From the NCBI GenBank assembly GCA_019638775.1, contig JAHBTD010000001.1:124001-188000 (forward strand): a stretch of 64,000 nucleotides of DNA, in the 5' to 3' direction. Below the pieces are notes generated by a model. The model was not told where the DNA came from. It saw only the letters and a program-made list of their open reading frames with translations, and did not search any database. Position 1 is the first letter of the stretch. Each line of letters opens with the position of its first letter. Below are positions 1-64,000 of the stretch, one piece after another. The stretch is from Fimbriimonadaceae bacterium. GTDB taxonomy: Bacteria; Armatimonadota; Fimbriimonadia; Fimbriimonadales; Fimbriimonadaceae. A program made the position numbers and the translations under genes.

Positions 1-367
1 TGTCAAAAATGACGATTATGAAAGAGTGAGACAACGAGATGTGTAGGCGTCTTTGCGCGTTCGGCCAGCCAAGCCCTCGATATATTCACATTCGTTTAAT
101 CTTTAATGATTTAGAGTTTCACCAATACTCGCTTCAAGCCAAGGAAGGCTTTCGCATCTCACACACAACGAAGCGACACCCAAATCTATAATCGTTAAAA
201 GATCTGAAGTGCCGCCCGTTTTGCCCTATATGTGCAGAGATTAGTATTCCTATTCTTACGCAACCATCCCAAAAATGCAACCCCAACTTCACAATGGGCC
301 AAGAATCAGTCGAAGATTTAACAAAGCGGTCTTCGGGGCCACCAACTTGCAGATAGGTCAACAACTC
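1..367. other. Gene-free left edge
   Basis: I can support no gene here. A short minus-strand frame at 134-364 would give 76 residues with no recognisable domain and no ribosome binding site. A plus-strand frame that runs in from outside stops at 44-46 and could be the tail of a neighbouring gene, but 14 codons are too few to judge. Confidence 0.4.
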
Positions 368-835
368 TCAGGGAGAGTTGTCCACAGGGAGGCTCCATTC
401 CAAGAGGTCGTGAGTTTCAGATTCGCCACAAGGCTCGAATCCCGCTCGGAGATAAAACTCCTTGGCGCGCGGGTTGACCTTTAACACACTGAGTCGAATC
501 GGGGCGCTCGACTCTTGAGCTTGTTTCATCAGTCTTTCGATAACCCAAGCTCCTATGCCCTGCGATTGGCAATCGGGATGAATAAACATCTGATGAAGCT
601 TGATACAGGAGCATTCGATGGTCGTTGAGTAGTAGCCGACGTCGGCAGAGGCCCTCGAAACGAGAAAGAAGTCCTGCTCCGCAAACCGGCGCAGATGAAG
701 CTTCCACTGCTCCTCTTCGTCCCAACCCCAGACTTGCTCGATGTATTCCTTGAACGCTGCCTTTTTCAACTCGTAGACGAGTCTGGCCTCGTGGTCACCG
801 ACCTGTCGCACAGAAATACCGATGTCGCTATGCAT
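368..835 (-). CDS. GNAT-family N-acetyltransferase
   Basis: A 155-residue single-domain GNAT protein, the usual size for the family, expected to move an acetyl group from acetyl-CoA to an amine. The acetyl-CoA pyrophosphate loop is visible as HPDCQSQGIGAWVI near residues 87-100 (Q/R-x-x-G-x-G/A), followed by the conserved C-terminal pattern VNPRAKEFYLRAGF. The N-terminal half (KAAFKEYIEQVWGWDEEEQ) resembles the subgroup that acts on small molecules, but the substrate cannot be read from the sequence. Its start codon overlaps the end of the next gene downstream (828-1301, also a GNAT protein) by 8 bases, so the two are probably co-translated. No signal peptide; cytoplasmic. Confidence 0.85.
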   Translation of the reverse strand: MHSDIGISVRQVGDHEARLVYELKKAAFKEYIEQVWGWDEEEQWKLHLRRFAEQDFFLVSRASADVGYYSTTIECSCIKLHQMFIHPDCQSQGIGAWVIERLMKQAQESSAPIRLSVLKVNPRAKEFYLRAGFEPCGESETHDLLEWSLPVDNSP

Positions 836-1301
836 CCAACCTCATGTGAAGCCCTTCGATAGGCTGTCCAGATTCATCCACAAACCCCTCCGCTTGATCC
901 GCGACCACAAACCCGCACTTCTCCAAGACTCTGACAGACGCGGTGTTCTTCTTTGCGGTTCTTGCATACACTGGGCGCTCGTCAATCAGAAGAAGAAGAA
1001 ACTCTTTCAGCGCCGCCGTGGCGATTCCTTTCCCCCAATATTCTCTCCCGAGCCAATAACCCACCTCACGAACACCGATGCGGTTGAAAGAGACAGTGAA
1101 CCCGGCTACTTCATCGCCCACTGTGATCGTCCGTACGATCACGGTGGAATCGGACATAACCTTGCTCCAGTGATCGAAAAATGCTCTCTCATCGCGCGGC
1201 TGGATCCCCGTCATCAGAAACACTTCTGGGGCTGCCTGTTGCTTAAAGAAGACTGCGATATCTTCTGGCGAGACGTCACGAAGGTTGAATTCGGGCGACA
1301 T
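828..1301 (-). CDS. GNAT-family acetyltransferase, RimJ/RimL-like
   Basis: A 157-residue acetyltransferase of the type that includes RimJ/RimL and other small GNATs. Visible signs are GYWLGREYWGKGIATAAL near residues 80-97 (acetyl-CoA loop) and NTASVRVLEKCGF further on, both hallmarks of Acetyltransf_3 proteins. It lies upstream of the other GNAT gene in transcription order, and its last codons overlap that gene's ATG by 8 bases. The two proteins are too different to be a recent duplication. The substrate is unknown: RimJ/RimL relatives acetylate ribosomal protein N-termini, but many homologues act on antibiotics or amines. Confidence 0.85.
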   Translation of the reverse strand: MSPEFNLRDVSPEDIAVFFKQQAAPEVFLMTGIQPRDERAFFDHWSKVMSDSTVIVRTITVGDEVAGFTVSFNRIGVREVGYWLGREYWGKGIATAALKEFLLLLIDERPVYARTAKKNTASVRVLEKCGFVVADQAEGFVDESGQPIEGLHMRLDA

Positions 1302-1391
1302 GAGAGCTTGGATGAACTTTAGCCGATCAGCGGCACGGCTTGATAGCTGCCCCGGTCAGGAACGATCGCGCAAGCAAGCGCAGGAGCATCT

Positions 1392-2396
1392 TCAGCGCGC
1401 AAGGAACCCCTTCCCTATCTCATCGCCCTCCTCCAACCAATAGCTCGCTTCGCCTGAATAGTGCGCCTGCCCGCCCACCCGGACGCGCACCGCATCGAAC
1501 GAACCTTCACCCGTCTCTTCCACCACTGTTCCTTCAAAGACCGCTCCCGTGATGCTGGAGAAAAGAGCTGTCTCATTCAGCCTGGCCTGACCCTTGGCGA
1601 AGCGGGCCGCCATCCGCGCGGTCACACCCGACCCGGTGGGGCTGCGGTCCACTTCGGCGTCGGCAAAGACGCAGATGTTGCAGGAGGTCGCGTCGGGGGA
1701 GTCGATCCCGTCGGTGAGGATGCTGCCGTAGAGGAAAGCCAGATCGTCGTGCTCGGGGTGGCTCAGCTTTACCGCCTTCCTCACTTCGGAAGACACGGCC
1801 AAAGCCGCATCCACCAAAGCCCGCACGGGAGATTTGCCCGGCTCCAGCCCAAACTGCCGCGCATCGGCAAGCGCATAGAACGCACCGCCGTAGGCTACAT
1901 CACACACGATCTCGCCATAGCCAGGGACCTCCACCCGCACATCCGCCGAGTGCAGAAACGCCTTCACACTGTCGAAGGAGACTTTGCCGGACTTGCCGCC
2001 CGTCACCTCGACATAGGCCTTCACCAGCCCGCAGGGGCACTCGATCCCCACCTCCGTGACCGGCTCGACGGCTTTGACCAGGCCATAGTCCACCGCGTAC
2101 CGCCCCAGCGCGATGACGGCATGCCCGCACATGGTGCTGTAGCCCTCGTTGTGGATGAAGAGGACGGCAAGATCGGCGCCGGGAAGGGTGGGCTCGACCA
2201 GCAGTGCGCCGTACATGTCGAAGTGTCCGCGCGGCTCAAACATGAGGAATCGGCGCAGGTGGTCGAGGTTCTCCCGGGCGTAGCGTCGCTTGTCCAGGAT
2301 GGTGCTGCCGGGGATGGGGGGATAGCCGCTCTTGACGATGCGCAGGGGCTCGCCTCCGGTGTGCATGTCGAGGACGTCGATTCGGGGGTAGGGCAT
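1392..2396 (-). CDS. trans-3-hydroxy-L-proline dehydratase (proline racemase family)
   Basis: A 334-residue proline racemase-fold protein. The first active-site Cys is present in MCGH (Cys90). At the second active-site position the family motif DRSPCGTG reads DRSPTGSG, so Thr254 replaces the second Cys. Known work on the family assigns Cys/Cys to proline or 4-hydroxyproline epimerases and Cys/Thr to trans-3-hydroxy-L-proline dehydratase (EC 4.2.1.77), which makes delta-1-pyrroline-2-carboxylate. The function is therefore inferred from the residue pair. Downstream of the P5C dehydrogenase gene (2638-4266) on the same strand, although about 240 bases of repeat-bearing DNA separate them. An ornithine-cyclodeaminase-family gene that could reduce the product lies at 61057-61992. 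Cytoplasmic; no signal peptide. Confidence 0.82.
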   Translation of the reverse strand: MPYPRIDVLDMHTGGEPLRIVKSGYPPIPGSTILDKRRYARENLDHLRRFLMFEPRGHFDMYGALLVEPTLPGADLAVLFIHNEGYSTMCGHAVIALGRYAVDYGLVKAVEPVTEVGIECPCGLVKAYVEVTGGKSGKVSFDSVKAFLHSADVRVEVPGYGEIVCDVAYGGAFYALADARQFGLEPGKSPVRALVDAALAVSSEVRKAVKLSHPEHDDLAFLYGSILTDGIDSPDATSCNICVFADAEVDRSPTGSGVTARMAARFAKGQARLNETALFSSITGAVFEGTVVEETGEGSFDAVRVRVGGQAHYSGEASYWLEEGDEIGKGFLAR

Positions 2397-2416
2397 GAGT
2401 GTAGGGAAGCATACAC

Positions 2417-2468
2417 GGTGCAGGCATCCGTAGTATGGTCAGACATTGAGGACAATGTCCCTCCAGCG
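2417..2468. repeat. Dispersed palindromic element, copy upstream of the dehydratase gene
   Basis: The stretch carries GGTGCAGGCATCC (2417-2429) and GGACAATGTCCCTCCAGCG (2450-2468). Both blocks recur at 57542-57631 inside the kinase gene: the second in the same orientation (57581-57599), the first as its reverse complement (57614-57626). The block around 2443-2459 is itself nearly self-complementary (ACATTGAGGACAATGT). Confidence 0.75.
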
Positions 2469-2541
2469 CATGGCGTAGGTTTGCGCGTTCACCTGCCTCA
2501 AGATTCGCAATCTGGAGGCTTGGCTGCTGGGCATAGATGAA

Positions 2542-2566
2542 GCCTCCAGACGAAGCGTCTGGAGGC
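2542..2566. repeat. Perfect 11-bp-arm palindrome
   Basis: GCCTCCAGACG at 2542-2552 and CGTCTGGAGGC at 2556-2566 pair perfectly around a 3-base loop. It lies between the P5C dehydrogenase and dehydratase genes. No U-run follows on either strand, so it looks like an intergenic repeat and not a terminator. Confidence 0.6.
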
Positions 2567-2592
2567 AGTGAAACGGACGTCCCCCACCCCAA

Positions 2593-2630
2593 CCCCTCCC
2601 CCATTCCGGCAAGCCGGAACGAGGGAGGGG
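2593..2630. repeat. CCCCTCCC...GGGAGGGG hairpin repeat
   Basis: Outer arms CCCCTCCC (2593-2600) and GGGAGGGG (2623-2630) enclose an inner stem TTCCGGC/GCCGGAA (2604-2610, 2613-2619). Located 8 bases beyond the P5C dehydrogenase stop codon. The same outer-arm pattern occurs at 35933-35963, 59839-59874 and 63888-63923, so it belongs to a dispersed family. Confidence 0.7.
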
Positions 2631-2637
2631 CTTTCTC

Positions 2638-4266
2638 TTACGACTCCTGCATGAACGGATACCGGTAGTCGGTCGGAGGCACGAAGGTCTCCTTGATCGT
2701 TCTTGCGCTGAGCCATCGGTAGAGGTTCAGCTGCGAGCCTGCCTTGTCGTTCGTTCCCGACGCCCGCGCCCCGCCGAACGGCTGCTGCCCCACGACTGCG
2801 CCGGTCGGCTTGTCGTTGATATAGAAGTTGCCAGCGGCGTGGCGAAGCTTGCTCACCGCCAGTTCCACGGCGTAGCGGTCTTGGGAGAGGATTGCTCCGG
2901 TGAGCGCATAGGGCGAGGTCGTGTTCACCAGGTCCAGCGTCTCTTCGTACTTGTCCGCGTCGTACACGTAGATCGTGAGCACCGGCCCGAAGATCTCTTC
3001 GCACATGGTGCGGTAGTGCGGGTCAAGGGCTTCGATGATCGTCGGCTCGATGAACCAGCCCTTCGACTTGTCGTATCCCCCGCCGACCAAGATCATCTGA
3101 CCGTCGGCCTTGGCCTTGTCGATATAGGCGGCGATCTTGTCGAAGCTGCGCTCGTCGATCACGGCATTGACGAAGTTCGTGAAGTCCTCGACCGAGCCCA
3201 TCTTGAAGCTCTTCACGCCCTCGACCAGCTTGGCCTTGATCTCGGCGGCGAGGTTGGAGGGGAGATAGGCGCGGGAGGCTGCGCTGCACTTCTGGCCCTG
3301 ATACTCGAATGCGCCGCGCAGGAGGGCAGTGACCACCGAGTCCACGTCCGCACTCTTGTGAACCATCACAAAGTCCTTGCCGCCCGTCTCGCCGACGATG
3401 CGCGGGTAGGTGCGGTACTTGCCCATGTTTTCGCCGATGGTCTTCCACATCTGGTTGAAGACTCCGGTGGAGCCGGTGAAGTGGACACCGGCGAAGTCGG
3501 GATGGTTGAAGCAGACGTCGCCGACCGTCGGGCCGTCGATGAAGATGAGATTGATGACGCCGTCGGGCAGACCGGCCTCCCGGAAGACCTTCATCAGCAT
3601 CTGTGCGCTGAAGACCTGGGTATTCGCTGGCTTCCAAATCACCGTGTTGCCACACATCGCCGCCGAAGTTGGCAGGTTCCCGGCGATGGCGGTGAAATTA
3701 AACGGCGTGACGGCGAGTACGAATCCCTCCAGCGCCCGAAACTCCATCCGGTTGTGGACTCCTGGGCTGCCGATCGGCTGCTGGGCGTAAATCTCGCTGA
3801 GGAAGTGGACGTTAAAACGAAGGAAGTCGATGATCTCGCAAGCCGCGTCGATCTCGGCCTGAAAAGCATTCTTGCTCTGGCCCAGCATCGTTGCGGCGTT
3901 GATATACGGGCGGTATCTGGTGGCAAGGAGGTCGGCGGCCTTCAGGAAGATGTTGGCCCGGTTCTCCCAGCTCATGTTTTCCCACGCTGGCTTTGCGGCA
4001 AGCGCGGCGTCGATGGCTTCCTGCACGTGGCTCGCGTTGCCCATATGAAAATGTCCTAGGGTGTGGGCGATCTCGTGGGGCGGGCGGATGGCGATCATCT
4101 TGGAGGTGCGCACCTCTTTGCCGCCGATGATCATGGGGATGTCGGCTTCTTGCGATTTCAGCTCGCTGAGCGCCACTTTCAAGGCTCCCTTCTCTTTGGA
4201 TCCAGGCGCGTAATTCAGGACGGGCTCGTTGACAGGCATCGGATAGTGAAAATCGCCGAACTTCAT
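2638..4266 (-). CDS. L-glutamate gamma-semialdehyde (delta-1-pyrroline-5-carboxylate) dehydrogenase
   Basis: A 542-residue aldehyde dehydrogenase of the long P5CDH type (the class of human ALDH4A1), which oxidises glutamate semialdehyde to glutamate with NAD+ as the last step of proline breakdown. The catalytic Cys327 lies in GQKCSAASR and the general base Glu293 in VGETGGKDF; the NAD-binding stretch VIWKPANTQVFS and the oxyanion residue in TPFNFTA (Asn190) are present. It is a stand-alone enzyme and not a PutA fusion; I see no proline dehydrogenase in the window. The start ATG at 4266 gives the usual N-terminus. The hydroxyproline dehydratase gene follows on the same strand, which places both in amino-acid catabolism. 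Confidence 0.93.
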   Translation of the reverse strand: MKFGDFHYPMPVNEPVLNYAPGSKEKGALKVALSELKSQEADIPMIIGGKEVRTSKMIAIRPPHEIAHTLGHFHMGNASHVQEAIDAALAAKPAWENMSWENRANIFLKAADLLATRYRPYINAATMLGQSKNAFQAEIDAACEIIDFLRFNVHFLSEIYAQQPIGSPGVHNRMEFRALEGFVLAVTPFNFTAIAGNLPTSAAMCGNTVIWKPANTQVFSAQMLMKVFREAGLPDGVINLIFIDGPTVGDVCFNHPDFAGVHFTGSTGVFNQMWKTIGENMGKYRTYPRIVGETGGKDFVMVHKSADVDSVVTALLRGAFEYQGQKCSAASRAYLPSNLAAEIKAKLVEGVKSFKMGSVEDFTNFVNAVIDERSFDKIAAYIDKAKADGQMILVGGGYDKSKGWFIEPTIIEALDPHYRTMCEEIFGPVLTIYVYDADKYEETLDLVNTTSPYALTGAILSQDRYAVELAVSKLRHAAGNFYINDKPTGAVVGQQPFGGARASGTNDKAGSQLNLYRWLSARTIKETFVPPTDYRYPFMQES

Positions 4267-4358
4267 AGGTCCAAGTTTACCGGGGAGGAATCCGAGCCGC
4301 TGGGGTATGTTGGCCTGCCGGAGATCGTTGCGAGTGTCTTATTGGCTATGCTTGCGGT

Positions 4359-4988
4359 GTGGAGAAGTTCCAGTTCGAATATGAGCTTCTTGATGGAGGC
4401 TGGTCAAAAGCACGGATTAGCAATGGTGAGCAAACGGCAGAGATGACCGTTACCTGCTTGAGTCAGCCACTCAAGGAGATGGTTACCCTTGCTTGCTTTC
4501 TGCTCTCGTCGGATGAAGAAGGGGCATCCATTGAGCACAGAATCAATCGAGAAATCGCCTTCGCAGACGAACCCGGTGGCTACATTCTCAACGTTCTGGA
4601 AGACGAGGAGTCCGTGGAGCTTCCTTGGGATAAACCCGAAGGGTGGCCAGAGGTCGAAGAGCGCCCGCCGATCATGTACGAAGTCTGGAAATACGACTCA
4701 GATTCGATTTGGCCGGGTCAGGCCCATGAAGTTCGTACCTTACTCTTTGTTGGCGAGTGCACGATCGAGGAGTTTGCTCAGGCAGTCCATACTGTCCTGG
4801 AAGGACTCATCTTGAAACACGGCTTTGCGGGATACGAGTCACGGTGGATGGCCAAGTTCCCTTTGACAGAGTTCGCCCAGCTTTCAGCGATGATTGGACG
4901 TACCGACCTGGCGATTTCACTGACCGACCTGACGCCTTGGGAAGATTCAGGCGAGACAAGGTTTGAGGACAGTGACTTAACTTCGTAG
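4359..4988 (+). CDS. Hypothetical acidic protein, 209 aa
   Basis: I do not recognise a family. The frame opens with GTG at 4359 and codes for an acidic, soluble protein (many Glu/Asp, with the stretch EDEESVELPWDKPEGWPEVEE in the middle split by prolines), with no signal peptide or membrane segment. Codon use and the long open frame support a real gene. The region upstream, shared with the divergent P5C dehydrogenase gene (start 4266), is only 92 bases long, so promoters for both must sit there. Small acidic proteins of this sort include immunity proteins, but nothing nearby looks like a toxin and I draw no conclusion. Confidence 0.65.
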   Translation: MEKFQFEYELLDGGWSKARISNGEQTAEMTVTCLSQPLKEMVTLACFLLSSDEEGASIEHRINREIAFADEPGGYILNVLEDEESVELPWDKPEGWPEVEERPPIMYEVWKYDSDSIWPGQAHEVRTLLFVGECTIEEFAQAVHTVLEGLILKHGFAGYESRWMAKFPLTEFAQLSAMIGRTDLAISLTDLTPWEDSGETRFEDSDLTS

Positions 4989-5041
4989 CTTTCTGAAAGA
5001 ACTGGCGTGTCTGTTAAATTAGGAGCCAAGCGACACGCTCG

Positions 5042-5398
5042 TCAGTCAGGGCGCGAAGGCAACTCCTCAAAAATGTTTGTGCCGGCCCCCTCGCGTGACT
5101 GCCATTCAAAATGCTCGATGATGCGCACTCGCCCGTCTTCGCCCCTCGATACTTCGCATGTCGATACCCCGCCGTCAAGACGTCCGTCGGTGTCGAGCTG
5201 GCAATACCGAAAGCAGAGCTCGTCTGCTTTGAGCTCTCCGACGAGGTAGCCCTGTCGGACTCTGCCGCCAGAGTAATGCGCTGAAACGGTCGAACCCTCT
5301 TGTGTGAACTGGAAAGTCGTGTCTGCGTTCACCACGCCGTTGTCGGCGGTTGAGACCACCTGCATCCGTAAACCATCGAGCGAAAAAGGTTCCTTCAT
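5042..5398 (-). CDS. Small conserved protein often annotated as n-acetylglutamate synthase (name doubtful)
   Basis: About 118 residues from the ATG at 5398. That start is chosen because TTGGAG lies 6 bases before it and because the family begins near this point (LDGLRMQVVSTADNGVVNADTTF); the frame could extend to an ATG at 5467. The core FQFTQEGSTVSAHYSGG and GYLVGEL.ADELCFRY fits a small beta-sheet family that databases carry under the name n-acetylglutamate synthase, although it has none of the GNAT motifs that enzyme needs. Function is effectively unknown. Converges with the unknown gene at 4359-4988 and faces away from the NmrA-like gene. Confidence 0.65.
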   Translation of the reverse strand: MKEPFSLDGLRMQVVSTADNGVVNADTTFQFTQEGSTVSAHYSGGRVRQGYLVGELKADELCFRYCQLDTDGRLDGGVSTCEVSRGEDGRVRIIEHFEWQSREGAGTNIFEELPSRPD

Positions 5399-5549
5399 CG
5401 AATGCTCCAATGTGAGAATGGCATGATCGCCCGCCCATGGAGGACATACCTGAGTTACGCTTGTCATGACCCGATAGGTTTCTCTCCATACTTCACGGTC
5501 ATCTTCTTAGTTTGCTCAGATTGACGATGTAAAGCCCATAAGTCCTATT

Positions 5550-5567
5550 TAATTGCGGTTGCAATTA
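5550..5567. promoter_or_regulatory. Inverted repeat upstream of the NmrA-like gene
   Basis: TAATTGC (5550-5556) and GCAATTA (5561-5567) pair perfectly around GGTT. It lies 54 bases before the NmrA-like start, in an AT-rich stretch suited to a promoter. An operator is possible; NmrA-type reductases are often controlled by HxlR or LysR regulators, but none is adjacent. Confidence 0.4.
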
Positions 5568-5620
5568 TATTACGTCTAAGTGTTCGGTAATCTCACTTTC
5601 CTGACGTAGGAAAGAAAACC

Positions 5621-6583
5621 ATGAGTCAAAAGAAAATCATCGCCGTCATCGGCGCGACCGGAGCCCAGGGGGGAAATCTCATCCGCGCCATTCTCGAAGA
5701 CCCGAACAGCGAGTTCGCCGTTCGCGCCATCACCCGCAACGCAGACTCGGAAAAGGCTAAGGCCCTTGCCGCGCAGGGCGTCGAGGTCGTGGAGGCGGAC
5801 ATGAACGACGTCGCCAGCCTGACCAAAGCCTTTGAAGGCGCGTACGGCGCCTACTGCGTCACCTCATTCTGGGAGCATTTCGACCCCAACCTCGAAATGT
5901 CGCAGGCCAAGAACATGGCCCAAGCCGCCAAAGCGACCGGACTTCAACACGTCATCTGGTCAACCCTCGAAGACGTCCGCAAGTGGGTGCCGCTCGAGAG
6001 CGACCAACTGCCGACCCTGAACGGTAACTACAAGGTGCCGCACTTCGACGCCAAGGGTGAAGCCGACCACTTCTTCACCGACGCCGGTGTGCCGACCACC
6101 TTCTACATGGTCGCATTCTATTGGGACAACATGATCCACTTCGGCTCCGGTCCTCAGCGCGGGCCAGACGGAAAGCTGATGATCACCTTTCCGATGGGGG
6201 ACAAGAAGCTGCCCGGCATCAGCATTGAGGATATCGGTCGCTGCGCTTACGGCATTTTTAAGCGTGGAGGCGAGTACATCGGCAAGCGCGTGGGCGTTGC
6301 CGGAGAGCAGCTCACCGGAGAAGAGATGGCCGCTGCGCTTTCGGAGACCTTGGGCGAGCCGGTTGGCTATTGGGCAGTCGAGCCGGAGACGTACCGGAAC
6401 TTCGGATTCCCAGGCGCAGCCGATCTTGGCAACATGTTCCAGTTCCACCGCGACTTCAACGACTACTTCTTGACCGCCCGCGACCATGTGATCGCCCGCG
6501 AGCTCAACCCTCAGCTGAAAACGCTTAAGGAGTGGCTGGCGGAAAACGGCAGCAAGATCCCAGTTCCCGCAGCGGTAGGTTAA
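5621..6583 (+). CDS. NmrA-like NAD(P)-binding Rossmann protein
   Basis: A 320-residue atypical short-chain dehydrogenase of the NmrA/HSCARG type. The N-terminus has the dinucleotide loop IAVIGATGAQGG (residues 7-18), and the extended substrate part continues to about residue 300. The classical YxxxK catalytic pair is not obvious, as is usual for NmrA proteins, which sense NADP(H)/NAD(H) or act as isoflavone-reductase-like enzymes. The start ATG has AGGAAAG about 6 bases upstream. Monocistronic: it is followed by a hairpin at 6608-6640. Substrate unknown. Cytoplasmic. Confidence 0.85.
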   Translation: MSQKKIIAVIGATGAQGGNLIRAILEDPNSEFAVRAITRNADSEKAKALAAQGVEVVEADMNDVASLTKAFEGAYGAYCVTSFWEHFDPNLEMSQAKNMAQAAKATGLQHVIWSTLEDVRKWVPLESDQLPTLNGNYKVPHFDAKGEADHFFTDAGVPTTFYMVAFYWDNMIHFGSGPQRGPDGKLMITFPMGDKKLPGISIEDIGRCAYGIFKRGGEYIGKRVGVAGEQLTGEEMAAALSETLGEPVGYWAVEPETYRNFGFPGAADLGNMFQFHRDFNDYFLTARDHVIARELNPQLKTLKEWLAENGSKIPVPAAVG

Positions 6584-6607
6584 ACGAACCTCTGTCGTAA
6601 ACGAGGT

Positions 6608-6640
6608 ATCCCTGGATGCGGGTTACCGTCATCCAGGGAT
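6608..6640 (+). terminator. Hairpin after the NmrA-like gene
   Basis: ATCCCTGGATG (6608-6618) pairs with CATCCAGGGAT (6630-6640), 11 bp, loop 11. It lies 25 bases past the stop codon. The following TCTGCTGTCT is only weakly U-rich, so termination here may be inefficient. Confidence 0.55.
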
Positions 6641-6910
6641 TCTGCTGTCTGTGCCTAGTTAACGGATGGAACTGGTAAATCAGCTTCTATCCTGCGAAGA
6701 GAAACCTCTTCCGCACAACAGACGCAAAGTCGTCAAATGCTCGCAACGTGTACTGTTGCCTGATCTGGCTTAGCGTTCTTTGCTTCTTGGCACGCTCTGC
6801 GAGAAACTCACCCACACCAGTCACGACCTCAATTCACGGGCATCCAAACATACGTTCGATTCGATGGCCAGGGAAGTAATCCCAAGAAAACATCTAGGAC
6901 TTTCTATTTC

Positions 6911-6949
6911 ATTTCGTATTTTATCGAAATGTATGGTATATTCATTTCG
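6911..6949 (+). promoter_or_regulatory. arsR promoter with overlapping operator-like dyad
   Basis: The dyad ATTTCG (6911-6916) / CGAAAT (6925-6930) overlaps a probable promoter: -10 TATATT at 6937-6942, with a weak -35 TTCGTA at 6913-6918. A further half-site ATTTCGAT lies at 6944-6951. ArsR proteins usually bind an imperfect dyad over their own promoter, so self-repression is likely. The -10 ends 7 bases before the ATG at 6950, which suggests a leaderless message. Confidence 0.6.
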
Positions 6950-7288
6950 ATGATTGACGAAACGACGAGTCAGGCGAAGGCCTTGAAAGCGCTCGGAGAC
7001 CCCACCCGACTGCGCATCATCCAGTTTCTTGGATGTTGCCCACAGTGTAACGTGATCGACGAAGACGGATCGTGCGGACCCACCGCAAGCGAAGTCTGCT
7101 GCACGATCACCGGGGCGGAGAAAATCAACTCCACGATCTCGCACCACCTGCATGAGTTGAAGGGTGCAGGCCTCATCGAGATCGAACGCAAGGGCAAAAG
7201 CATGATATGCACCCTCAACAAAGAGGCCCTCGCCCAGCTCGGGCAGTTCGTAATTTCCCTATCGAAAGGAGAGAACCCATGTCTATAA
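6950..7288 (+). CDS. arsR: ArsR/SmtB-family metalloregulator
   Basis: A winged-helix repressor of about 112 residues. Start: an ATG at 6929 is also in frame but would lie inside the operator and promoter, so the ATG at 6950 (MIDETTSQAKALKAL) is preferred. The recognition helix region is KINSTISHHLHELKGAGLIE followed by the wing ERKGKSMICTL. Cysteines cluster in GCCPQC and GSCGPTASEVCC ahead of the recognition helix, more than in classical ArsR, and are the likely As(III) or organoarsenical ligands. The neighbour arsI overlaps its last codons by 10 bases, so the repressor controls that gene. Confidence 0.88.
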   Translation: MIDETTSQAKALKALGDPTRLRIIQFLGCCPQCNVIDEDGSCGPTASEVCCTITGAEKINSTISHHLHELKGAGLIEIERKGKSMICTLNKEALAQLGQFVISLSKGENPCL

Positions 7289-7782
7289 CAAAAACCCATC
7301 TGTCATTGAATGTAAAGGACGTCGAAAAGTCGGCGCATTGGTACGAAGTGTTCTTCGGGGTACCGACGCACAAACGCCGACCCGGCTATGCCAACTTCGA
7401 CCTCGATCAACCCGCCCTCAAGCTAGCGCTCCAGCAAATCGACGCTGGAACCGGGGGGCCGCTCAACCACCTCGGCATACTGGTGCCGAACACAGAAGAG
7501 GTCCTTGCCGCAAAAACGCGTCTTGAAGAGGCTGGTCTGATTACCTTCTCCGAAGAGAATGTGACGTGTTGCTACGCCAAGCAAGACAAGATCTGGGTGC
7601 GCGACCCCGACGGCAATGCTTGGGAGGTCTATGCCCTGCTCGACGATATGCAGGACGACGACCACGACGATCACGCCCATGGCGAAGTGGACGCCAGCCA
7701 GTGTTGCCAAACGCAGAGCTTCGGTGACTGCGAATGTCAAGCCGAGAAGCCAGCAGCTGCAGAAACCTGCTGCGCCAAGTAA
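7279..7782 (+). CDS. arsI: ArsI/CadI-family C-As lyase
   Basis: A vicinal-oxygen-chelate (glyoxalase-fold) protein of 167 residues. Start ATG at 7279, with AAAGGAG 8 bases upstream; a longer frame to 7207 would sit inside arsR. The VOC metal site is suggested by THLSLNVKDV (His near the N-terminus), GPLNHLGI and the closing ...DGNAWEVYAL (Glu). The Cys pair in NVTCCYAKQDKIWVRDPDG matches the As-binding cysteines of ArsI, which breaks the carbon-arsenic bond of methylarsenite with Fe(II) and oxygen. The tail is rich in Asp/His, then Cys (QCCQTQSF, DCEC, ETCCAK), suitable for delivering or trapping metal. CadI-like cadmium induction is an alternative. Cytoplasmic. Confidence 0.88.
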   Translation: MSITKTHLSLNVKDVEKSAHWYEVFFGVPTHKRRPGYANFDLDQPALKLALQQIDAGTGGPLNHLGILVPNTEEVLAAKTRLEEAGLITFSEENVTCCYAKQDKIWVRDPDGNAWEVYALLDDMQDDDHDDHAHGEVDASQCCQTQSFGDCECQAEKPAAAETCCAK

Positions 7783-7795
7783 CCCTCCGCAGAGA

Positions 7796-7940
7796 TGAAT
7801 CCCCTCTTCTTAGACGGGAGAGGGGCAAGTCCTAAGAGCCCGATTTATCTGGACGGAGAGGGTGGCAATAGCCTCAAGTTCCGAAGGAAATCCCCTCTCC
7901 CTTGATGGGAGAGGGGCAAGGGGAGAGGGTGACGAAAACT
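7796..7940. repeat. G/C-rich palindromic repeats between arsI and galT
   Basis: Two hairpin-like copies: CCCCTCTTC...GGGAGAGGGG near 7800-7827 and CCCCTCTCCC TTGAT GGGAGAGGGG near 7893-7917, followed by AAGGGGAGAGGGTGACGAA. The second, with its lead-in CCGAAGG-AAATCCCC, is a solitary relative of module A of the array at 58706-59760; the stem differs there but stays paired. The rest of 7783-8079 shows nothing else. Confidence 0.7.
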
Positions 7941-8079
7941 TCAAAGTGCCCAAGCCCCGCAAGCCTTGTATGAGGCTCAGCAACTCCGCAGATGCCAAGT
8001 CGGTGCAAGCTGAGAATCAGCGCAGTGCAGAAAACCGCTCCGACTCCACCATCCCCAAAAATGCTAGCCTAATCCGTCA

Positions 8080-9111
8080 ATGGACCACGACCCAACCCAG
8101 CACGTTCACCGACGATTCAACCCCCTCCTGAACGAGTGGGTGCTCGTCTCTCCGCACCGAACACAAAGGCCCTGGCAAGGACAAACAGAGCCGACTGCGG
8201 AAGAGAATCGACCCACACACGCCCCAGACTGCTACCTTTGCCCAGGCAACGAACGCGCGGGTGGACACCAGAACCCCAACTACACAGAAACATACGTTTT
8301 CACCAACGACTTCCAGGCGATCCTGCCCGAATCTCCCGACTTCCAAACCTCGGATCCGCTTTTCCGCGCCGAGTCCGTAAAGGGCACGTGCCGCGTGATC
8401 TGCTTTTCTCCGCGCCACGATTTGACTTTGGCGGAGATGTCGGAAGCCGAAATCGGCAAGGTCATCCACACTTGGATCGAGCAAAGCACAGAACTCGCCA
8501 AGCTATACACCTGGGTTCAAATTTTTGAGAACAAAGGCGCGGCGATGGGATGCTCAAACCCACATCCGCATGGACAGATCTGGTGCAGCAACGCGTTGCC
8601 AAGCCTTGCTGCGCGCGAAGACAGCGCTCAGCAGACCTACTTCTCCAGTAATGGAAAGCCGCTCTTGCTCGATTACGTCGAGCAAGAGCTCCAAAAAGCT
8701 GAACGCATCGTCGATGTCAATGCGCACTGGGCCCTGATCGTGCCGTATTGGGCGACGTGGCCGTTCGAGATGCTGCTTGTTCCTCGTCGGCACGTCCATC
8801 GGCTGCACGATTTAACACAGGCTGAGCAAAGCAGCCTTTCCCAAATCTTGAAACTCGGGCTCACCCGCTACGACAATCTCTTTCAGACCAGCTTCCCGTA
8901 TTCGATGGGCTGGCATGGAGCGCCAAATACTGATCAAGTCAATAAACACTGGCAGCTCCACGCCCACTTCTATCCGCCATTGTTGCGGTCCGCAACCGTG
9001 CGAAAGTTCATGGTTGGATATGAGCTTCTCGCCGAAGCCCAACGGGATTTGACGCCCGAGCAAGCGGCGGCTAGACTGCGCGAGCAGACTACCGCCCACT
9101 GCCGAGCATGA
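8080..9111 (+). CDS. galT: Galactose-1-phosphate uridylyltransferase
   Basis: A 343-residue HIT-superfamily enzyme of the Leloir pathway, which exchanges UMP between UDP-glucose and galactose-1-phosphate. The active-site motif HPHGQIW sits at residues 162-168, with His164 as nucleophile. The structural zinc site of the E. coli type is present (Cys51, Cys54 in DCYLCPGN; His113 in PRHD; His162). The C-terminal half has the expected [18 protein letters not shown] and [11 protein letters not shown]. Length matches the family. No galK or galE is adjacent. The closing codons overlap nothing; the LanC-like gene converges 20 bases later. Cytoplasmic. Confidence 0.95.
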
Positions 9112-9131
9112 GCGCGCAACGGACTTTAAGC

Positions 9132-10559
9132 TTAAACTTCGCCGACGCCCTTAAACCACGGATCATCGGGCAAACGATGCGTCCATTCCGCGCCGCTCGA
9201 AAGAGCATGCATGCTCAGGTACATCAGGCCGATTCCTGCCGCGCCCTGCATCAAGCCAGTTTGAGCGAGGTGACCCTGGTCCAGCGTTTCCCCGTCCGTC
9301 CAGCTCCATCGACGCCCCTTGGCATCCACAGTCGCCTTCGCGTCGATCGCAGCTATGTGCGACTTTGCATATTCTAAATAGACCTGTTTCTTAGTTTCGC
9401 GATACATATCCATAAAGAACATCGCAATTCCCGCATTGCCGCAACAATCCCAGTTCTTGCTCTTCAAGCCGCTTTCACTATGCTTATCGCAACTGCTATT
9501 CATAACAGCCCTTGCACATCGTCCCGCCTCTTTCATCCACCCGTTCTTGGGTTGGATCTGATGAAGCTTTGCAAAGAGTCTTGCTATGCCAATCGTTCCG
9601 TGGCTTCTCCCCGTATAAATAACGAGCGAATCAATCGGATGCCCAGCAAACACGCGACAGTTTGCATTTGACCAATCGCCTATACTGCCAAGATATTCAA
9701 CACCCTTGAGAGCAGCTTTAAGATACTCAGGCCTGCCCGGCCAAAGCTCAAAGGCACGAGCCAACGCATAAGATGCCGCAATAGTGCCATGCGAATAATT
9801 CGACAAATTGAGTGTCATATCTTCAAGCGCGGCCCACTTCCAGCCCGTTCCTGACTTATCCGCTCGACGAATCAGTTCATCGGCGGCTAACTTGCCAATC
9901 GTTGAAGATACTTTCAGATTAGTCGAAGTCGCGGAGGGCCAAAGAGACTTACTGGTAGACTCACCGGGCCAAGCCACGCAAAGTCCGGCAAGGCCAGAAA
10001 AGAGGTCGTTCTCCGGTCCAAATCGTTCGTCAGCAGGAAGCTTCGACCAGACACTCCCATAGTGCTCCAGGACAGGTCGTGCTAAGGGTCGCCCAGGCTT
10101 ATTGACCTTGAAGGATGCCCTGTTCAGGTTCTCCCTCAAAAGCAAGTCAAGCAGACCCGCGCTGCCCGAGTAGAGTCCAGCAGGCGAGTCGTCGCTTAGG
10201 TCTTGCACCGATCCGGCCAGATGCCGCACAACTCCTTCGCGATCCTTTTCAATCCGTGGCGATGGCGCAGCATCGTTCAATGCCCGTAAAAAATACAGAA
10301 CACCGGCAGTACCCGAATAGAGACTAGTTTCAGGATAATCAATGCTGTGAGCGAGATTGTATCGCACCTGTCCATCAGGTTCCTCTATACGCATCGTCGA
10401 AAGCCATTTATGAACTTCTTGGGCTTTCTTCAAAGAGTCGTCATTAGCCTTTTGCGGACGCTCCGCAAGCAGGCTCGCAGGCAGACTCAAAGCTGTAATA
10501 CCGACGGCACCTGCCTTGAGCAGATCCCGCCGGGTCGGGGGCTTGTTCGGTATGATCAT
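9132..10559 (-). CDS. Tat-exported LanC-like alpha/alpha-barrel protein
   Basis: 475 residues. The N-terminus has a twin-arginine signal (TRRDLLKAGAVGITALSLPASLLA), so it is predicted to leave the cytoplasm folded. The body shows seven GxxG inner-helix motifs, the signature of the LanC barrel: SGTAG, SGSAG, SGLAG, SHGTI, SHGTIG, CCGNAG, MQGAAG. In LanC cyclases the zinc is held by the Cys of the sixth motif and a Cys-His of the seventh. Here the sixth keeps Cys372 but the seventh reads MQG where CHG is expected, so the canonical zinc site is incomplete. No lanthipeptide precursor or LanB is near. A structural or glycan-processing role in the periplasm is as likely as cyclase activity. Confidence 0.75.
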   Translation of the reverse strand: MIIPNKPPTRRDLLKAGAVGITALSLPASLLAERPQKANDDSLKKAQEVHKWLSTMRIEEPDGQVRYNLAHSIDYPETSLYSGTAGVLYFLRALNDAAPSPRIEKDREGVVRHLAGSVQDLSDDSPAGLYSGSAGLLDLLLRENLNRASFKVNKPGRPLARPVLEHYGSVWSKLPADERFGPENDLFSGLAGLCVAWPGESTSKSLWPSATSTNLKVSSTIGKLAADELIRRADKSGTGWKWAALEDMTLNLSNYSHGTIAASYALARAFELWPGRPEYLKAALKGVEYLGSIGDWSNANCRVFAGHPIDSLVIYTGRSHGTIGIARLFAKLHQIQPKNGWMKEAGRCARAVMNSSCDKHSESGLKSKNWDCCGNAGIAMFFMDMYRETKKQVYLEYAKSHIAAIDAKATVDAKGRRWSWTDGETLDQGHLAQTGLMQGAAGIGLMYLSMHALSSGAEWTHRLPDDPWFKGVGEV

Positions 10560-10880
10560 CTATTGTGTTAATCGGCACAAAAATCACAATAGTTCACACA
10601 AAATACTTAGCATCAATCGAATACCATGCAATTTTGACAGATAGTTTAGTATTAAACGATTTTGTTTCTCATCGGATAAAGGACTTCCCTTCTACTCAGA
10701 GAAATACGAGGCTCCCACTATCTTTGCCAGGGTAAAGGGCAATCACGGCGCCCCATCTAAATACGGGGCTGCCTCAACGCTTTTGACAATCGAGAGCCCC
10801 AAATATGTTGCTCTGAATCATTCAGGGATTGTCGTGCAGCACTCCTTGCAAACCCGAAAACAATTCACGAATAATGAGTC
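10560..10880. other. 321-base AT-rich spacer between divergent genes
   Basis: No gene. It must hold promoters for the LanC-like gene (leftward) and the S9 peptidase gene (rightward). A TTGACA occurs at 10634-10639 without a convincing partner. For the peptidase, see 10846-10875. Confidence 0.5.
10846..10875 (+). promoter_or_regulatory. Candidate promoter of the S9 peptidase gene
   Basis: TTGCAA (10846-10851) and AATAAT (10870-10875) are separated by 18 bases, and the second ends 5 bases before the ATG at 10881. There is no ribosome binding site between them. Confidence 0.45.
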
Positions 10881-13622
10881 ATGATCGTCCCAACCTGGCG
10901 TATCGTCGCCCTCAGCGCCGTCATCCTGCTCATCCCTGCGGGCATCGTTCTGGCCCAAGACCCAAACGCCCCGGCTAACACGGCACCCCAAGGTCAAACC
11001 GCCAAGCGCGCCATCAAGAGCCCCGACGACCTCAAAGATTGGCAAAGCCTCGCCGGAGGCACCATTTCGTCAGACGGGCGTTGGGTGGCTTACGGCATCG
11101 GTCACTACGAGGGCGATCCAAAAGGCATCATTCGCAGCTCCGACGGCCCAGAAAAGTGGGAGATTCCTTACACCACCCGCATCGTTTTCTCCGACGACTC
11201 CAAATGGGCGGCTTACTCCATCGGCGTCTCCAAAGCCGACTCCGAAAAGATGGCTGCTCAGAAACAACCCGTCAGAATGAAGCTAGGCTTGCGCAGCTTG
11301 CCCGAGGGTAAAGAGCAGACCGTTGAGAACGTACGATCATTCCAATTCTTAAAGGGCAGCAAGTTTCTGCTCATCTCGCGCTACCCCGGCCAGGGCAAGA
11401 ACCCACCAAGCGCCGACCTTCAGGTGATGAACCTTGCCAACGGCACAACGCTGACCATCGGCAATGTCATGGGCTTTAGGCTAAATAAAGAGGAAACCCT
11501 CATCGCCCTAAACATCGAATCCGACAGCGGCGAGCACGGCATGCAGCTCTTCAACCCCGCCTCTGGAACGCTGCAAACGTTGCAATGGGGGAAAGACGAT
11601 GTTGGCCCCGCCATCTGGGCAAGGAAGGCGGACACGCTTGGCTTTTTGGTCGGGACTCCGAATCCGAAGAAAGAAGGAGCCGCAAATCGCGTCGTCGTCT
11701 ATAGCGGAGTGGGAAGCGATCCCAAGAAGACAGAGTACGACCCAGCCAAGGATGATAAGTTTCCCAAAGAGATGCGAATCGCCGAATCCGGCGGGCTGCG
11801 CATCAGCGAGGACGGTACCAAGTTCTGGTTTGGCATCAAAGACTGGCCCGACAAGAAGACCCCCGATGGCAAGAAACCCGAAGACAAACCGGGCGTCGAT
11901 ATCTGGCATTACAAGGACGTCGACGTCCAGCCGCTGCAGCAAAGCCTCGCCGGACAGGCACAATCCAAAACACTGCGCAGCACTTGGAACGTATCCAACG
12001 GCGAGTTCAAGCAACTCGAAACCGACGAACTGATCTCAGTGAATCCCATCGGAGACGGACGCTTTGCAATCATCACCGATCCAAAGCCTTACCGAAGCGC
12101 CGTAAAGCCGGGTGGCCTCACCTACGCCGACTACTACGTTTGGGACTTGCAGGATGGCACAAAGACCAAGATCGTCGAAAAGCGCCAGTTCGGAGTCTCT
12201 CCTTCACGCAAGGGCAATTACGTCATGTACTACCAGCAGAAAAACTGGTGGCTCTACGACTGCGCGGCAAAGAAATCCACGAACGTAACCCGCAACATCA
12301 AGACCCGATGGGATGACGTGGATTACGACGGCCCCCAGCAGGAAACGCCCGCCGCAGCCGGCGTGATGTGGATGGAGGGTGAAGCCGCGTTCATCTTCGA
12401 CAAGTTCGACACTTATCTCGTAGAGCCCACGATGGCCGAGGCACGTCGAATCACCGAGGGGGCAGCCGAAAACCTGACTCTCCGCCCGACCGATGTTGGG
12501 TGGCACGAAGATGGAATTCGGCTTGCCGACCCTATCTATTTCCGAGTGTTCGACAACAACACGATGAAGGCAGGCCTGTACCGTAGAGAGACCGACGGAA
12601 CCGGCAAAATGCTGACCTACGATGGCGTTCAGTACGGTCTCATCCAAAAGTCGAAAGACACCGATAGGATCATCTTCTCGATGGAATCGGATCAAAAGAC
12701 CGCCGATCTCTACCTCACAAACGCCACATTCGACGCCGCCAAGCCGATGAGCCGACTCAATCCACAACAGTCGCAGTTCTTCTGGCCCAAGCAAGAGCTG
12801 ATCAGCTTCACCACAAAGTCGGGCTGGAAGCTCCACGGCATCCTCACCTACCCGGCGGATTACGATCCCAAGCGTCAGTATCCGATGATCACTTACATCT
12901 ACGAGAAGCTCTCAGACGGGATGTACAACTACGAGTCTCCAAGCGACACAAACCCCTACAGCGCCCAAATGTTCGCGCAAAAGGGGTACTTCGTGCTGAG
13001 GCCCGACATCACTTACCGCACCAACGATCCCGGTCTCTCTGCACTGGAGTGCATCGAAACCGCCGTTCAAACGGTACTCAAGAAAAACGTCGGTGTAGAC
13101 CCACGCAATCTGGGCTTGACAGGGCACAGTTGGGGCGGCTACCAAACGACCTTCGTTCACACCAAGTCGAAGCTATTCAAAGCCGCCGCCGCCGGAGCTC
13201 CCCTCACGGAGTTGGTGAGCATGTCGAACAGCTTCTACTGGAACTGGGGCGAGACCAATCAGGTCATCTTTGAAAGCTCGCAAGGGCGATTCAACAAGCC
13301 CTGGTACGACATCCCCGATGCGTACACCCGCAACTCGGCGATGTGGAACGCCAAGACCATCAACGGCCCGTTCATGATGCTGTTTGGCACTTCTGATGGT
13401 GCGGTGGACTGGCACCAAGGGCAGTACTACTACAACACCCTCCGACGCATGGGCAAAGAGGTCATCATGGTCGTCTACGAAGGAGAAAACCACTTCCCTG
13501 CGAAAAAGGCGAACGTGCTGGACTTCACTTACCGTGTGCGGCATTTCTTCGACGTTAACCTTCAAGGCGCGAAAGCGGACCCGTGGGTGACCGAAGGTGT
13601 GCCGTTCATCAAGAAGCCGTAG
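10881..13622 (+). CDS. Secreted S9-family (prolyl oligopeptidase-like) serine peptidase
   Basis: 913 residues. Signal peptide VALSAVILLIPAGIVLA, cut before QDPNAP. Residues about 50-640 form the beta-propeller of the family. The alpha/beta-hydrolase domain follows, with the catalytic triad Ser750 (GHSWGGY), Asp839 (GTSDGAV) and His871 (GENHF). The arrangement matches dipeptidyl-peptidase IV/acylaminoacyl-peptidase relatives, which cleave short peptides. Length is somewhat greater than the 700-residue norm because the propeller region is long. Stands alone, with a strong terminator 25 bases after the stop codon. Expected in the periplasm or at the surface; a role in peptide feeding is inferred. 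Confidence 0.9.
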   Translation: MIVPTWRIVALSAVILLIPAGIVLAQDPNAPANTAPQGQTAKRAIKSPDDLKDWQSLAGGTISSDGRWVAYGIGHYEGDPKGIIRSSDGPEKWEIPYTTRIVFSDDSKWAAYSIGVSKADSEKMAAQKQPVRMKLGLRSLPEGKEQTVENVRSFQFLKGSKFLLISRYPGQGKNPPSADLQVMNLANGTTLTIGNVMGFRLNKEETLIALNIESDSGEHGMQLFNPASGTLQTLQWGKDDVGPAIWARKADTLGFLVGTPNPKKEGAANRVVVYSGVGSDPKKTEYDPAKDDKFPKEMRIAESGGLRISEDGTKFWFGIKDWPDKKTPDGKKPEDKPGVDIWHYKDVDVQPLQQSLAGQAQSKTLRSTWNVSNGEFKQLETDELISVNPIGDGRFAIITDPKPYRSAVKPGGLTYADYYVWDLQDGTKTKIVEKRQFGVSPSRKGNYVMYYQQKNWWLYDCAAKKSTNVTRNIKTRWDDVDYDGPQQETPAAAGVMWMEGEAAFIFDKFDTYLVEPTMAEARRITEGAAENLTLRPTDVGWHEDGIRLADPIYFRVFDNNTMKAGLYRRETDGTGKMLTYDGVQYGLIQKSKDTDRIIFSMESDQKTADLYLTNATFDAAKPMSRLNPQQSQFFWPKQELISFTTKSGWKLHGILTYPADYDPKRQYPMITYIYEKLSDGMYNYESPSDTNPYSAQMFAQKGYFVLRPDITYRTNDPGLSALECIETAVQTVLKKNVGVDPRNLGLTGHSWGGYQTTFVHTKSKLFKAAAAGAPLTELVSMSNSFYWNWGETNQVIFESSQGRFNKPWYDIPDAYTRNSAMWNAKTINGPFMMLFGTSDGAVDWHQGQYYYNTLRRMGKEVIMVVYEGENHFPAKKANVLDFTYRVRHFFDVNLQGAKADPWVTEGVPFIKKP

Positions 13623-13646
13623 CCAAAGCTCATCCGACCACCCGCG

Positions 13647-13678
13647 ATGCGACCCTCTGCAAAAGCAGAGGGTCGCAT
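13647..13678 (+). terminator. Rho-independent terminator of the S9 peptidase gene
   Basis: ATGCGACCCTCTGC (13647-13660), loop AAAA, GCAGAGGGTCGCAT (13665-13678): a perfect 14-bp stem followed by TTTC. The next gene starts 71 bases further on. Confidence 0.8.
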
Positions 13679-13748
13679 TTCAATCAGGGACCATCTCCAA
13701 CAAATCCTCGGAAGCCTCCAGGCCAAATACCAGCTAAACTAATCTGCC

Positions 13749-14954
13749 GTGCACGAGCAAGCTGCCAAGACCTCCCTGCCGCCCGTCGTCGCCAAGATGG
13801 GATGGATCAGCTTCTTTGCCGACGTAGCCTCGGAGATGGCCTATCCGGTGCTCCCCCTATTCCTGACCGGCGTTCTCAAGGCCCCCGTTCCGATCCTTGG
13901 ACTCGTGGAAGGTTTGGCAGAGGCTCTGGTCAGTTTTATGAAGGGATGGTCAGGATGGCGCTCCGACGTGAAAGGGCAGCGCGTCCCCTACATTCAGTGG
14001 GGTTACGGCCTCAGCGCCGTCGGAAAACCCCTTCTTGGGCTGGCAACGATCTGGCCTCTTGTCCTGTTTGCCCGACTGCTCGACCGCTTTGGCAAAGGAC
14101 TGCGCACAAGCGCTCGCGACGCTTACTTAGCGGATTCGGTAGACGCGTCCCAGTACGGACGAGCGTTCGGCTTTCACCGTGCCATGGATACTGCAGGTGC
14201 GTTTGTCGGGGTGGCAATTGCTCTGCTCCTGCTTTCACTCGTACCCGGAAACTACCGCCTAATCTTCTTGCTCGCCATCATTCCTGGTGCCATCTCCGTA
14301 GCAATAACACTCACGCTCAAAGACCGCGCAAAGCCCACAACCAAAAAAGAGGCAGAAGCCAACGTCGATGAGGAGCCAAAACCCCGAATCAGTCTCAAAG
14401 AGCTGCCCACGAGCTACTGGAAAGCGCTCGCCATCACGCTTGTCTTTCGGCTGGCGAACTCCAGCGACACCTTCTTGCTCCTCTTCTCCTCGTTGTACTG
14501 GGGGTTCACCCCATTCCAAACCGTTCTCGCCTACGCCTTCTACAACGTGACCTATGCACTCACCTCCTACCCATTCGGAGTCTTGAGCGACAGGATCGGA
14601 CGCTGGCGCGTGATCGCGGCAGGATGGCTCCTCTATGCGGGCGTGTATCTGGGATTTGCCATCATGGGCAACGGTTGGGCATGGATGCTATGGGCGCTCT
14701 ACGGCATCTACACCGGAATGACCCAAGGCGCAGGCAAAGCGCTCGTCGCCGACAACGCACCAAAGCAGATGAAGGGCACCGCGATGGGCTTCTTCGAAAT
14801 GCTTGGAGGGTTGGCGACCCTACTCGGCAATGCGCTCACTGGCCTGCTTTGGTACTCGGTTTCTCCTGGCGCAGCCCTCAAAGCTTGTGCTGGCCTGGCG
14901 CTGCTATCGGCGGTTGGAGTTCCGTTTGTGGTTGGCAAGAAGAAAGCCAGCTGA
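13749..14954 (+). CDS. MFS transporter, probably for an amino sugar
   Basis: A 401-residue major facilitator with about 12 hydrophobic segments. The start is GTG at 13749; TAAACT ends 8 bases before it. The loop between helices 2 and 3 carries the MFS signature in variant form (GWRSDVKGQRVPYIQWGYG), and a matching loop FGVLSDRIGRWRVIAAGW opens the second half. LDRFGKGLRTSARDAYLAD is a typical intracellular motif. Twenty-four bases separate it from a BadF-type sugar kinase gene, which overlaps murQ. The context suggests uptake of MurNAc, GlcNAc or related sugars, but the carrier itself does not reveal its substrate, and export is possible. Confidence 0.85.
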   Translation: MHEQAAKTSLPPVVAKMGWISFFADVASEMAYPVLPLFLTGVLKAPVPILGLVEGLAEALVSFMKGWSGWRSDVKGQRVPYIQWGYGLSAVGKPLLGLATIWPLVLFARLLDRFGKGLRTSARDAYLADSVDASQYGRAFGFHRAMDTAGAFVGVAIALLLLSLVPGNYRLIFLLAIIPGAISVAITLTLKDRAKPTTKKEAEANVDEEPKPRISLKELPTSYWKALAITLVFRLANSSDTFLLLFSSLYWGFTPFQTVLAYAFYNVTYALTSYPFGVLSDRIGRWRVIAAGWLLYAGVYLGFAIMGNGWAWMLWALYGIYTGMTQGAGKALVADNAPKQMKGTAMGFFEMLGGLATLLGNALTGLLWYSVSPGAALKACAGLALLSAVGVPFVVGKKKAS

Positions 14955-14978
14955 CCACAGGTACACTCCAGCCTCCGC

Positions 14979-15863
14979 ATGCACATTGCGCTTGGCCTCG
15001 ATTGTGGCGGCTCGTCTTGCCGAGCGATGGCTCAAAACGAGTCGGACGAAGTTGTATTTCAGGGACAGTCCGGCCCCGCAAACATTGCCACAACTCCACC
15101 CGCCAAACTGCGAGCCAGTCTTGAAAAGGCGCTTGCCGGTTGCCCCACACCCGATACCGTCTGCGGCTGCTTTGCCGGACTGCTCACCGCCAAGGATCGT
15201 CAACAAGCCATCAAAACCCTGCGAGAGATCTTCCCTGCTGCAACCATTCGCGCCGAGCCCGATTACTACGCAGCCCTCATGGCTTGTGTGCCAGGCACCG
15301 ACATCTGCGTCATCGCCGGAACCGGGTCACTCATATGTTCACGTCACAACGACACGGTGGTCAAATCGGGCGGAAAGGGATACTTGCTCGGCGATTGGGG
15401 TTCGGCCTACCGATACGGCAAAGCCGCGCTTGAGCATTACCTAGAGCGCCCCGATCAGGCCAGTGCAGCCCTTGTTGCCGCGATCGAAGACCGCTTCCAA
15501 TCTCGCGAACAGAACGAGATCATAGCCCGTCTTTATCGCGGGGGTGCCCCTGCACCGGCGTTGGCAAAACTCGTCGATGCTTTCGTCAAGGATGCGCGTG
15601 CAGGCGAAGCCTACGCAACCCAGGAATTGAAGACACAGACAAAACGCCTCGTAGAAGCGGTAAAACAACATAAAGACCAATACCTTCAGGGACAAGAGCG
15701 GATTCTTGTCTGCCTGAGCGGAGGACTTTGGGATGCTTCAGGCATCTTCCGCGAAGCATTTGACGTAGAGTGCCAAAGGTCAATGCCCGACATTATTATC
15801 GAGACCCAACGCATCCAGCGCGCCCCCGTTTACGGAGCCATCGCGCTTGCAAAAGAGATATGA
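14979..15863 (+). CDS. BadF/BadG-family N-acetylglucosamine/N-acetylmuramate kinase (MurK-like)
   Basis: A 294-residue ASKHA-fold kinase. The phosphate-1 motif is GLDCGGSSCRA (residues 6-16), with the adenosine/phosphate-2 loops VIAGTGSLICS and GDWGSAYRYGK, typical of GlcNAc kinases of the BadF/BadG family. In Clostridium acetobutylicum the relative MurK phosphorylates both MurNAc and GlcNAc and is encoded next to MurQ. Here the stop codon overlaps the murQ start (ATGA), so product transfer from kinase to etherase is a sound inference: MurNAc to MurNAc-6-P to GlcNAc-6-P. An ordinary GlcNAc kinase role is the alternative. Cytoplasmic. Confidence 0.87.
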   Translation: MHIALGLDCGGSSCRAMAQNESDEVVFQGQSGPANIATTPPAKLRASLEKALAGCPTPDTVCGCFAGLLTAKDRQQAIKTLREIFPAATIRAEPDYYAALMACVPGTDICVIAGTGSLICSRHNDTVVKSGGKGYLLGDWGSAYRYGKAALEHYLERPDQASAALVAAIEDRFQSREQNEIIARLYRGGAPAPALAKLVDAFVKDARAGEAYATQELKTQTKRLVEAVKQHKDQYLQGQERILVCLSGGLWDASGIFREAFDVECQRSMPDIIIETQRIQRAPVYGAIALAKEI

Positions 15864-16687
15864 GTACCGAAGGAAGAAACCCACGTTCGTACGGCCTGGA
15901 CAAAATGTCGGCCCAAGAAATCATCCGGCTGATGAACGAAGAGGAGTACTCGGTATTAAGGGCGCTCCAAGCTGTTGAAGAACTGATCGCCATCGTCTCG
16001 CAAAAGGCAGCCAACACCTTCATGGCAGGAGGCACTGTCGTCTATGTTGGCGCCGGAACCAGCGGGCGCATCGCCACTACCGACGCTGCCGAAATGCCAC
16101 CCACCTTCGGGGTCGATCCTAACCGCTTTGTCGCGGTCGTTGCCGGTGGCCCCATCGTGGCAGGAGGCTACACGCAGGAGGATGCCGAGGATGACGAGCA
16201 CGCCGCCATCGATGCCCTGAACGCGCTCAGCTTAACCCGCGAAAGCATCGTCATCGGCCTGGCTGCATCTGGCAAAACCGCGTTCACACTTGCCGCTGTG
16301 CGGCATGCCCAACAAAAGGGTATCTGGACTTGCGGCATCGCGAACAACGCCAATGGCCCGTTGCTCCAGCTCGCCGATCTTGGCATTTTCCTGGACACCG
16401 GTCCCGAAATTCTGACGGGATCAACCCGATTGAAAGCGGGCACGTCTCAAAAGCTCATCCTAAACCGAATCAGCACGGCGGCGATGGTGCTAAGCGGCAA
16501 GGTCGTAGAAAACCTAATGGTGGACGTCAAGGCAAAGAACGAGAAACTGCGCGAGCGCTGCGTGCGCATCGTTCGAGAGCTTGCGCCGGTCACAGCGGAT
16601 GAAGCCGACGCCCTCCTCGCCGCCAACGACTGGAACGTCCGGCGAGTGCTTGAGATTGTGCGAAGCAACGTCCAGGCAGGGACGTAA
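15860..16687 (+). CDS. murQ: N-acetylmuramic acid 6-phosphate etherase
   Basis: 275 residues from the ATG at 15860, which overlaps the kinase stop as ATGA; a frame open to 15770 would run inside the kinase gene. MurQ removes the lactyl ether from MurNAc-6-phosphate to give GlcNAc-6-phosphate. Visible family marks: the SIS-domain phosphate-binding GAGTSGRIATTDAAEMPPTF (residues 54-73) and the MurQ signature GPEILTGSTRLKAGTSQK. Close to the family length (E. coli 298), with a short N-terminus. Together with the upstream kinase and carrier it makes a peptidoglycan-sugar salvage operon. NagA/NagB for the next steps are not in the window. Confidence 0.93.
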   Translation: MSTEGRNPRSYGLDKMSAQEIIRLMNEEEYSVLRALQAVEELIAIVSQKAANTFMAGGTVVYVGAGTSGRIATTDAAEMPPTFGVDPNRFVAVVAGGPIVAGGYTQEDAEDDEHAAIDALNALSLTRESIVIGLAASGKTAFTLAAVRHAQQKGIWTCGIANNANGPLLQLADLGIFLDTGPEILTGSTRLKAGTSQKLILNRISTAAMVLSGKVVENLMVDVKAKNEKLRERCVRIVRELAPVTADEADALLAANDWNVRRVLEIVRSNVQAGT

Positions 16688-16755
16688 GGCGCTTCCGATT
16701 GTTCTCATCACTCCTCCCTGTATGTGCCGTTAGCTCAGCCCAGTAGAATGAGCCT

Positions 16756-17115
16756 ATGGAATGGCTGATCGGGCTTGGAATCGGACTAGCGGGGGGAGTG
16801 CTGAGCGGGATGTTCGGGATCGGCGGGGGAATCATCATCGTCCCTGCGCTGATCTACTTCATGCAGTTCTCCCAACAGAAGGCCCAAGGCACGTCGCTTG
16901 CGGCATTGCTCCTGCCCGTGGGCATCCTTGGATTTTGGAACTACTATCAGAAGCAGCAGGCCGACTTCAAGATAGGCGCGCTCGTCGCAGCCGGACTCTT
17001 TGTCGGCGCTTTCTTCGGCTCAAAAATCGCCGTGCAGATTGATGACACACTCTTGCGAAAGTCATTTGCCGTGTTCTTGGTCTTGGTGGCCCTGCAGCTC
17101 TTTTTTAAGAAGTGA
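16756..17115 (+). CDS. Half-size TSUP (TauE/SafE-like) membrane protein
   Basis: 119 residues with four hydrophobic segments (about 4-24, 27-42, 48-60, 73-115 in pieces). The signature GxxxGxxSGMFGIGGGIIIVPALIYF opens the protein; only the first 20 of these residues are needed to recognise TSUP. Members move sulfite, sulfonates or other anions. The usual protein has two such repeats over 240-280 residues; this one has a single repeat and ends cleanly in FFKK, so it may act as a dimer. TAGAAT lies 6 bases before the start ATG (16744-16749). No neighbour points to a substrate. Confidence 0.8.
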   Translation: MEWLIGLGIGLAGGVLSGMFGIGGGIIIVPALIYFMQFSQQKAQGTSLAALLLPVGILGFWNYYQKQQADFKIGALVAAGLFVGAFFGSKIAVQIDDTLLRKSFAVFLVLVALQLFFKK

Positions 17116-17126
17116 GGAAGAGATTC

Positions 17127-17253
17127 GTGATTGGTGATTGGTGATCGGTAATCCGTGATCCGTAATCGGTAATCCGTGGTCAGTGATCGGGATTCTGATC
17201 TCTTGACGATCGTTCCCCCTTACAACCCTTACAATCCTTACAGTCCTTACAAC
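17127..17253. repeat. Two degenerate short tandem repeats
   Basis: 17127-17189 is nine copies of a 7-mer of the form GTGATYG/GTAATCC. 17218-17253 is four copies of a 9-mer, CCTTACAAC with one- or two-base changes. The 9-mer recurs at 40061-40095 inside the ATP synthase run. The stretch lies between convergent genes. Confidence 0.8.
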
Positions 17254-17357
17254 CCAAAAAAGGGACTCCGCCGCCCGCAGAGCCCCTTCACGATCGGTAC
17301 ATACAGCGAGCATGCCCGCAGAATGATGCCTACGTATAAATGAATCGTCGCTAGTGG

Positions 17358-18149
17358 TTAGCCGATGCCGCCACCACCGCCCGTGCCGCCGCCACGACCG
17401 CCGCCGCCGCCAGCGCCACCGGTACCGCCGCCACGTCCACCAGCGCCGCCGCCACGACCCTGCTGAGGCTCAGCCTTGAACGGCTCGCCACCCATGGTCT
17501 TCAGCTTTGCTGTCTGGTCTGCGGTCAGAACCTTTCCGAGCTCCGCATTCATGGTCTCGTTGTTCTTCTGCATAGCAGCCTGCATATCTTCTCGGCTGAT
17601 CTCTTGGTTCATCATCTTCTCGCCCAAAGATCGCATCGCCGCTGTTGAATCGTCGCTCAGCTTCTTGACCTTAGCCACCTGCTCAGCGCTCATGCCAAGC
17701 GCCTTCTGAACGTCGGCTTCCATGATCGCACGGTTGCCCGCCAGTTGGATTCGGATCTCGCCGAGTCTCTTAACCTGCTTCGCATCAAGAATCTTGGCAA
17801 CCTCGGCCTTGTTGTCAGCCTGGATCTTCTCCATAGCCTTCATCATGCCTTCCTGATCGCCTTGGTTGTCCTGAAAAGCGGATCGCATTTTGTCGCGATT
17901 TGCCTGGTTCAGGGCATCAATCTTCGTCTTTTGCTCAGCAGTGATATTCAGGTCTTTCTGAACATCAGCACGTCCGAGCAGATTAAGCCCGCTCGTATCG
18001 TTGCCAAACATTCCGCCACGGCCTTGGCCTCCGCCAAATCCGCCAGCGCCACCTCGTCCTCCGCCGCCGCCACCCTGGGCAAACGCCATCGATGTAGCAG
18101 CTACCACAAGCACGGCTGCAACTGTAAATTTCCAAATTGTATTTCGCAT
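17358..18149 (-). CDS. Secreted glycine-rich Spy/CpxP-like protein
   Basis: 263 residues. A signal peptide (FTVAAVLVVAATSMAFAQ) is followed by a Gly-rich linker (GGGGGGRGGAGGFGGG), a helical middle of about 150 residues, and a second Gly-rich tail making up the last 40 residues. The middle has LTxxQ-type repeats as in Spy/CpxP periplasmic chaperones (LNITAEQKTKIDAL, LGMSAEQVAKVKKL, LTADQTAKLKTM). This suggests a periplasmic helical hairpin that binds unfolded protein or metal, but the family is loose. It sits just downstream of the T2SS run in transcription order, but the terminator at 18299-18328 separates them. Confidence 0.7.
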   Translation of the reverse strand: MRNTIWKFTVAAVLVVAATSMAFAQGGGGGGRGGAGGFGGGQGRGGMFGNDTSGLNLLGRADVQKDLNITAEQKTKIDALNQANRDKMRSAFQDNQGDQEGMMKAMEKIQADNKAEVAKILDAKQVKRLGEIRIQLAGNRAIMEADVQKALGMSAEQVAKVKKLSDDSTAAMRSLGEKMMNQEISREDMQAAMQKNNETMNAELGKVLTADQTAKLKTMGGEPFKAEPQQGRGGGAGGRGGGTGGAGGGGGRGGGTGGGGGIG

Positions 18150-18298
18150 AGCTCGCCTCTGTAAGTCACGCCGAAAAGCGCGTATTCTTACGAACTGAAC
18201 GTTGTGACGTTAAGGCTGGTGTGAAGTTCAGAAAGAAAAGGCGAATATTTCTTAGATTTTTGAGCGGCAAGAATTGCTGTAGTCAACCTTAAAAACAA

Positions 18299-18328
18299 CG
18301 ATGCCCGAAGGTATTCCTTCGGGCATCG
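18299..18328 (-). terminator. Terminator of the T2SS operon
   Basis: CGATGCCCGAAGG (18299-18311) pairs perfectly with CCTTCGGGCATCG (18316-18328) around a 4-base loop. On the minus strand it is followed by TTGTTTTTAAGG. It lies 18 bases past the gspD stop codon. Confidence 0.88.
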
Positions 18329-18346
18329 AATTGTTGGCGAGAAAGC

Positions 18347-20869
18347 TTAGCCCTTGCCGCCACCGCCCCCAGTCCCGCCACCTGTTGCAGGCGGTCCTTG
18401 TTTGGGTGGGTCCGTCTTCTTGATCACGCCGTCAAGCGCTCCCTGCGACTGCTTGGAGAGCTTCCTCTGCTCTTCCTCACGAAGTCTCCGAGCCTCATCC
18501 TCGTCACGAACGAGCCGAGGTGTAAGGAAGACGAGAAGCTCGGTCTTCACATCCTGCTTGTCGGTGCTGCGGAAGAGATTGCCAAGGATCGGAAGATCGC
18601 CCAACAGGGGAATCTTCTTGGTCGTGGAGTTCACCGTATTGCGGATAATTCCACCCAAGATAATCGTCTCGCCGTCCTTCACCGACACGGTCGTATCGGC
18701 TTCGCGCTGATTGATAATCGGCGCGTTGAAGTCGGTGAAGCCCTGAAGGTCGTTCGCCGTCTGCGTAATATCCATCGTCACATAGCCGTTGGAGGTGATG
18801 CGCGGGGTCACCGTCAGAATGATTCCAACATCTTCAAAGGCGTAAGTGAAGGTGAGGTTTCCGTTGGTATCTTCGCGTGAGCTCAGAACATAAGGAATCC
18901 GCTGGCTGATGTTGATCGTCGCTTGAGAGTTGTTCGAAGTGAAGATTCTCGGTGTGCTAAGGACCTGGAACTTACGGTCGGTCTTCAGCGCATTGAGGAA
19001 CCCAGTCAAAGCACCGCCCGATAGCGTGTATCGGAAGCCCTGCAGTGGCGGGTTGGCATTCGCCAATCCAAAAGCGCCTTCGGAGTTTCCGGTGGTGCCC
19101 GGCGTTCCAAAAGGATTGCTCTGAGCGTACTTCCACTCCACGCCAAACTTGCTGCTCGCGTCAAGCGTCGCTTCCACGATAATCGTCTCGATCATCACCT
19201 GCTCAGGAATCCGGTCAAGCTGCTCAAGAATCTGCCGAATCAGTTCAACATTGTCGGGCGAACCAACAATGATCAGGCTGTTCGTGTTCTGGTCCGGAAT
19301 GATCGTGACCTGGTTGGTAAGATCGCGAATGTTGATGAGGCGGCCCTGAGAGTCGCGGCCCTGCTGGGTTGCTGCTCCTGTAGCCTGATTGCCCTGTCGG
19401 TTTTGTCCGCCGAACTGGAAGGCGCCGCCCTGCTGAACGTAAACGTCCGTATCAAGGTAGCCGTCGCCGTCCATATCGATGTTCAGCGAGTTCCGAGCAA
19501 GCTCCTCTTCAGAAGGAACGTAAGCTTCGGGCTGTCCACCGCCCCGGTTGCCTCCGCCATTATTGCGGTTGTTATTGTTGTTCCGGTTATTGTTGTTGCC
19601 TGTCGTTCGACCCGTGTTGTTGCGGTTGTTGTTTCGGTTGTTCCCGCCAAACGCTTGGTTCAGGAGATCGGAAACCTGGTCGGCCCTTGCGTTCGAAAGC
19701 GGCACCACGAACGTCGACTGCTCAATGGTCACTTCTTTGTCGAGGTCCTTCAAAACCTGCGCAACAAGCGTGTGGTTCTCTTCGGTAGCGGTTACAACGA
19801 TTGAGTTTGTACGAGCGTCCGCGACAACGGTGCCAAATGCGGCCTGCGCGTTGCCAAATCGGAACGCCTGCTGAAATCTCTGCTCAATCGGAACGCTCTG
19901 ATTGCCCTGCCCGCCACGTCCTCTCGGAGCGTTGGTGGTCAGGATGTTCTGTATCGCAGCTGCGATCTGATCGGCAGCGGCAAATTCAAGCGTGTAAACC
20001 TTGGGCTTCAGCGGCTGATCGGTCTCTTTGTCAATCTGCTTGATGAGAGCCTCAACCTGCTTCTGCTCGTTCGACGGAGCGTTGACGATAACGGTGTTGC
20101 TGTAATCGTCAGAAGATGCACGAACGCTGGACTGTTGCCCACGTCCAAAGCCGGAGAATCCACCAAATCGGTTGTTGTTCTGTCCGCCACGGTTCTGCCC
20201 GCCGAACTGGAACGGATTACCGCCGCCGCCCCGCTGCGCATAAAGGCCGTCGCCGTCAATGGAGGCTTCTGGCTCACCGCGTCCGATGGAAATCGGCATT
20301 CCGCCGCCACCGCCGAGCGTTTGCATGAACTGATCGAACGCGCTCTGTGCCTGAGCAAAAACCTCATTCACAACGCGGGCGACCTGGCTCGCATTCGCAT
20401 ACTGAACAGGATAAACCTTGATCTCGTTTCGGCTGCCGCTGAACATCTGGGCGATCTGCTCTGGAGTCATCCCGCCGAACATGCTGTTCCCGCCGCTCTC
20501 ACGGTTCTGCCTTCGCCCTCGAATCACGAGAGCGTTGCCCTCTTTGGCAAGTTCGAAGTTCTTTAGGCCAAGGGTTGTATTCAGAATCGAAAACGCCTCA
20601 TCCAGCGGTACAGGATTGGGGCTCGTGATCGTTAATGTCCCAGTGAGAGCCGGGTCCTTGATGATGGTGAGTCCAGACGCTTTGGAGTAAACGGAAACGA
20701 TCATGTCCACGCTGGCATTGCGGAACTCAAGCTTCATCCTCGTCTTGGGATTCAACTCAAACTGCTTCCACGCCGGTGTCTGTGCGATTCTGCTGCCGTC
20801 ATCAAACTGCGCAAATGCCACAACCGGCACCAGCGCGATGATACAAATCAACCATTTAAAAACCTTCAT
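18347..20869 (-). CDS. gspD: Type II secretion system secretin GspD
   Basis: 840 residues; the outer-membrane channel of the T2SS. Signal peptide LICIIALVPVVAFAQ, then N0 (residues ~45-120: SVDMIVSVYSKASGLTIIKD, LDEAFSILNTTL), N-domains with the repeated EVKVYPVQYANA.../PKVYTLEFAAADQI and FVVPLSNARADQVSDLL starts, and the secretin core from about residue 560 (VMIETIIVEATLDASSKFGVEW, VPVLGDLPILGNLFRS-type closing motif KKIPLLGDLPILGNLFR). Two Gly/Asn-rich inserts interrupt the N-domains. Last gene of the operon; its ATG overlaps the previous stop (20866-20869). The Gly-rich tail may be where a pilotin would bind, but none is seen. Confidence 0.93.
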   Translation of the reverse strand: MKVFKWLICIIALVPVVAFAQFDDGSRIAQTPAWKQFELNPKTRMKLEFRNASVDMIVSVYSKASGLTIIKDPALTGTLTITSPNPVPLDEAFSILNTTLGLKNFELAKEGNALVIRGRRQNRESGGNSMFGGMTPEQIAQMFSGSRNEIKVYPVQYANASQVARVVNEVFAQAQSAFDQFMQTLGGGGGMPISIGRGEPEASIDGDGLYAQRGGGGNPFQFGGQNRGGQNNNRFGGFSGFGRGQQSSVRASSDDYSNTVIVNAPSNEQKQVEALIKQIDKETDQPLKPKVYTLEFAAADQIAAAIQNILTTNAPRGRGGQGNQSVPIEQRFQQAFRFGNAQAAFGTVVADARTNSIVVTATEENHTLVAQVLKDLDKEVTIEQSTFVVPLSNARADQVSDLLNQAFGGNNRNNNRNNTGRTTGNNNNRNNNNNRNNGGGNRGGGQPEAYVPSEEELARNSLNIDMDGDGYLDTDVYVQQGGAFQFGGQNRQGNQATGAATQQGRDSQGRLINIRDLTNQVTIIPDQNTNSLIIVGSPDNVELIRQILEQLDRIPEQVMIETIIVEATLDASSKFGVEWKYAQSNPFGTPGTTGNSEGAFGLANANPPLQGFRYTLSGGALTGFLNALKTDRKFQVLSTPRIFTSNNSQATINISQRIPYVLSSREDTNGNLTFTYAFEDVGIILTVTPRITSNGYVTMDITQTANDLQGFTDFNAPIINQREADTTVSVKDGETIILGGIIRNTVNSTTKKIPLLGDLPILGNLFRSTDKQDVKTELLVFLTPRLVRDEDEARRLREEEQRKLSKQSQGALDGVIKKTDPPKQGPPATGGGTGGGGGKG

Positions 20870-21543
20870 TCGTCTGCTCCTGCATCTGTAGCCGGCATAC
20901 TGTTGCCGTTTCCACGTCCCTGACCTCTTCTATTTCCCGACGTATTGGAGGGACTAATTCCAACCGCCCCGCCTCCACCGATATTCCCACTTAGGGTCGG
21001 ATCCAGCGGTCTCAGCCCCGATGAACTTGCTACTGTCTGATCATTAAATCCATACGCTAAACGTAGCGTCTTTGGTTGCCCGTTTGGACCCACCATCGTC
21101 AGCGTTCCATCGCCAATCTCTGTGATCCTCACACGCTTCCAGCTTTGACCTGTTCTTATAAACTCTCCTACGCCCGAACTGCGGTTCTCAACGCAGGCCT
21201 CGCGCGCGCCGTCGATCTCAAACGTCCCGGTAAAGTACCAACCCGGTTCTCCACCCGCAAGGTCGGCTGGAATGGCGTCAGGCTCGTTCATCTGACCATT
21301 CTTGCCGCTCGACATGCGCGCAACTATAGGCATAAACGAATTATCGACAGATTCGTTCAATGGATCGAACCGTTTTGTGTAATCCTCTTGGGTCACTCCC
21401 TCCGGCATCTTGGCTGTCTTTGCCGGGGGCTTCGCTTTTTTGGCCTTTGCTGCGGCTGATTCGTCGCCGCTCATCTGCATATAGACTGCCGATAGCGCCA
21501 CGACGACCAATAAGTACCAAATGGGTTTGCTAATCTTAAGCAT
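20866..21543 (-). CDS. GspC/PilP-like inner-membrane T2SS component
   Basis: 225 residues: a short cytoplasmic start, one membrane helix (PIWYLLVVVALSAVYMQ), a Lys/Ala/Pro linker, and a periplasmic domain at about 95-165 (WYFTGTFEIDG, VGEFIRTGQSWKRVRITEI, GTLTMVGPNGQPKTL) that reads like the homology region of GspC/PilP, which links the inner-membrane platform to the secretin. A Gly/Asn-rich tail follows. The start overlaps gspM by 8 bases and the end overlaps gspD by 4. The assignment rests on layout and position; sequence similarity to known GspC is weak. Confidence 0.65.
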   Translation of the reverse strand: MLKISKPIWYLLVVVALSAVYMQMSGDESAAAKAKKAKPPAKTAKMPEGVTQEDYTKRFDPLNESVDNSFMPIVARMSSGKNGQMNEPDAIPADLAGGEPGWYFTGTFEIDGAREACVENRSSGVGEFIRTGQSWKRVRITEIGDGTLTMVGPNGQPKTLRLAYGFNDQTVASSSGLRPLDPTLSGNIGGGGAVGISPSNTSGNRRGQGRGNGNSMPATDAGADE

Positions 21544-22138
21544 GAGAGTCTCCTGAAACTTGTGCGGTCGTTGCCGCTGGGGGTTTTTCCCCGTCTTTCT
21601 TCTCGGGTTCGGGCTTGGCCATGTCCCGAAGCGCCATCAATCCAATCGTTGCTGAAACCGTATCACTCACACCGTCCGACGAAGAGAGCTGCACCATCGT
21701 CACGGCTACTTTGCCCTCCGCATTTTCGATAGAGCGCAGGAACGAGGCGACCTGAGGATAAGAGCCATCAAGCGTGACAAGGAACGGAACGCGCAAAAGC
21801 TTCCCGTCTTCAACGGTTCGCTGAGGGCGAAACGCTTTGATCGCCAAACCGTTCTCACGAGCGATCGCCGTTGCCCGATCAAGCACCTTGGGTCCGATCT
21901 GCTCGACCTCTTCCGACCACACCTTCGTTTGAGCGTAGGCTCGCTCCTTCTTCTCAAGCTCAAGGCTCGTATGCTTCTCGCCATTGATTGTCGCGATGCT
22001 GCTGTTTCGAGCGCTCTGCTTCATCGCTTCCGTGGGTCTTGGTGCAAAGTTGTCGTAAAGGAAGATGCCAAGCATCGCGACCCCAGCCACGATCATCACA
22101 GTATTTGCTGTCTTGATCTTCTGAGCGTTCGTGGCCAT
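21536..22138 (-). CDS. gspM: GspM/PilO-like T2SS assembly protein
   Basis: 200 residues from the ATG at 22138, which overlaps the gspL stop by one base (TAATG); a longer frame to 22192 would lie within gspL. One membrane helix near the N-terminus (TVMIVAGVAMLGIFLYDNF), a coiled-coil stretch (LELEKKERAYAQ), then a ferredoxin-like periplasmic domain with LDGSYPQVASFLRSIENAE, typical of PilO/GspM. These proteins pair with GspL/PilN to hold the platform. The C-terminus is charged (PEPEKKDGEKPP). Confidence 0.8.
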   Translation of the reverse strand: MATNAQKIKTANTVMIVAGVAMLGIFLYDNFAPRPTEAMKQSARNSSIATINGEKHTSLELEKKERAYAQTKVWSEEVEQIGPKVLDRATAIARENGLAIKAFRPQRTVEDGKLLRVPFLVTLDGSYPQVASFLRSIENAEGKVAVTMVQLSSSDGVSDTVSATIGLMALRDMAKPEPEKKDGEKPPAATTAQVSGDSHA

Positions 22139-23421
22139 TATCTCTTTGCCCCCTTCTTCACATCCTCGAGCGGCAAGTTGCCCACCGCCCAAGCCGAGAT
22201 CGAGAAATTCACAACCTCCGTCTGCTCAATGGTCGCGTTGTTGGCAAACACCAGCTTGACGTCTCGGAATCTTTCTTGCGCGGTCAGCGCCTCCAAATAG
22301 GCCGTTACGGCCTGGTTGTTGACTGCGGTTCCCCGAATCTGAACAACCCTGCCTCGGTCATAGTTGACACCCGTGATCCAAGCCCCCTCAGGGACGCTGT
22401 TCCCGATCAACACCAAGATGTCGCTTGAACGCTGGGCAGGTTCGAAAAGCCGTCGCACGCTGTCGCTAATGACCTTCGCATTCGCGGCTTTCTGTTTGGC
22501 CGCATCACGCTCTTGTCGCGCCGATCGCGAATTCGCCATCCACTCTGCGTTGCGCGTATCCACCGCTGCCGATTGATCCGACCGGTCCATAAACGCCAGT
22601 GCGCCCAGCATCACCGCCGCAACACAAAGGAGCGCGGCAAACCGCGCCCGGTTCGAAGCTTGCTTGGCCTCTCGACGAGCTACCTCTTCGGGCTGCTCAA
22701 CGTTGACGCCAAGACCAAGTCCAACCCCCGCAAGAGCTTCAAGCGTCGAAGTCCGCGAATGATAATCGGCGGTCGGCAAATTCAAGCCACCAGCGGCCAA
22801 CACCGGACCGCAGGCTATACCCACCGAAGAGTAAGTCCGGCACACCTCATCCTGAATCGCTTCCGGGTCCTCGGTCTTGGGAGCTACCCGGCTGTAGCGA
22901 AGCAGTCCATCTTTGACGATATCGACTGACAGACCCTCAAAGCCGATCTCGACAACCGCACAATCCGTGATGTTAAGCGAGCCAGCAAGAGCCAGCGCCC
23001 CGAGCGCCGAAGGAACACACGCCGCGACGTGGTAGCCCGCCTTCGCCAAGTCCTCCTTGGCAAGCTTGAGCGTCTCGTCCGATGTCGCCATCACACTGGC
23101 AACCCGCCCTTCCTGCGTCAGCTCTGTACCCAGCTTAAAATCGTATGCCACCTTGCCCTGAGTGATCGGAAAGAGCTTGCCAACCTGAAGAGCGAGGACT
23201 TGGGTGATCTCGCGCTCGTTGATGTTAGGCACGTGCGTGGTTCGCACAAACGCGCTTCGCCGAGAAAGGGCAAGCACAACCGCCTTCGCCAGTCCAGCTT
23301 TATCGGCAGCTCCCGACACGGTATCGGATACCGAAGCGGAACCCCCTGCCGCTGGCACGGCGGCGACATGCTTAGCCGACCATTCGATAACCGGCATCGC
23401 GCCAGGGATCGACTTTCTCAT
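22138..23421 (-). CDS. gspL: GspL-like T2SS platform protein
   Basis: 427 residues from the ATG at 23421, which overlaps the gspK stop as ATGA. The cytoplasmic part (to about residue 255) has the actin-like features of PilM/GspL (NEREITQVLALQVGKLFPI, TDCAVVEIGFEGLSVDIVKDG). One membrane helix follows (ARFAALLCVAAVMLGALAFM), then a coiled coil and a PilN-like periplasmic domain (ILVLIGNSVPEGAWITGVNY, AVTAYLEALTAQERF). GspL links the ATPase GspE to the inner-membrane platform. The whole equals a PilM-PilN fusion, which is the normal GspL design. Confidence 0.85.
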   Translation of the reverse strand: MRKSIPGAMPVIEWSAKHVAAVPAAGGSASVSDTVSGAADKAGLAKAVVLALSRRSAFVRTTHVPNINEREITQVLALQVGKLFPITQGKVAYDFKLGTELTQEGRVASVMATSDETLKLAKEDLAKAGYHVAACVPSALGALALAGSLNITDCAVVEIGFEGLSVDIVKDGLLRYSRVAPKTEDPEAIQDEVCRTYSSVGIACGPVLAAGGLNLPTADYHSRTSTLEALAGVGLGLGVNVEQPEEVARREAKQASNRARFAALLCVAAVMLGALAFMDRSDQSAAVDTRNAEWMANSRSARQERDAAKQKAANAKVISDSVRRLFEPAQRSSDILVLIGNSVPEGAWITGVNYDRGRVVQIRGTAVNNQAVTAYLEALTAQERFRDVKLVFANNATIEQTEVVNFSISAWAVGNLPLEDVKKGAKR

Positions 23422-24659
23422 TGCGCCTCCGCAAGAACAATGTCGTTGGCGGCTTCGGGCTGCCAGCCCCACCGGGTCAAGAGGTTGTCCCCCCTCGGTT
23501 GGTCGGTGCGAAGAATGCGCGGTCCCGTGTCGGTCAGATGCACAAAGACCTCTTTAATCGATTGAGAACTTCCATAGGTTCCGATGACTCGTATCAAAAA
23601 CGTTCGCGAATTGATCGTAAACAGATCGACAGACTGTCGAAGGATGTCCACGGTCATTCCAGGGATCGCGGCGATCTCCCCCAATGTCGTCATTCCTGCG
23701 TCTTGACGCTGAATAATCGCCTGCGAAATGTCCGGCGTAAAGGCCGGGATGCTGTTCAAAACGGCTTCCGATGCCGTGTTCAAATTGATCTTTCCGCCAA
23801 ACTCCTGCTCTGTGCTAACCGTAAGGTTGTCGAGTATCGGGCCAACGGTTTGGGTTGTGACGTTGTTTCGCACCAGAAGGTCTTGCATGCTTGTGTAGGG
23901 TCGATTTTGGGCGATCTGCAATCCAAGTGGGATGTTGCCAATCGCTTGCCCGATCTGCACGCCTTGGGCCTGATTGGCATTGATGAGCTGCTGCCCCGCC
24001 GCAGCCACCGGCGAAGAAAGCTGCCCCGTCATCACCAAGTCGATCAAAAGAGGCTGCTGAGTGACATCGCCCTGCGCGAGGAACTGGTTGGAATTGTTGA
24101 CCTCGGTGGGTTGATAAAGCGTAGCCGGTGTAAAACCCCGCACCAACAGCAGTTCGTCAACTGTAATGAAGGGGCGCAGCGCCGCGTTGTAGGCATACTC
24201 CAGGTTGTTGTAATACTCGTCCTTGGCGCCTTCGGGTCGTGGGGCTGTCTCTGGCGAACGCCAATCCAGCAAGCTCTCAACCTGCTCGTTTGTGAGTGGC
24301 AGCCGCTGCAACTGCTCTTGCGCCGCGGTGTTAAGATCAACCCTCGCCGAAGCGTCCACGATCTGAATGCGAATCGAACCCTCGGCAACGACAAACCTGT
24401 CCGACCCCGCATTGCCAAGCAAGGCCCATTCGTCTTGCGTTGTCGTCGGGGTGCCCGCTTCGATCAGTTCAAGCTCGGCCATCGCCCGCTGAACTCCCGA
24501 CTCAGCCATCAGCTCCGCACGAATATGGTCGATTCGGTTTTGGCGGGCCATGTAAGACACGCGCTGAGTCGCCGCAAAAGAAGCCACGATGGCGACCAGC
24601 CCAACAAGAACGATGAGCGTCATGATAAACACACCGCCGCTATCCTTCCTGCGCATCAT
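23418..24659 (-). CDS. gspK: Minor pseudopilin GspK
   Basis: 413 residues, large for a pseudopilin, as GspK is. The prepilin signal is SGG followed by VFIMTLIVLVGLVAIVAS; the Glu5 of other pilins is absent, which is typical of GspK. The globular part holds helix-hairpin-helix-like stretches (LPLTNEQVESLLDWRSPE, RVDLNTAAQEQLQRLP, and again KINLNTASEAVLNSIPAFT). GspK caps the pseudopilus tip with GspI and GspJ. ATGA overlaps on both sides (gspJ, gspL). Confidence 0.9.
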   Translation of the reverse strand: MMRRKDSGGVFIMTLIVLVGLVAIVASFAATQRVSYMARQNRIDHIRAELMAESGVQRAMAELELIEAGTPTTTQDEWALLGNAGSDRFVVAEGSIRIQIVDASARVDLNTAAQEQLQRLPLTNEQVESLLDWRSPETAPRPEGAKDEYYNNLEYAYNAALRPFITVDELLLVRGFTPATLYQPTEVNNSNQFLAQGDVTQQPLLIDLVMTGQLSSPVAAAGQQLINANQAQGVQIGQAIGNIPLGLQIAQNRPYTSMQDLLVRNNVTTQTVGPILDNLTVSTEQEFGGKINLNTASEAVLNSIPAFTPDISQAIIQRQDAGMTTLGEIAAIPGMTVDILRQSVDLFTINSRTFLIRVIGTYGSSQSIKEVFVHLTDTGPRILRTDQPRGDNLLTRWGWQPEAANDIVLAEAQ

Positions 24660-25414
24660 TGCCCACCCCCAATACCACCGCTGGTAGCTGCTGGGTTCTC
24701 CGGCGTGACGTCGCTAAACATGAGCCGAACCGTAAAGACGTGATTGCTGCCATCATCCGAATCTAAGGTGTAAGTCACACGCACCGCCGCCGGCAGTCGC
24801 TTCTCCGTGGCGATAGTGGTGTCCCATTCGGTGACCCATTGAATCCCGTCAAAGAACTCGAACCCGATGGACGTCACATGCTCATCCATCACCGACTCGT
24901 ATCCGCCCTGGAAAGCGTCGCCGTCCGAAGGTCTTTGCTCACGTAAAAACAAGCCTGTTCGCCCCGCCGGATCGCCAACCGCAAGCACCGAAAGCCCAAA
25001 CTCGGCGACACCGCCCTGTGGACCGTACGTCGCATTCAGGTCTTCAAAGGTTTCGGTAGCCGAAGTGTTGAGGAAAGCCCCGCTTGTCGTCGTCCCCGCC
25101 GACGTGAAGATCAAAGTGTCGGGGAGAGATGTCGATCCCGAAGCGGATGGCTCAATCGGATTCTCACCGTCGATGCTTGCCACAAAAAAGGTGGTTGTGT
25201 CCTCTTCAGCTGTAAGGAACGCCGTTTCAAGCAACCGCGTCACGCGGTCCTCAAAAGTGCGCTGGATCGCCGCTTGCTCTTGCCGAGGCGCGATGCGTGC
25301 CTGAAAGTTATGGGCCGCGACGTACGATGACGAAACGCCGGTCAGAATGATCGCGCTCATCGCTGCCACCAGCAGAGTCTCAATCAGCGTAATACCAGCT
25401 TGTCTGCTCCTCAA
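24656..25414 (-). CDS. gspJ: Minor pseudopilin GspJ
   Basis: 252 residues. Prepilin leader MRSRQAG then ITLIETLLVAAMSAIILTGV, with the conserved Glu5, cut by the prepilin peptidase (not encoded here). The globular part ends with EKRLPAAVRVTYTLDSDDG, a usual GspJ pattern for comparing residues near the C-terminus. Overlaps gspK by 4 bases and gspI by 4. Expected in the tip complex with GspI and GspK. Confidence 0.85.
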   Translation of the reverse strand: MRSRQAGITLIETLLVAAMSAIILTGVSSSYVAAHNFQARIAPRQEQAAIQRTFEDRVTRLLETAFLTAEEDTTTFFVASIDGENPIEPSASGSTSLPDTLIFTSAGTTTSGAFLNTSATETFEDLNATYGPQGGVAEFGLSVLAVGDPAGRTGLFLREQRPSDGDAFQGGYESVMDEHVTSIGFEFFDGIQWVTEWDTTIATEKRLPAAVRVTYTLDSDDGSNHVFTVRLMFSDVTPENPAATSGGIGGGQ

Positions 25415-25833
25415 GGTTGCTGGCCTCCTGCATCGGTGGTTACGGGCTGTCGGAAGACAAGTCTTGTCAGGGAGTAGGAGATCGAATTGCCCTCTCCGTT
25501 GATCGTAAATCGAACGATCTCAAGGTTCTCGACGCCGCTCTGTTCAGTGCTCGCTTCCCAGCTGATATCTGGATAGCCTTCCACTTCAAAGTCGCCATCA
25601 AGCGGAGCTTGCTGATACTCCGCAGTCGCGATAATCTCATCAAGCTTTCGTTTGGCGAGCATCTGCAAATGCTCTGCCCTCTCTGCTCGCGTCTCGCCGT
25701 TGGCCATCTCGGCAAGAGCGCCCAAACATGCGCTGATGCCCAGGCCGAGCAGCGCAATAGACACCAACACTTCAACAAGGCTGAAGCCGCGTCGTTGACG
25801 CGCATATGAGGGACGACGATGTTGTTTAGCCAC
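25411..25833 (-). CDS. gspI: Minor pseudopilin GspI
   Basis: About 140 residues from a GTG at 25833 (next to another GTG at 25836), chosen because it lies by the gspH stop and leaves a 16-residue basic leader (KQHRRPSYARQRRG) before FSLVEVLVSIALLGLGISA; an ATG at 25893 would add 20 residues inside gspH. Glu5 is present. The body shows the GspI pattern AEHLQMLAKRKLDEIIA near the end of the long helix. Nucleates the pseudopilus tip with GspJ and GspK. Confidence 0.82.
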   Translation of the reverse strand: MAKQHRRPSYARQRRGFSLVEVLVSIALLGLGISACLGALAEMANGETRAERAEHLQMLAKRKLDEIIATAEYQQAPLDGDFEVEGYPDISWEASTEQSGVENLEIVRFTINGEGNSISYSLTRLVFRQPVTTDAGGQQP

Positions 25834-26389
25834 CACCGCGCTGCTCCCTCTCTCCCGCTTCCCACTTGGTCTGAGTTTGTTCGGGCAGTTCACCGTCGAT
25901 AAATGCGGCTCGCCCGGTTACGTCATCAACCTGCATCGAAAACAGACGCCCATCCGAATCGAACTGAACCCCGCCTCGTGTGGCGGTCCCATCGGGATAA
26001 AACGCCATAAGCCAGGTTTCGGTGTTGGTCGTCGAGCCGTTCAAGGTCACTTGGTCCACCTGAACGCCGTCTGGCAATGGCACCGTTCGTATCGCTTGGC
26101 CCTGACCTTCATCAGCGCCGTCCTCAGTGAGTTCGATCTGATCGCCCGATACACGCAGCACAAAGACGGCTTTGCGTTCGATTGCCGTCTCCCGAGCCTC
26201 ACCAAAGATCGCCTTTGTGCGGTTGATAAAGTTCTGGTAATCCTCAGCCCTCTGGAACGCGACAAGACGCGGCACTGCCAGAGCAGAGAACATTGCAAGC
26301 ACCAAAACAACCACACCCAACTCAATGAGCGTGAATCCGGAGCGCTTATTGATCGACCGGATCGATGTCAGCGGCTTCTCCTTCTCCAC
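25826..26389 (-). CDS. gspH: Minor pseudopilin GspH
   Basis: 187 residues with the class III signal RSG/FTLIELGVVVLVLAMFSAL (Glu5 present), then the GspH-type beta-rich head (AIERKAVFVLRVSGDQIEL, GTATRGGVQFDSDGR). Overlaps gspG by 44 bases and gspI by 8. The N-terminus up to MEKEKPLTSIRSINKRSG is long for a leader but keeps the basic character. Confidence 0.85.
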   Translation of the reverse strand: MEKEKPLTSIRSINKRSGFTLIELGVVVLVLAMFSALAVPRLVAFQRAEDYQNFINRTKAIFGEARETAIERKAVFVLRVSGDQIELTEDGADEGQGQAIRTVPLPDGVQVDQVTLNGSTTNTETWLMAFYPDGTATRGGVQFDSDGRLFSMQVDDVTGRAAFIDGELPEQTQTKWEAGEREQRGGG

Positions 26390-26765
26390 CTGGCTGGCCG
26401 TCGCTGCCGTAGCTCGTCAGCGTGATGGTCTCCCCATCGGATGTGTAAATGTATTCGTTAAACCAGGGATCCGGCGGAATCGCCTTCTCAGTGTAAGGGC
26501 CCTTCCAGTTGTTGACGTTGCCCGGATCCTGCTCAAGAGCAAGCAAGCCCTCTTCGGTCGTCGGGTATGTCCCTGTGTCCAATTTGAAATTGGTCAATGC
26601 GGTGCGCAGCGCGGCAATGTCGCTCGCGGCTTTGGCGCGCTTGGCGTCGCCCGCTTTGTTGATGATGCGTGGCACGATCATCGCCGCAAGGATGGCCAGA
26701 ATGAGGATGACCACCAAGAGCTCGATGAGCGTGAAAGCTTTTCGTATGTTTGGCCTTTTCAGCAT
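26346..26765 (-). CDS. gspG: Major pseudopilin GspG
   Basis: 139 residues from the ATG at 26765 (GGGAAG about 8 bases upstream); an in-frame ATG at 26810 would make an unusually long leader. The signal is RKA/FTLIELLVVILILAILAAM. The family signature TGTYPTTEEGLLAL ... NWKGPYTEKAIPPDPWFNEY is what identifies a T2SS major pseudopilin as opposed to a type IV pilin. The tail after TSDGETITLTSYGSDG is acidic and holds the calcium-site region. Assembles into the piston-like filament. Confidence 0.93.
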   Translation of the reverse strand: MLKRPNIRKAFTLIELLVVILILAILAAMIVPRIINKAGDAKRAKAASDIAALRTALTNFKLDTGTYPTTEEGLLALEQDPGNVNNWKGPYTEKAIPPDPWFNEYIYTSDGETITLTSYGSDGQPGGEGEAADIDPVDQ

Positions 26766-26824
26766 AGTTTTTCTTCCCGTACTTCGTAAATTGTTATTTG
26801 AATTCTTCAATCTCGAAAGCTCCC

Positions 26825-28030
26825 TTACTTCACCAAGTCCTGTGCTTGGACGATCGGCAGGAGCACCGAGAGGATGACGAAACCGACAATCACACCCATC
26901 GCAACGACGACAATCGGCTCGACCATGGCGCTAATCCTGCGCATGCTCACATCAACCTCAAAGTCGAGGCTGTCGGAAACGCGGCCCAGCATCTTCGGCA
27001 GGTCACCCGTCTCCTCTCCGATTGCGACCATGTGCACGAGCACCGGCGGAAAAGAGCCGGTATCGCGCATCGACTGGTGGATCGCTTTACCGTCGCGAAC
27101 ATCATCCGCGACGAGGCGGCTTGTTTTAACAAACAAACGGTTGCCGCTTGCCATTCCCGCCAGCGTTAGCGCTTCGAGAATTGGCACACCGCCATAAACC
27201 AATGTTCCCAAAACTCGTGAAAACCTGGAGACGACCGCCTTAGAAATCACCTTGCCGAGGACCGGTGCCCGAAGAAGGAATGAGTCTCGCGCAAGCGCCC
27301 CCGCCTCGGTCGCGATCCAGCCGCGGTACAGCAAGAACGCGCCAATAAGCCCACCAAGAATCACCGTACCGTTGCTCGTCAAAAAGTCAGCGATACCAAG
27401 GAGAATCTTCGTTGTCGTCGGCAGTTCGTTGCCCAGGCTGTCAAACACACCCGAGAGTCGGGGAATGACAAAGGTGAACAGAAACACGACGACCAAAACC
27501 GCAACGACCGCCAAGATCGAAGGGTAGATCAGCGCCGCGACAATCTGGCTGCGGCGAGCAAGCTCGTTCTCTTGGAAGTCGGCGAGCTTTCCTGCAACTT
27601 CAGAAAACTGACCTGAAGCTTCACCGGCTTTGAGCGTCTCCGTGTAAACGCTGGGAAACTGCTTTGGAAATTTTGAGAGGGCTGCCGATACTGGCAATCC
27701 CGAACGAACATCCTCTAACGCTTGCTCCGCAATCGCCGCGAGCTGGGGGCTTTCCGATTGCTCGCCAATGACCTGCAAAACGCGGTCGAGAGGCAAACCT
27801 GCCGAAGCCAAATCCGCCATTCGCCGAGTAAACAAGGCGATGTCCTGCCGTGTCGCTTTCTTCTGACCCGTAGCCTTTGTTTGCGACACCTGCTTCTGTG
27901 CTTTGATCTCAAGCACATAGCGACCGTCTGCGGTCAAAGTAGCCACAGCCGCTTCCTGCGAAGCAGCCTCAAGAAAACCCGACTGCTTCTTGCCGGAAGG
28001 TTCAACAGCGGTATAGGCGAAGGTTGTCAT
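26825..28030 (-). CDS. gspF: T2SS inner-membrane platform protein GspF
   Basis: 401 residues with the duplicated GspF/PilC domain: first copy RQDIALFTRRMADLASAGLPLDRVLQVIGEQ (from about residue 62), second copy FLLRAPVLGKVISKAVVSRFSRVLGTLVYGGVPILEAL (from about 258). Three or four membrane helices, among them SILAVVAVLVVVFLFTFVIPRL and PIVVVAMGVIVGFVILSVLLPI. It converts GspE action into pseudopilus growth. It follows gspE by 6 bases and precedes gspG by 59. Confidence 0.93.
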   Translation of the reverse strand: MTTFAYTAVEPSGKKQSGFLEAASQEAAVATLTADGRYVLEIKAQKQVSQTKATGQKKATRQDIALFTRRMADLASAGLPLDRVLQVIGEQSESPQLAAIAEQALEDVRSGLPVSAALSKFPKQFPSVYTETLKAGEASGQFSEVAGKLADFQENELARRSQIVAALIYPSILAVVAVLVVVFLFTFVIPRLSGVFDSLGNELPTTTKILLGIADFLTSNGTVILGGLIGAFLLYRGWIATEAGALARDSFLLRAPVLGKVISKAVVSRFSRVLGTLVYGGVPILEALTLAGMASGNRLFVKTSRLVADDVRDGKAIHQSMRDTGSFPPVLVHMVAIGEETGDLPKMLGRVSDSLDFEVDVSMRRISAMVEPIVVVAMGVIVGFVILSVLLPIVQAQDLVK

Positions 28031-28036
28031 TCGCGG

Positions 28037-29608
28037 TTAAAAGTCCTCCCGTTGGCTGACTCGAAGCACCTCTTCCGGAGTGGTCTTGCCGTTAAGAACG
28101 GCAAGCTTGCCGTCTCCGAGAAGCGTCCGCATTCCCTGCTTCTCAATAGCGTGGTTTCTTATGGTCGATGCCGACGCCCGCGCAACCGTCAAGTGCTTGA
28201 CCTCTTCGTCAACCACGAGCAACTCAAAAATTCCCTGTCGTCCCTTGTAACCAGAACCCAAACACTTGTCGCAGCCCTTGCCCTTCATCAAGTTAGCGTT
28301 CTTAAGTTCGTCGAACCGGATGCCAACCGAATGCAGGGCATCCTCGTCAAACTCGTATGGCGTCGAACAGAAAGGACAGTTGCGACGAACAAGCCGCTGG
28401 GCAAGCACTCCAAGAAGCGAACTTGCCACCAAGAACGGCTCCACGCCCATGTCGATCAATCGTGTGATCGCGCCGGGTGCGTCGTTGGTGTGCAGAGTGC
28501 TGAAAACAAGGTGTCCCGTCAAGGACGCATGGATCGCAATCTCGGCTGTCTCATGGTCGCGGATTTCACCGACCATGATCACGTCCGGGTCTTGCCGAAC
28601 GATACTGCGCAGTCCACTGGCAAAGGTCAGACCGATGTTCGATCTCACCTGAATCTGCCCAATTCCGGCGACTTGGTATTCGACCGGGTCCTCAATCGTA
28701 AGGATGTTCTTCGATGGCGAATAAATCTCTTGCAGCGAAGCGTACAGCGTCGTGGACTTTCCACTTCCCGTCGGACCGGTGGAGAGGATAATCCCGTACG
28801 GCATGTTGATGAGCCGTTGATACTTTTGGAGGTTGTCGCCCGCCATGCCAAGGTCGGTCATGCTCAGCATCGCCGTGCCCTTATCGAGAATACGCATAAC
28901 GCATCGCTCGCCAAAAACGGTCGGCACGATGGAGACACGGATATCGACGCCTCGACCCGCGATGGTCAGCTTGATGCGTCCATCCTGGGGTAGTCGCCGC
29001 TCGGCGATGTTCATCTCGCCAAGAATCTTAATGCGTGAAATAAGCGCCGCGTGCATCCGCTTTGGCGGCCTCATCACGTCGCGCAGCATGCCATCGACGC
29101 GGTAGCGCACCTTGACCTCTTTCTCGTAAGGTTCGATGTGGATGTCCGATGCCGCGTCGCGGGCGGCTTGGGCGAAGATCAGGTTGACCATCTGGACGAC
29201 GGCAGTCTCGCCCGCCATCTTTTGAAGGTCAGCAAGGTCAACGCTGTCGTCGATTTCGGTGATGCCGCTGTCATCGGATGGCAGTTCGGCAAGCATCCCC
29301 TCAAGAAATCGCTCTTCGATGCGCTCACGCAGCAGTTGCGGATCAGCCATGACCGCGCGTGTGGGCATTCCCGTGAGAATTCCAAGGTCATCGACGGAGG
29401 TTAGAGATTCGACGGAACCGATGGCGACGACGAGCGTCTCACCTTCAACGTACATCGGCAAGACCTGCCGATTGAGGGCAAAATCTCCCGGAGCCAACAA
29501 AATGGCGTCATGATCGGGCTTGACCTCGTCAAGGTCCACCATCGGTAGACCGGCGTTGTCAGTCCGCGTTTGGCCATTTAGGCCCTCCTTCGTGGGGATA
29601 GTATTCAT
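28037..29608 (-). CDS. gspE: T2SS assembly ATPase GspE
   Basis: 523 residues from the ATG at 29608 (541 if the ATG at 29662 is used; neither has a clear ribosome binding site). Hexameric ATPase that drives pseudopilus assembly. Walker A GPTGSGKSTT, Asp box TIEDPVEY, Walker B VGEIRDHETAEIA, His box STLHTNDAP, and a four-Cys zinc site CPFC...CDKC near the C-terminus, all expected in GspE. The N-terminal GspE_N domain is short. First gene of the T2SS run. A perfect palindrome CCAACC-TAA-GGTTGG lies at 29617-29631, 8 bases before this ATG. Confidence 0.92.
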   Translation of the reverse strand: MNTIPTKEGLNGQTRTDNAGLPMVDLDEVKPDHDAILLAPGDFALNRQVLPMYVEGETLVVAIGSVESLTSVDDLGILTGMPTRAVMADPQLLRERIEERFLEGMLAELPSDDSGITEIDDSVDLADLQKMAGETAVVQMVNLIFAQAARDAASDIHIEPYEKEVKVRYRVDGMLRDVMRPPKRMHAALISRIKILGEMNIAERRLPQDGRIKLTIAGRGVDIRVSIVPTVFGERCVMRILDKGTAMLSMTDLGMAGDNLQKYQRLINMPYGIILSTGPTGSGKSTTLYASLQEIYSPSKNILTIEDPVEYQVAGIGQIQVRSNIGLTFASGLRSIVRQDPDVIMVGEIRDHETAEIAIHASLTGHLVFSTLHTNDAPGAITRLIDMGVEPFLVASSLLGVLAQRLVRRNCPFCSTPYEFDEDALHSVGIRFDELKNANLMKGKGCDKCLGSGYKGRQGIFELLVVDEEVKHLTVARASASTIRNHAIEKQGMRTLLGDGKLAVLNGKTTPEEVLRVSQREDF

Positions 29609-29616
29609 TGCTAGAG

Positions 29617-29631
29617 CCAACCTAAGGTTGG
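29617..29631. promoter_or_regulatory. Palindrome at the head of the T2SS operon
   Basis: CCAACC TAA GGTTGG, perfect 6-bp arms. It is directly before the preferred gspE start and within the coding frame if the ATG at 29662 is used. It may be an operator; no binding protein is known. Confidence 0.35.
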
Positions 29632-29731
29632 AGTACGAGCCGAGACGCCAAGACTTCTCCATTGTTTAGTTCACGTCACACCATTTCAACAAAAACAGGT
29701 CCAAAGATCGAACAGGGATAAACTGGGAACT

Positions 29732-30319
29732 ATGTGGACAGCCGCAATCGTAGTGTTGAGCCTTACCCTTGCGCCACCTCAGGCGAAGCCAACCGAGTCT
29801 CCCGCAACCAAAATCGTCGCCGGAGCGCGCCAGCAACTGAACTGGGGAACAACCTATAACGGCGCCTACGTCCGCATCAACTATCCAAACGGAGATGTCC
29901 CTAAAACACAGGGTGTCTGCACCGACGTCGTGGTTCGTGCCTTCCGTCACGCCGGTTATGATCTACAGCAGCTGATCCACGAAGATATGAAGACTGCGTG
30001 GAGCTCCTACCCTCGCTACCCCGGCAACTCAAAACCCGATCCCAACATCGACCATCGCCGCTGCCCAAACCAAATCGCTTTCTTCAAACGCCACGGCAAG
30101 AAGCTGACGACCTCTGTCGAAGCCGCCAACAAGAGTGAGTGGAAGCCGGGCGATGTGGTTTTTTGGAAGCTATCCAGCGGCCTTGACCACGTGGGTGTCC
30201 TCACAGACAAACGCAACGAAAAAGGACTGCCGCTCGTGATCCATAACCTCAACAAACCCACCGAAGAGGACGTGCTGGAGAGCTACAAGATCGTCGCACA
30301 CTTCCGATACCCAAGGTAA
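29732..30319 (+). CDS. DUF1287 protein, NlpC-like fold, exported
   Basis: 195 residues. A short hydrophobic start (WTAAIVVLSLTLAPPQA) points to export. The DUF1287 pattern is clear: KIVAGARQQLNWGTTYNG, YPNGDVPKTQGVCTDVVVRAFRHAGYDLQQLIHEDM, PDPNIDHRRCPNQIAFFKRHG, GDVVFWKLSSGLDHVGVLTD. The Cys of GVCTD and His of DHVGV form the cysteine-peptidase-like pair of the NlpC/P60 superfamily, so a cell-wall amidase is a reasonable guess, without direct proof in this family (E. coli YijF). TAAACT ends 7 bases before the ATG (29719-29724). Confidence 0.85.
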   Translation: MWTAAIVVLSLTLAPPQAKPTESPATKIVAGARQQLNWGTTYNGAYVRINYPNGDVPKTQGVCTDVVVRAFRHAGYDLQQLIHEDMKTAWSSYPRYPGNSKPDPNIDHRRCPNQIAFFKRHGKKLTTSVEAANKSEWKPGDVVFWKLSSGLDHVGVLTDKRNEKGLPLVIHNLNKPTEEDVLESYKIVAHFRYPR

Positions 30320-30320
30320 A

Positions 30321-30412
30321 TGCCCGAACGCCCGAACACCCGAACGCCCGAACGCCCGAACGCCCTAACGCCCTAACGCCCTAAAGCCTGTACGCCCGAA
30401 CGCCGAACACCC
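30321..30412. repeat. Degenerate octamer tandem repeat
   Basis: About eleven units of CGCCCGAA and variants (CACCCGAA, CGCCCTAA) between the convergent DUF1287 and M32 carboxypeptidase genes. Fills the whole intergenic space. Confidence 0.85.
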
Positions 30413-30421
30413 CCACTCCCC

Positions 30422-31912
30422 TCAAAGCCCATAAATCTCGGAATACTTTGCCGTCAGCGCGGTCATATAATCTTCCGAGCCCATCGGCTTGCCGGTGACT
30501 TTCATGATCAGTTCGCGCGGCGGATACTTCGAGCCCTGCAGATAAATCTTCTCTTGCAGCCAGGTCAGAATCGGTTCGAACTTACCCTCTTCCATCAGCG
30601 CGTCGGTGTCACCCACATCCTTGCGCAGGCAGTTCCAGATTTGGTAGCTCAAAAGGTTGCCCATCGAATACGTTGGGAAGTAGCCGATCAGCGCGCCTGA
30701 CCAGTGGACATCCTGCAAACATCCCACCGAGTCGGTCTCCGGTGTGATGCCCAAATAGTCCTTGTACTTTTGATTCCACGCCTCGGGAATGTCCTTGATA
30801 GCGAGCTTTTGCTCCAGCAGGTCGCACTCCATCTCAAACCGGACGAGGATATGGAGGTTGTACGTGACCTCATCGGCCTCCACCCGAATGAACGACGGTT
30901 CCACCTTATTGATAGTCCGATACCACGTGTCGATGTTGAAGGCCGTCAGCTCAGAGAACGTGGCCTGCAGGTCAGGCAAGTACCGCTTCCAGAACGCCTT
31001 GGAGCGTCCGACGATATTCTCCCAGGTTCGCGATTGGCTTTCATGAACGCCGAGTGAAACGCCACCCGCCAGCGGAGTTCGATCCCAAGCTGTCGGCGAA
31101 CCTTGCTCATACATGCCGTGTCCAGCCTCGTGCAGCGAGCCAAATATCGCTGAACCGATGTAATCCTTGTAGCGCGTCGTCAACCGAACGTCGTTCACCG
31201 AGAAGTTTGTGCAGAACGGGTGTGGTGCGATGTCCTGTCGTCCGCGGTCGAACGAGAACCCAACCGCTTGAACGATCTTCTCCGTAAATTGTCGCTGCTT
31301 ATCCACATCCCAGTTCCCATAGAGACGTGAATCGTCGATCTGATTTGGGCTGTCCTTAATCGCCTTCACGAGGTCCACCAACGGACCCTTCAGCGAGTCG
31401 AACATGGAACGAACCTCGGCAGCGGTTGCCCCCTCTTCATACTGGTCGAGCAGGGCGTCGTAGATATGATCCTTGTATCCAAGGTACTCGGCCTCTTGGC
31501 GCGAGATATCGAACATCTTCTCAAGGATCGGCGCAAACGAAGCGAAGTCGTTGTTAGCCCGCGCCTGAACCCAGTGCTCGTGAGCTTCCGACGAGAGACG
31601 CATCTTCTCTTCAACTAACTTCGAGGGAATCTTTGTGGCAAGGTCATAATCGCGCTTGCTGATGCGCACCATCGCCGCATCGTCGCTTCCGGGTGTAACC
31701 TCAGAGGCCGCCGCCTCAAGCAGCTTGCCCATCTCGTCGGACGTCATCAGCTCGTGCGCCATCCGGCCGAGGAGTCCAACATGAGCGCCCCGCGCCTCAC
31801 CGCCGCCCTTGGGCATGTAAGTCTGCTGATCCCAATCCAAAACGGCAGTTGCCGCATTCAAAGCGTTGATATCCGCGAGTCTTGACTTAAGATTCGTAAT
31901 CGTTTCTGACAT
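30422..31912 (-). CDS. Metallocarboxypeptidase of family M32
   Basis: 496 residues from the ATG at 31912 (MSETITNLKSRL), the usual M32 length; an ATG at 31993 would add 27 residues with no family match. The zinc motif HEAGH (in GSLHEAGHGMYEQGSP) and the substrate motif DVRLTTRY, plus VGRSKAFWKRYLP and HILVRFEMECDL, are the standard M32 blocks. The enzyme removes C-terminal amino acids (broad, with no basic-residue limit in Thermus and Pyrococcus relatives). No signal peptide, so it works in the cytoplasm on peptide remains. Confidence 0.93.
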   Translation of the reverse strand: MSETITNLKSRLADINALNAATAVLDWDQQTYMPKGGGEARGAHVGLLGRMAHELMTSDEMGKLLEAAASEVTPGSDDAAMVRISKRDYDLATKIPSKLVEEKMRLSSEAHEHWVQARANNDFASFAPILEKMFDISRQEAEYLGYKDHIYDALLDQYEEGATAAEVRSMFDSLKGPLVDLVKAIKDSPNQIDDSRLYGNWDVDKQRQFTEKIVQAVGFSFDRGRQDIAPHPFCTNFSVNDVRLTTRYKDYIGSAIFGSLHEAGHGMYEQGSPTAWDRTPLAGGVSLGVHESQSRTWENIVGRSKAFWKRYLPDLQATFSELTAFNIDTWYRTINKVEPSFIRVEADEVTYNLHILVRFEMECDLLEQKLAIKDIPEAWNQKYKDYLGITPETDSVGCLQDVHWSGALIGYFPTYSMGNLLSYQIWNCLRKDVGDTDALMEEGKFEPILTWLQEKIYLQGSKYPPRELIMKVTGKPMGSEDYMTALTAKYSEIYGL

Positions 31913-32038
31913 AGCTAATCCAATGTTACCGGGCACAGGCGTAGGTTCGTTTGCCTTGCTCGGCCCTTTGGCTTCTTCATGCAAGATTTCCATCGCACGT
32001 AGACCGGCGCGAATTTTTTAGGGAAGAATAGGCGCACT

Positions 32039-34567
32039 ATGAGGCGGTCGTTACTATCACTGCTTGCTCTTTTACTGCCGCTGAGCGTTCTCGCTCAAAG
32101 CGCTCCCAGCGCGGCAACTCTCCTCAAAGGCTTCCAATTTCGAGAAATGGGTCCATCCGTCACCGGTGGACGCATTATCGACATTGAAGTCCACCCAAGC
32201 CAACCGAATACGATCTATGTAGGTGCTGCAACCGGCGGCGTGTGGAAATCCACAAACAATGGCGTGTCCTGGACCTGCATTTATCAGTACGAGAAGACGA
32301 TTTCGATGGGGGATATGGCAATTGCGCCAAGCAACCCAAACATCATTTGGCTCGGCACGGGTGAAAACAACAGCCAGCGAAGCGCTCACTACGGCGACGG
32401 CGTGTGGAAGTCCACAGATGCGGGAAAAACCTGGACAAATATGGGCCTTGCCGACTCGATGAGAGTTGGTCGAGTCGCTATCGACCCCAAAAACCCCGAT
32501 ATCGTGTATGTCGCCGCGATGGGCTACCTATACAAACCCGGAGGCGGCAAGGGCCTTTTCAAGACGACCGACGGTGGCAAAACCTGGAATCGAATCTTGC
32601 AAGGCGAAAACGACACCTGCGCGATGATCGACGTCGTCATTGACCCCAAAAACCCCAACTTGCTTTTTGCATGTTCGATGGATCGCCTTCGACGCCCCTG
32701 GAACATCCGCGACAGCGGACCCGGCTCTGCGATCTATAAGTCCACCGATGCGGGCAAAAATTGGACAAAGATCTCTGGCGCAAACGGATTGCCCGGAGGC
32801 AATCTTGGACGGATCGGCATGGCTTTCTACGAGAAGGACCCCAAGATCGTCTACAGCGTTATCGACAACAATAACCCCGGCAAGTCCGTCGAAGTCTATC
32901 GCAGCGATGACTCCGGCAAGACCTGGAATCTGGCCAGTACCCAACGACTCGGCGGTGGCTCCTACTACGGCAAAATCTTTGTCGATCCCAATACCGCCGA
33001 CACGGTTTACGTTATCGACGTTCAGCTGCGCAAATCCACAGACGGAGGCAAGACATACCGCACGATGGAACGCGGCAAGCACGTCGACAACCACGCAATC
33101 TGGATCGACCCACGTGACTCCGAACACGTCCTTTGCGGCAACGACGGAGGCTTCTATTCCAGCTACGACGGCGGAGAAAACTGGCATTTCCACGACAACC
33201 TTCCGCTCGCCCAGTTCTACGCGATCGGCGCTGACATGGCCGTCCCCTACAACGTGATGGGTGGCCTCCAAGACAACGGCGCTTGGCGCGCCCCTTCGCG
33301 GTCCCGACGACCATCCGGTATTAACAACTCCGATTGGTTTAACATCGTCGGCGGCGACGGTTTCTACTCCGTCCCTGACCCCGAAGACCCCAACACAATC
33401 TACGTGTCATCGCAGTTTGGCGGCATCACACGCTTCGACGCCGTAACCCGAAACGGACGCTCGATCCGCCCGCGCGAACAAGGGCTCCGCTTCAACTGGA
33501 TGACCCCATTCTTGACCTCACCCCATAGCTCAAAGACGATCCTCGTCGGCGCGCAAAAGGTGTTCAAGTCGCTCAACCGTGGCGATGGCTGGACCGCCAT
33601 CAGCCCAGACCTAACAACAAACAACCCCGACAAGATCAGAGGCAACGTCCCCCACTGCACCATCACCACCCTCGACGAATCGCCCAAGAAGGCAGGTGTC
33701 ATCTGGGCAGGGACCGATGATGGCAACGTTTGGGTCACCCAAGACGACGGGGCGAACTGGACACAGGTCAACGCCAATATGCCGGGCGCACCCAAAGAAT
33801 GGTGGATCAGCCGCGTTCACGCCTCACCCCACGACGTGGCGACTGCGTTTGTGACCATCACCGGATTCCGCGAAGATGAGTTCACCCCGCTGATCTACAA
33901 GACCACCGACTACGGCAAGACCTGGAACTCAATCGCAAGCAACCTCCCGAACGAGCAGCTTTGTGTGGTCAAGCAGGACATCCTGAACCCCGACCTCCTG
34001 TTCGTCGGAACAGAGCAAAGCTGCCAAGTCAGTCTCGACGGCGGCAAAAGCTGGAACAAACTGGGCAACGGCCTCCCGTCCGCGCCCGTTCAAGACCTGC
34101 TTGTCCACCCAAGAGATGGCGACCTGGTTGTCGGAACTCACGGACGCGGCATCTTCGTGATGGACGTCAATCCACTCCGGCAGCTCTCCGCCGACGTGAT
34201 GGGCAAACCGTTCCACTTGTTCAAGCCAGCCGCCGCGCTTGCTTTCGTGAACGAGTCGAACATGTTCGATGCCTTCCAAGGCTCCTCACGATACACCTCG
34301 CCGAACCCGCCATTCGGGGCGCAGATCTACTTCTTCCTCGCCGCAGATGCAAAGGAAGTAAAGATCGAAATCCTCAGCGTGGACGGAAAGGTGATCTCGG
34401 AACCGCGAGTGCCAAGCTCAGCCCTCACAGCTGGACTCAACTCCGTCACCTGGAACCTGCGCGGAAGCGGTGGGATGGCCCAAGCTGGCTCCTATGCCGT
34501 GCGGATCACCGTTGACGGACAGACTCAAACTCAGGTGCTCGACGTGAAGGACTGGATTCGAGCCTAA
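32039..34567 (+). CDS. Secreted BNR/Asp-box beta-propeller protein (VPS10/sortilin-like)
   Basis: 842 residues with a signal peptide (LLSLLALLLPLSVLAQ). The bulk is a set of Asp-box repeats of the form S-x-D-x-G-x-T-W (STNNGVSW, STDAGKTW, TTDGGKTW, STDAGKNW, SDDSGKTW, TTDYGKTW, SLDGGKSW), about ten in all, making one or two propellers. The last 110 residues are a beta-sandwich (VKIEILSVDGKVISEP, GLNSVTWNLRGSG, SYAVRITVDGQ), like the closing FlgD-type domain of such proteins. No glycosidase active site is recognisable, so a binding role at the surface is likely. Ends with a strong terminator. Confidence 0.85.
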   Translation: MRRSLLSLLALLLPLSVLAQSAPSAATLLKGFQFREMGPSVTGGRIIDIEVHPSQPNTIYVGAATGGVWKSTNNGVSWTCIYQYEKTISMGDMAIAPSNPNIIWLGTGENNSQRSAHYGDGVWKSTDAGKTWTNMGLADSMRVGRVAIDPKNPDIVYVAAMGYLYKPGGGKGLFKTTDGGKTWNRILQGENDTCAMIDVVIDPKNPNLLFACSMDRLRRPWNIRDSGPGSAIYKSTDAGKNWTKISGANGLPGGNLGRIGMAFYEKDPKIVYSVIDNNNPGKSVEVYRSDDSGKTWNLASTQRLGGGSYYGKIFVDPNTADTVYVIDVQLRKSTDGGKTYRTMERGKHVDNHAIWIDPRDSEHVLCGNDGGFYSSYDGGENWHFHDNLPLAQFYAIGADMAVPYNVMGGLQDNGAWRAPSRSRRPSGINNSDWFNIVGGDGFYSVPDPEDPNTIYVSSQFGGITRFDAVTRNGRSIRPREQGLRFNWMTPFLTSPHSSKTILVGAQKVFKSLNRGDGWTAISPDLTTNNPDKIRGNVPHCTITTLDESPKKAGVIWAGTDDGNVWVTQDDGANWTQVNANMPGAPKEWWISRVHASPHDVATAFVTITGFREDEFTPLIYKTTDYGKTWNSIASNLPNEQLCVVKQDILNPDLLFVGTEQSCQVSLDGGKSWNKLGNGLPSAPVQDLLVHPRDGDLVVGTHGRGIFVMDVNPLRQLSADVMGKPFHLFKPAAALAFVNESNMFDAFQGSSRYTSPNPPFGAQIYFFLAADAKEVKIEILSVDGKVISEPRVPSSALTAGLNSVTWNLRGSGGMAQAGSYAVRITVDGQTQTQVLDVKDWIRA

Positions 34568-34583
34568 CCGACAGCAACGAAGC

Positions 34584-34619
34584 AAAAGAGCTCCCTGGCC
34601 TAAGCCAGGGAGCTCTTTT
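34584..34619 (+). terminator. Strong bidirectional-looking terminator
   Basis: GAGCTCCCTGGC (34588-34599), loop CTAA, GCCAGGGAGCTC (34604-34615), flanked by AAAA and TTTT. It lies 17 bases after the BNR-protein stop codon. Confidence 0.9.
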
Positions 34620-34672
34620 CATAGCCCATTAACCCCATGCCGGGTTAACCATCATCTGGTACACCCTAAGTG

Positions 34673-35923
34673 ATGGAAGAGCGCCGGCAAAAAGTCGTAA
34701 TTGTTGGAGGTGGGTTTGCCGGAATCGCAGCAGCGAAGGCCCTAAAAAAGGCCAATGCCGATATCACCCTCATCGACCGTACCAACCACCACGTCTTCCA
34801 ACCTCTTCTCTATCAAGTCGCGACCGCCGGACTCAGCCCAGCGGACATTGCCGCGCCAATAAGAAACATCCTTCGCGGGCAGTCGAACACAACGGTCTTG
34901 ATGGACACTGTTACCGACGTTGATCTTGAAAAGCGCGAGGTTGTTACCGCCAGTCGAAGAGTGCCGTACGATCACTTGATCCTCGCGACCGGAGCCAAGC
35001 ACAGCTACTTTGGGCATGACGACTGGGAGCCATACGCGCCAGGCTTGAAGACCCTTGACGACGCTCTTCGCATCCGCAAAGAAGTCCTGCTTGCCTTCGA
35101 GCGTGCCGAGATGACGAGCGACCCCGAGGAGCGCTTACGCCAATTGACGTTTGTGATCATCGGCGGTGGACCGACGGGTGTGGAGCTTGCCGGAGCCATC
35201 ACCGAGATCGCCACCAGAACTCTTGCCTCTGAATTCCAAAACTTTCACCCCGAGGATGCCAAAGTCATCCTTGTTGAGGCAGGTCCGCGACTGCTCGGCG
35301 CGTTCTCAGAGGAATCTTCAGCCCGAGCCAAATCCAGTTTGGAGAAGCTTGGCGTGGACGTCCGTCTGAACTGCCGCGTCGAATCGGTCAAAGACCACAT
35401 CGTGGAAACGAGCGGCGGCCCCATCGGCGCTTGTACGGCAATCTGGGCTGCCGGGGTGCAAGCATCGCCCGTGGCTCAATGGCTAAAGGTTGAGGGGGAT
35501 CGGGTTGGGCGTGTTGTCGTCGGCTCTGACTTGACGGTTGCTGGATTAGAAAACGTGTTCGTGCTTGGCGATGTCGCCATCGTGAAGGACACGAAGGGTG
35601 GGATCGTGCCAGGAATGTGCCCGGCAGCGATGCAGCAGGGTCGTTATGCGGGCAAAAAGGTCTTGGCAAAGCTTGGGCAGCGGGGTGACCCGGGCGACTT
35701 CCGTTACATCGACAAGGGGATCATGGCGACAATCGGGCGCAAACTTGCCGTTGCGGAGGTTGGGGGCCGGAAGTTCGGTGGTTTTCTGGCGTGGTTTTTG
35801 TGGTTGGCGATCCACATTTGGTATTTGATCGACTTTGAAAACAAACTGCTGGTGATGATCCAATGGGCGTGGTCGTACATCACCTTCCGGCGTGGCGCCC
35901 GACTCATCACCCGCATCGAATAG
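34673..35923 (+). CDS. ndh: Type II NADH:quinone oxidoreductase
   Basis: 416 residues; a single-subunit, non-pumping NADH dehydrogenase that feeds electrons to quinone. The FAD site VVIVGGGFAGIAAAKAL opens the protein and the NADH site FVIIGGGPTGVELAGA is at about 162. Other NDH-2 blocks: HVFQPLLYQVATAGLSP, RVPYDHLILATGAKHSYFG, VFVLGDVA, CPAAMQQGRYAGK. The C-terminal amphipathic/hydrophobic stretch FLAWFLWLAIHIWYLI provides membrane attachment. Start ATG 34673, with a GTG just before it at 34670. Monocistronic. Confidence 0.92.
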   Translation: MEERRQKVVIVGGGFAGIAAAKALKKANADITLIDRTNHHVFQPLLYQVATAGLSPADIAAPIRNILRGQSNTTVLMDTVTDVDLEKREVVTASRRVPYDHLILATGAKHSYFGHDDWEPYAPGLKTLDDALRIRKEVLLAFERAEMTSDPEERLRQLTFVIIGGGPTGVELAGAITEIATRTLASEFQNFHPEDAKVILVEAGPRLLGAFSEESSARAKSSLEKLGVDVRLNCRVESVKDHIVETSGGPIGACTAIWAAGVQASPVAQWLKVEGDRVGRVVVGSDLTVAGLENVFVLGDVAIVKDTKGGIVPGMCPAAMQQGRYAGKKVLAKLGQRGDPGDFRYIDKGIMATIGRKLAVAEVGGRKFGGFLAWFLWLAIHIWYLIDFENKLLVMIQWAWSYITFRRGARLITRIE

Positions 35924-36172
35924 AATCCCCTCCCCTCCATTTGAGGAACGATAAATGGAGGGGAGGTCCCGGGAGGGCAACGCCCGTCGTTACCAAACTA
36001 GCTAAACGGGAGGGCAACGCTCTGTCGTTGCCGCGCAATCAATAACACAGAGAACAGGCTTTGCGCCTTAGCGCCTTTCCGAGAAATAAGAACTACAGGA
36101 CTGGAGGGCATCGCTCCGTCGATGCCGCGTAACTTCAACGGGAGGGCAACGCTCAGTCGTTGCCGAAAAGTC
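35924..36172. repeat. Cluster of dispersed palindromic repeats
   Basis: Holds a CCCCTCCCC/GGGGAGG hairpin (35933-35963) and four copies of the GGAGGGCAACG-type hairpin (35971-35994, 36008-36034, 36103-36129, 36141-36165). Between copies lies AACACAGAGAACAGGCTTTG... GAGAAATAAGAACTACAGGAC, also found at 39046-39133. No gene. Confidence 0.85.
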
Positions 36173-36658
36173 TTACCTAGTGCCTGCCCTTCGCAGGTTA
36201 TCAAGGATTGCGTGGAGTTGACGTACTCGCTCCGGTTCTTCGAGGAAGAGATCCAGGTTAAGGCGACGTCCCAAAGCATCTATTGGCTCTTTTCCGACTA
36301 GCGCGATTCCTCGCCAGCGAAAGCGAATCTCCTCCCACTTGGATTGCCACAGGATTGACTGGCCTTTTCGCATAACGACTCCTTGTTTATCGGCAACAAG
36401 GGTAATTCCTTTGGTGAGCTTCACCCACAAGCAGTTACTAGCAAAACCAAGTCCGAGGGCAAAAGCGAAGACTGAAACTAACTCACGCACGCCGCCCGAT
36501 ATGATGTCGAAACTGTCCACAAAAAAGCCTATACACATTCCTACAAGCAAGCCCAATGCTACTGTGCCAAGAGTCAGCATGAGCGCATACTGCCTCCCCG
36601 CTCGGATCTCGAACGGTTCGAAGTCGGCTGGAAGAGACGGATTGGTGTGCTCACTCAC
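36173..36658 (-). CDS. Small two-helix membrane protein, unknown
   Basis: 161 residues. Two hydrophobic helices (about 25-47 and 60-77), then a soluble C-terminal half, KGITLVADKQGVVMRKGQSILWQSKWEEIRFRWRGI, that reads like the strand pattern of PH-like domains found in bacterial YdbT/YcxB-type membrane proteins. No more exact family is recognised. Upstream of it (toward 36700) is the regulator gene on the same strand, 41 bases away, so they may be co-transcribed. Confidence 0.65.
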   Translation of the reverse strand: MSEHTNPSLPADFEPFEIRAGRQYALMLTLGTVALGLLVGMCIGFFVDSFDIISGGVRELVSVFAFALGLGFASNCLWVKLTKGITLVADKQGVVMRKGQSILWQSKWEEIRFRWRGIALVGKEPIDALGRRLNLDLFLEEPERVRQLHAILDNLRRAGTR

Positions 36659-36699
36659 TATTAAGTGATACGTGACCGAGTTAAACGAGGGTTCATCCC

Positions 36700-37287
36700 T
36701 TACTCCGCGACCTTACGTGCCTTGCTCTTTTTCGCAGGGAGATTCGGATACACAGCCGACGACCAAGTAATGCTCTTCCCCTCCGGCGATTGCTTCTCCT
36801 TCAGGAATTCGCCCACCCGCTCCAGCATCTCCGTAAACTCCTCAAAGTCATCATTGTTCAATCGCACGATCGCCCGCAGTACATGCATTGAGTTCCGAAT
36901 CTCTGGATCGCTAGCGGAGGCGATGGAAGCGCGTTCGTACTGCCGAGCGGTCAACCTCAGCCCGCCCACAACCATCTCCCTCACCACATCATCCGTATCC
37001 GGACTCGGCTCAGGCAATTGGACGGGACCATGAACCGCCGAATAAACCGCCTCTGGCCTCCTTCCCGAAGGCCGCTTTTCAACCTCGGCGATCAATCCAC
37101 ACTTGACCAGCGACCGGGCATGATAATGAACCAACTCCACCGACCGACCGAGAGATGCCGCCACGTCCGCTACGCTTGCGGGCTGGATCGCTCGAAGTCT
37201 TTGATACACTTCGTTACGAGCGGGCGTAGCCAAGCATCGAACCTGCTCAGCGGTCAGGACATGGGACTTTTGAGAATATGCGCGCAT
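36700..37287 (-). CDS. Winged-helix transcription regulator (ArsR-like)
   Basis: 195 residues from the ATG at 37287 (MRAYSQKSHVLTAEQVRCL); a frame open to 37386 would run into the divergent gene. The DNA-binding domain spans about residues 10-85: LATPARNEVYQRL, SVADVAASLGRSVELVHYHARSLVKCGLIAEV, and the wing RRPEAVYS. The remaining 110 residues form a helical sensor of unknown ligand. The gene is divergent from the serine hydrolase at 37360, with a perfect dyad between and across the start region. Autoregulation and control of the hydrolase are likely. Confidence 0.78.
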   Translation of the reverse strand: MRAYSQKSHVLTAEQVRCLATPARNEVYQRLRAIQPASVADVAASLGRSVELVHYHARSLVKCGLIAEVEKRPSGRRPEAVYSAVHGPVQLPEPSPDTDDVVREMVVGGLRLTARQYERASIASASDPEIRNSMHVLRAIVRLNNDDFEEFTEMLERVGEFLKEKQSPEGKSITWSSAVYPNLPAKKSKARKVAE

Positions 37288-37317
37288 AATTAAATATAAT
37301 GGAACTTCTTTAATTAT
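37286..37317. promoter_or_regulatory. Dyad between regulator and serine hydrolase genes
   Basis: ATAATTAAA (37286-37294) and TTTAATTAT (37309-37317) are perfect inverted 9-mers. The left arm overlaps the regulator's start codon. TATAAT (37295-37300) lies between the arms and could be the -10 of the rightward hydrolase promoter; on the other strand TATATT (37298-37293) is 5 bases before the regulator ATG. A repressor bound here would block both promoters. Confidence 0.6.
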
Positions 37318-37359
37318 TGGACGCGTTCCCTTAAACATTCGTTGCGAGAAGAATAGAAA

Positions 37360-38841
37360 ATGAATCGAAGGAGACTTTTTAACCACATTTTTGCCGTCGC
37401 CCTCGGAGCCTCACTGATCCTCGGTGTCTGCGTAGCAAATCAAAGCGCGGCGGTCAAGAACTACGTTGAGCCCTTTATCAACGCTCTCAACGCCAAAGAC
37501 CCTGCCAAACTGGTCGACTATCTTAAAGAGAACTTTGGCGGTTCAGCCCCTCCAGATGCGATGGCAAATCGACTCAAGCCGCTCATCGAAAACGGTGCTC
37601 CGTTCAAGTTCCTGAAGCTGGGCTACACGAATCGCACACTGCAAAGGGGCCTGATCGAGGACAAAGGCGGCGAGCAGATCACGTTGACCCTCATGCTCAG
37701 CAGAAGCAATCCACCCAAGATCATCGGAATCCTCCTCGATGGACCCGAGTCGCTCGACGAGCCCCCCGCCAAAGATTACACAGGTTGGAAGGACCTCCAA
37801 ATCTTAGTCGCCGACATCCGCAAGGACACCAACTCGCCAGCAATGGCGGTCTGCGTCTGGCAGGACGGCAAGCCGATGGAGGTAGCCGTCGACGGAGTGC
37901 GTGCAATGGGCAAGGAAGAAAAGGTCACTCCCGAGGAGGTCTGGCATATCGGATCTATCGGAAAATCGATCACATCAACCCTCGTCGCAAAGCTGATCGA
38001 AATGGGCAAGTTGCGATGGGATATGACACTTAAAGAGGCTCTTCCCGGCGTCGAGATGAAGCCGGAATATGAGGGTGTAAAGCTGTTTGACATCATGCGC
38101 CACCGTGGTGGACTTCCGCAAGACATGGGCTTCAATCGCGCCCAAGTAGAAAAGATTGTCGGCACGGCAAAAGAGCCGATGGCTATCCGTGCTAACTACG
38201 CGAAAGACGTTCTATCTCGCGAGCCGATCGGCAAGCCAAACGAGAAGTTTGCTTACTCCAATGCTGGCTATATGCTGCTCGGGCACATTGCCGAGCGCAC
38301 GATGAATAAGCCTTTCGAGCAGCTTGTCAAAGAGCTTGTATTTGTACCTCTGGGGATGAACTCGGCAACCTGTTCAAACACCCTCCCCGATGTCCACCCG
38401 AGCGGACACGTGATGGGTCAGACCGGACTCCGACCGTATTCGCTAGATGGCGAGATTGGCGCGATGATGCGGCCTGCGGGAGACATGTCCAGCACAGTGC
38501 AAGACTTAGCCAAGTTTGCGAAGATGCACATGGACGGCATCAACGGGGTGGATGGATACCTGAAGTCGGCGACCATCAAGAAACTGCACGAAGCGGTACC
38601 CGAGCGGCCCGGCGATTCTGGCGGCTATGCTTGCGGTTGGTCGGTCGGGCGTCTTATGGGCACCGCCATAAGGCACGGACATAACGGCTCAAACGGCACT
38701 TTCAGAGCAGAGCTCGCCATCTTTCCTAAGGAAAAACTGATCGTCGCCGCGATTGTCAACCGAGGTGGAGAGACCGACCCCTCACCGCCGCTGCAGGCTG
38801 TCGAAGCGATTGCCCGGCGCTACGCACCGGATTCCAAATGA
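37360..38841 (+). CDS. Exported serine hydrolase of the class C beta-lactamase family
   Basis: 493 residues with a hydrophobic signal (FNHIFAVALGASLILGVCVA). After an N-terminal domain of about 130 residues (a DUF3887-like NTF2-fold stretch is possible), the penicillin-binding-type fold carries the catalytic SxxK at Ser199-Lys202 (GSIGKS), the YxN at Tyr299 (YSNAGY), and HNG at 441-443 in place of KTG. Many such proteins are esterases or D-aminopeptidases and not lactamases. Divergent from a regulator and sharing a dyad with it. Periplasmic. Confidence 0.86.
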   Translation: MNRRRLFNHIFAVALGASLILGVCVANQSAAVKNYVEPFINALNAKDPAKLVDYLKENFGGSAPPDAMANRLKPLIENGAPFKFLKLGYTNRTLQRGLIEDKGGEQITLTLMLSRSNPPKIIGILLDGPESLDEPPAKDYTGWKDLQILVADIRKDTNSPAMAVCVWQDGKPMEVAVDGVRAMGKEEKVTPEEVWHIGSIGKSITSTLVAKLIEMGKLRWDMTLKEALPGVEMKPEYEGVKLFDIMRHRGGLPQDMGFNRAQVEKIVGTAKEPMAIRANYAKDVLSREPIGKPNEKFAYSNAGYMLLGHIAERTMNKPFEQLVKELVFVPLGMNSATCSNTLPDVHPSGHVMGQTGLRPYSLDGEIGAMMRPAGDMSSTVQDLAKFAKMHMDGINGVDGYLKSATIKKLHEAVPERPGDSGGYACGWSVGRLMGTAIRHGHNGSNGTFRAELAIFPKEKLIVAAIVNRGGETDPSPPLQAVEAIARRYAPDSK

Positions 38842-38876
38842 GATTGTATGGCATCGTCCGTCGATGCCATACAATC
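38842..38876 (+). terminator. Extended GGCATCG hairpin right after the stop codon
   Basis: GATTGTATGGCATCG (38842-38856) pairs perfectly with CGATGCCATACAATC (38862-38876), loop TCCGT. The core GGCATCG/CGATGCC and loop belong to the dispersed hairpin family; here eight more pairs extend it. It begins on the base after the serine hydrolase stop. No U-run follows, so it is as likely an mRNA 3' stabiliser as a terminator. Confidence 0.65.
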
Positions 38877-39128
38877 CCCCCGCTACGTCATTTCCTTTTA
38901 ATTCACTGGGTGGATAACGTTCCGTCGTTGCCGCGCAAACAAAGACACGGAGAACAACACAAGCCCTGTGGACAGGCTTTGCGCTTTTACGAGCAACACT
39001 CCCACCGCAATCCAAAATCTAAAATCCAAAAGCCTTGGCGTCTTTGCGAGAAATAATAACTACAGGACGGGAGGGCAACGCTCCGTCGTTGCCGAGCAAA
39101 CAATAACACAGAGAACTGGCTCCGTGCC
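38877..39128. repeat. Mixed repeats between serine hydrolase and atpG
   Basis: Degenerate hairpin copy at 38908-38934, a short AATCCAAAATC/TAAAATCC tandem near 39009-39032, the ACTACAGGACGGGAGGG linker and a full hairpin copy at 39069-39094, then AACACAGAGAAC...CCTTAG, whose last bases merge with the atpG stop codon (39129-39131). No gene. Confidence 0.8.
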
Positions 39129-39989
39129 TTAGCTCTTCAAAGCTTCAGCGCCACCGACGACCTCAAGGATCTCCGTGGTAATCGTGGCCTGACGCACGCG
39201 GTTCGCCGTCAGTGTTAGGTTCTGAATCATCTTGCCCGCGTTTTCGGTAGCGTTTGTCATCGCCGTCATCTGCGCAGCAAATCCGCTCGCTGTTGACTCC
39301 AACAGCGCCTGCAGCACAAGCGTCTGGAAGTAACGCGGCAAAAGCGTCTGCAGAAGCTCCTCAGCATTCGGCTCAAACTCAAAAACGCTGCTTTCGCCGT
39401 GCCCCTCTTCCGACTCTGGCGGCTCAATCGGCAATAGCTGCACAATGGTCGGCACCTGCCGAATCGCCGAATAAAACTTGCTGTAGCAAACGTATATCTT
39501 TCCGACTTCCCCACTCGCCCAAAGCTCGGCAGCCTTCTGAGCTACCGCCATTCCGTCGGCAAGCCCAGCGCCCGCGCTTGGAACCGTGTGGTGATATGCA
39601 ACTTCATAGCCGCGTTTGCTCAAGAAGAGCATGCCCTTCTTGCCAACGGTAATCAACTTACCCTTGCCTGGTGTAGCTCGGAGAAAATCCCAAGCTTTAC
39701 GAATCAAGTTCGTATTGTAAGACCCGCAAAGTCCCCGCTCGCCCGAAACGACGATAACGGCATAGTCTTCGGTGTTTCTTTTCTCAAGCAGAGGGTGTTC
39801 CGGCAACTCGCCCGCACTCGAAAGAGACGACATGAACTCTTGCAGCTTATCGCTGTAAGGCCGTGCTGCAATAGCTCTCTCGGTAGCTTTCTTAAAGCGC
39901 GCAGTGGCAACCAGCTTCATCGCACGAGTGATCTGCTGGATGCTCTTCGCTGCTTTAATGCGTTGTCGAATCTGCTTAAGGGTTGCCAT
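39129..39989 (-). CDS. atpG: ATP synthase F1 subunit gamma
   Basis: 286 residues; the rotor shaft of F1. N-terminal helix MATLKQIRQRIKAAKSIQQITRAMKLVATARFKKA and C-terminal helix NATENAGKMIQNLTLTANRVRQATITTEILEVVGGAEAL are standard. The middle has ALITVGKKG-type and SERGLCGSYNTNLIR. Last gene of the run: atpD and atpC, which normally follow, are replaced by repeats and an unrelated serine hydrolase gene. 107 bases, holding a large imperfect inverted repeat, separate it from atpA. Confidence 0.95.
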   Translation of the reverse strand: MATLKQIRQRIKAAKSIQQITRAMKLVATARFKKATERAIAARPYSDKLQEFMSSLSSAGELPEHPLLEKRNTEDYAVIVVSGERGLCGSYNTNLIRKAWDFLRATPGKGKLITVGKKGMLFLSKRGYEVAYHHTVPSAGAGLADGMAVAQKAAELWASGEVGKIYVCYSKFYSAIRQVPTIVQLLPIEPPESEEGHGESSVFEFEPNAEELLQTLLPRYFQTLVLQALLESTASGFAAQMTAMTNATENAGKMIQNLTLTANRVRQATITTEILEVVGGAEALKS

Positions 39990-39998
39990 AATTTCTAC

Positions 39999-40095
39999 GT
40001 TGTAATGATTGTAATGAGTAAAGGGTAAGGAGAAAAGATCGCTTGAGTTTCTCTATGCTGCCCTTACGATCCTTACCCCTTACAACCCTTACAAC
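39999..40095. repeat. Inverted pair of 9-mer repeats between atpA and atpG
   Basis: Left block 39999-40031 (TTGTAATGATTGTAATGAG...GGGTAAGG) is roughly the reverse complement of the right block 40061-40095 (CCCTTACGATCCTTACCCCTTACAACCCTTACAAC). The unit, CCCTTACAA, is the same 9-mer as at 17218-17253. In RNA the blocks can pair over about 30 bases with mismatches. Confidence 0.8.
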
Positions 40096-40096
40096 T

Positions 40097-41626
40097 CTAC
40101 TTAAAATTTGCAGTGAACTCGCTGTACGCCTTCTTCAGCGTCTCTTCGACTTCGCTCGACATCGCTTTGCTTGTTCGAATCGACTCAATCGCCTCCGGAT
40201 ACTTATCCTTGACGAAAGCAAGAATGCCTTCCGAGAATTCGCCAACCCTGTCGTTGGGGATTTCATCAAGGTAGCCCGTCGTACCACCGAAGATCAAAAC
40301 GACCTGGTCGTTAACATCCATTGGCGACTGAAGGTTCTGCTTGAGCAGTTCGGTAAGGCGTTGACCTCGGATGAGCTGCATCTGCGTGGCCTTATCAAGG
40401 TCGCTCGCAAACTGGCTAAAGGCCTGAACTTCGCGGAAGTTCGCCATCTCCAGCTTCAACCGACCCGCAACCTGCTTCATCGCCTTGATCTGAGCATTAC
40501 CACCAACGCGGCTAACCGAGATACCGACGTTAATCGCAGGGCGAACACCCGCAAAGAACAGGTCGGGCTCAAGGTAGATCTGGCCGTCGGTAATCGAGAT
40601 AACGTTCGTGGGAATGTACGCCGAAACGTCGCCCTGCTGAGTTTCGATGATCGGCAAAGCCGTCAATGATCCGCCACCAAGCTCGTCGTTGAGCTTCGCG
40701 GCACGCTCAAGCAAGCGGCTGTGAAGGTAGAAAACGTCTCCCGGATAAGCTTCACGGCCCGGAGGTCTTCGCAGAAGGAGCGAAACCGCGCGATAAGCCT
40801 GCGCGTGCTTGGAAAGATCGTCGTAAATCGCAAGTGCGTGCATCCCGTTGTCACGGAAGTACTCGCCAATCGCAGCTCCCGCAAACGGCGCCAGATACTG
40901 CATCGCGTTCGGGTCAGAGGCAGAAGCAACCACGATGGTCGTGTACTGCATCGCGTTGGCATTCTCAAGCGTCGCCACAACACGGGCAACCGAGGCCATC
41001 TTCTGTCCGATGGCAACATAAATCGAATAAACGCGGTCCTTCTCGGCACAGGTCTCGTTAATCACGGCCTGGTTGATGATCGTGTCGATACAGATCGCCG
41101 TCTTACCGGTTTGGCGGTCGCCGATGATCAACTCGCGCTGTCCGCGACCGATGGGGATCATCGCGTCAATGGCCTTGATTCCGGTCTGAAGCGGCTCGGT
41201 AACCGGCTGTCGTTCGACAACGCCGGGAGCGATCACTTCAAGTCGGCGGGTTTCGTCGCTAACGATCGGACCCTTGCCATCCAGCGGCTGGCCAAGAATG
41301 TTGACCACGCGCCCAAGCACTCCACGTCCAACCGGAAGCTCGATAATGCGTCCAGTCTCCTTGACGGGGTCCCCTTCCTTGATCTCCTTGTCCTCGCCGA
41401 TCAAGACCGCGCCGATGGAGTCCTCTTCGAGGTTGAGGGCAAGGCCCATAACGCCACCGGGGAACTCAAGCAGTTCGCCGACCTGACAGTCGGGGAGACC
41501 GTAGACACGAGCGATGGAGTCGCCCACTTGGATGACGGTTCCAACGTGCTCGACGCCCGGCTTTCGCTCGAACTTCTGCAGTTCCTGTTCGATGATCGAT
41601 GTGATTTCTTCTGGTCGAATGGCCAT
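40097..41626 (-). CDS. atpA: ATP synthase F1 subunit alpha
   Basis: 509 residues; the non-catalytic nucleotide-binding subunit of F1. N-terminal [20 protein letters not shown]-loop [10 protein letters not shown] at about 169-178, and the alpha signature [14 protein letters not shown] are present. The length is standard. It follows atpH by 22 bases. Peripheral on the cytoplasmic side of the membrane. Confidence 0.97.
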
Positions 41627-41648
41627 TTCTCTTAGTTCACCAAAGTCG

Positions 41649-42200
41649 TCACGCTTGCTTCAGCAAGTCGCGCTTGAGCGATTCGCGAAGGCGGTTTAAC
41701 CCACCCCGAACCGACCCGTCCAAAACGTAGTTGTCGTAGCTGACCCGGATTCCACCGATCAGCGCTTTGTCGACGTCGAAGGTTGCCTCCACCGTTTTGC
41801 CAGTCTGGCTGGCAAGCTGGTCGATGAGGCGCTTTTGTTGATCCGCCGTAAGAGCTTCTGCCGAGGTAACGTTTGTATACATCACCTTGCCCTGCTCACG
41901 ACGAATCCGAACGAACTCATCGCGCAATGCAGCGAGTTCGGCTTCGCGTCGCTTCTGAACAAGGATTCGCAAAGCCTGCATCGTGAGCGCCGTCACCCGA
42001 TCCGAAAACGCCTTCTCAAGGACCTGAAGCTTCTGCCCTCGGTCAAAAGTCGGCGAAAGAACCAAGCTGCGGAAACGCTGATCGTTCTCCATCATGCCGA
42101 CAACACCATTCAGATCGTCTTCGACGGCCTGAATGGTGTTATCCTGCTTTGCAACGGAGTACAACGCTTCTGCGTAACGGCGGGCGACACGAACGTCCAT
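41649..42200 (-). CDS. atpH: ATP synthase F1 subunit delta
   Basis: 183 residues. Starts [17 protein letters not shown], has the central [20 protein letters not shown] and [14 protein letters not shown], and ends with the conserved [31 protein letters not shown]. It forms the top of the stator, joining subunit alpha to subunit b. It starts one base after the atpF stop codon. Confidence 0.95.
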
Positions 42201-42201
42201 C

Positions 42202-42822
42202 TTAGCGGCTTACCTCCACTTTCTCGATGAACTCCTCCACGAGCTTCCGATTCTTCTCACTGTCGACGTTTTCGCCGAGCAGCTTCTCCGTCGCGCCGAG
42301 AGTCAGGTTGACGACGTGGAGCTGAAGCTCCCGGATCGCCTTATCCCTTTCTCGCGCCACTTCATCGGTCGCGGAGCGCTTCATCTCTTCGATCTGCGAA
42401 GAAGCTTCTGCACGAAGCTGAGTCGCAAGGTCTTGAGCCCGCTTCACTTCAGCCTGAATCTGTTCGCGAGCGGCAGCCTCCGTCTCGACAATCCTGTTCT
42501 CATATTCCGACTTCATCGTCGACATTTCGACGCGAAGCTGTTCGGCTTCCGAGAAGGTCTTCTCAAGCTCCGCCGTGCGGCCTTCGATCGCTTCCTTGAG
42601 GGGAACGATATAGAAGGTTCGAACGACTGGGAACAGGAACAACAGAACGCCGATTGCCGAAACGGTTTTGCCCGGATCGATATCGATGCCCTGATGTTTC
42701 AGAGTATCCAGAAAGTCAGGATGCCAGTTCTTCGAGACCCAGAAGCCACCAACCGCAAGAGCGGCACCAACGATGATGCCGATCCAGGTGGATGCTGCTG
42801 AAGACTTATTCGTATTCGCCAT
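42202..42822 (-). CDS. atpF: ATP synthase F0 subunit b
   Basis: 206 residues, somewhat longer than the E. coli form (156). One membrane helix (TVSAIGVLLFLFPVVRTFYIVPL, at about 50-75) is preceded by a 48-residue N-terminal extension that itself has a hydrophobic stretch (WIGIIVGAALAVGGFWV), so there may be two helices. Then a long coiled coil rich in Glu/Arg/Ala (ELEKTFSEAEQLRVEMSTMKSEY onward). The stalk function is clear; the extra N-terminal segment is unusual. Confidence 0.92.
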   Translation of the reverse strand: MANTNKSSAASTWIGIIVGAALAVGGFWVSKNWHPDFLDTLKHQGIDIDPGKTVSAIGVLLFLFPVVRTFYIVPLKEAIEGRTAELEKTFSEAEQLRVEMSTMKSEYENRIVETEAAAREQIQAEVKRAQDLATQLRAEASSQIEEMKRSATDEVARERDKAIRELQLHVVNLTLGATEKLLGENVDSEKNRKLVEEFIEKVEVSR

Positions 42823-42888
42823 GTTGAATTTCAGGGGTCACGACGACGCCGTTTGGGAGATCCCAAACAGCGCCATATCAAATTGAAT

Positions 42889-43101
42889 CTACCTGGGCAT
42901 TGCGCCGGGAACGACGAAGACCGTAAGTAGGAAAACGAGCTCGACGAATGCGAAAGCGATGAGCATCACCGTCTGAAGCTTACCGATAGCTTCCGGCTGT
43001 CGGGACATGCCCTGAAGCGCCGAATAACCGATAAGACCAAGACCGAGTGCGACGCCAAGTGCGGCGATGCCGATACCGAGTGCCAGAACGTTGCCAGTCA
43101 T
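42889..43101 (-). CDS. atpE: ATP synthase F0 subunit c
   Basis: 70 residues, two helices forming the proton-carrying ring. The essential carboxylate is Glu54 (AFVELVFLL), and the polar loop is MSRQPEA (residues 32-38). No Gln in helix 1 and no Ser/Thr after the Glu, so the sodium-binding pattern is lacking and proton coupling is expected. Confidence 0.96.
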   Translation of the reverse strand: MTGNVLALGIGIAALGVALGLGLIGYSALQGMSRQPEAIGKLQTVMLIAFAFVELVFLLTVFVVPGAMPR

Positions 43102-43157
43102 TTTAAGTTAGTATCCTCCAGTTGCGCTGCGGACCGTCCTGGACCGCAGAAATCGTA

Positions 43158-43928
43158 TTAGTGGGCGTGAGCCATCTCCCCGTGCCCTTCGTCGTGTCCG
43201 CCGTGCTCCTCTTCATGGTGTGTCACCAAGGAGATGTAAACGCAGGTCAGCAAGGTGAAAATGAGCGCCTGCACAATGCACGTCAGAAACTTGATCGGAA
43301 GCAAGAAGAAGCCAAGCGGAACATAAATCGGCGCGCCGATTTCGTTCAACTTGACAACCGCTTCGTGACCGCCGTGAATGTTTCCGAAGAGTCGCAGCGA
43401 GAGCGACACATTCTTCATCACTTCGGAGATGATTTCGATAACGAAAATCATCAGCGTAATCGGGATCAAAGCGAGGCCCAGCTTCGGACCGGCGAAGTGA
43501 CCAAAGTGGCCAAACACACCGTTTGCCTTCATGCCTTCCCACTGCACATAGCCCACACAAACCAACGCCAGCGCAATGTTAAAGCTGAGGTCGCCGCTCG
43601 GGGCTGCCGGGAAGAAGAGCGAAACCATGTTCGAGACGAACACGACCAGCCAGATGGTCATCATCATCGGGATGTATCGGCGGCCGTGGCCGCCAATGAT
43701 GCCCACCGTCATATTTTCGATGAAAAGGTAAAGCTGTTCGTAGAGCTGCGCAATGGGGTTCTTGATAACCTTAGCGTTGAGCCCAGACTTCGACATTGCC
43801 ATCGAACCGAAGATCACGGCAAGAACAATGAGGAGATAAATGAAGAGGCCCGCATAGCTCATAGCGTGGCTTGTTTCACCACCCTCGCTAGCAACCAAAT
43901 GCATTCCTATCTGTTGAAAATCGCCCAT
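43158..43928 (-). CDS. atpB: ATP synthase F0 subunit a
   Basis: 256 residues, five or six membrane helices. The essential Arg is in LSLRLFGNIHGGHE, the stator site opposite Glu54 of subunit c. Other family blocks: NPIAQLYEQLYLFIENM and IPMMMTIWLVVFVSNMVSLF. The C-terminus after the last helix is His-rich (HHEEEHGGHDEGHGEMAHAH), an unusual feature that could bind metal ions. It lies 15 bases after atpI. Confidence 0.95.
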   Translation of the reverse strand: MGDFQQIGMHLVASEGGETSHAMSYAGLFIYLLIVLAVIFGSMAMSKSGLNAKVIKNPIAQLYEQLYLFIENMTVGIIGGHGRRYIPMMMTIWLVVFVSNMVSLFFPAAPSGDLSFNIALALVCVGYVQWEGMKANGVFGHFGHFAGPKLGLALIPITLMIFVIEIISEVMKNVSLSLRLFGNIHGGHEAVVKLNEIGAPIYVPLGFFLLPIKFLTCIVQALIFTLLTCVYISLVTHHEEEHGGHDEGHGEMAHAH

Positions 43929-43943
43929 ACGAAGATATGGGCC

Positions 43944-44324
43944 TTAGCGCCGAGCCAAGGCCCATCCGACCAGCGCGAAGTATACCATCCCAAGTCCGAT
44001 CAGAAAGCAAGGCATGGCGGGACCTCCGACACGCTGCATAGCGAGCCCGAGACCGATCAAAATCGGCAGCTTTAGCAGAAAGACGAAGATCGTAACGAAG
44101 GTGGCAACGCGTGGTTGCGGGTTGTCTGCAGCGATTTCTCCTATGTAAATACAAATACGCCAAAGGGCCCACAAATTGAACGATGTGCCGACAATTCCTG
44201 CCCCCATCCCCACTCCGCCTTGCCACCCAGCAAAGACCCACGAACCACCGATGGCGATGAGAGAAAGCGTAATCAGCCACAGAGGCGAAAAGATGCGAGG
44301 CACAGCCGCAGGAGTGTCCGTCAT
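43944..44324 (-). CDS. atpI: AtpI-like ATP synthase assembly protein
   Basis: 126 residues with four hydrophobic segments, of the AtpI type, which helps c-ring assembly. Starts MTDTPAAVPRIFSPLWLITLSLIAIGGSWVF and ends ALVGWALARR. ATGA overlap with the preceding gene. The assignment rests on length, topology and operon position; sequence match is loose, as usual for AtpI. Confidence 0.75.
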   Translation of the reverse strand: MTDTPAAVPRIFSPLWLITLSLIAIGGSWVFAGWQGGVGMGAGIVGTSFNLWALWRICIYIGEIAADNPQPRVATFVTIFVFLLKLPILIGLGLAMQRVGGPAMPCFLIGLGMVYFALVGWALARR

Positions 44325-44899
44325 GGCTTGTTCTGCTCGCGGTTCATCAACATCACGGCAAGGATCACACCCAGAACCGCGCCCCCCAACATGAAGAATG
44401 CCTTGAAGGCGTTGCTGTCGGTCTGTACGTCGATCAGCCAGCCGATACCAAGCCCCGCCATAGGCGTTCCCAAAATGAGATAGGCCAAGCCAAGCCCTGT
44501 GCCGAGACCCTTCGCCGATTCACGATCCGACCGTATCTGGCGCTCAGCGTCAGGGCTCTTCAGTCCAGTCCCACGCCTCGTGCGCGCGATGCGTGCGCGC
44601 TCCTCTATGCTTGCAAGCTTTTCGTGAAACTCCGAATCGAAGTCAGGTGCCGTACGGTCAACTTTGACCTCTTCCGCAATCGACTGAAGCGCGTCAATGC
44701 CCTCTTGATGATGCTCTAGGAACGCTTCAAGCTTTGCCTCGGTCTCTAGCTTTTCGGCAATCTCGATAACGCGATCTTCATCCTCATCCGAAAGAGGCAT
44801 CCCTGCTGCCGCCTCTTGCAGCTTCTGCTCAAGCTCAGCGATTTCAGCATCCAGGTCTTCCTCCGGTACGTCTTTACGCGGATTGTCGTCGTCCGGCAT
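44321..44899 (-). CDS. AtpZ/AtpQ-like protein with long acidic N-terminus
   Basis: 192 residues. The last 65 are an AtpZ-type pair of membrane helices (GTGLGLAYLILGTPMAGLGIGWLIDV, AFFMLGGAVLGVILAVMLM). In front is a 125-residue acidic coiled-coil region (DAEIAELEQKLQEAAAG, EDRVIEIAEKLETEAKLEAF) that ordinary AtpZ proteins of 70-100 residues lack. First gene of the ATP synthase run; its start codon is only 23 bases from that of the divergent recG. Confidence 0.78.
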   Translation of the reverse strand: MPDDDNPRKDVPEEDLDAEIAELEQKLQEAAAGMPLSDEDEDRVIEIAEKLETEAKLEAFLEHHQEGIDALQSIAEEVKVDRTAPDFDSEFHEKLASIEERARIARTRRGTGLKSPDAERQIRSDRESAKGLGTGLGLAYLILGTPMAGLGIGWLIDVQTDSNAFKAFFMLGGAVLGVILAVMLMNREQNKP

Positions 44900-44922
44900 A
44901 CTCGTAAAGGTACCGCATCGCC

Positions 44923-47073
44923 ATGGCTACAACTTCAAGCGGATCCGGATTCAAATCGCTCGATTCCGAGGTGCAATTCCTCAAAGGGGTCGGGCCAAAG
45001 AACGCTGTGACTTTGGCGAAGCTCGGCATCAAGACCGTCGGCGACATGCTCTTCTACCTTCCCCGACGGTACGAGGACCGCACCACGCTCCCCCCGATGA
45101 CCCACCTCAAACCGGGCCAGTTTGCGACGGTGCGGGGCAGAATCGCTGGCTTTGACGCCCGCACCGTTCGCGGGGGCAAGGTCATCATCAAGGTCTCCCT
45201 CACCGACGGAATGGGCGCGATCTCCCTCGTCTGGTTCAACCAGCCCTGGGTTGCCCGCAAGCTCAAAAGCTACAGCGGAGATTTGATCGCCTACGGACAG
45301 GTGAAGGAAGCGGGCTGGTCCTACGAGATGCACAGCCCCGAATACGAGCTGCTCGACGAAGAGGACGACGGCGAGACCTTCGCCCAGATCGTGCCCGTCT
45401 ATCCGCTCTCAGAAGGGGTGAATCAATGGCTCGTCCGCAAGGCCGCCGCCTCCGCAATCGCCGGATATGTCCAACTTGTCCAAGACCCCTTGCCCGAATC
45501 CATCCGCCGCGAGCAGAAGCTGCGTCCTCTCGGGTGGTGTTTGCGGCAACTCCACCACCCAGAGTCAGAAAACGACCGCCTCGAAGCCCGAAAGCGGCTA
45601 GTTTTCGAGGATTTCTTCTACATGCAGGTCGCCATGGCGATGCGAAGGCAAGAGACCTTGCAAGAGCCAGGGATTGCCTTTCCTATCTCCGAAATCCGGG
45701 GTTCGGGCGCAGGGTCGGGCACCCTCTTCGGCGCATCCACAGAAGGGACTGTTTGGGATGAAGTCCATCAGATGCTTCCCTTCCAACTCACCAACGCCCA
45801 GACTCGCGTCATCGGTGAGATTTGGCGTGACATGGAAGCCCCCCACCCCATGAACCGGCTTGTCCAGGGCGACGTCGGCTCGGGCAAAACCGCCGTCGCT
45901 GCCAGCGCCATCCTCGCCGCCGTGAGATGCGGCTACCAAGCTGCGATGATGGCCCCGACCGAAATCCTCGCCGAGCAACATTACGTGAGCCTGAGAGAAC
46001 TCTTTGACCCGCTCGGTATTGAGGTGACTCTGCTCGTCGGAAAGCTCACTGCCACCCAAAAGAAAAAAGCGGCGGCAGCAACGAAGAACGGCATCGCCCG
46101 CATCGCCGTCGGAACCCATGCCCTCATCCAAGAAGGTGTTGAGTTCGAGAAACTTGGGCTGATCGTGGTGGACGAGCAGCACCGGTTCGGAGTCCTCCAA
46201 CGTGCAGCTTTGCGCGGGAAAGGCTACGGAAATCCAGATGTCCTGGTGATGACAGCAACACCCATTCCCCGCACACTCACCATGACGATCTACGGCGACC
46301 TCAGCCTGTCCGTGATTGACGAGATGCCCCCCGGCCGCAAGCCGATCAAGACACACTGGAAGTTCTCGCATCAGCGCGAATCTGTATACGATTCGGTAAG
46401 AAAGCTCATCGCCGACGGAAGACAGGCTTACTTCGTCTGCCCGATGGTCTCCGAAAACGAAAAGCTCGTAGCCCAAGCCGCCGAAGACCTCCACTATCGA
46501 CTCACCCACGAGGTCTACCCCGACCTTCGAGTTGGCCTGCTTCACGGACAGTTGAAGGCAAAGGAAAAAGAGACGGTCATGGAGTCCTTCCGCAAGCACG
46601 AGCTGGACATCCTCGTGAGCACAACCGTGATCGAAGTCGGCGTCGACGTCGCGAACGCCTCAGTTATGGTCATCGAAGATGCCAACCGGTTTGGGCTAAG
46701 CCAATTGCACCAGTTGCGAGGGCGTGTAGGGCGTGGCGAGCATCAGAGCTACTGTATCCTCATCGCCGATGCCAAGACTGAAGATGCAAGAGCACGGCTC
46801 GATGTCATGGTCGCCACTAGCGACGGATTCAAGATTGCCGAGGAAGACCTCCGCCTGCGAGGCCCAGGCGAAGTCGCCGGAACCCGACAAAGCGGAAACC
46901 TGGACTTCAAAGTCGCCGACCTGATCCAAGATTCCAAAATGCTCGAAGTAGCCCGACAGGCGGCGATCGACCTCCTCAGCCGAGATCAAACGCTCGCCCA
47001 TCCCGACCACCAAACCATCAAGCTAAAGGCTCAGAACCATCGCTCCGATCTGGCTGTTATCGTCGTGAGCTAA
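44923..47073 (+). CDS. recG: ATP-dependent DNA helicase RecG
   Basis: 716 residues; the fork-regressing helicase of DNA repair and restart. The N-terminal wedge (OB-fold) is at about 60-150 (PLPRRYEDRT-type start LFYLPRRYEDRTTLPPM, GQFATVRGRIAG). The helicase motifs follow: Walker A GDVGSGKTAVAA, DEQH box VVDEQHRFGVLQR, TATPIPRTLT, and motif VI QLHQLRGRVGRGEHQSYC. The C-terminal DSKMLEVARQAAIDLLSRD ends the TRG-containing part. Three HDOD genes follow, the first starting within 75 bases. Confidence 0.96.
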   Translation: MATTSSGSGFKSLDSEVQFLKGVGPKNAVTLAKLGIKTVGDMLFYLPRRYEDRTTLPPMTHLKPGQFATVRGRIAGFDARTVRGGKVIIKVSLTDGMGAISLVWFNQPWVARKLKSYSGDLIAYGQVKEAGWSYEMHSPEYELLDEEDDGETFAQIVPVYPLSEGVNQWLVRKAAASAIAGYVQLVQDPLPESIRREQKLRPLGWCLRQLHHPESENDRLEARKRLVFEDFFYMQVAMAMRRQETLQEPGIAFPISEIRGSGAGSGTLFGASTEGTVWDEVHQMLPFQLTNAQTRVIGEIWRDMEAPHPMNRLVQGDVGSGKTAVAASAILAAVRCGYQAAMMAPTEILAEQHYVSLRELFDPLGIEVTLLVGKLTATQKKKAAAATKNGIARIAVGTHALIQEGVEFEKLGLIVVDEQHRFGVLQRAALRGKGYGNPDVLVMTATPIPRTLTMTIYGDLSLSVIDEMPPGRKPIKTHWKFSHQRESVYDSVRKLIADGRQAYFVCPMVSENEKLVAQAAEDLHYRLTHEVYPDLRVGLLHGQLKAKEKETVMESFRKHELDILVSTTVIEVGVDVANASVMVIEDANRFGLSQLHQLRGRVGRGEHQSYCILIADAKTEDARARLDVMVATSDGFKIAEEDLRLRGPGEVAGTRQSGNLDFKVADLIQDSKMLEVARQAAIDLLSRDQTLAHPDHQTIKLKAQNHRSDLAVIVVS

Positions 47074-47145
47074 CTCGCACATTTGTCGGGTTTCGCCAAC
47101 GAAGTATCAGCGCCGAGACACAAACACCCGATATTCATCATAGTG

Positions 47146-48039
47146 GTGCGCCCGCAGGAGATCTATCAGCGGATTCTTGACGGAATGGCCAACGAAGCGG
47201 CGATTCCTCAATTGCCTACGTCTTGCCTTCAGGTCCTCAAGCTCATCGGCATCGAAGAGCCCAACCTTACCGACATCCACCATGCCATCCTTGCCAGCCC
47301 CGCGCTCACCACTTCCGTGCTGCGAATGGCCTCCAGCGCCTTCTATAACCGTCAATCCAGGGCAGTTTCAGACGTCCGCACAGCCATTCAGATTCTTGGC
47401 CTCAAAACCCTGCGCTCCATCACATTCGCGGTGATGGTCCAAAGCACATTCTCAAACTCGGCCCGACACTCAGGGCTTAATGTGCACCGATTTGTCAGAC
47501 ACTCGATGTTTGTTGGCCTCCTTGCCAGCTCACTCTTCCAAGTTCACCGGACGCCAGAAACCAGTCGAGACGAATCCGAGCCGGACGAACTCTTCGCTGC
47601 TGGAGTCCTCCACGACGTGGGTATCGGGATTCTGTCCGTCATCGAACCAGGCGTATTTCGCCCGCTTGCCCAGTTCGCCGAGCAACGCGAACTCACATTC
47701 TCAGAGGCGTTCGCCTCCGCATTCGGCAGCCCCACTGTTGAGCTCACCACGATCGCGCTCAAAACTTGGGGAATAAGCGACCGGCTTGTCAATGTAGTCT
47801 CTTCAGCATTCAGTGACACATCCACACCAAGAAATCTTTCTGCCTCTTGCCTTCGCTATGCGGACTACCTGCTCGAATCGCAAGGTTTAGGATTGTTGTC
47901 CCAGCGAGCAGCTCCCGCTTGCCCAGAAGACGTCATCGCCTCCGCAGGCATCTCCGAAGAGGAGGGCCGCTCCGCTGTCCACGCCCTCTCCGAAACCTGT
48001 GACCTTTGGATGGCTGGCAGTGGTTCTACGCCCCTCTAA
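47146..48039 (+). CDS. HDOD-domain protein 1
   Basis: 297 residues from the GTG at 47146; an in-frame TTG at 47083 would add 21 residues that do not match the family. One HDOD domain (IPQLPTSCLQVLKLIGIEEPNLTDIHHAILASPALTTSVLRMASSAFYN), about residues 15-230. The metal-binding HD pair is still seen in GVLHDVGIGIL. HDOD proteins act in signalling pathways near kinases, cyclases or chemotaxis, by protein contact. Clearly related to the two genes downstream but more distant than those two from each other. No partner domain; cytoplasmic. Confidence 0.85.
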   Translation: MRPQEIYQRILDGMANEAAIPQLPTSCLQVLKLIGIEEPNLTDIHHAILASPALTTSVLRMASSAFYNRQSRAVSDVRTAIQILGLKTLRSITFAVMVQSTFSNSARHSGLNVHRFVRHSMFVGLLASSLFQVHRTPETSRDESEPDELFAAGVLHDVGIGILSVIEPGVFRPLAQFAEQRELTFSEAFASAFGSPTVELTTIALKTWGISDRLVNVVSSAFSDTSTPRNLSASCLRYADYLLESQGLGLLSQRAAPACPEDVIASAGISEEEGRSAVHALSETCDLWMAGSGSTPL

Positions 48040-48111
48040 GCAACAACAAAATGTCATTTCGACGGCATTTTTCCACATGTCCGAATTTCGGACTGAGGAG
48101 TCCCTTAAGCA

Positions 48112-49026
48112 ATGCCATTCATTACTTTGGGGGAACCCTTGAAACAAGCTTTTCTTGCCAAACTTAAACACGCTATCGCCCTAGAAACTGCTGTGCCCCA
48201 TATGGCAGAAGCAGCCGTCGAACTCAAGCGAGTTATCGAGAAAGAAGACGAGCCGTCTACGGCGACTCTCTACAAGATCATTGCTGGCAGTCCCGCGCTG
48301 ACCGCGATGGTGTTGAGATCGGCGTCAAGCGCATCGTCAGGCGCCACAGACCGAGTCACGGACGTCCGTCGCGCGATCCTTGTTCTTGGAAAGCGATCAC
48401 TGCTCGCCATTGCCATCGCATCGATCGTACAAGCAATCATCTCCGAGCGAGCAAAGAAAGCCCTTCTTGACCCTCAACAGTTCGTCCTCCACAGCACCTT
48501 TGTCGGCGTCATGGCGAGGTTCTTGTTCGAGCTGCAAGTGCGTGAGCATGGCCACAAAAGCGAGTTCCTAGCCGATGAAGTTTTTGCCGCGGGCATCCTG
48601 CACGATGTCGGTATTGGCCTGTTCGCCGTAACCGAGCCAATGCAATTCCGCAAGATGGTCGAATCCTCTCGCCTTCACGTCTTAACGGTCTCAGACGAAT
48701 ACTTGCGCACCTACGACGAAAGCTCGTACGAACTGACCACAAGCGCCCTGAAAGCCTGGGATCTCTCTCCCGAGATGAGAAAACTCGTCGGTGCAATGAC
48801 CGACCCAGAAAGCCATCCGACAGAATCTCGAACCGCCGCCTGCTTGGTATACGCAGACTACATAGCCGAAACATTTGGATTTGGATTGACAAAAAACCTG
48901 GCGACAACAGAGTGCCCTGCGTTCGTCCAAGATGCCGTCGGAATGTCGTCTGATGAAGAGCTTGAAGTGACGGACCTGATTGGAGAAGTCGCCTTGGGAT
49001 GCCTCCCCAAGAAAAATGCAGCCTAA
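48112..49026 (+). CDS. HDOD-domain protein 2
   Basis: 304 residues from the ATG at 48112 (GAGGAG 14 bases upstream); an in-frame TTG at 48139 with GGGGG before it is an alternative start. HDOD domain over about residues 15-215. The stretch TDRVTDVRRAILVLGKRSLLAIAIASIVQA and GILHDVGIGLFAVTEPMQFRKM are almost identical to those of HDOD protein 3. Roughly three quarters of residues are shared, so this pair comes from a tandem duplication. Confidence 0.85.
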   Translation: MPFITLGEPLKQAFLAKLKHAIALETAVPHMAEAAVELKRVIEKEDEPSTATLYKIIAGSPALTAMVLRSASSASSGATDRVTDVRRAILVLGKRSLLAIAIASIVQAIISERAKKALLDPQQFVLHSTFVGVMARFLFELQVREHGHKSEFLADEVFAAGILHDVGIGLFAVTEPMQFRKMVESSRLHVLTVSDEYLRTYDESSYELTTSALKAWDLSPEMRKLVGAMTDPESHPTESRTAACLVYADYIAETFGFGLTKNLATTECPAFVQDAVGMSSDEELEVTDLIGEVALGCLPKKNAA

Positions 49027-49135
49027 GACATTGCCTATTTCTCACACTTAGAATAGAGGCTTGTATACGATCAATTACAGGCTATCACCTAAAGAGTGCA
49101 TCGTTATCTGCCGCAAATATAAGTTGAGGCGTTAC

Positions 49136-50023
49136 GTGCACAAAGCATTTCTTACAAAACTTAAAAACGAAATCTCGGTAGAGAATGCGGTACCGCACAT
49201 GGCGGAGGCCTCCGTCGAGCTGCGTCGTGTGCTGGAAGGCCCCGTCGAGCCTGAAACATCCAATCTGCACCGGATCATCACCAGCAGCCCTGCGCTCACG
49301 GCAATGGTTTTGCGCTCTGCGTCAAGCGCTGCATATGGATCGTCAGAACGAGTTACCGACGTCCGCCGCGCAATCCTCGTTCTTGGCAAACGCTCCCTAA
49401 CCGCGATCGCGATCGCCTCCATCGTCCAAGCCGTGATCTCAGAGCGCGTAAAAGCCGCCCTGCTCGATCCTCGACAGTTTGTACTCCACAGCACATTCGT
49501 CGGCGTTATGGCGCGCTTCCTCTTCGAAACCCAAGTGCGCGAGCACGGACACAAGAGTGAATTCTTGCCTGACGAAATCTTCGCAGCAGGCATCCTCCAC
49601 GACGTTGGCCTCGGACTCTTCGCTGTGACCGAGCCCATGCAGTTTCGCAAGATGGTCGAGTCCTCCCGCCTTCACTTGCTCACGGTTTCCGACGAATTCC
49701 TGCGCACCTACGACGAGTGCTCTTACGAACTGACCGCCGGGGCCCTGCGATCGTGGAATCTCTCCCCGAAGTTGCTGGACGTTGTAAGCTCCATGTCAGC
49801 CCCCGAAGATCATCCCACCGAATCCAAAACGGTAGCTTGCCTTGTCTATGCCGAGTACCTTGCCGAAACGTTCGGCTACGGACTCACCAGGAATCTCGCC
49901 ACAACCGAGTGCCCAGATTTTGTCCAATCAGCAATCGGACTCTCGCCCGAAGAGGAGCTCGAGACGATAGAGCTGATCGGGGACATCGCTTGGGATTGCC
50001 TGCCGCAAAAGTCGGCGGCCTAA
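49136..50023 (+). CDS. HDOD-domain protein 3, duplicate of protein 2
   Basis: 295 residues from the GTG at 49136 (GAGG 6 bases upstream), where similarity to protein 2 starts; a TTG at 49061 would add 25 unmatched residues. The HD pair is kept (GILHDVGLGLFAV). The main differences from protein 2 lie in the first helices and in the last 80 residues. Its stop codon overlaps the convergent SDR gene's stop by 4 bases. Confidence 0.85.
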   Translation: MHKAFLTKLKNEISVENAVPHMAEASVELRRVLEGPVEPETSNLHRIITSSPALTAMVLRSASSAAYGSSERVTDVRRAILVLGKRSLTAIAIASIVQAVISERVKAALLDPRQFVLHSTFVGVMARFLFETQVREHGHKSEFLPDEIFAAGILHDVGLGLFAVTEPMQFRKMVESSRLHLLTVSDEFLRTYDECSYELTAGALRSWNLSPKLLDVVSSMSAPEDHPTESKTVACLVYAEYLAETFGYGLTRNLATTECPDFVQSAIGLSPEEELETIELIGDIAWDCLPQKSAA

Positions 50024-50991
50024 ACGCGCATCCGACTGTTCACAACGCGACGTGTCCACGCCTCAGCCAAGCTCTTCGCCGCCCCTTCCCACTCGGGGTA
50101 GTCAAACGTGAATCCCGATTCCAGCAATCTTGTCGGAACAACGCGCCTGCTCTTGAGGATCAGCTCAGTCTCCGTCCTCATAACGAGCGCGCCGAGCTCC
50201 AGCATCCAACTCATCGTAGGAAGTCCAACCCTCACTCTCAACACCTGACGAAGAATCCGGTTGAACTCCTTATTTGGCACTGGATTCGGAGAAGAGATGT
50301 TTATCGCCCCATCGATGTTTTCATGCTCGATGATCCAGTCGAGCGCGCGCACGAAGTCCTGTTCATGAACCCACGAAACGTACTGCTCCCCCGACCCTGA
50401 AGTGCCAAACAACCCCTTCTTGGCAAGCCGTGCCATCGTGTCGAAAACGCTCCCATCCTCCACGCTCATCGTCATCGCCGACCGTAGCGCGACCTTGCGC
50501 GTGCTCGGAGTGTCGGCTTCGTCAAGTTCGCGCTCCCAGGCCTTGGCGATCTCGATGCTCACGTTCCACTTGTACGGCGCTCCTGGTTCATCTCCCCCAA
50601 GAATGCCGGTGTATTCATCGTTGGGAGCGTCGAGCCGGTGAGCATAGATTGTCGCGGTGCTCGCTTGAAACCAAAGCTTGGGCGGGTGCTTTGCTTGAGC
50701 AATCGCTTGCCCGACAACCCGTGTGGAATCCACCCTCGAATCCATCATCTGCTTGAGGTTAGCCTCGGTGTAGCGGCAGTTGACCGACCGTCCCGCCAGG
50801 TTGAGGATGACGTCGGCGTTTTCAAACTCCTCAGTCCAAGGACCAAGGGTCTTGCCGTCCCAGGCAACGGCCCTCACTTCCCCTGCCGAAGAGGAGCGCG
50901 AAAGCACGACAATCTCATGGCCCTGCTTCTGCCAGTAACGGGCAAGCATCTGCCCAACGTGGCCCGACCCTCCGGGGATAACGATTTTCAT
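50020..50991 (-). CDS. TIGR01777-family NAD(P)-dependent epimerase/reductase (SDR39U1-like)
   Basis: 323 residues, an extended short-chain dehydrogenase. The N-terminal dinucleotide loop is VIPGGSGHVGQML (the family norm is GATGFIG). Other TIGR01777 blocks: VAWDGKTLGPWTEEFENADVILNLAGRSVNCRYTEANL, QASTATIYAH, EHENIDGAINISSPNPVPN. The end (RVVPTRLLESGFTFDYPEW) matches the family's DUF1731 tail. Exact reaction unknown; E. coli YfcH is a relative. Cytoplasmic. Confidence 0.88.
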   Translation of the reverse strand: MKIVIPGGSGHVGQMLARYWQKQGHEIVVLSRSSSAGEVRAVAWDGKTLGPWTEEFENADVILNLAGRSVNCRYTEANLKQMMDSRVDSTRVVGQAIAQAKHPPKLWFQASTATIYAHRLDAPNDEYTGILGGDEPGAPYKWNVSIEIAKAWERELDEADTPSTRKVALRSAMTMSVEDGSVFDTMARLAKKGLFGTSGSGEQYVSWVHEQDFVRALDWIIEHENIDGAINISSPNPVPNKEFNRILRQVLRVRVGLPTMSWMLELGALVMRTETELILKSRRVVPTRLLESGFTFDYPEWEGAAKSLAEAWTRRVVNSRMRV

Positions 50992-51020
50992 TCTATGACT
51001 GCCTCTAAAACTGGGTGACG

Positions 51021-51815
51021 TTACGTGGGTGGAGCAAGTGGTTCGAGGTCAAGCAAGAAGCTTGGTTTCCCCGCATTCATGTCCGAAAGAGTGTATCTCT
51101 GGATGACACCACAGGAAGCAACAACAAGACATCCTTCGCTATCCCAGTCCGCCTGATTCACCTCCGGGCCAAGCAACCCCTCGCAACCCTCCAATTGATA
51201 ACTGTAGTACAAAGAGCAGTTCTTATTATCTGTTGTGTATTGACGAATCAGATTGGGATGATTCGGTGATGGTTTCTTCTCCCACCCTTGGTGGTTGACC
51301 TGCTGCCATCTGCTGACCCGTTCTGGTTTGATGCTGCCTGGCATCTCTGGAATGGGACGCTCAATCCAGCCGCCACTCAAAGCATCTGTGTTGTCATCTC
51401 CAACCGCGATAATTATGAAGGGCAACTGATCAGCTGTATTCATTTCAAAGCCTTCATCATTAGATGAATAGTGTGTTACCAACGTGGTGGAGTCTTGCCA
51501 GCCCCCATAGCCAAAGTTCGTCCCGCTTTCTTTCCAATGACATAAAGTCTGCAACCAGGGCGGTTTGCAGATTCCAGTCCACGTGTCCCCTGTTGCGCCC
51601 ATCGCAGAGTACAGCAAGAATTTGCCATCCGGCGAGAGGGCGCAATGCTCGGCGAATAACCTGCCATGAAACCACGATCCGTGCTCGATCTCGCCAGTCT
51701 CTGTGTGCCAAAGCATTACGTGAAAGTGCTTGCTTGGCTTAAGGCGAAGAATCACAACAAGAGGTTTGTCTCTAGCTGCAATCAACCATATTCGTGCGTG
51801 AGGATTAGGAGACAT
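51021..51815 (-). CDS. Hypothetical protein, possible partial beta-propeller
   Basis: 264 residues from the ATG at 51815, chosen because GGCGGAG lies 6 bases upstream and because the longer frame (to 51914) would run through the msrA terminator. I do not recognise the family. It is rich in Trp, Gly and Asp; LSPDGKFLLYSAMGA and WDSEGCLVVASCG look like blades of WD40/YVTN-type propellers, though only two or three such blades are visible. No signal peptide. Same strand as, but separate from, msrA. Confidence 0.6.
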   Translation of the reverse strand: MSPNPHARIWLIAARDKPLVVILRLKPSKHFHVMLWHTETGEIEHGSWFHGRLFAEHCALSPDGKFLLYSAMGATGDTWTGICKPPWLQTLCHWKESGTNFGYGGWQDSTTLVTHYSSNDEGFEMNTADQLPFIIIAVGDDNTDALSGGWIERPIPEMPGSIKPERVSRWQQVNHQGWEKKPSPNHPNLIRQYTTDNKNCSLYYSYQLEGCEGLLGPEVNQADWDSEGCLVVASCGVIQRYTLSDMNAGKPSFLLDLEPLAPPT

Positions 51816-51839
51816 TTTCACTCCGCCTTGATCATAGAC

Positions 51840-51863
51840 AAAAAAGCCATCGTTTCCGATGGC
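51840..51863 (-). terminator. Terminator of msrA
   Basis: On the minus strand GCCATCG-GAAA-CGATGGC (51863-51846) is followed by TTTTTT (51845-51840). It lies 51 bases beyond the msrA stop codon and just before the ribosome binding site of the next gene. Confidence 0.88.
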
Positions 51864-51913
51864 TCTCCGGTTTTCCATGCTGCAACCCTTCCAAGGGTTG
51901 AGGCTAATTCGCA

Positions 51914-52624
51914 CTACCCCTTCTTCTTCAACTTCGACGCAAACTTCGCCCGGAACTTCTTCACCTTCGGCTCAATGATCGCACGGCAATAGCCACCATT
52001 CATCCGCGCGCGCTCTTCATCGCTCGCGTTCTCATACTTGTTAAAGTAGTCCTGGTGATACTCCTCCGCCCGGATGTAATTCTTGAGCGGCTCAAGCACC
52101 GTCACAATCTTGTTCGGCCAAATCTTCTCTTTGGCAATCTCGTCAATCACCTGCTGCCCCAACTTCTTCTCCTCATCGTTGGAATAGAAGATCACCGACC
52201 GGTACTGCGGACCCGAGTCTGGCCCCTGTCGGTTCAACGTGGTGGGGTCGTGGACGGTCATAAACACGGTCAAGAGATCATGGGCCGTGATCACTTTCGG
52301 GTTATAAAAAATCTTAATCGTTTCGGCGTGTCCGCTCGTGCCGGAGCTGACATCGGCATAGGTCGCTTGCGCAGACTTGCCCCCCGCATAGCCACTCTCA
52401 ACGGTGTACACACCTTCAAGCTCTTCAAACAGTGTCTCAATACACCAGAAGCAGCCGCCTCCGAGAACAATCTCTTTTGCATCCTTGGGAATAGTCACTT
52501 GCGCCGGTATTTTGCCAGAAAGCGGTTTGCGATCGCCGCCCTGCCGAACACTAAAGACCGCAAGCCCAATGACCGCTGCCGAGACCAAAACAAAAAGCAT
52601 TCCCATTTTTGCCATGCCATTCAC
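51914..52624 (-). CDS. msrA: Peptide methionine (S)-S-oxide reductase, membrane-anchored
   Basis: 236 residues. An N-terminal helix (MGMLFVLVSAAVIGLAVF) gives either an uncleaved anchor or a signal, so this MsrA probably repairs oxidised methionine outside the cytoplasm. The catalytic motif GGGCFWC has Cys58 as nucleophile and is followed by ETLFEELEGVYTVESGYAGG. The other family blocks are VVFYSN-type VIFYSNDEEKKLG and ENFYPAE-type EEYHQDYF. Cys near the end (GGYCRAI) may resolve the disulfide. Not fused to MsrB. Thioredoxin-like electron donor not found here. Confidence 0.93.
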   Translation of the reverse strand: MNGMAKMGMLFVLVSAAVIGLAVFSVRQGGDRKPLSGKIPAQVTIPKDAKEIVLGGGCFWCIETLFEELEGVYTVESGYAGGKSAQATYADVSSGTSGHAETIKIFYNPKVITAHDLLTVFMTVHDPTTLNRQGPDSGPQYRSVIFYSNDEEKKLGQQVIDEIAKEKIWPNKIVTVLEPLKNYIRAEEYHQDYFNKYENASDEERARMNGGYCRAIIEPKVKKFRAKFASKLKKKG

Positions 52625-52677
52625 AATCCCTTTCTACGCAAAAAAGTTCGCGCAGGTCCCATCGCCTCAAACGCATG

Positions 52678-52745
52678 ATCATCAATCTGCTATCTGCTAT
52701 CTGCGATCCCCAATCTACAATCAGCAATCCAAAATCCAAAATCTA
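52678..52745. repeat. Degenerate short tandem repeat
   Basis: AATCTGCTATCTGCTATCTG and then AATCCAAAATCCAAAATC, a loose 7- to 8-base period, between msrA and the hydrolase. AATCCAAAATCTAAAATCC is also seen near 39009-39032. Confidence 0.65.
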
Positions 52746-54359
52746 AGACTCCTCGCCTTTCCCCATCGCCTTCAGCTCATCGGCCGCTTCCTTATTCCCC
52801 GGATCAACCATCAGCAAAATCCGGAAACACTTCTCGGCAAATTCGAGCATCCCAAATCGTTTCGCGAAGCTGCCGTTCGACAAAAGCGCCTTCGCGGCAT
52901 CGACTCCCGCATCGCGATAGGCCGCAAACATCGTCTTCGCATCCGCATCCTTGCTGTCTGAGGCCAACTGGAAGACCAGCGCGAAAGCGAACTGTGTATC
53001 GTAGATGGGCGCGACCTTAATCTGGTCTTTGTATCTCTGTAGAAGCTTCCCCGTCTCAACAGCTCCATTCTTCGCGATCAGGGGTCGAATGTCGCGTGGA
53101 CCAGGTGGGAGGCTCCTGGAACTGTCATAGGGCGCTGGACCAACCTGGCCAACCGGCGCATAACTCAAGCTCGCCGAATCCATCCGCACCGGCGCGTCAT
53201 ATCGAGTCATCAGTTGATCCAACAGCTTTGAATCGCCCTTGAGGCATTTGGTGAGAAAGGCTAACTCAACTTCATTGAGCATCACGTAACGATCGAGGAT
53301 CGTTTGCGCAGTCTGCTTGAGCTCAACAGAGTCCGGCATAAGCAAAGACTTGGCCCGGTGACTCATCGTCCCTTGCGAGATGAAATCGTTGTGATTAAGC
53401 TGGTCGATGGTAAAGATATGGCGCGGCGTGAACTTCATCCGGTCCACCATGTCAAATCCCGCCTCTGGGCCCGCGCAGAAGAGAATCGGCTGATGCATGA
53501 TGCCCATGTTTCTCTGAACTGGATCGGTCATATAGCGCCAACGGGTGTCAGCAAGACTGTAGTAATCCTCCGTCGTATCCAGGCTCACCAACGCATCAAC
53601 ACGCGTGCCCGCATGTGTTTGAAAGATCACGCCTGCCTGAGCGCCAGCGCTGTGCCCCACAAACCCGATCTGATCCCAGTTCACGTTGGGCATCGTACGG
53701 CAGTAACCGATGATAAACCGGATATCTTGGCCCGATCCTTCACCCCCTTCAATCGCCATCGAGGAGCCATCAAGACTTTGAAATGCGCTGCCCACCACAA
53801 CGTAGCCGTGGCTTGCCAAGTATTCGCAAAGGACCGAATTGTCATCAAACGACGAACCGTTCCCCGCATGGTAGATCACGAGCGGAAACTTACCGGGCGT
53901 TGGCTTTGCATCGCGATACGCCGCCGTAGCTGTGTCCAAAATCTGATTCAGAACGGCCTTCTCTTCAGGCGTAAGCTTCGCGGGCTCCTTGCGCATCACC
54001 TCAGTGGCAACCGTGTCCAGCTCATAGGCCCGCAGTTTCTCGGCAACCTGCTTGAACTCCGGTTGTTTGGTCTCAATGGCAAAGTAGTCGCGCTGTTTCA
54101 GGGGCTGTCCCTTCGGTCCAACCGCCGGATACCAAATGTTCAGCAGAATTGGGCGTGGAGCTTTGCTTGCCAAAATGGCTTCCACGCTTGCTCCGGGGAG
54201 TTGATACGTTCGGCTGTAGTCAGCCACCCAACGACTTTGGAAACCTACCGAATGCAGCCCCGGTTTTAGTCCTCCCCAAAACAGCGGCTGCTGCGCAATC
54301 GCCGCTACAGAGCAGAGGATCATGAAGCAGAAAAGAATCAGACGCGATTTGAAGACCAT
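52743..54359 (-). CDS. Exported alpha/beta hydrolase (PAF-acetylhydrolase/dienelactone hydrolase-like)
   Basis: 538 residues from the ATG at 54359, which opens a signal peptide (FKSRLILFCFMILCSVAAIAQ); ATGs at 54401 and 54434 are alternatives. The hydrolase domain reaches to about residue 360: ILLNIWYPA, LVIYHAGNGSSFDDNSVLCEYLASHGYVVVGSAFQS, nucleophile Ser in GFVGHSAGAQAG. The C-terminal 180 residues are helical, with a TPR-like end (FAKRFGMLEFAEKCFRILLMVDPGNKEAADELKAMG). The layout suggests a periplasmic esterase or lipase. Divergent from an Lrp/AsnC gene. Confidence 0.8.
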   Translation of the reverse strand: MVFKSRLILFCFMILCSVAAIAQQPLFWGGLKPGLHSVGFQSRWVADYSRTYQLPGASVEAILASKAPRPILLNIWYPAVGPKGQPLKQRDYFAIETKQPEFKQVAEKLRAYELDTVATEVMRKEPAKLTPEEKAVLNQILDTATAAYRDAKPTPGKFPLVIYHAGNGSSFDDNSVLCEYLASHGYVVVGSAFQSLDGSSMAIEGGEGSGQDIRFIIGYCRTMPNVNWDQIGFVGHSAGAQAGVIFQTHAGTRVDALVSLDTTEDYYSLADTRWRYMTDPVQRNMGIMHQPILFCAGPEAGFDMVDRMKFTPRHIFTIDQLNHNDFISQGTMSHRAKSLLMPDSVELKQTAQTILDRYVMLNEVELAFLTKCLKGDSKLLDQLMTRYDAPVRMDSASLSYAPVGQVGPAPYDSSRSLPPGPRDIRPLIAKNGAVETGKLLQRYKDQIKVAPIYDTQFAFALVFQLASDSKDADAKTMFAAYRDAGVDAAKALLSNGSFAKRFGMLEFAEKCFRILLMVDPGNKEAADELKAMGKGEES

Positions 54360-54450
54360 TAGCGGAATGATACTGACCACCCCGCTTATCAATCTCCCCA
54401 TTGCGTAAAAGCTCTCCCAATTGCTACGAATCATTACTGAAATTTCAAAT

Positions 54451-54489
54451 TTGATTACGATTCGTTAAGAATGAGATACACTCCGTTTC
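54451..54489 (+). promoter_or_regulatory. Promoter region of the Lrp-type gene
   Basis: TACACT (54477-54482) ends 7 bases before the ATG at 54490; TTGATT (54451-54456) is the nearest -35-like box but 20 bases away. An AT-rich GAAATTTCAAATTTGATTACGATTCG stretch between the divergent genes is a plausible Lrp-type binding site. Confidence 0.4.
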
Positions 54490-54933
54490 ATGTCATCGGC
54501 AGACGCGCTCGACCGGAAAATCATCGAACAACTGCAAAAGGACGCCCGCGCCTCGTATGCGACGATTGGACGCGCCGTCGGTCTGACGGGGCCTGGCGTC
54601 TATGCCCGGGTCAAGCGTCTTGAGGAATCTGGCATCATCCGCGGTTACAAGGTGGATATCAATCCCGACTTTGAAGGACGCTCCTTGGTGGCGTTCGTGA
54701 GAATCGTCACTCGCCCTACTCCAAACGACACTGAAGTCTTTGAGAAGTTCGCCATCAATGAGCCCCGAATCGTGGAGTGCTACGACGTAAACGGTGAGGA
54801 CTGCTTCTACCTCAAAGTTGAGGTTGGATCAACAGAGGAGCTTCGCGCGTTGCTCGTGGACATCCGCGCCTTCCCAGAAGTGGTGCGAACGATCAGCTCG
54901 ATTGTGCTGGTGCGAGTGAAAGAGGCAAACTGA
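54490..54933 (+). CDS. Lrp/AsnC-family transcription regulator
   Basis: 147 residues. Helix-turn-helix at 8-50 (LDRKIIEQLQKDARASYATIGRAVGLTGPGVYARVKRLEESGII), then a linker strand and the RAM ligand-binding domain (LVAFVRIVTRP, ECYDVNGEDCFYLKVEVGSTEELRALL, VRTISSIVL). The usual ligands are amino acids. It faces away from the exported hydrolase gene 130 bases away, a common arrangement for a local target. DUF1990 and DinB genes follow on the same strand. Confidence 0.9.
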   Translation: MSSADALDRKIIEQLQKDARASYATIGRAVGLTGPGVYARVKRLEESGIIRGYKVDINPDFEGRSLVAFVRIVTRPTPNDTEVFEKFAINEPRIVECYDVNGEDCFYLKVEVGSTEELRALLVDIRAFPEVVRTISSIVLVRVKEAN

Positions 54934-54948
54934 ACCTACTGAACCGCC

Positions 54949-55512
54949 ATGCAACCCAGCGAGAACATCCCAGAAAGCCGCATCCAGTGGGGAGAGAACT
55001 GCCCCCTTACTTGGCACCCGACCGAAGGCGGCAAGCGGCCCTGGATCGCTTGGGATGATGACAAACACTTTGAATTGGGGGCTGATCCTGAAGGATTGCG
55101 ATTTGAACTGATTCGGGAGCGGATGCTCAGCGGCAAGTACTACCCACCCAATGTCATCCGCTTCTATGGGCGATTTCGAAACGAGGCGCGGCACTTGCGT
55201 CCTGGTGACCGCATCATCCAAAAGGCTTTCTTACTCCCCTCTGTGAAAGAGTTATATTTGTGGTCGGCAGCAGAGATCTTTGTTGCGGAGTCGTCTGATA
55301 CAGATTGCCGGATCGGTTATGTAACTACGGCTCGGCATTTTGGCAGGGGGATTTGGCAGGCGCATTTGTGGCGAGAGGATGGGCGTTTGAAGCTGCAGGT
55401 GACCAGTATTGCAGGGCCGCAGCACTGGCTTTTCTGGACTTTTTTGCCGATCGCGCGGATGATCCAAATGAAGGCTTGGCGGGCCGCAGTGGCCGACCTC
55501 CAAATGATATGA
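54949..55512 (+). CDS. DUF1990-like protein
   Basis: 187 residues. The central part (LSGKYYPPNVIRFYGRFRNEARHLRPGDRIIQKAFLL) and CRIGYVTTARHFGRGIWQAHLWREDGRLKLQV, ending LPIARMIQMKAWRAAVADLQ, follow the layout of DUF1990. That family has no known function. Starts 15 bases after the Lrp-type gene, so probably one transcript. No signal peptide. Confidence 0.6.
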   Translation: MQPSENIPESRIQWGENCPLTWHPTEGGKRPWIAWDDDKHFELGADPEGLRFELIRERMLSGKYYPPNVIRFYGRFRNEARHLRPGDRIIQKAFLLPSVKELYLWSAAEIFVAESSDTDCRIGYVTTARHFGRGIWQAHLWREDGRLKLQVTSIAGPQHWLFWTFLPIARMIQMKAWRAAVADLQMI

Positions 55513-55518
55513 AAATGA

Positions 55519-55558
55519 TATCAAAATCATTGCATTTTGATATACATTTGTCTACAAT
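55519..55558 (+). promoter_or_regulatory. DinB-gene promoter with overlapping dyad
   Basis: -35 TTGCAT (55530-55535), 17-base spacer, -10 TACAAT (55553-55558); the ATG follows after 6 bases. A perfect dyad TATCAAAA (55519-55526) / TTTTGATA (55535-55542) surrounds the -35 box, well placed for a repressor. Confidence 0.6.
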
Positions 55559-55564
55559 AATCTC

Positions 55565-56035
55565 ATGGCACACTCCATTGACTTTCAGCAAGCGACAACA
55601 ACGCTTTTGCGTGAGTGCTTTGAAGGCGTTCCGCAAAGCCAAGACTACAGTTGGTTCATACAACGCAACGAAGCGTTGTTCGACTCTTTCGATTCCGTCA
55701 CCGCCGAACAAGCCTCTACGCACCCCGCACCCGACTGCTCCACCATCGCCGCCCACACCTATCACATCCTCTTTGCGATGCGGTGGGCGAATAATCTACA
55801 GGGTGGGCCGGAGCCTGTGGGGACGTGGGAGACGAGTTGGGACAAGCAATCCGTTAATGAGGCGGAGTGGAAGGAGCTTGTGGCAACCGTCCGCTCTGAA
55901 TGCAATTCGTTCGTGGCGTGGTTCGAGAAGAACGAAGATTGGTCGGACGAAGACAATCTGATCGGCGCTCTGAACGTTCTGCCGCACATGGCCTATCATC
56001 TCGGCGCGATTCGGCAGTTGATGAAGTTCGTGTAG
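55565..56035 (+). CDS. DinB/YfiT-superfamily protein
   Basis: 156 residues, a four-helix bundle. Metal ligands of the superfamily are visible: HTYH at about 64-67 and HMAYHLGAIRQ near the end (the H-x-x-x-H with GxxR). Such proteins bind a divalent metal and include bacillithiol/mycothiol transferases; the exact role is unknown. It has its own probable promoter just before the ATG. A second, distinct DinB protein is encoded at 62785-63318. Confidence 0.85.
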   Translation: MAHSIDFQQATTTLLRECFEGVPQSQDYSWFIQRNEALFDSFDSVTAEQASTHPAPDCSTIAAHTYHILFAMRWANNLQGGPEPVGTWETSWDKQSVNEAEWKELVATVRSECNSFVAWFEKNEDWSDEDNLIGALNVLPHMAYHLGAIRQLMKFV

Positions 56036-56096
56036 GCGAGTTCATTACAGTGTCGCTCCTGCTATTGGATGAACGCAGGTAGGCTTTTGCCTATCC

Positions 56097-57167
56097 ATGA
56101 GTAGGCTCCTGAGCAGGTTTGCAGTGGCTGTGTCGGTGGCGGTCTGTTTGGCCGGGCACGTTGATGCGCAGGTGTCCCAACTAACTCCCCAAGAGCGCGC
56201 CATCGCCCACTGCTTGACTTTGATCCGCGATTGCCAATTGCCCGATGGAGCCTTCACGATGAAGAAGGATGGGCCCGTCTGGATTCAGCCGTACTTCGCC
56301 AACCACGCCGCATTGGCACTGGTCGCGGGCAAGCAAGAGTCGGACCTTCCTAGGGTTGCCAAATGGCTCGAATGGTACGCCGCTCATCAGCACTCAAACG
56401 GTACCGTCAACGACTTTGTAGGCAGTCGCGACGACTATAAAGACCGAGGCACGACCGACGCCACTGACTCGACGGCAGCAACGTTTTTGATCGTGGTGGA
56501 ACGGTATCACAAGGCAACCGCCAAGCTGCCCGATAGTGTTCGAGAAGCAGCCAAGAACGCCGTTGCTGCCATTGAAAGCGTTACGGACAGGGCTGACGGT
56601 TTAACTTGGGCTCACGCCAACTACCGTGTGAAATATCTGATGGATAACATTGAGGTTTATGGCGGGTTGGTGTCTGCGGAGAGGCTCTTTATTGCGTTGG
56701 GCGAAGACAAGCAGACTTCGAAGTCGGCGAGATTACGCAACGTGCTTGGCAACCGTTTGATCGGATTTTGGCAAGCCAAGGAGGAGCGTTATGCGTATGC
56801 GCTCCTGGAAACGGGAGCTTACGAAGTCCGCCCGGCCGATGCCAAACAACACCTTGGAACTGAATGCATGGCTAATCTCTTTGCGCTGACTTGGGTGGCC
56901 AAATGGCGTGGCCAGCTTTGGAGCGAGCTTAGATCGAAGTTCAAACCCGACACTGGCCTCGCTCCACAAGCTCCAGCCGAGCGATGGTTCATGGCGGCGT
57001 CTCGCTCTGGCTCGCAGGAAACAGTTGAGGATTATCGACAGCAAACGATCTCGGAAGCGCTGACATTCAATGCAGATAACGTGTACCTGCATCGACCCGC
57101 GGTGACGGCGTTGGCCCTCCTTGAGGGAGCAAGCTGGCTTTCCGGCTTGACCGATCGACGGCCATGA
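56097..57167 (+). CDS. Secreted alpha/alpha-toroid protein (prenyltransferase/squalene cyclase-like fold)
   Basis: 356 residues with a signal peptide (FAVAVSVAVCLAGHVDAQ). Repeats such as HCLTLIRDCQLPDGAFTMK, HQHSNGTVND and HANYRVKYLMDN, with helical pairs between, fit a terpenoid-cyclase-type toroid, but the catalytic DxDD of squalene cyclases is lacking. A short hairpin TAGGC-TTTT-GCCTA (56080-56093) lies just before the start. The stop overlaps the next gene's ATG by 4 bases. Function unknown; expected in the periplasm. Confidence 0.65.
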   Translation: MSRLLSRFAVAVSVAVCLAGHVDAQVSQLTPQERAIAHCLTLIRDCQLPDGAFTMKKDGPVWIQPYFANHAALALVAGKQESDLPRVAKWLEWYAAHQHSNGTVNDFVGSRDDYKDRGTTDATDSTAATFLIVVERYHKATAKLPDSVREAAKNAVAAIESVTDRADGLTWAHANYRVKYLMDNIEVYGGLVSAERLFIALGEDKQTSKSARLRNVLGNRLIGFWQAKEERYAYALLETGAYEVRPADAKQHLGTECMANLFALTWVAKWRGQLWSELRSKFKPDTGLAPQAPAERWFMAASRSGSQETVEDYRQQTISEALTFNADNVYLHRPAVTALALLEGASWLSGLTDRRP

Positions 57168-58042
57168 AGAGCGACCCATTCTCCATGGACGTCAAAGTCC
57201 GGGAACTTGCCGAGTCCTGGGGGTTCCAACCCGAGGTCGAGCTTCCGAGCGGGTACTGCTCGCGGGTGTTTGCCGACGAGACGCGGGTTTTGAAGGTTCC
57301 TTTTCAGGGGGAAGAGCTGACCAGTGGGTGCGTGGCGGTGGTACGGATGTCGGGCACAGTCGGGCCGAAGGTGCATGCTTGGGATGAGGCGACAGGGGTG
57401 ATCCTGATGGATCGACTGTTGCCGGGGACTTCCCTTTCACAAGCAGGATTATCCGATGAAGAATGCCTCAACATTACAGTTGAGTTTGCTCACCGGATAC
57501 GTGAAAACCCAGTGGATGCGCTGGAGTGGGAGTTGACGGATCAGGCTGGAAGCCTGCACCATAACGAGAGTGGACATTGTGGACAATGTCCCTCCAGCGG
57601 ATCGGGCAAGCAAGGATGCCTGCACCACAATCGGTTGATGCCCCTTCGCAACTACGTTGATGCCGACGACCCGCTCGGGCAGGAGCTATTGCAAAGCACC
57701 ACTGAAGAGGTGTTTTTGCATGGTGATTTGCACCACAGCAACATTCTGCTTGGCCCAGAGGGTTGGGTGGTGATCGACCCCAAGGGATTGATTGGCGATC
57801 CGGCATTTGAGCCGTCGGCGTTTATCCGCAATCCGATCGAGGAGATTGGGGAGTGGGAAGACTTGCCTTTGATCTTAGAGCGACGGATACGGCGGTTTGC
57901 CAAAGAGTTGCAGCTTGATCCTTGGCGTGTGTGGGGCTGGAGCTTGGTCGTGGTGCGCGATGGTGGCACGGAGCCGGGGCATGCTTGGGACAAGGTACGG
58001 CTGGCTCTTGAAGAGGTTGGCCAACTATTTTCCCATCGCTGA
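57164..58042 (+). CDS. APH(6)/hydroxyurea-type phosphotransferase with an in-frame repeat insertion
   Basis: 292 residues. Kinase marks: VLKVPF (ATP-binding Lys), Brenner motif FLHGDLHHSNIL at about 183-194, and metal-binding VIDPKGLIGDPAFEPSAFIRNP, the pattern of streptomycin 6-kinase/hydroxyurea phosphotransferases. Residues 127-156 (57542-57631) are not family sequence: this stretch is a dispersed palindromic repeat read in frame, giving SLHHNESGHCGQCPSSGSGK and a second LHHN. It falls between the hinge and the Brenner motif, where a loop can be tolerated. The protein may still be active; the substrate is unknown. Confidence 0.82.
   Translation: MKSDPFSMDVKVRELAESWGFQPEVELPSGYCSRVFADETRVLKVPFQGEELTSGCVAVVRMSGTVGPKVHAWDEATGVILMDRLLPGTSLSQAGLSDEECLNITVEFAHRIRENPVDALEWELTDQAGSLHHNESGHCGQCPSSGSGKQGCLHHNRLMPLRNYVDADDPLGQELLQSTTEEVFLHGDLHHSNILLGPEGWVVIDPKGLIGDPAFEPSAFIRNPIEEIGEWEDLPLILERRIRRFAKELQLDPWRVWGWSLVVVRDGGTEPGHAWDKVRLALEEVGQLFSHR
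57542..57631. repeat. Palindromic repeat inside the kinase gene
   Basis: Ninety bases, exactly 30 codons. AGCCTGCACCA (57551-57561) and GGATGCCTGCACC (57614-57626) flank TGGACATTGTGGACAATGTC and CCTCCAGCG. GGACAATGTCCCTCCAGCG is identical to 2450-2468. The reading frame is kept through the whole element. Confidence 0.8.
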
Positions 58043-58127
58043 TAAGTCATGGACTGGACGTACGTACTGCCTAATCTTACGCATCTTGTTGAACCTACGT
58101 GGATAGGGATGGCGTAGAAAGAAGCCC

Positions 58128-58493
58128 ATGATGAATGACAAGCACACACAAACGGATGACCGGCTTGACGAGGCTTTGGACGAATCTTTCCCCGCCAGTG
58201 ATCCTCCTGCGGTCACGGCTATCCCAACGCCGAAGGACAATACCGAGCGGAGCCGGTATGAGCTCCAACTTGACGGCGGTCTTGCAATCTTGGACTATCG
58301 CAGAGATTCGGGAGTAGTGTCGCTCAACCACACTGAAGTGCCCCATGCCTTGCGAGGACGCGGGATCGCGAACATGCTCACGCGGTACGCGCTTGAGTCG
58401 GCCAGGAGCGATGGGTTAAAGGTGAAAGCGGTGTGTCCGTTTGTGAAGGGGTTCTTGGATAAGCATCAAGAGTATGCGGATTTAGTGGGATAG
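58128..58493 (+). CDS. YjdJ-type GNAT protein with DESFPASDPP leader
   Basis: 121 residues. The N-terminal part (LDEALDESFPASDPPAV) is a short motif seen at the start of many small bacterial proteins. The rest is a minimal GNAT domain of the YjdJ/YidJ type: YELQLDGGLAILDYRRD, VSLNHTEVPHALRGRGIANML (acetyl-CoA loop RGRGIA), and the closing VCPFVKGFLDKHQEY with the conserved Cys-Pro. These minimal proteins hold acetyl-CoA, but their substrate is not known. GAAAG precedes the ATG. Confidence 0.85.
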   Translation: MMNDKHTQTDDRLDEALDESFPASDPPAVTAIPTPKDNTERSRYELQLDGGLAILDYRRDSGVVSLNHTEVPHALRGRGIANMLTRYALESARSDGLKVKAVCPFVKGFLDKHQEYADLVG

Positions 58494-58501
58494 GTTGGGG
58501 C

Positions 58502-58741
58502 GTGGAGAATCTTTGTAACGCAGTAGTCCTCCGCAAGCTGGTCGAGCAGGGCAATTTGAGCAAAGCAGAGGGCAAGAAGCTGATCGGGAAGAGCCCGGTT
58601 GGGGAAGGGGCCGTGACGATTGACGATATCTTGTCTGAAAGAGACAAGGCTAAGGAAAAGGCGGACGGGCAGGAGCCGGAGGCAGAGCCGGATCAAGCCG
58701 AGCCGGAGGGGATTCCCCCTCCCTTGATGGGAGGGGGATAA
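58502..58741 (+). CDS. Small hypothetical protein whose end is made of repeat DNA
   Basis: 79 residues from a GTG at 58502, 8 bases after the GNAT gene. A helical, charged peptide (VVLRKLVEQGNLSKAEGKKLIGK, ERDKAKEKADGQEPEAEPDQ). The last eleven codons (EGIPPPLMGGG) come from the first copy of module A of the repeat array. No family recognised; it may be real but re-ended by the repeat. Confidence 0.4.
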   Translation: MENLCNAVVLRKLVEQGNLSKAEGKKLIGKSPVGEGAVTIDDILSERDKAKEKADGQEPEAEPDQAEPEGIPPPLMGGG

Positions 58742-59760
58742 AGGGGGAGGGTGGCGAAGAGCGCGGCTGAATGCGGGGGCTGGGCAACAGGCTAAGACAG
58801 GGCTCGCAGAATCTGCGATGACGCAGGGGCCGTGCCACCCAATCACCCCCTCCTTTGGTTCCTCCCCCCTCAAGGGGGAGGAGGGCCTTTGCGATGGGTG
58901 GTGGTACTCGGGCAAGGCAGCGTGGTCCATTCACCCTCACCCAGTTCGCTGCGCTCACTGCCTCCCCCCTCAAGGGGGAGGAGGGCCTTTGCGATGGGTT
59001 GCGGTGCTCAGGCAAGGGATGCGCGGTCCAATCACCCCCACCCTGTTCGCTGCGCTCACAGCCTCCCCCCTCGAGGGGGAGGAAGTCCTCGAGCCAAGGC
59101 CGAAGGGAATCCCCCTCCCTTGATGGGAGGGGGATAAAGGGGGAGGGTGGCGAAGAGCGCGGCTGAATGCGGGGGCTGGGCAACAGGCTAAGACAGGGCT
59201 CGCAGAATCTGCGATGGCGCAGGGGCCGTGCCACCCTATCACCCCCCTCCTTTGGCTCCTCCCCCGTCAAGGGGGAGGAAGATCCTTTGCGTTGGGTGGT
59301 GGTACTCGGGCAAGGGATGCGCGGTCCAATCACCCCCACCCTGTTCGCTGCGCTCACAGCCTCCCCCCTCAAGGGGGAGGAAGTCCTCGAGCCAAGGCCG
59401 AAGGGAATCCCCCCTCCCTTGATGGGAGGGGGATACAGGGGGAGGGTGGCGAGGAGCGCGGCTGAATGCGGGGGCTGGGCAGCAGGCTAAGACAGGGCGC
59501 GCAGAATCTGCGATGGCGCAGGGGCCGTGCCACCCGATCACCCCCTCCTTTGGTTCCTCCCCCCTCAAGGGGGAGGAAGCTCCTTTGCGGTGGGTGGTGG
59601 TACTCGGACAAGGCCGCTCTGTCCAATCACCCCCACCCAGTTCGCTGCGCTCACAGCCTCCCCCCTCAAGGGGGAGGAGGGCCTTTGCGATGGGTTGTGG
59701 TACTCGGACAAGACCGTGCTATCCAATCACCCCCTCCTTTGCTTCCGTCATCCCCGATTG
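58706..59760. repeat. Composite tandem array of two palindromic modules
   Basis: Module A, about 150 bases, opens with CCCCCTCCCTTGATGGGAGG and contains GGCTGAATGCGGGGGCTGGG; copies start at 58715, 59111 and 59410. Module B, about 100 bases, is centred on CCTCCCCCCTCAAGGGGGAGG; copies near 58862, 58963, 59065, 59262, 59361, 59561 and 59659. Order: A-B-B-B-A-B-B-A-B-B. Copies differ by only a few percent. Open frames across the array on both strands encode Pro/Gly-rich nonsense and are not genes. Confidence 0.9.
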
Positions 59761-59909
59761 GCCAGGGCAGGCGCGTTTCTCGGCGGAGTCGAAGAACGGC
59801 GCCCACAGCCAGGTAGCCCGTGACCTCCCTCCCCCTAGCCCCTCCCTCCATTTCCGGAAAAATGGAGGGAGGGGTTTCTGATTTGTGAGGTTCCTGGGAG
59901 AACGCCTTT
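59761..59909. repeat. CCCCTCCCTCCATTT hairpin after the array
   Basis: CCCCTCCCTCCATTT (59839-59853) and AAATGGAGGGAGGGG (59860-59874) form a perfect 15-bp stem, followed by TTTCTGATTTG. Same as the hairpin at 63888-63923. No gene in the rest of the stretch. Confidence 0.75.
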
Positions 59910-60461
59910 TTACGCCTTTGCCAGCAGGAACTCTGCCTGTGCTTCGTCGATTCCGCCGATGCGGATGGCTTTGATCTGGTCGGGGCGGATGAACACCGTT
60001 CCCTTGGAAGAATAGTCCTCCCAGAAAACGGCCAGCTTTGCAATGTGTTGATGCACTTCTTCGACCTTTGCATAGTAAATGCAGTCGTCATAGCGGACGC
60101 AGCAAAACGCTCCGGCGGCGTGGCAGTCTTTGAGGGCCTTTTTGACGGAGGCTGGGCTGGTCTTCCAACGGGCTGACTTTTGTCCCTCGAACTGCGACCA
60201 TGTCTTGTGCAGCTTTTCCAGCGCGTGAAGATAACGGCTATCGGTTTCGATCCAGTCGACCTCGTCAAATCCGATCCAGTCGTACTCCGCTCCAGAATGC
60301 CCAGGCTCTCCGTGGAAGTTCACATATCGGAGCTTAAAGTCATCGCCCTCTATTTCATCTACATAGCCGCATAAGAACTTATCGTCCTTCTGCCATTCGC
60401 AGCGTAGGGCGAGAAGCGTTCCCTGCTCCTTGACTTGGGCGATGAAGTCGGCAATGCGCAT
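59910..60461 (-). CDS. Hypothetical protein, 183 aa
   Basis: Family not recognised. The N-terminal 80 residues look like a small beta-barrel (LLALRCEWQKDDKFLCGYVDEIEGDDFKLRYVNFHG, EYDWIGFDEVDWIETD), similar in feel to Sm/Tudor-like folds that bind short peptides or RNA. The C-terminal part is mixed (SPASVKKALKDCHAAGAFCCVRYDD, AKLAVFWEDYSSKGTVFIRPDQIKAIRIGG). No signal peptide. The conserved-looking pattern and good codon use favour a real gene. Downstream in transcription order of the cupin gene. Confidence 0.6.
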   Translation of the reverse strand: MRIADFIAQVKEQGTLLALRCEWQKDDKFLCGYVDEIEGDDFKLRYVNFHGEPGHSGAEYDWIGFDEVDWIETDSRYLHALEKLHKTWSQFEGQKSARWKTSPASVKKALKDCHAAGAFCCVRYDDCIYYAKVEEVHQHIAKLAVFWEDYSSKGTVFIRPDQIKAIRIGGIDEAQAEFLLAKA

Positions 60462-60501
60462 TTGGATTGAATTGTACGGCTTTGAGGGTCATGACAATAA
60501 T

Positions 60502-60516
60502 GGAGCGTCGCGCTCC
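60502..60516 (-). terminator. Possible terminator of the cupin gene
   Basis: GGAGCG and CGCTCC arms, 6 bp, with a 3-base loop; on the minus strand ATTATTGT follows. Short stem, weak tail. Confidence 0.35.
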
Positions 60517-60534
60517 CTAGCCACGACCGAGCGG

Positions 60535-60945
60535 TTACTGTACGCCTTCGGGGTGATCTTCAAACCACTTTACGATCTGGGGCATGGATTCCTCGAACCC
60601 GCCGGGGAGAAAGACGTTCAGGACGCAGGCAGGGGCGTCGGTGCGGTTGCGAAAATCGTGGATGACACCGGCTGGGACACGCAGGAATGTGCCGCGAGGG
60701 CAGTCGGTCCATTCGTCGCCCACACGAAACGACATCGTGCCTTCGGTGACGTAGAACAGTTCATCGTTTGCGTCGTGCGAGTGTGGTCCAGAGCCCGGCT
60801 GCTGCGGCTCGACCCACCATTCGGAGACGCTGTAGCGGCTGCCCGTCTCTTCGCCGTCGGCTTTGAAGACCGCGCGCATGGGGCCGCAAAAGTAGGTACG
60901 ACCTTCGTTTGGCGCAAGTGTAATCGGCGTTTGTTCGTCGAGCAT
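60535..60945 (-). CDS. Cupin-domain protein
   Basis: 136 residues, one cupin barrel. Motif 1: GPHSHDANDELFYVTEGTM (H-x-H, Glu), motif 2: PRGTFLRVPAGVIHDFRN (His). Binds a metal, usually Fe or Mn. The N-terminal half (YFCGPMRAVFKADGEETGSRYSVSEWWVEP) is typical of small cupins that take part in sugar or aromatic metabolism or in signalling; no substrate can be assigned. No signal peptide. Confidence 0.85.
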   Translation of the reverse strand: MLDEQTPITLAPNEGRTYFCGPMRAVFKADGEETGSRYSVSEWWVEPQQPGSGPHSHDANDELFYVTEGTMSFRVGDEWTDCPRGTFLRVPAGVIHDFRNRTDAPACVLNVFLPGGFEESMPQIVKWFEDHPEGVQ

Positions 60946-61056
60946 AACGTTAAGGATAGGCGGTAAAGCGGTGGGTTTGCAAGGGTAGTGGGCTTTGTCT
61001 AAACCTTAACTCGTCGATTGGTGTGCTGACAAGTGCAGCGGTTCTTGCTGTAAAGG

Positions 61057-61992
61057 CTACCTCAGCGCCATCTTTGCCGCGCAGAGGTCTTGGAGGGCCA
61101 TGCCCACAGATTTGAAGGCCGTTCTTTGCTCCTGGTCGTTAGGCCTCTGAACGGTTCCTTGGCATAGCTGGGGGAGGTCGGCTTCGATATGGTCTTGGGT
61201 GATCGCGCCTTCGGAGATGGCGCAGAGTACGTCCCCAGCTTCGGCAAGGACGCCCGCTCGGTGATCGACGGCTAGCCAGGCTCCGGCGACGGCTTGAGCG
61301 TCGGCTTCGCGCATGTCGGGTCGGAAGGCTCCGACAAGATCGAGATGCGAACCCGGCTTGAGCCATTCACCCTTGATGAGCGCGTCCTTGGCGAGCGTCG
61401 CACAGCTAATAATATCAGCCTCTCGGCAGGCCGTTTCGAGGGATTCGACAGGGTAGGCGTTCAGTCCGGCGGCCTGTAATTCACTAGCCAGCCTAACGGC
61501 TCTTTCGTGGCGTCTTCCCCACACGTCGATGCGTTCCAGCGGCCTTACGGAGGCGTGGGCGAGCGGAAGATTGGAACCAAGTTTGCCGGTGCCGACCATG
61601 AGCATGCGCTTAGCGTCGGGATGGGCGAGGAGGTCGGCGGCGAGGGCGGAGTTGGCGGCGGTGCGGCGAGCGGTGAGTTCAGCGCCGTCGATGATGGCGG
61701 CGAGCTCTCCTGTCTGCTTGCGGTAGAGGAGGTAGGTGGCGCTGACGGTCGGCAGGTCGCGCGCGCCATTCCCAGGGGTGACGGTGACGTTTTTGATTCC
61801 AAGCCACTCGTCGTCCCAGGCGGGCATGAGGAGGAGCGTGGATTCGGGCTCGCTTCCTTGATCGACGGTGTGGTGGTGGCGTGGGGGGACGGTGCATCCG
61901 CTTTGGTATTGGGCGCGAAGGGCCTCGACGAGTTCTTTGAAGGGCAGGAGTCGGGCGAGGTCTTGGGCCGTGATGGAGCGGAATGCGGACAT
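61057..61992 (-). CDS. Ornithine cyclodeaminase/mu-crystallin-family reductase
   Basis: 311 residues. NAD-binding loop MLMVGTGKLGSNLPLAHA at about 130-147; substrate-side blocks PRHHHTV, LGIKNVTVTPGN, DGAELTARRTAANSALAADLLA; end SVGMALQDLCAA. The family includes ornithine cyclodeaminase, alanine dehydrogenase-like enzymes and delta-1-pyrroline-2-carboxylate reductase (LhpI). Because a trans-3-hydroxyproline dehydratase gene lies in the same window, the last is the favoured guess; sequence alone does not settle it. Cytoplasmic. Confidence 0.85.
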   Translation of the reverse strand: MSAFRSITAQDLARLLPFKELVEALRAQYQSGCTVPPRHHHTVDQGSEPESTLLLMPAWDDEWLGIKNVTVTPGNGARDLPTVSATYLLYRKQTGELAAIIDGAELTARRTAANSALAADLLAHPDAKRMLMVGTGKLGSNLPLAHASVRPLERIDVWGRRHERAVRLASELQAAGLNAYPVESLETACREADIISCATLAKDALIKGEWLKPGSHLDLVGAFRPDMREADAQAVAGAWLAVDHRAGVLAEAGDVLCAISEGAITQDHIEADLPQLCQGTVQRPNDQEQRTAFKSVGMALQDLCAAKMALR

Positions 61993-62069
61993 TGGGGATA
62001 TGTTACTTGGGTGAGTGGTTTGGGCGGGCAGTTGCGGTTATGGCCGTTATTCTTTGTGAGAGTTGAGGC

Positions 62070-62108
62070 ATGCAAAATGGACACCCGTGCTAAGGAGTTC
62101 GGGTGTCC
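62070..62108 (-). terminator. Terminator of the thioester-domain-like gene
   Basis: GGACACCCG (62079-62087) and CGGGTGTCC (62100-62108), a 9-bp perfect stem with a 12-base loop. On the minus strand ATTTTGCAT follows. It is 23 bases past the stop codon. Confidence 0.75.
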
Positions 62109-62131
62109 AAGAAGCTAGCTAGGGGTAGCGG

Positions 62132-62659
62132 TTAGGTCGTGATCTGGTCTTGCCCGTCGCCGCCGGATTGCAGAAAGATCGCGTCACCCTCTTCGTCGAT
62201 GGCATCGTAATACGCTTCGGCGTAGGCGATGACGGCTTCGCTGGCTCTTGCCTGGAATCTTCCGCTCAGGAAGTGCGGCTTATCCCCGCCATCTTCAACC
62301 GCTTCCCATATGGCGAGCTGAAGTCCAGCGCACTGGTCGGCGGTTTGGGCGGAGCTGAAGAATTTTGCGACGATATTGCCCGCCTTGGCGACGTTGCCCC
62401 CCTGCTTGGCTGAGCTTAGAGACCTGACCTGGAAGAATTGACCGGCGCGGATGGGGGAGCCTGGCTGGGCGCAGTAAGACATCCACGAACGGTTTTGATC
62501 TTGGAAGCCGAGCTTTCCGGCAAAGGTGGTTTTGGCGCGGTTACCGTTCAGGGAGACCGAAACGTTATGACCGGTGATGCTCTGTGCGTAGCGGACCGTG
62601 AAGGGTTGGTTCGCAGCGGAGCTTGCGATCATGGCGGCGGCAAAAAGGAGTTGGGTCAT
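62132..62659 (-). CDS. Small secreted protein resembling a Cys-Gln thioester domain
   Basis: 175 residues with a signal peptide (TQLLFAAAMIASSAAN). Two blocks resemble those of bacterial thioester domains: SWMSYCAQPGSPI with Cys63, and CAGLQLAIWEAVEDGG with Gln114 in the Q-x-A-I-W pattern. In such domains the Cys and Gln side chains join as a thioester that bonds covalently to host or environmental surfaces. Here the protein is a single domain, with no sorting signal, repeat stalk or PEP-CTERM tail, so attachment to the cell is unclear. GAGGCGA lies before the ATG. Assignment is based on the motif pair only. Confidence 0.6.
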   Translation of the reverse strand: MTQLLFAAAMIASSAANQPFTVRYAQSITGHNVSVSLNGNRAKTTFAGKLGFQDQNRSWMSYCAQPGSPIRAGQFFQVRSLSSAKQGGNVAKAGNIVAKFFSSAQTADQCAGLQLAIWEAVEDGGDKPHFLSGRFQARASEAVIAYAEAYYDAIDEEGDAIFLQSGGDGQDQITT

Positions 62660-62784
62660 AGGGTCGCCTCAATTTTCGGATACTAACGCAGTTGGGACGG
62701 GATGGGCAACGGCGCAGTTGATTGGTAGCGCAGAAGTCGGGCATTGATGCGCCTTTTGTGCTTAGAATGCTAAATAAGCGCCCG

Positions 62785-63318
62785 CTACCAAGCTGCCGAA
62801 TCTTGACAACTTCCCCGGATGTCTTCGGCGTAAGACATGGGCGGGGTGTCCGATTCGCCTGCGGCATAGCGTATGGTGGCGATCTGCCCGGCGTGGTAGG
62901 CGTCGTGCTGATTCATGATTTGGATCATGCGCCAGGCGGGCAGTTCCTTCTTGTAATTGGTCGGGCGCATCTCCTCTAATTCTTCCTCTTTGAGGTCTGC
63001 CCAGCTTGCCATCCAATAATCGTGCCCGCGCTTGAGGTAGTCGAGCGCGCCATCCCAAGAGGGCTCGAAGGCCTCCATCTGGTCAGCGATTTGATGCCAG
63101 CGGAGTTCGGTGTTGCGGAAGGTGATGCTGGCGTAAGCCCACTTTACCGAGGCGATGTGCAGCGCAATTCCCTGGACGGAGCCGTCGGTGTGGAGGTATT
63201 CCTTGCCTTGCGGGGTGAGTTTGGCCCAGGCCTGGGGCTGGGTGATGCCTTCGAGGGCTTCCATGAGTTGCTTGAATCCGTACTCGGCGTCGAGTTTGAG
63301 GAGGTCGATTGCGGTCAT
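62785..63318 (-). CDS. DinB-family protein
   Basis: 177 residues, four-helix bundle. Ligand His residues in GIALHIASVKWAY (about residue 54) and NQHDAYHAGQIATIRYAAG near the C-terminus, which is the classical DinB metal site. Not closely similar to the DinB protein at 55565-56035. Damage-inducible relatives occur in Bacillus, but no operator is seen. Cytoplasmic. Confidence 0.85.
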   Translation of the reverse strand: MTAIDLLKLDAEYGFKQLMEALEGITQPQAWAKLTPQGKEYLHTDGSVQGIALHIASVKWAYASITFRNTELRWHQIADQMEAFEPSWDGALDYLKRGHDYWMASWADLKEEELEEMRPTNYKKELPAWRMIQIMNQHDAYHAGQIATIRYAAGESDTPPMSYAEDIRGSCQDSAAW

Positions 63319-63358
63319 GGGAATGACGATACCTTGGAGTTGTCCGGTTAGATTGGAG

Positions 63359-63670
63359 CTAGTTCCCTGACTCTTTGATGGCTTTTTCGGCTTTGTCGAC
63401 GATAGGCATTGCTTCTGGAAAAGTAGATTTGATAACGCTCTTTTTGCGGTTCAGGAGACCTTCAAAGCCTTCTTTTCGAACGATGTATCCCGCAATGCTG
63501 AACCCGATGATGGCTGCGCCGAGCACGGCGCACAAGAGAGCGGTTTTCCAGTTGCCGAGTCGTGCTTTCATCGCACTCGTAGGTACGACCGGGCTTGCGG
63601 CTGAGTTGCGATGAGAGCCGTTGGACTGCTTCCCTTTGCGCACAAGCGGCAACGACAGTGCGTTACCCAC
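63359..63670 (-). CDS. Small single-helix membrane protein, unknown
   Basis: Up to 103 residues; the ATG at 63571 (MKARLGNWKTALLCAVLGA) would give 70 and is as likely as the one at 63670. One membrane helix (TALLCAVLGAAIIGFSIAGYIV), then a short basic/acidic tail (KEGFEGLLNRKKSVIKSTFPEA, VDKAEKAIKE). The upstream end runs into repeat DNA. No family recognised. Confidence 0.5.
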   Translation of the reverse strand: MGNALSLPLVRKGKQSNGSHRNSAASPVVPTSAMKARLGNWKTALLCAVLGAAIIGFSIAGYIVRKEGFEGLLNRKKSVIKSTFPEAMPIVDKAEKAIKESGN

Positions 63671-63966
63671 CCGTGGCTAGATCACGCATGAACCCGCAAC
63701 GACGGAGCGTTGCCCTCCGGTAGATAGATTGCGCATCAAGCCGCAACGACGGAGCGTTGCCCTCCCGTGGCCGGATCCTTATGCCTTCAGGATGCAGTTT
63801 CGGGGCAAAAAAAGGCGGCGATAAATCGCCGCCCCTGAAAGCGCGAATAAATTCGCGCACTCCCAAAGGAGACCTCCCACCCCCTGCCCCCTCCCTCCAT
63901 TTCCAGAAAAATGGAGGGAGGGGAGGCTTGGGCACAATGCTGCGGACTATCAAAAAGCGAGCGCGC
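63671..63966. repeat. Mosaic of five palindromic repeats
   Basis: Two inverted copies of the GGCAACG hairpin (63695-63718, 63742-63765), then GGCGGCG-ATAAAT-CGCCGCC (63814-63833), GCGCGAATAAATTCGCGC (63841-63858) and CCCCTCCCTCCATTT/AAATGGAGGGAGGGG (63888-63923). The open frame across it is not a gene. Confidence 0.85.
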
Positions 63967-64000
63967 TTACTTCCCTTTTACAACCCGGAACCCTTGATTG
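63967..64000 (-). CDS. C-terminal fragment at the window edge, possibly a formylglycine-generating-enzyme (SUMF1) domain
   Basis: The minus strand reads into the window as NQGFRVVKGK followed by TAA at 63969-63967. The ending G-F-R-V-V is very common at the end of SUMF1/FGE-sulfatase domains. Only ten codons are visible, so the call is tentative. Confidence 0.35.
   Translation of the reverse strand, partial: NQGFRVVKGK

Follow-up and report, generated by a model that had tools for sequence, protein, structure and literature searches.

REP-like palindromic repeats inserted in frame in an APH-type kinase gene of an armatimonad bacterium

The window analyzed in this study (a 64,000-nucleotide stretch of a Fimbriimonadaceae genome) contains a gene for a kinase of the APH(6)/hydroxyurea type, whose open reading frame is intact from start to stop (Table 1). 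The encoded protein passes the Pfam PF04655 threshold and shares with this family both the fold and the catalytic motifs, with K44, HGDLHHSN (residues 186–193) and DPKG (205–208) all retained. Comparison with PDB structures revealed a fold similar to those of 5-methylthioribose kinase, APH and choline kinase. Against the NCBIfam equivalog NF012171, the kinase scored 69.4 bits, far under the cut-off for a true APH(6) enzyme (325 bits). An AlphaFold model (45 homologues as input) had a mean pLDDT of 85.9, and values below 50 were found only at residues 129–155, i.e. within a loop encoded by the repeats described below. According to this model, the repeat-encoded loop of approx. 38 residues is probably floppy. 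The codon score also changes along the gene, being −0.118 per codon in the insert and positive in both flanks.

Table 1. Features of the kinase locus and of the related intergenic site (positions refer to the window)
Feature	Position	Strand	Remarks
APH(6)/hydroxyurea-type kinase gene, host of the insertion	57164-58042	+	292 aa; PF04655 (APH_6_hur), E 3.3e-23
Residues 120-157, ~38 codons missing from all family homologues	57521-57634	+	protein alignment
Hairpin C' (GGTGCAGGCTTCCAGCCTGA), diverged C-type REP unit	57541-57560	-	
Hairpin B (GGAGGGACATTGTCCACAATGTCC)	57572-57595	-	17 genome copies
Hairpin C (GGTGCAGGCATCCTTGCTTGC)	57606-57626	-	12 genome copies
12-nt upstream flank of C unit (TCAACCGATTGT), right border of insert	57627-57638	-	same in L184, similar in other C copies
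Intergenic site: B hairpin 2441-2464 (minus) and half C unit 2417-2429	2417-2468		

The extra segment was recognized by protein alignment. Kinases of the same family align with the protein up to approximately residue 120 and resume at approximately residue 157, the middle part having no counterpart in any full-length family homologue aligned, in agreement with the insertion that had originally been predicted from the DNA alone. The distance from V106 to the L/M preceding the PL motif (counted by eye against the two best homologues) is 14 residues in the native proteins versus 52 in the protein studied here, which indicates an insertion of approx. 38 codons. This comparison drew on genomes of the same family, in which the closest homologue is approx. 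49% identical over the aligned residues, and a scan of named genomes placed the nearest kinases in Armatimonadetes/Fimbriimonadaceae. The segment is also missing from widely sampled homologues beyond the family. Distant homologues in other phyla carry a longer, different segment at this site, so that the region tolerates changes in length; no residues similar to the insert were present in the rows of the distant-homologue alignment that were inspected.

The DNA of the insert is composed of three REP-like hairpins placed in tandem on the minus strand in the order C, B, C', and folding of this strand yielded three hairpins (z −3.05). The original prediction had described a single palindromic element of 90 bases, with blocks shared with an intergenic site of the window. 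Both blocks were verified: (i) the 19-base sequence GGACAATGTCCCTCCAGCG is exact at 2450–2468 and 57581–57599 (no third site was found in the window at ≤3 mismatches, and none in shuffled sequences), and (ii) GGTGCAGGCATCC at 2417–2429 is the reverse complement of GGATGCCTGCACC at 57614–57626. The 90 bases (57542–57631) do correspond exactly to residues 127–156 of the reading frame, which is open throughout. However, their borders are not natural ones, since the protein alignment gives approx. 37–38 codons and the homology of the C-unit flank (TCAACCGATTGT ahead of GGTGCAGGC) extends to 57638, and the single element has to be replaced by the cluster of three short hairpins. The insert contains two C-type units as direct repeats (GCCTGCACCA at 57552 and 57618). 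The C' unit resembles C (GGTGCAGGC) and then has a differing loop and second arm, while in the adjoining sequence ACCATAACG is found versus ACCACAATCG. A genome search with 111 bases detected no further copies of C'.

Copies of the other two hairpins exist elsewhere in the genome, as had been anticipated. They were counted genome-wide at ≤3 mismatches (for the numbers see Table 1), the analysis as a whole being based on targeted searches together with a 400-kb sample of stretches, and a third repeat, D (GGGAGGGCARCGCTYCGTCGYTGCC), is present in 50 copies; the controls (reversed patterns for B and C) gave no hits. The kinase insert matches the dispersed repeats at 24 of 24 positions for B and 20 of 21 for C. 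Among 60 relatives B was absent and C showed no excess over the control (chance level), and the repeats thus expanded in the present lineage. The absence of the kinase segment from homologous proteins, combined with the repetition of its DNA across the genome, supports its interpretation as a lineage-specific insertion. It is highly improbable that the segment is an ancestral loop of a kinase subfamily whose likeness to the repeats arose later or by chance: the longer segment of the distant homologues would be in line with such an origin, but the close match to dispersed repeats, the lack of the segment in all family homologues and the dissimilar residues in the distant rows inspected argue against it.

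The repeats have the features of REPs, i.e. they are imperfect palindromes of 20–40 nt which form hairpins and occur in many dispersed, mostly intergenic copies. Inverted pairs with regular spacing, characteristic of BIMEs, are formed by B with inverted B or B2 at a distance of 30–38 nt (11 of the 17 copies) and by C with inverted D at 33–39 nt (7 of 12). Unlike such pairs, all three units of the kinase cluster have one orientation; no other site among the genome copies has the order C-B-C', and no target-site duplication was recognizable at the kinase insert. The heads are conserved within each family (GGAG in B and D, GGTG in C). Published REPs have GTAG/GTGG as heads (PMC6006769) or are palindromes tagged with GTAG or CGTC (Di Nocera 2013, PMC3733652). 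Since GGAG and GGTG are neither GTAG, GTGG nor CGTC, B, C and D belong to neither published superfamily and represent REP-like families of their own.

We analyzed the gene context of the copies using a simple codon-usage gene caller. After correction of one misplaced start, all copies of B and C outside the kinase gene proved to be intergenic, so that these repeats, found within one gene alone, do not have the habit of residing in genes that marks the Rickettsia RPE. Two of the 49 D copies examined (the contig-end copy at C4:37-61 was left out) are truly internal to genes, and in-frame internal copies form a small minority of the 79 copies of B, C and D. One of the two D copies lies in frame in lpxB (L236:891-2300, minus strand; G000:C3, around 92241), whose product has a fused acyl-carrier-like N-terminal domain (PF00550). 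This repeat, which encodes the stretch REGIAPSMPD, adds approx. 14 residues that are missing in 24 homologues, and this parallel case supports the reading of the kinase segment as an in-frame insertion. Thus, the kinase and lpxB genes each contain a REP within the reading frame, which is kept, at a place where homologues have none. The other copy, a perfect D repeat (SGGQRSVVAE), is located in an ABC-F ATPase gene (L209:2-1819, plus strand), where it falls within the linker that precedes the C-terminal coiled coil; it was rejected as a net insertion, because the linkers of homologues are of similar or greater length.

Several further candidates were rejected as in-gene copies. The repeat precedes the conserved start of an SDR gene (L179/L143), lies near the 5′ end of the adenylosuccinate lyase reading frame (L147) well ahead of the Pfam domain, is placed at the 5′ edge of over-extended frames in L204 and L246, and falls in a small ORF without a Pfam match at 63359–63670 of the window. 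In glcF-like (L207), GDSL (L237) and rhamnulokinase-like (L248) genes, copies at the 3′ end merely supply or touch the C-terminus.

The genome contains two genes for Y1 transposases, both of which look intact and score above the cut-off of NF047646 (REP-associated tyrosine transposase, RAYT). The gene at C2:835326 has a D repeat on both sides (C2:835101-835698), an arrangement corresponding to that of a REPtron, and another type of palindrome (CCCTCCATAAC..GTTATGGAGGG) is found alongside the second (L061; G000:C4:147662-147976). Neither B nor C was found beside either of the two genes. In common with REP/BIME systems and their RAYT (TnpA-REP) REPtrons (PMC2817692, PMC8266576), the repeats studied here show a head tetranucleotide followed by a hairpin, inverted pairing and a REP beside a Y1 HuH transposase; they differ in that D alone adjoins its RAYT, with B and C linked to it by pairing or resemblance, and in that the head is not GTAG/GTGG. 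As B and C do not flank a RAYT and their heads are non-canonical, we infer their mobilization by such an enzyme from analogy and from the BIME linkage.

In our opinion, these data make it quite probable that a cluster of the REP units C, B and C' entered the armatimonad kinase gene as a mobile repeat lacking autonomy, with a RAYT transposase acting in trans as the most likely agent of its movement. The cluster would have landed in a loop at the kinase surface, between the lobes, and the insertion would have survived because its length is a multiple of three, there is no stop in the used frame and the loop may tolerate approx. 38 disordered residues. The kinase would still work, with the repeat as a tolerated cargo, and no role for it in the protein is proposed. 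With the C-B-C' order unique to this site, the insertion may have occurred in one step or stepwise. The same insertion could also have arisen without transposase activity, through template switching or recombination involving the repeats, as might be suggested by the two direct C-type units and by 14 nt of the lpxB repeat that recur in the adjoining native sequence (approx. 2% of random 200-nt stretches contain such a repeat). We consider this route unlikely: the dispersed single copies are hard to account for by recombination alone, and two intact-looking RAYT genes, one of them between copies of the 50-copy REP, make the transposase route available.

Entry of the REP cluster into a gene that remained functional has to be weighed against early decay, in which the insertion killed the activity of the kinase and the frame of the resulting pseudogene is open through luck or recency. 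The coding score of the whole gene is weak (11.8), a length divisible by three occurs by chance in one of three cases, and the used frame happens to lack a stop. Nevertheless, decay appears improbable in view of the intact reading frame with all catalytic motifs, the confidently modelled kinase fold outside the loop and the similar in-frame D insertion that stands in lpxB. The insert also contains the pattern C139-x2-C142-x9-C152-x-H154-H155, encoded wholly by repeat DNA. If this loop were to bind zinc or another metal and make the kinase metal- or redox-sensitive, a new protein function would have been made directly from a REP cluster, but such a role has very little probability.

Palindromic repeats translated in frame within proteins are also known from Rickettsia, in which the RPE recurs within genes, for RPE-4 and RPE-6 according to PMC3733652. 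The case described here differs in that B and C occur in a single gene and in that three short units make up the insert like a mosaic; recurrence of one family in many genes in a compatible frame was not observed. The original prediction pointed to Rickettsia for such palindromes and to no case in this kind of organism. The first part has to be widened, as PMC3733652 reports in-frame intragenic REPs in Opitutus terrae, Thauera, Thioalkalivibrio, Xanthomonas, Stenotrophomonas and others. A literature search (subscription papers being outside its coverage) found no report of intragenic REPs in Armatimonadota. According to PMC3733652, intragenic REPs of several bacteria encode 20–30 residues in frame and are often grouped, and RPE-4 and RPE-6 of Rickettsia are classed among the CGTC REPs. 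Like those repeats, the ones studied here are short palindromes that are mostly intergenic and occasionally in frame within ORFs; they differ in their heads (GGAG/GGTG) and armatimonad host, and neither an APH-type kinase nor lpxB nor an ABC-F linker is among the targets named in the section of that paper considered here.

The kinase gene is a real and clean example of a known, uncommon phenomenon, and the element itself is of a kind already described. With this case, in-frame intragenic REPs are also seen in a phylum that has received little study, and their heads lie outside the published set. One genome combines two cases checked against homologues (the kinase and lpxB) with a RAYT gene accompanied by its REP, and is thus suited to studying how frequently mobile palindromes persist within proteins and whether they are confined to loops by selection or by the choice of target.

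Other repeats were observed in addition to the B, C and D families. Downstream of the kinase gene (58861–59678 of the window) there are large tandem arrays with periods of 101 and 298 (approx. 90–93% matches) organized around CCTCCCCCCTCAAGGGGGAGG palindromes. The rhamnulokinase-like gene L248 carries in frame LPLDGGGQGGGDE, similar to the translation of these palindromic arrays, and may represent another in-frame repeat family. In an ABC-F homologue of a relative from another genus (L261), the linker contains SPLPKLGEGAGGGVRKAPSPGRGEGAGSG, which looks like a different in-frame repeat.
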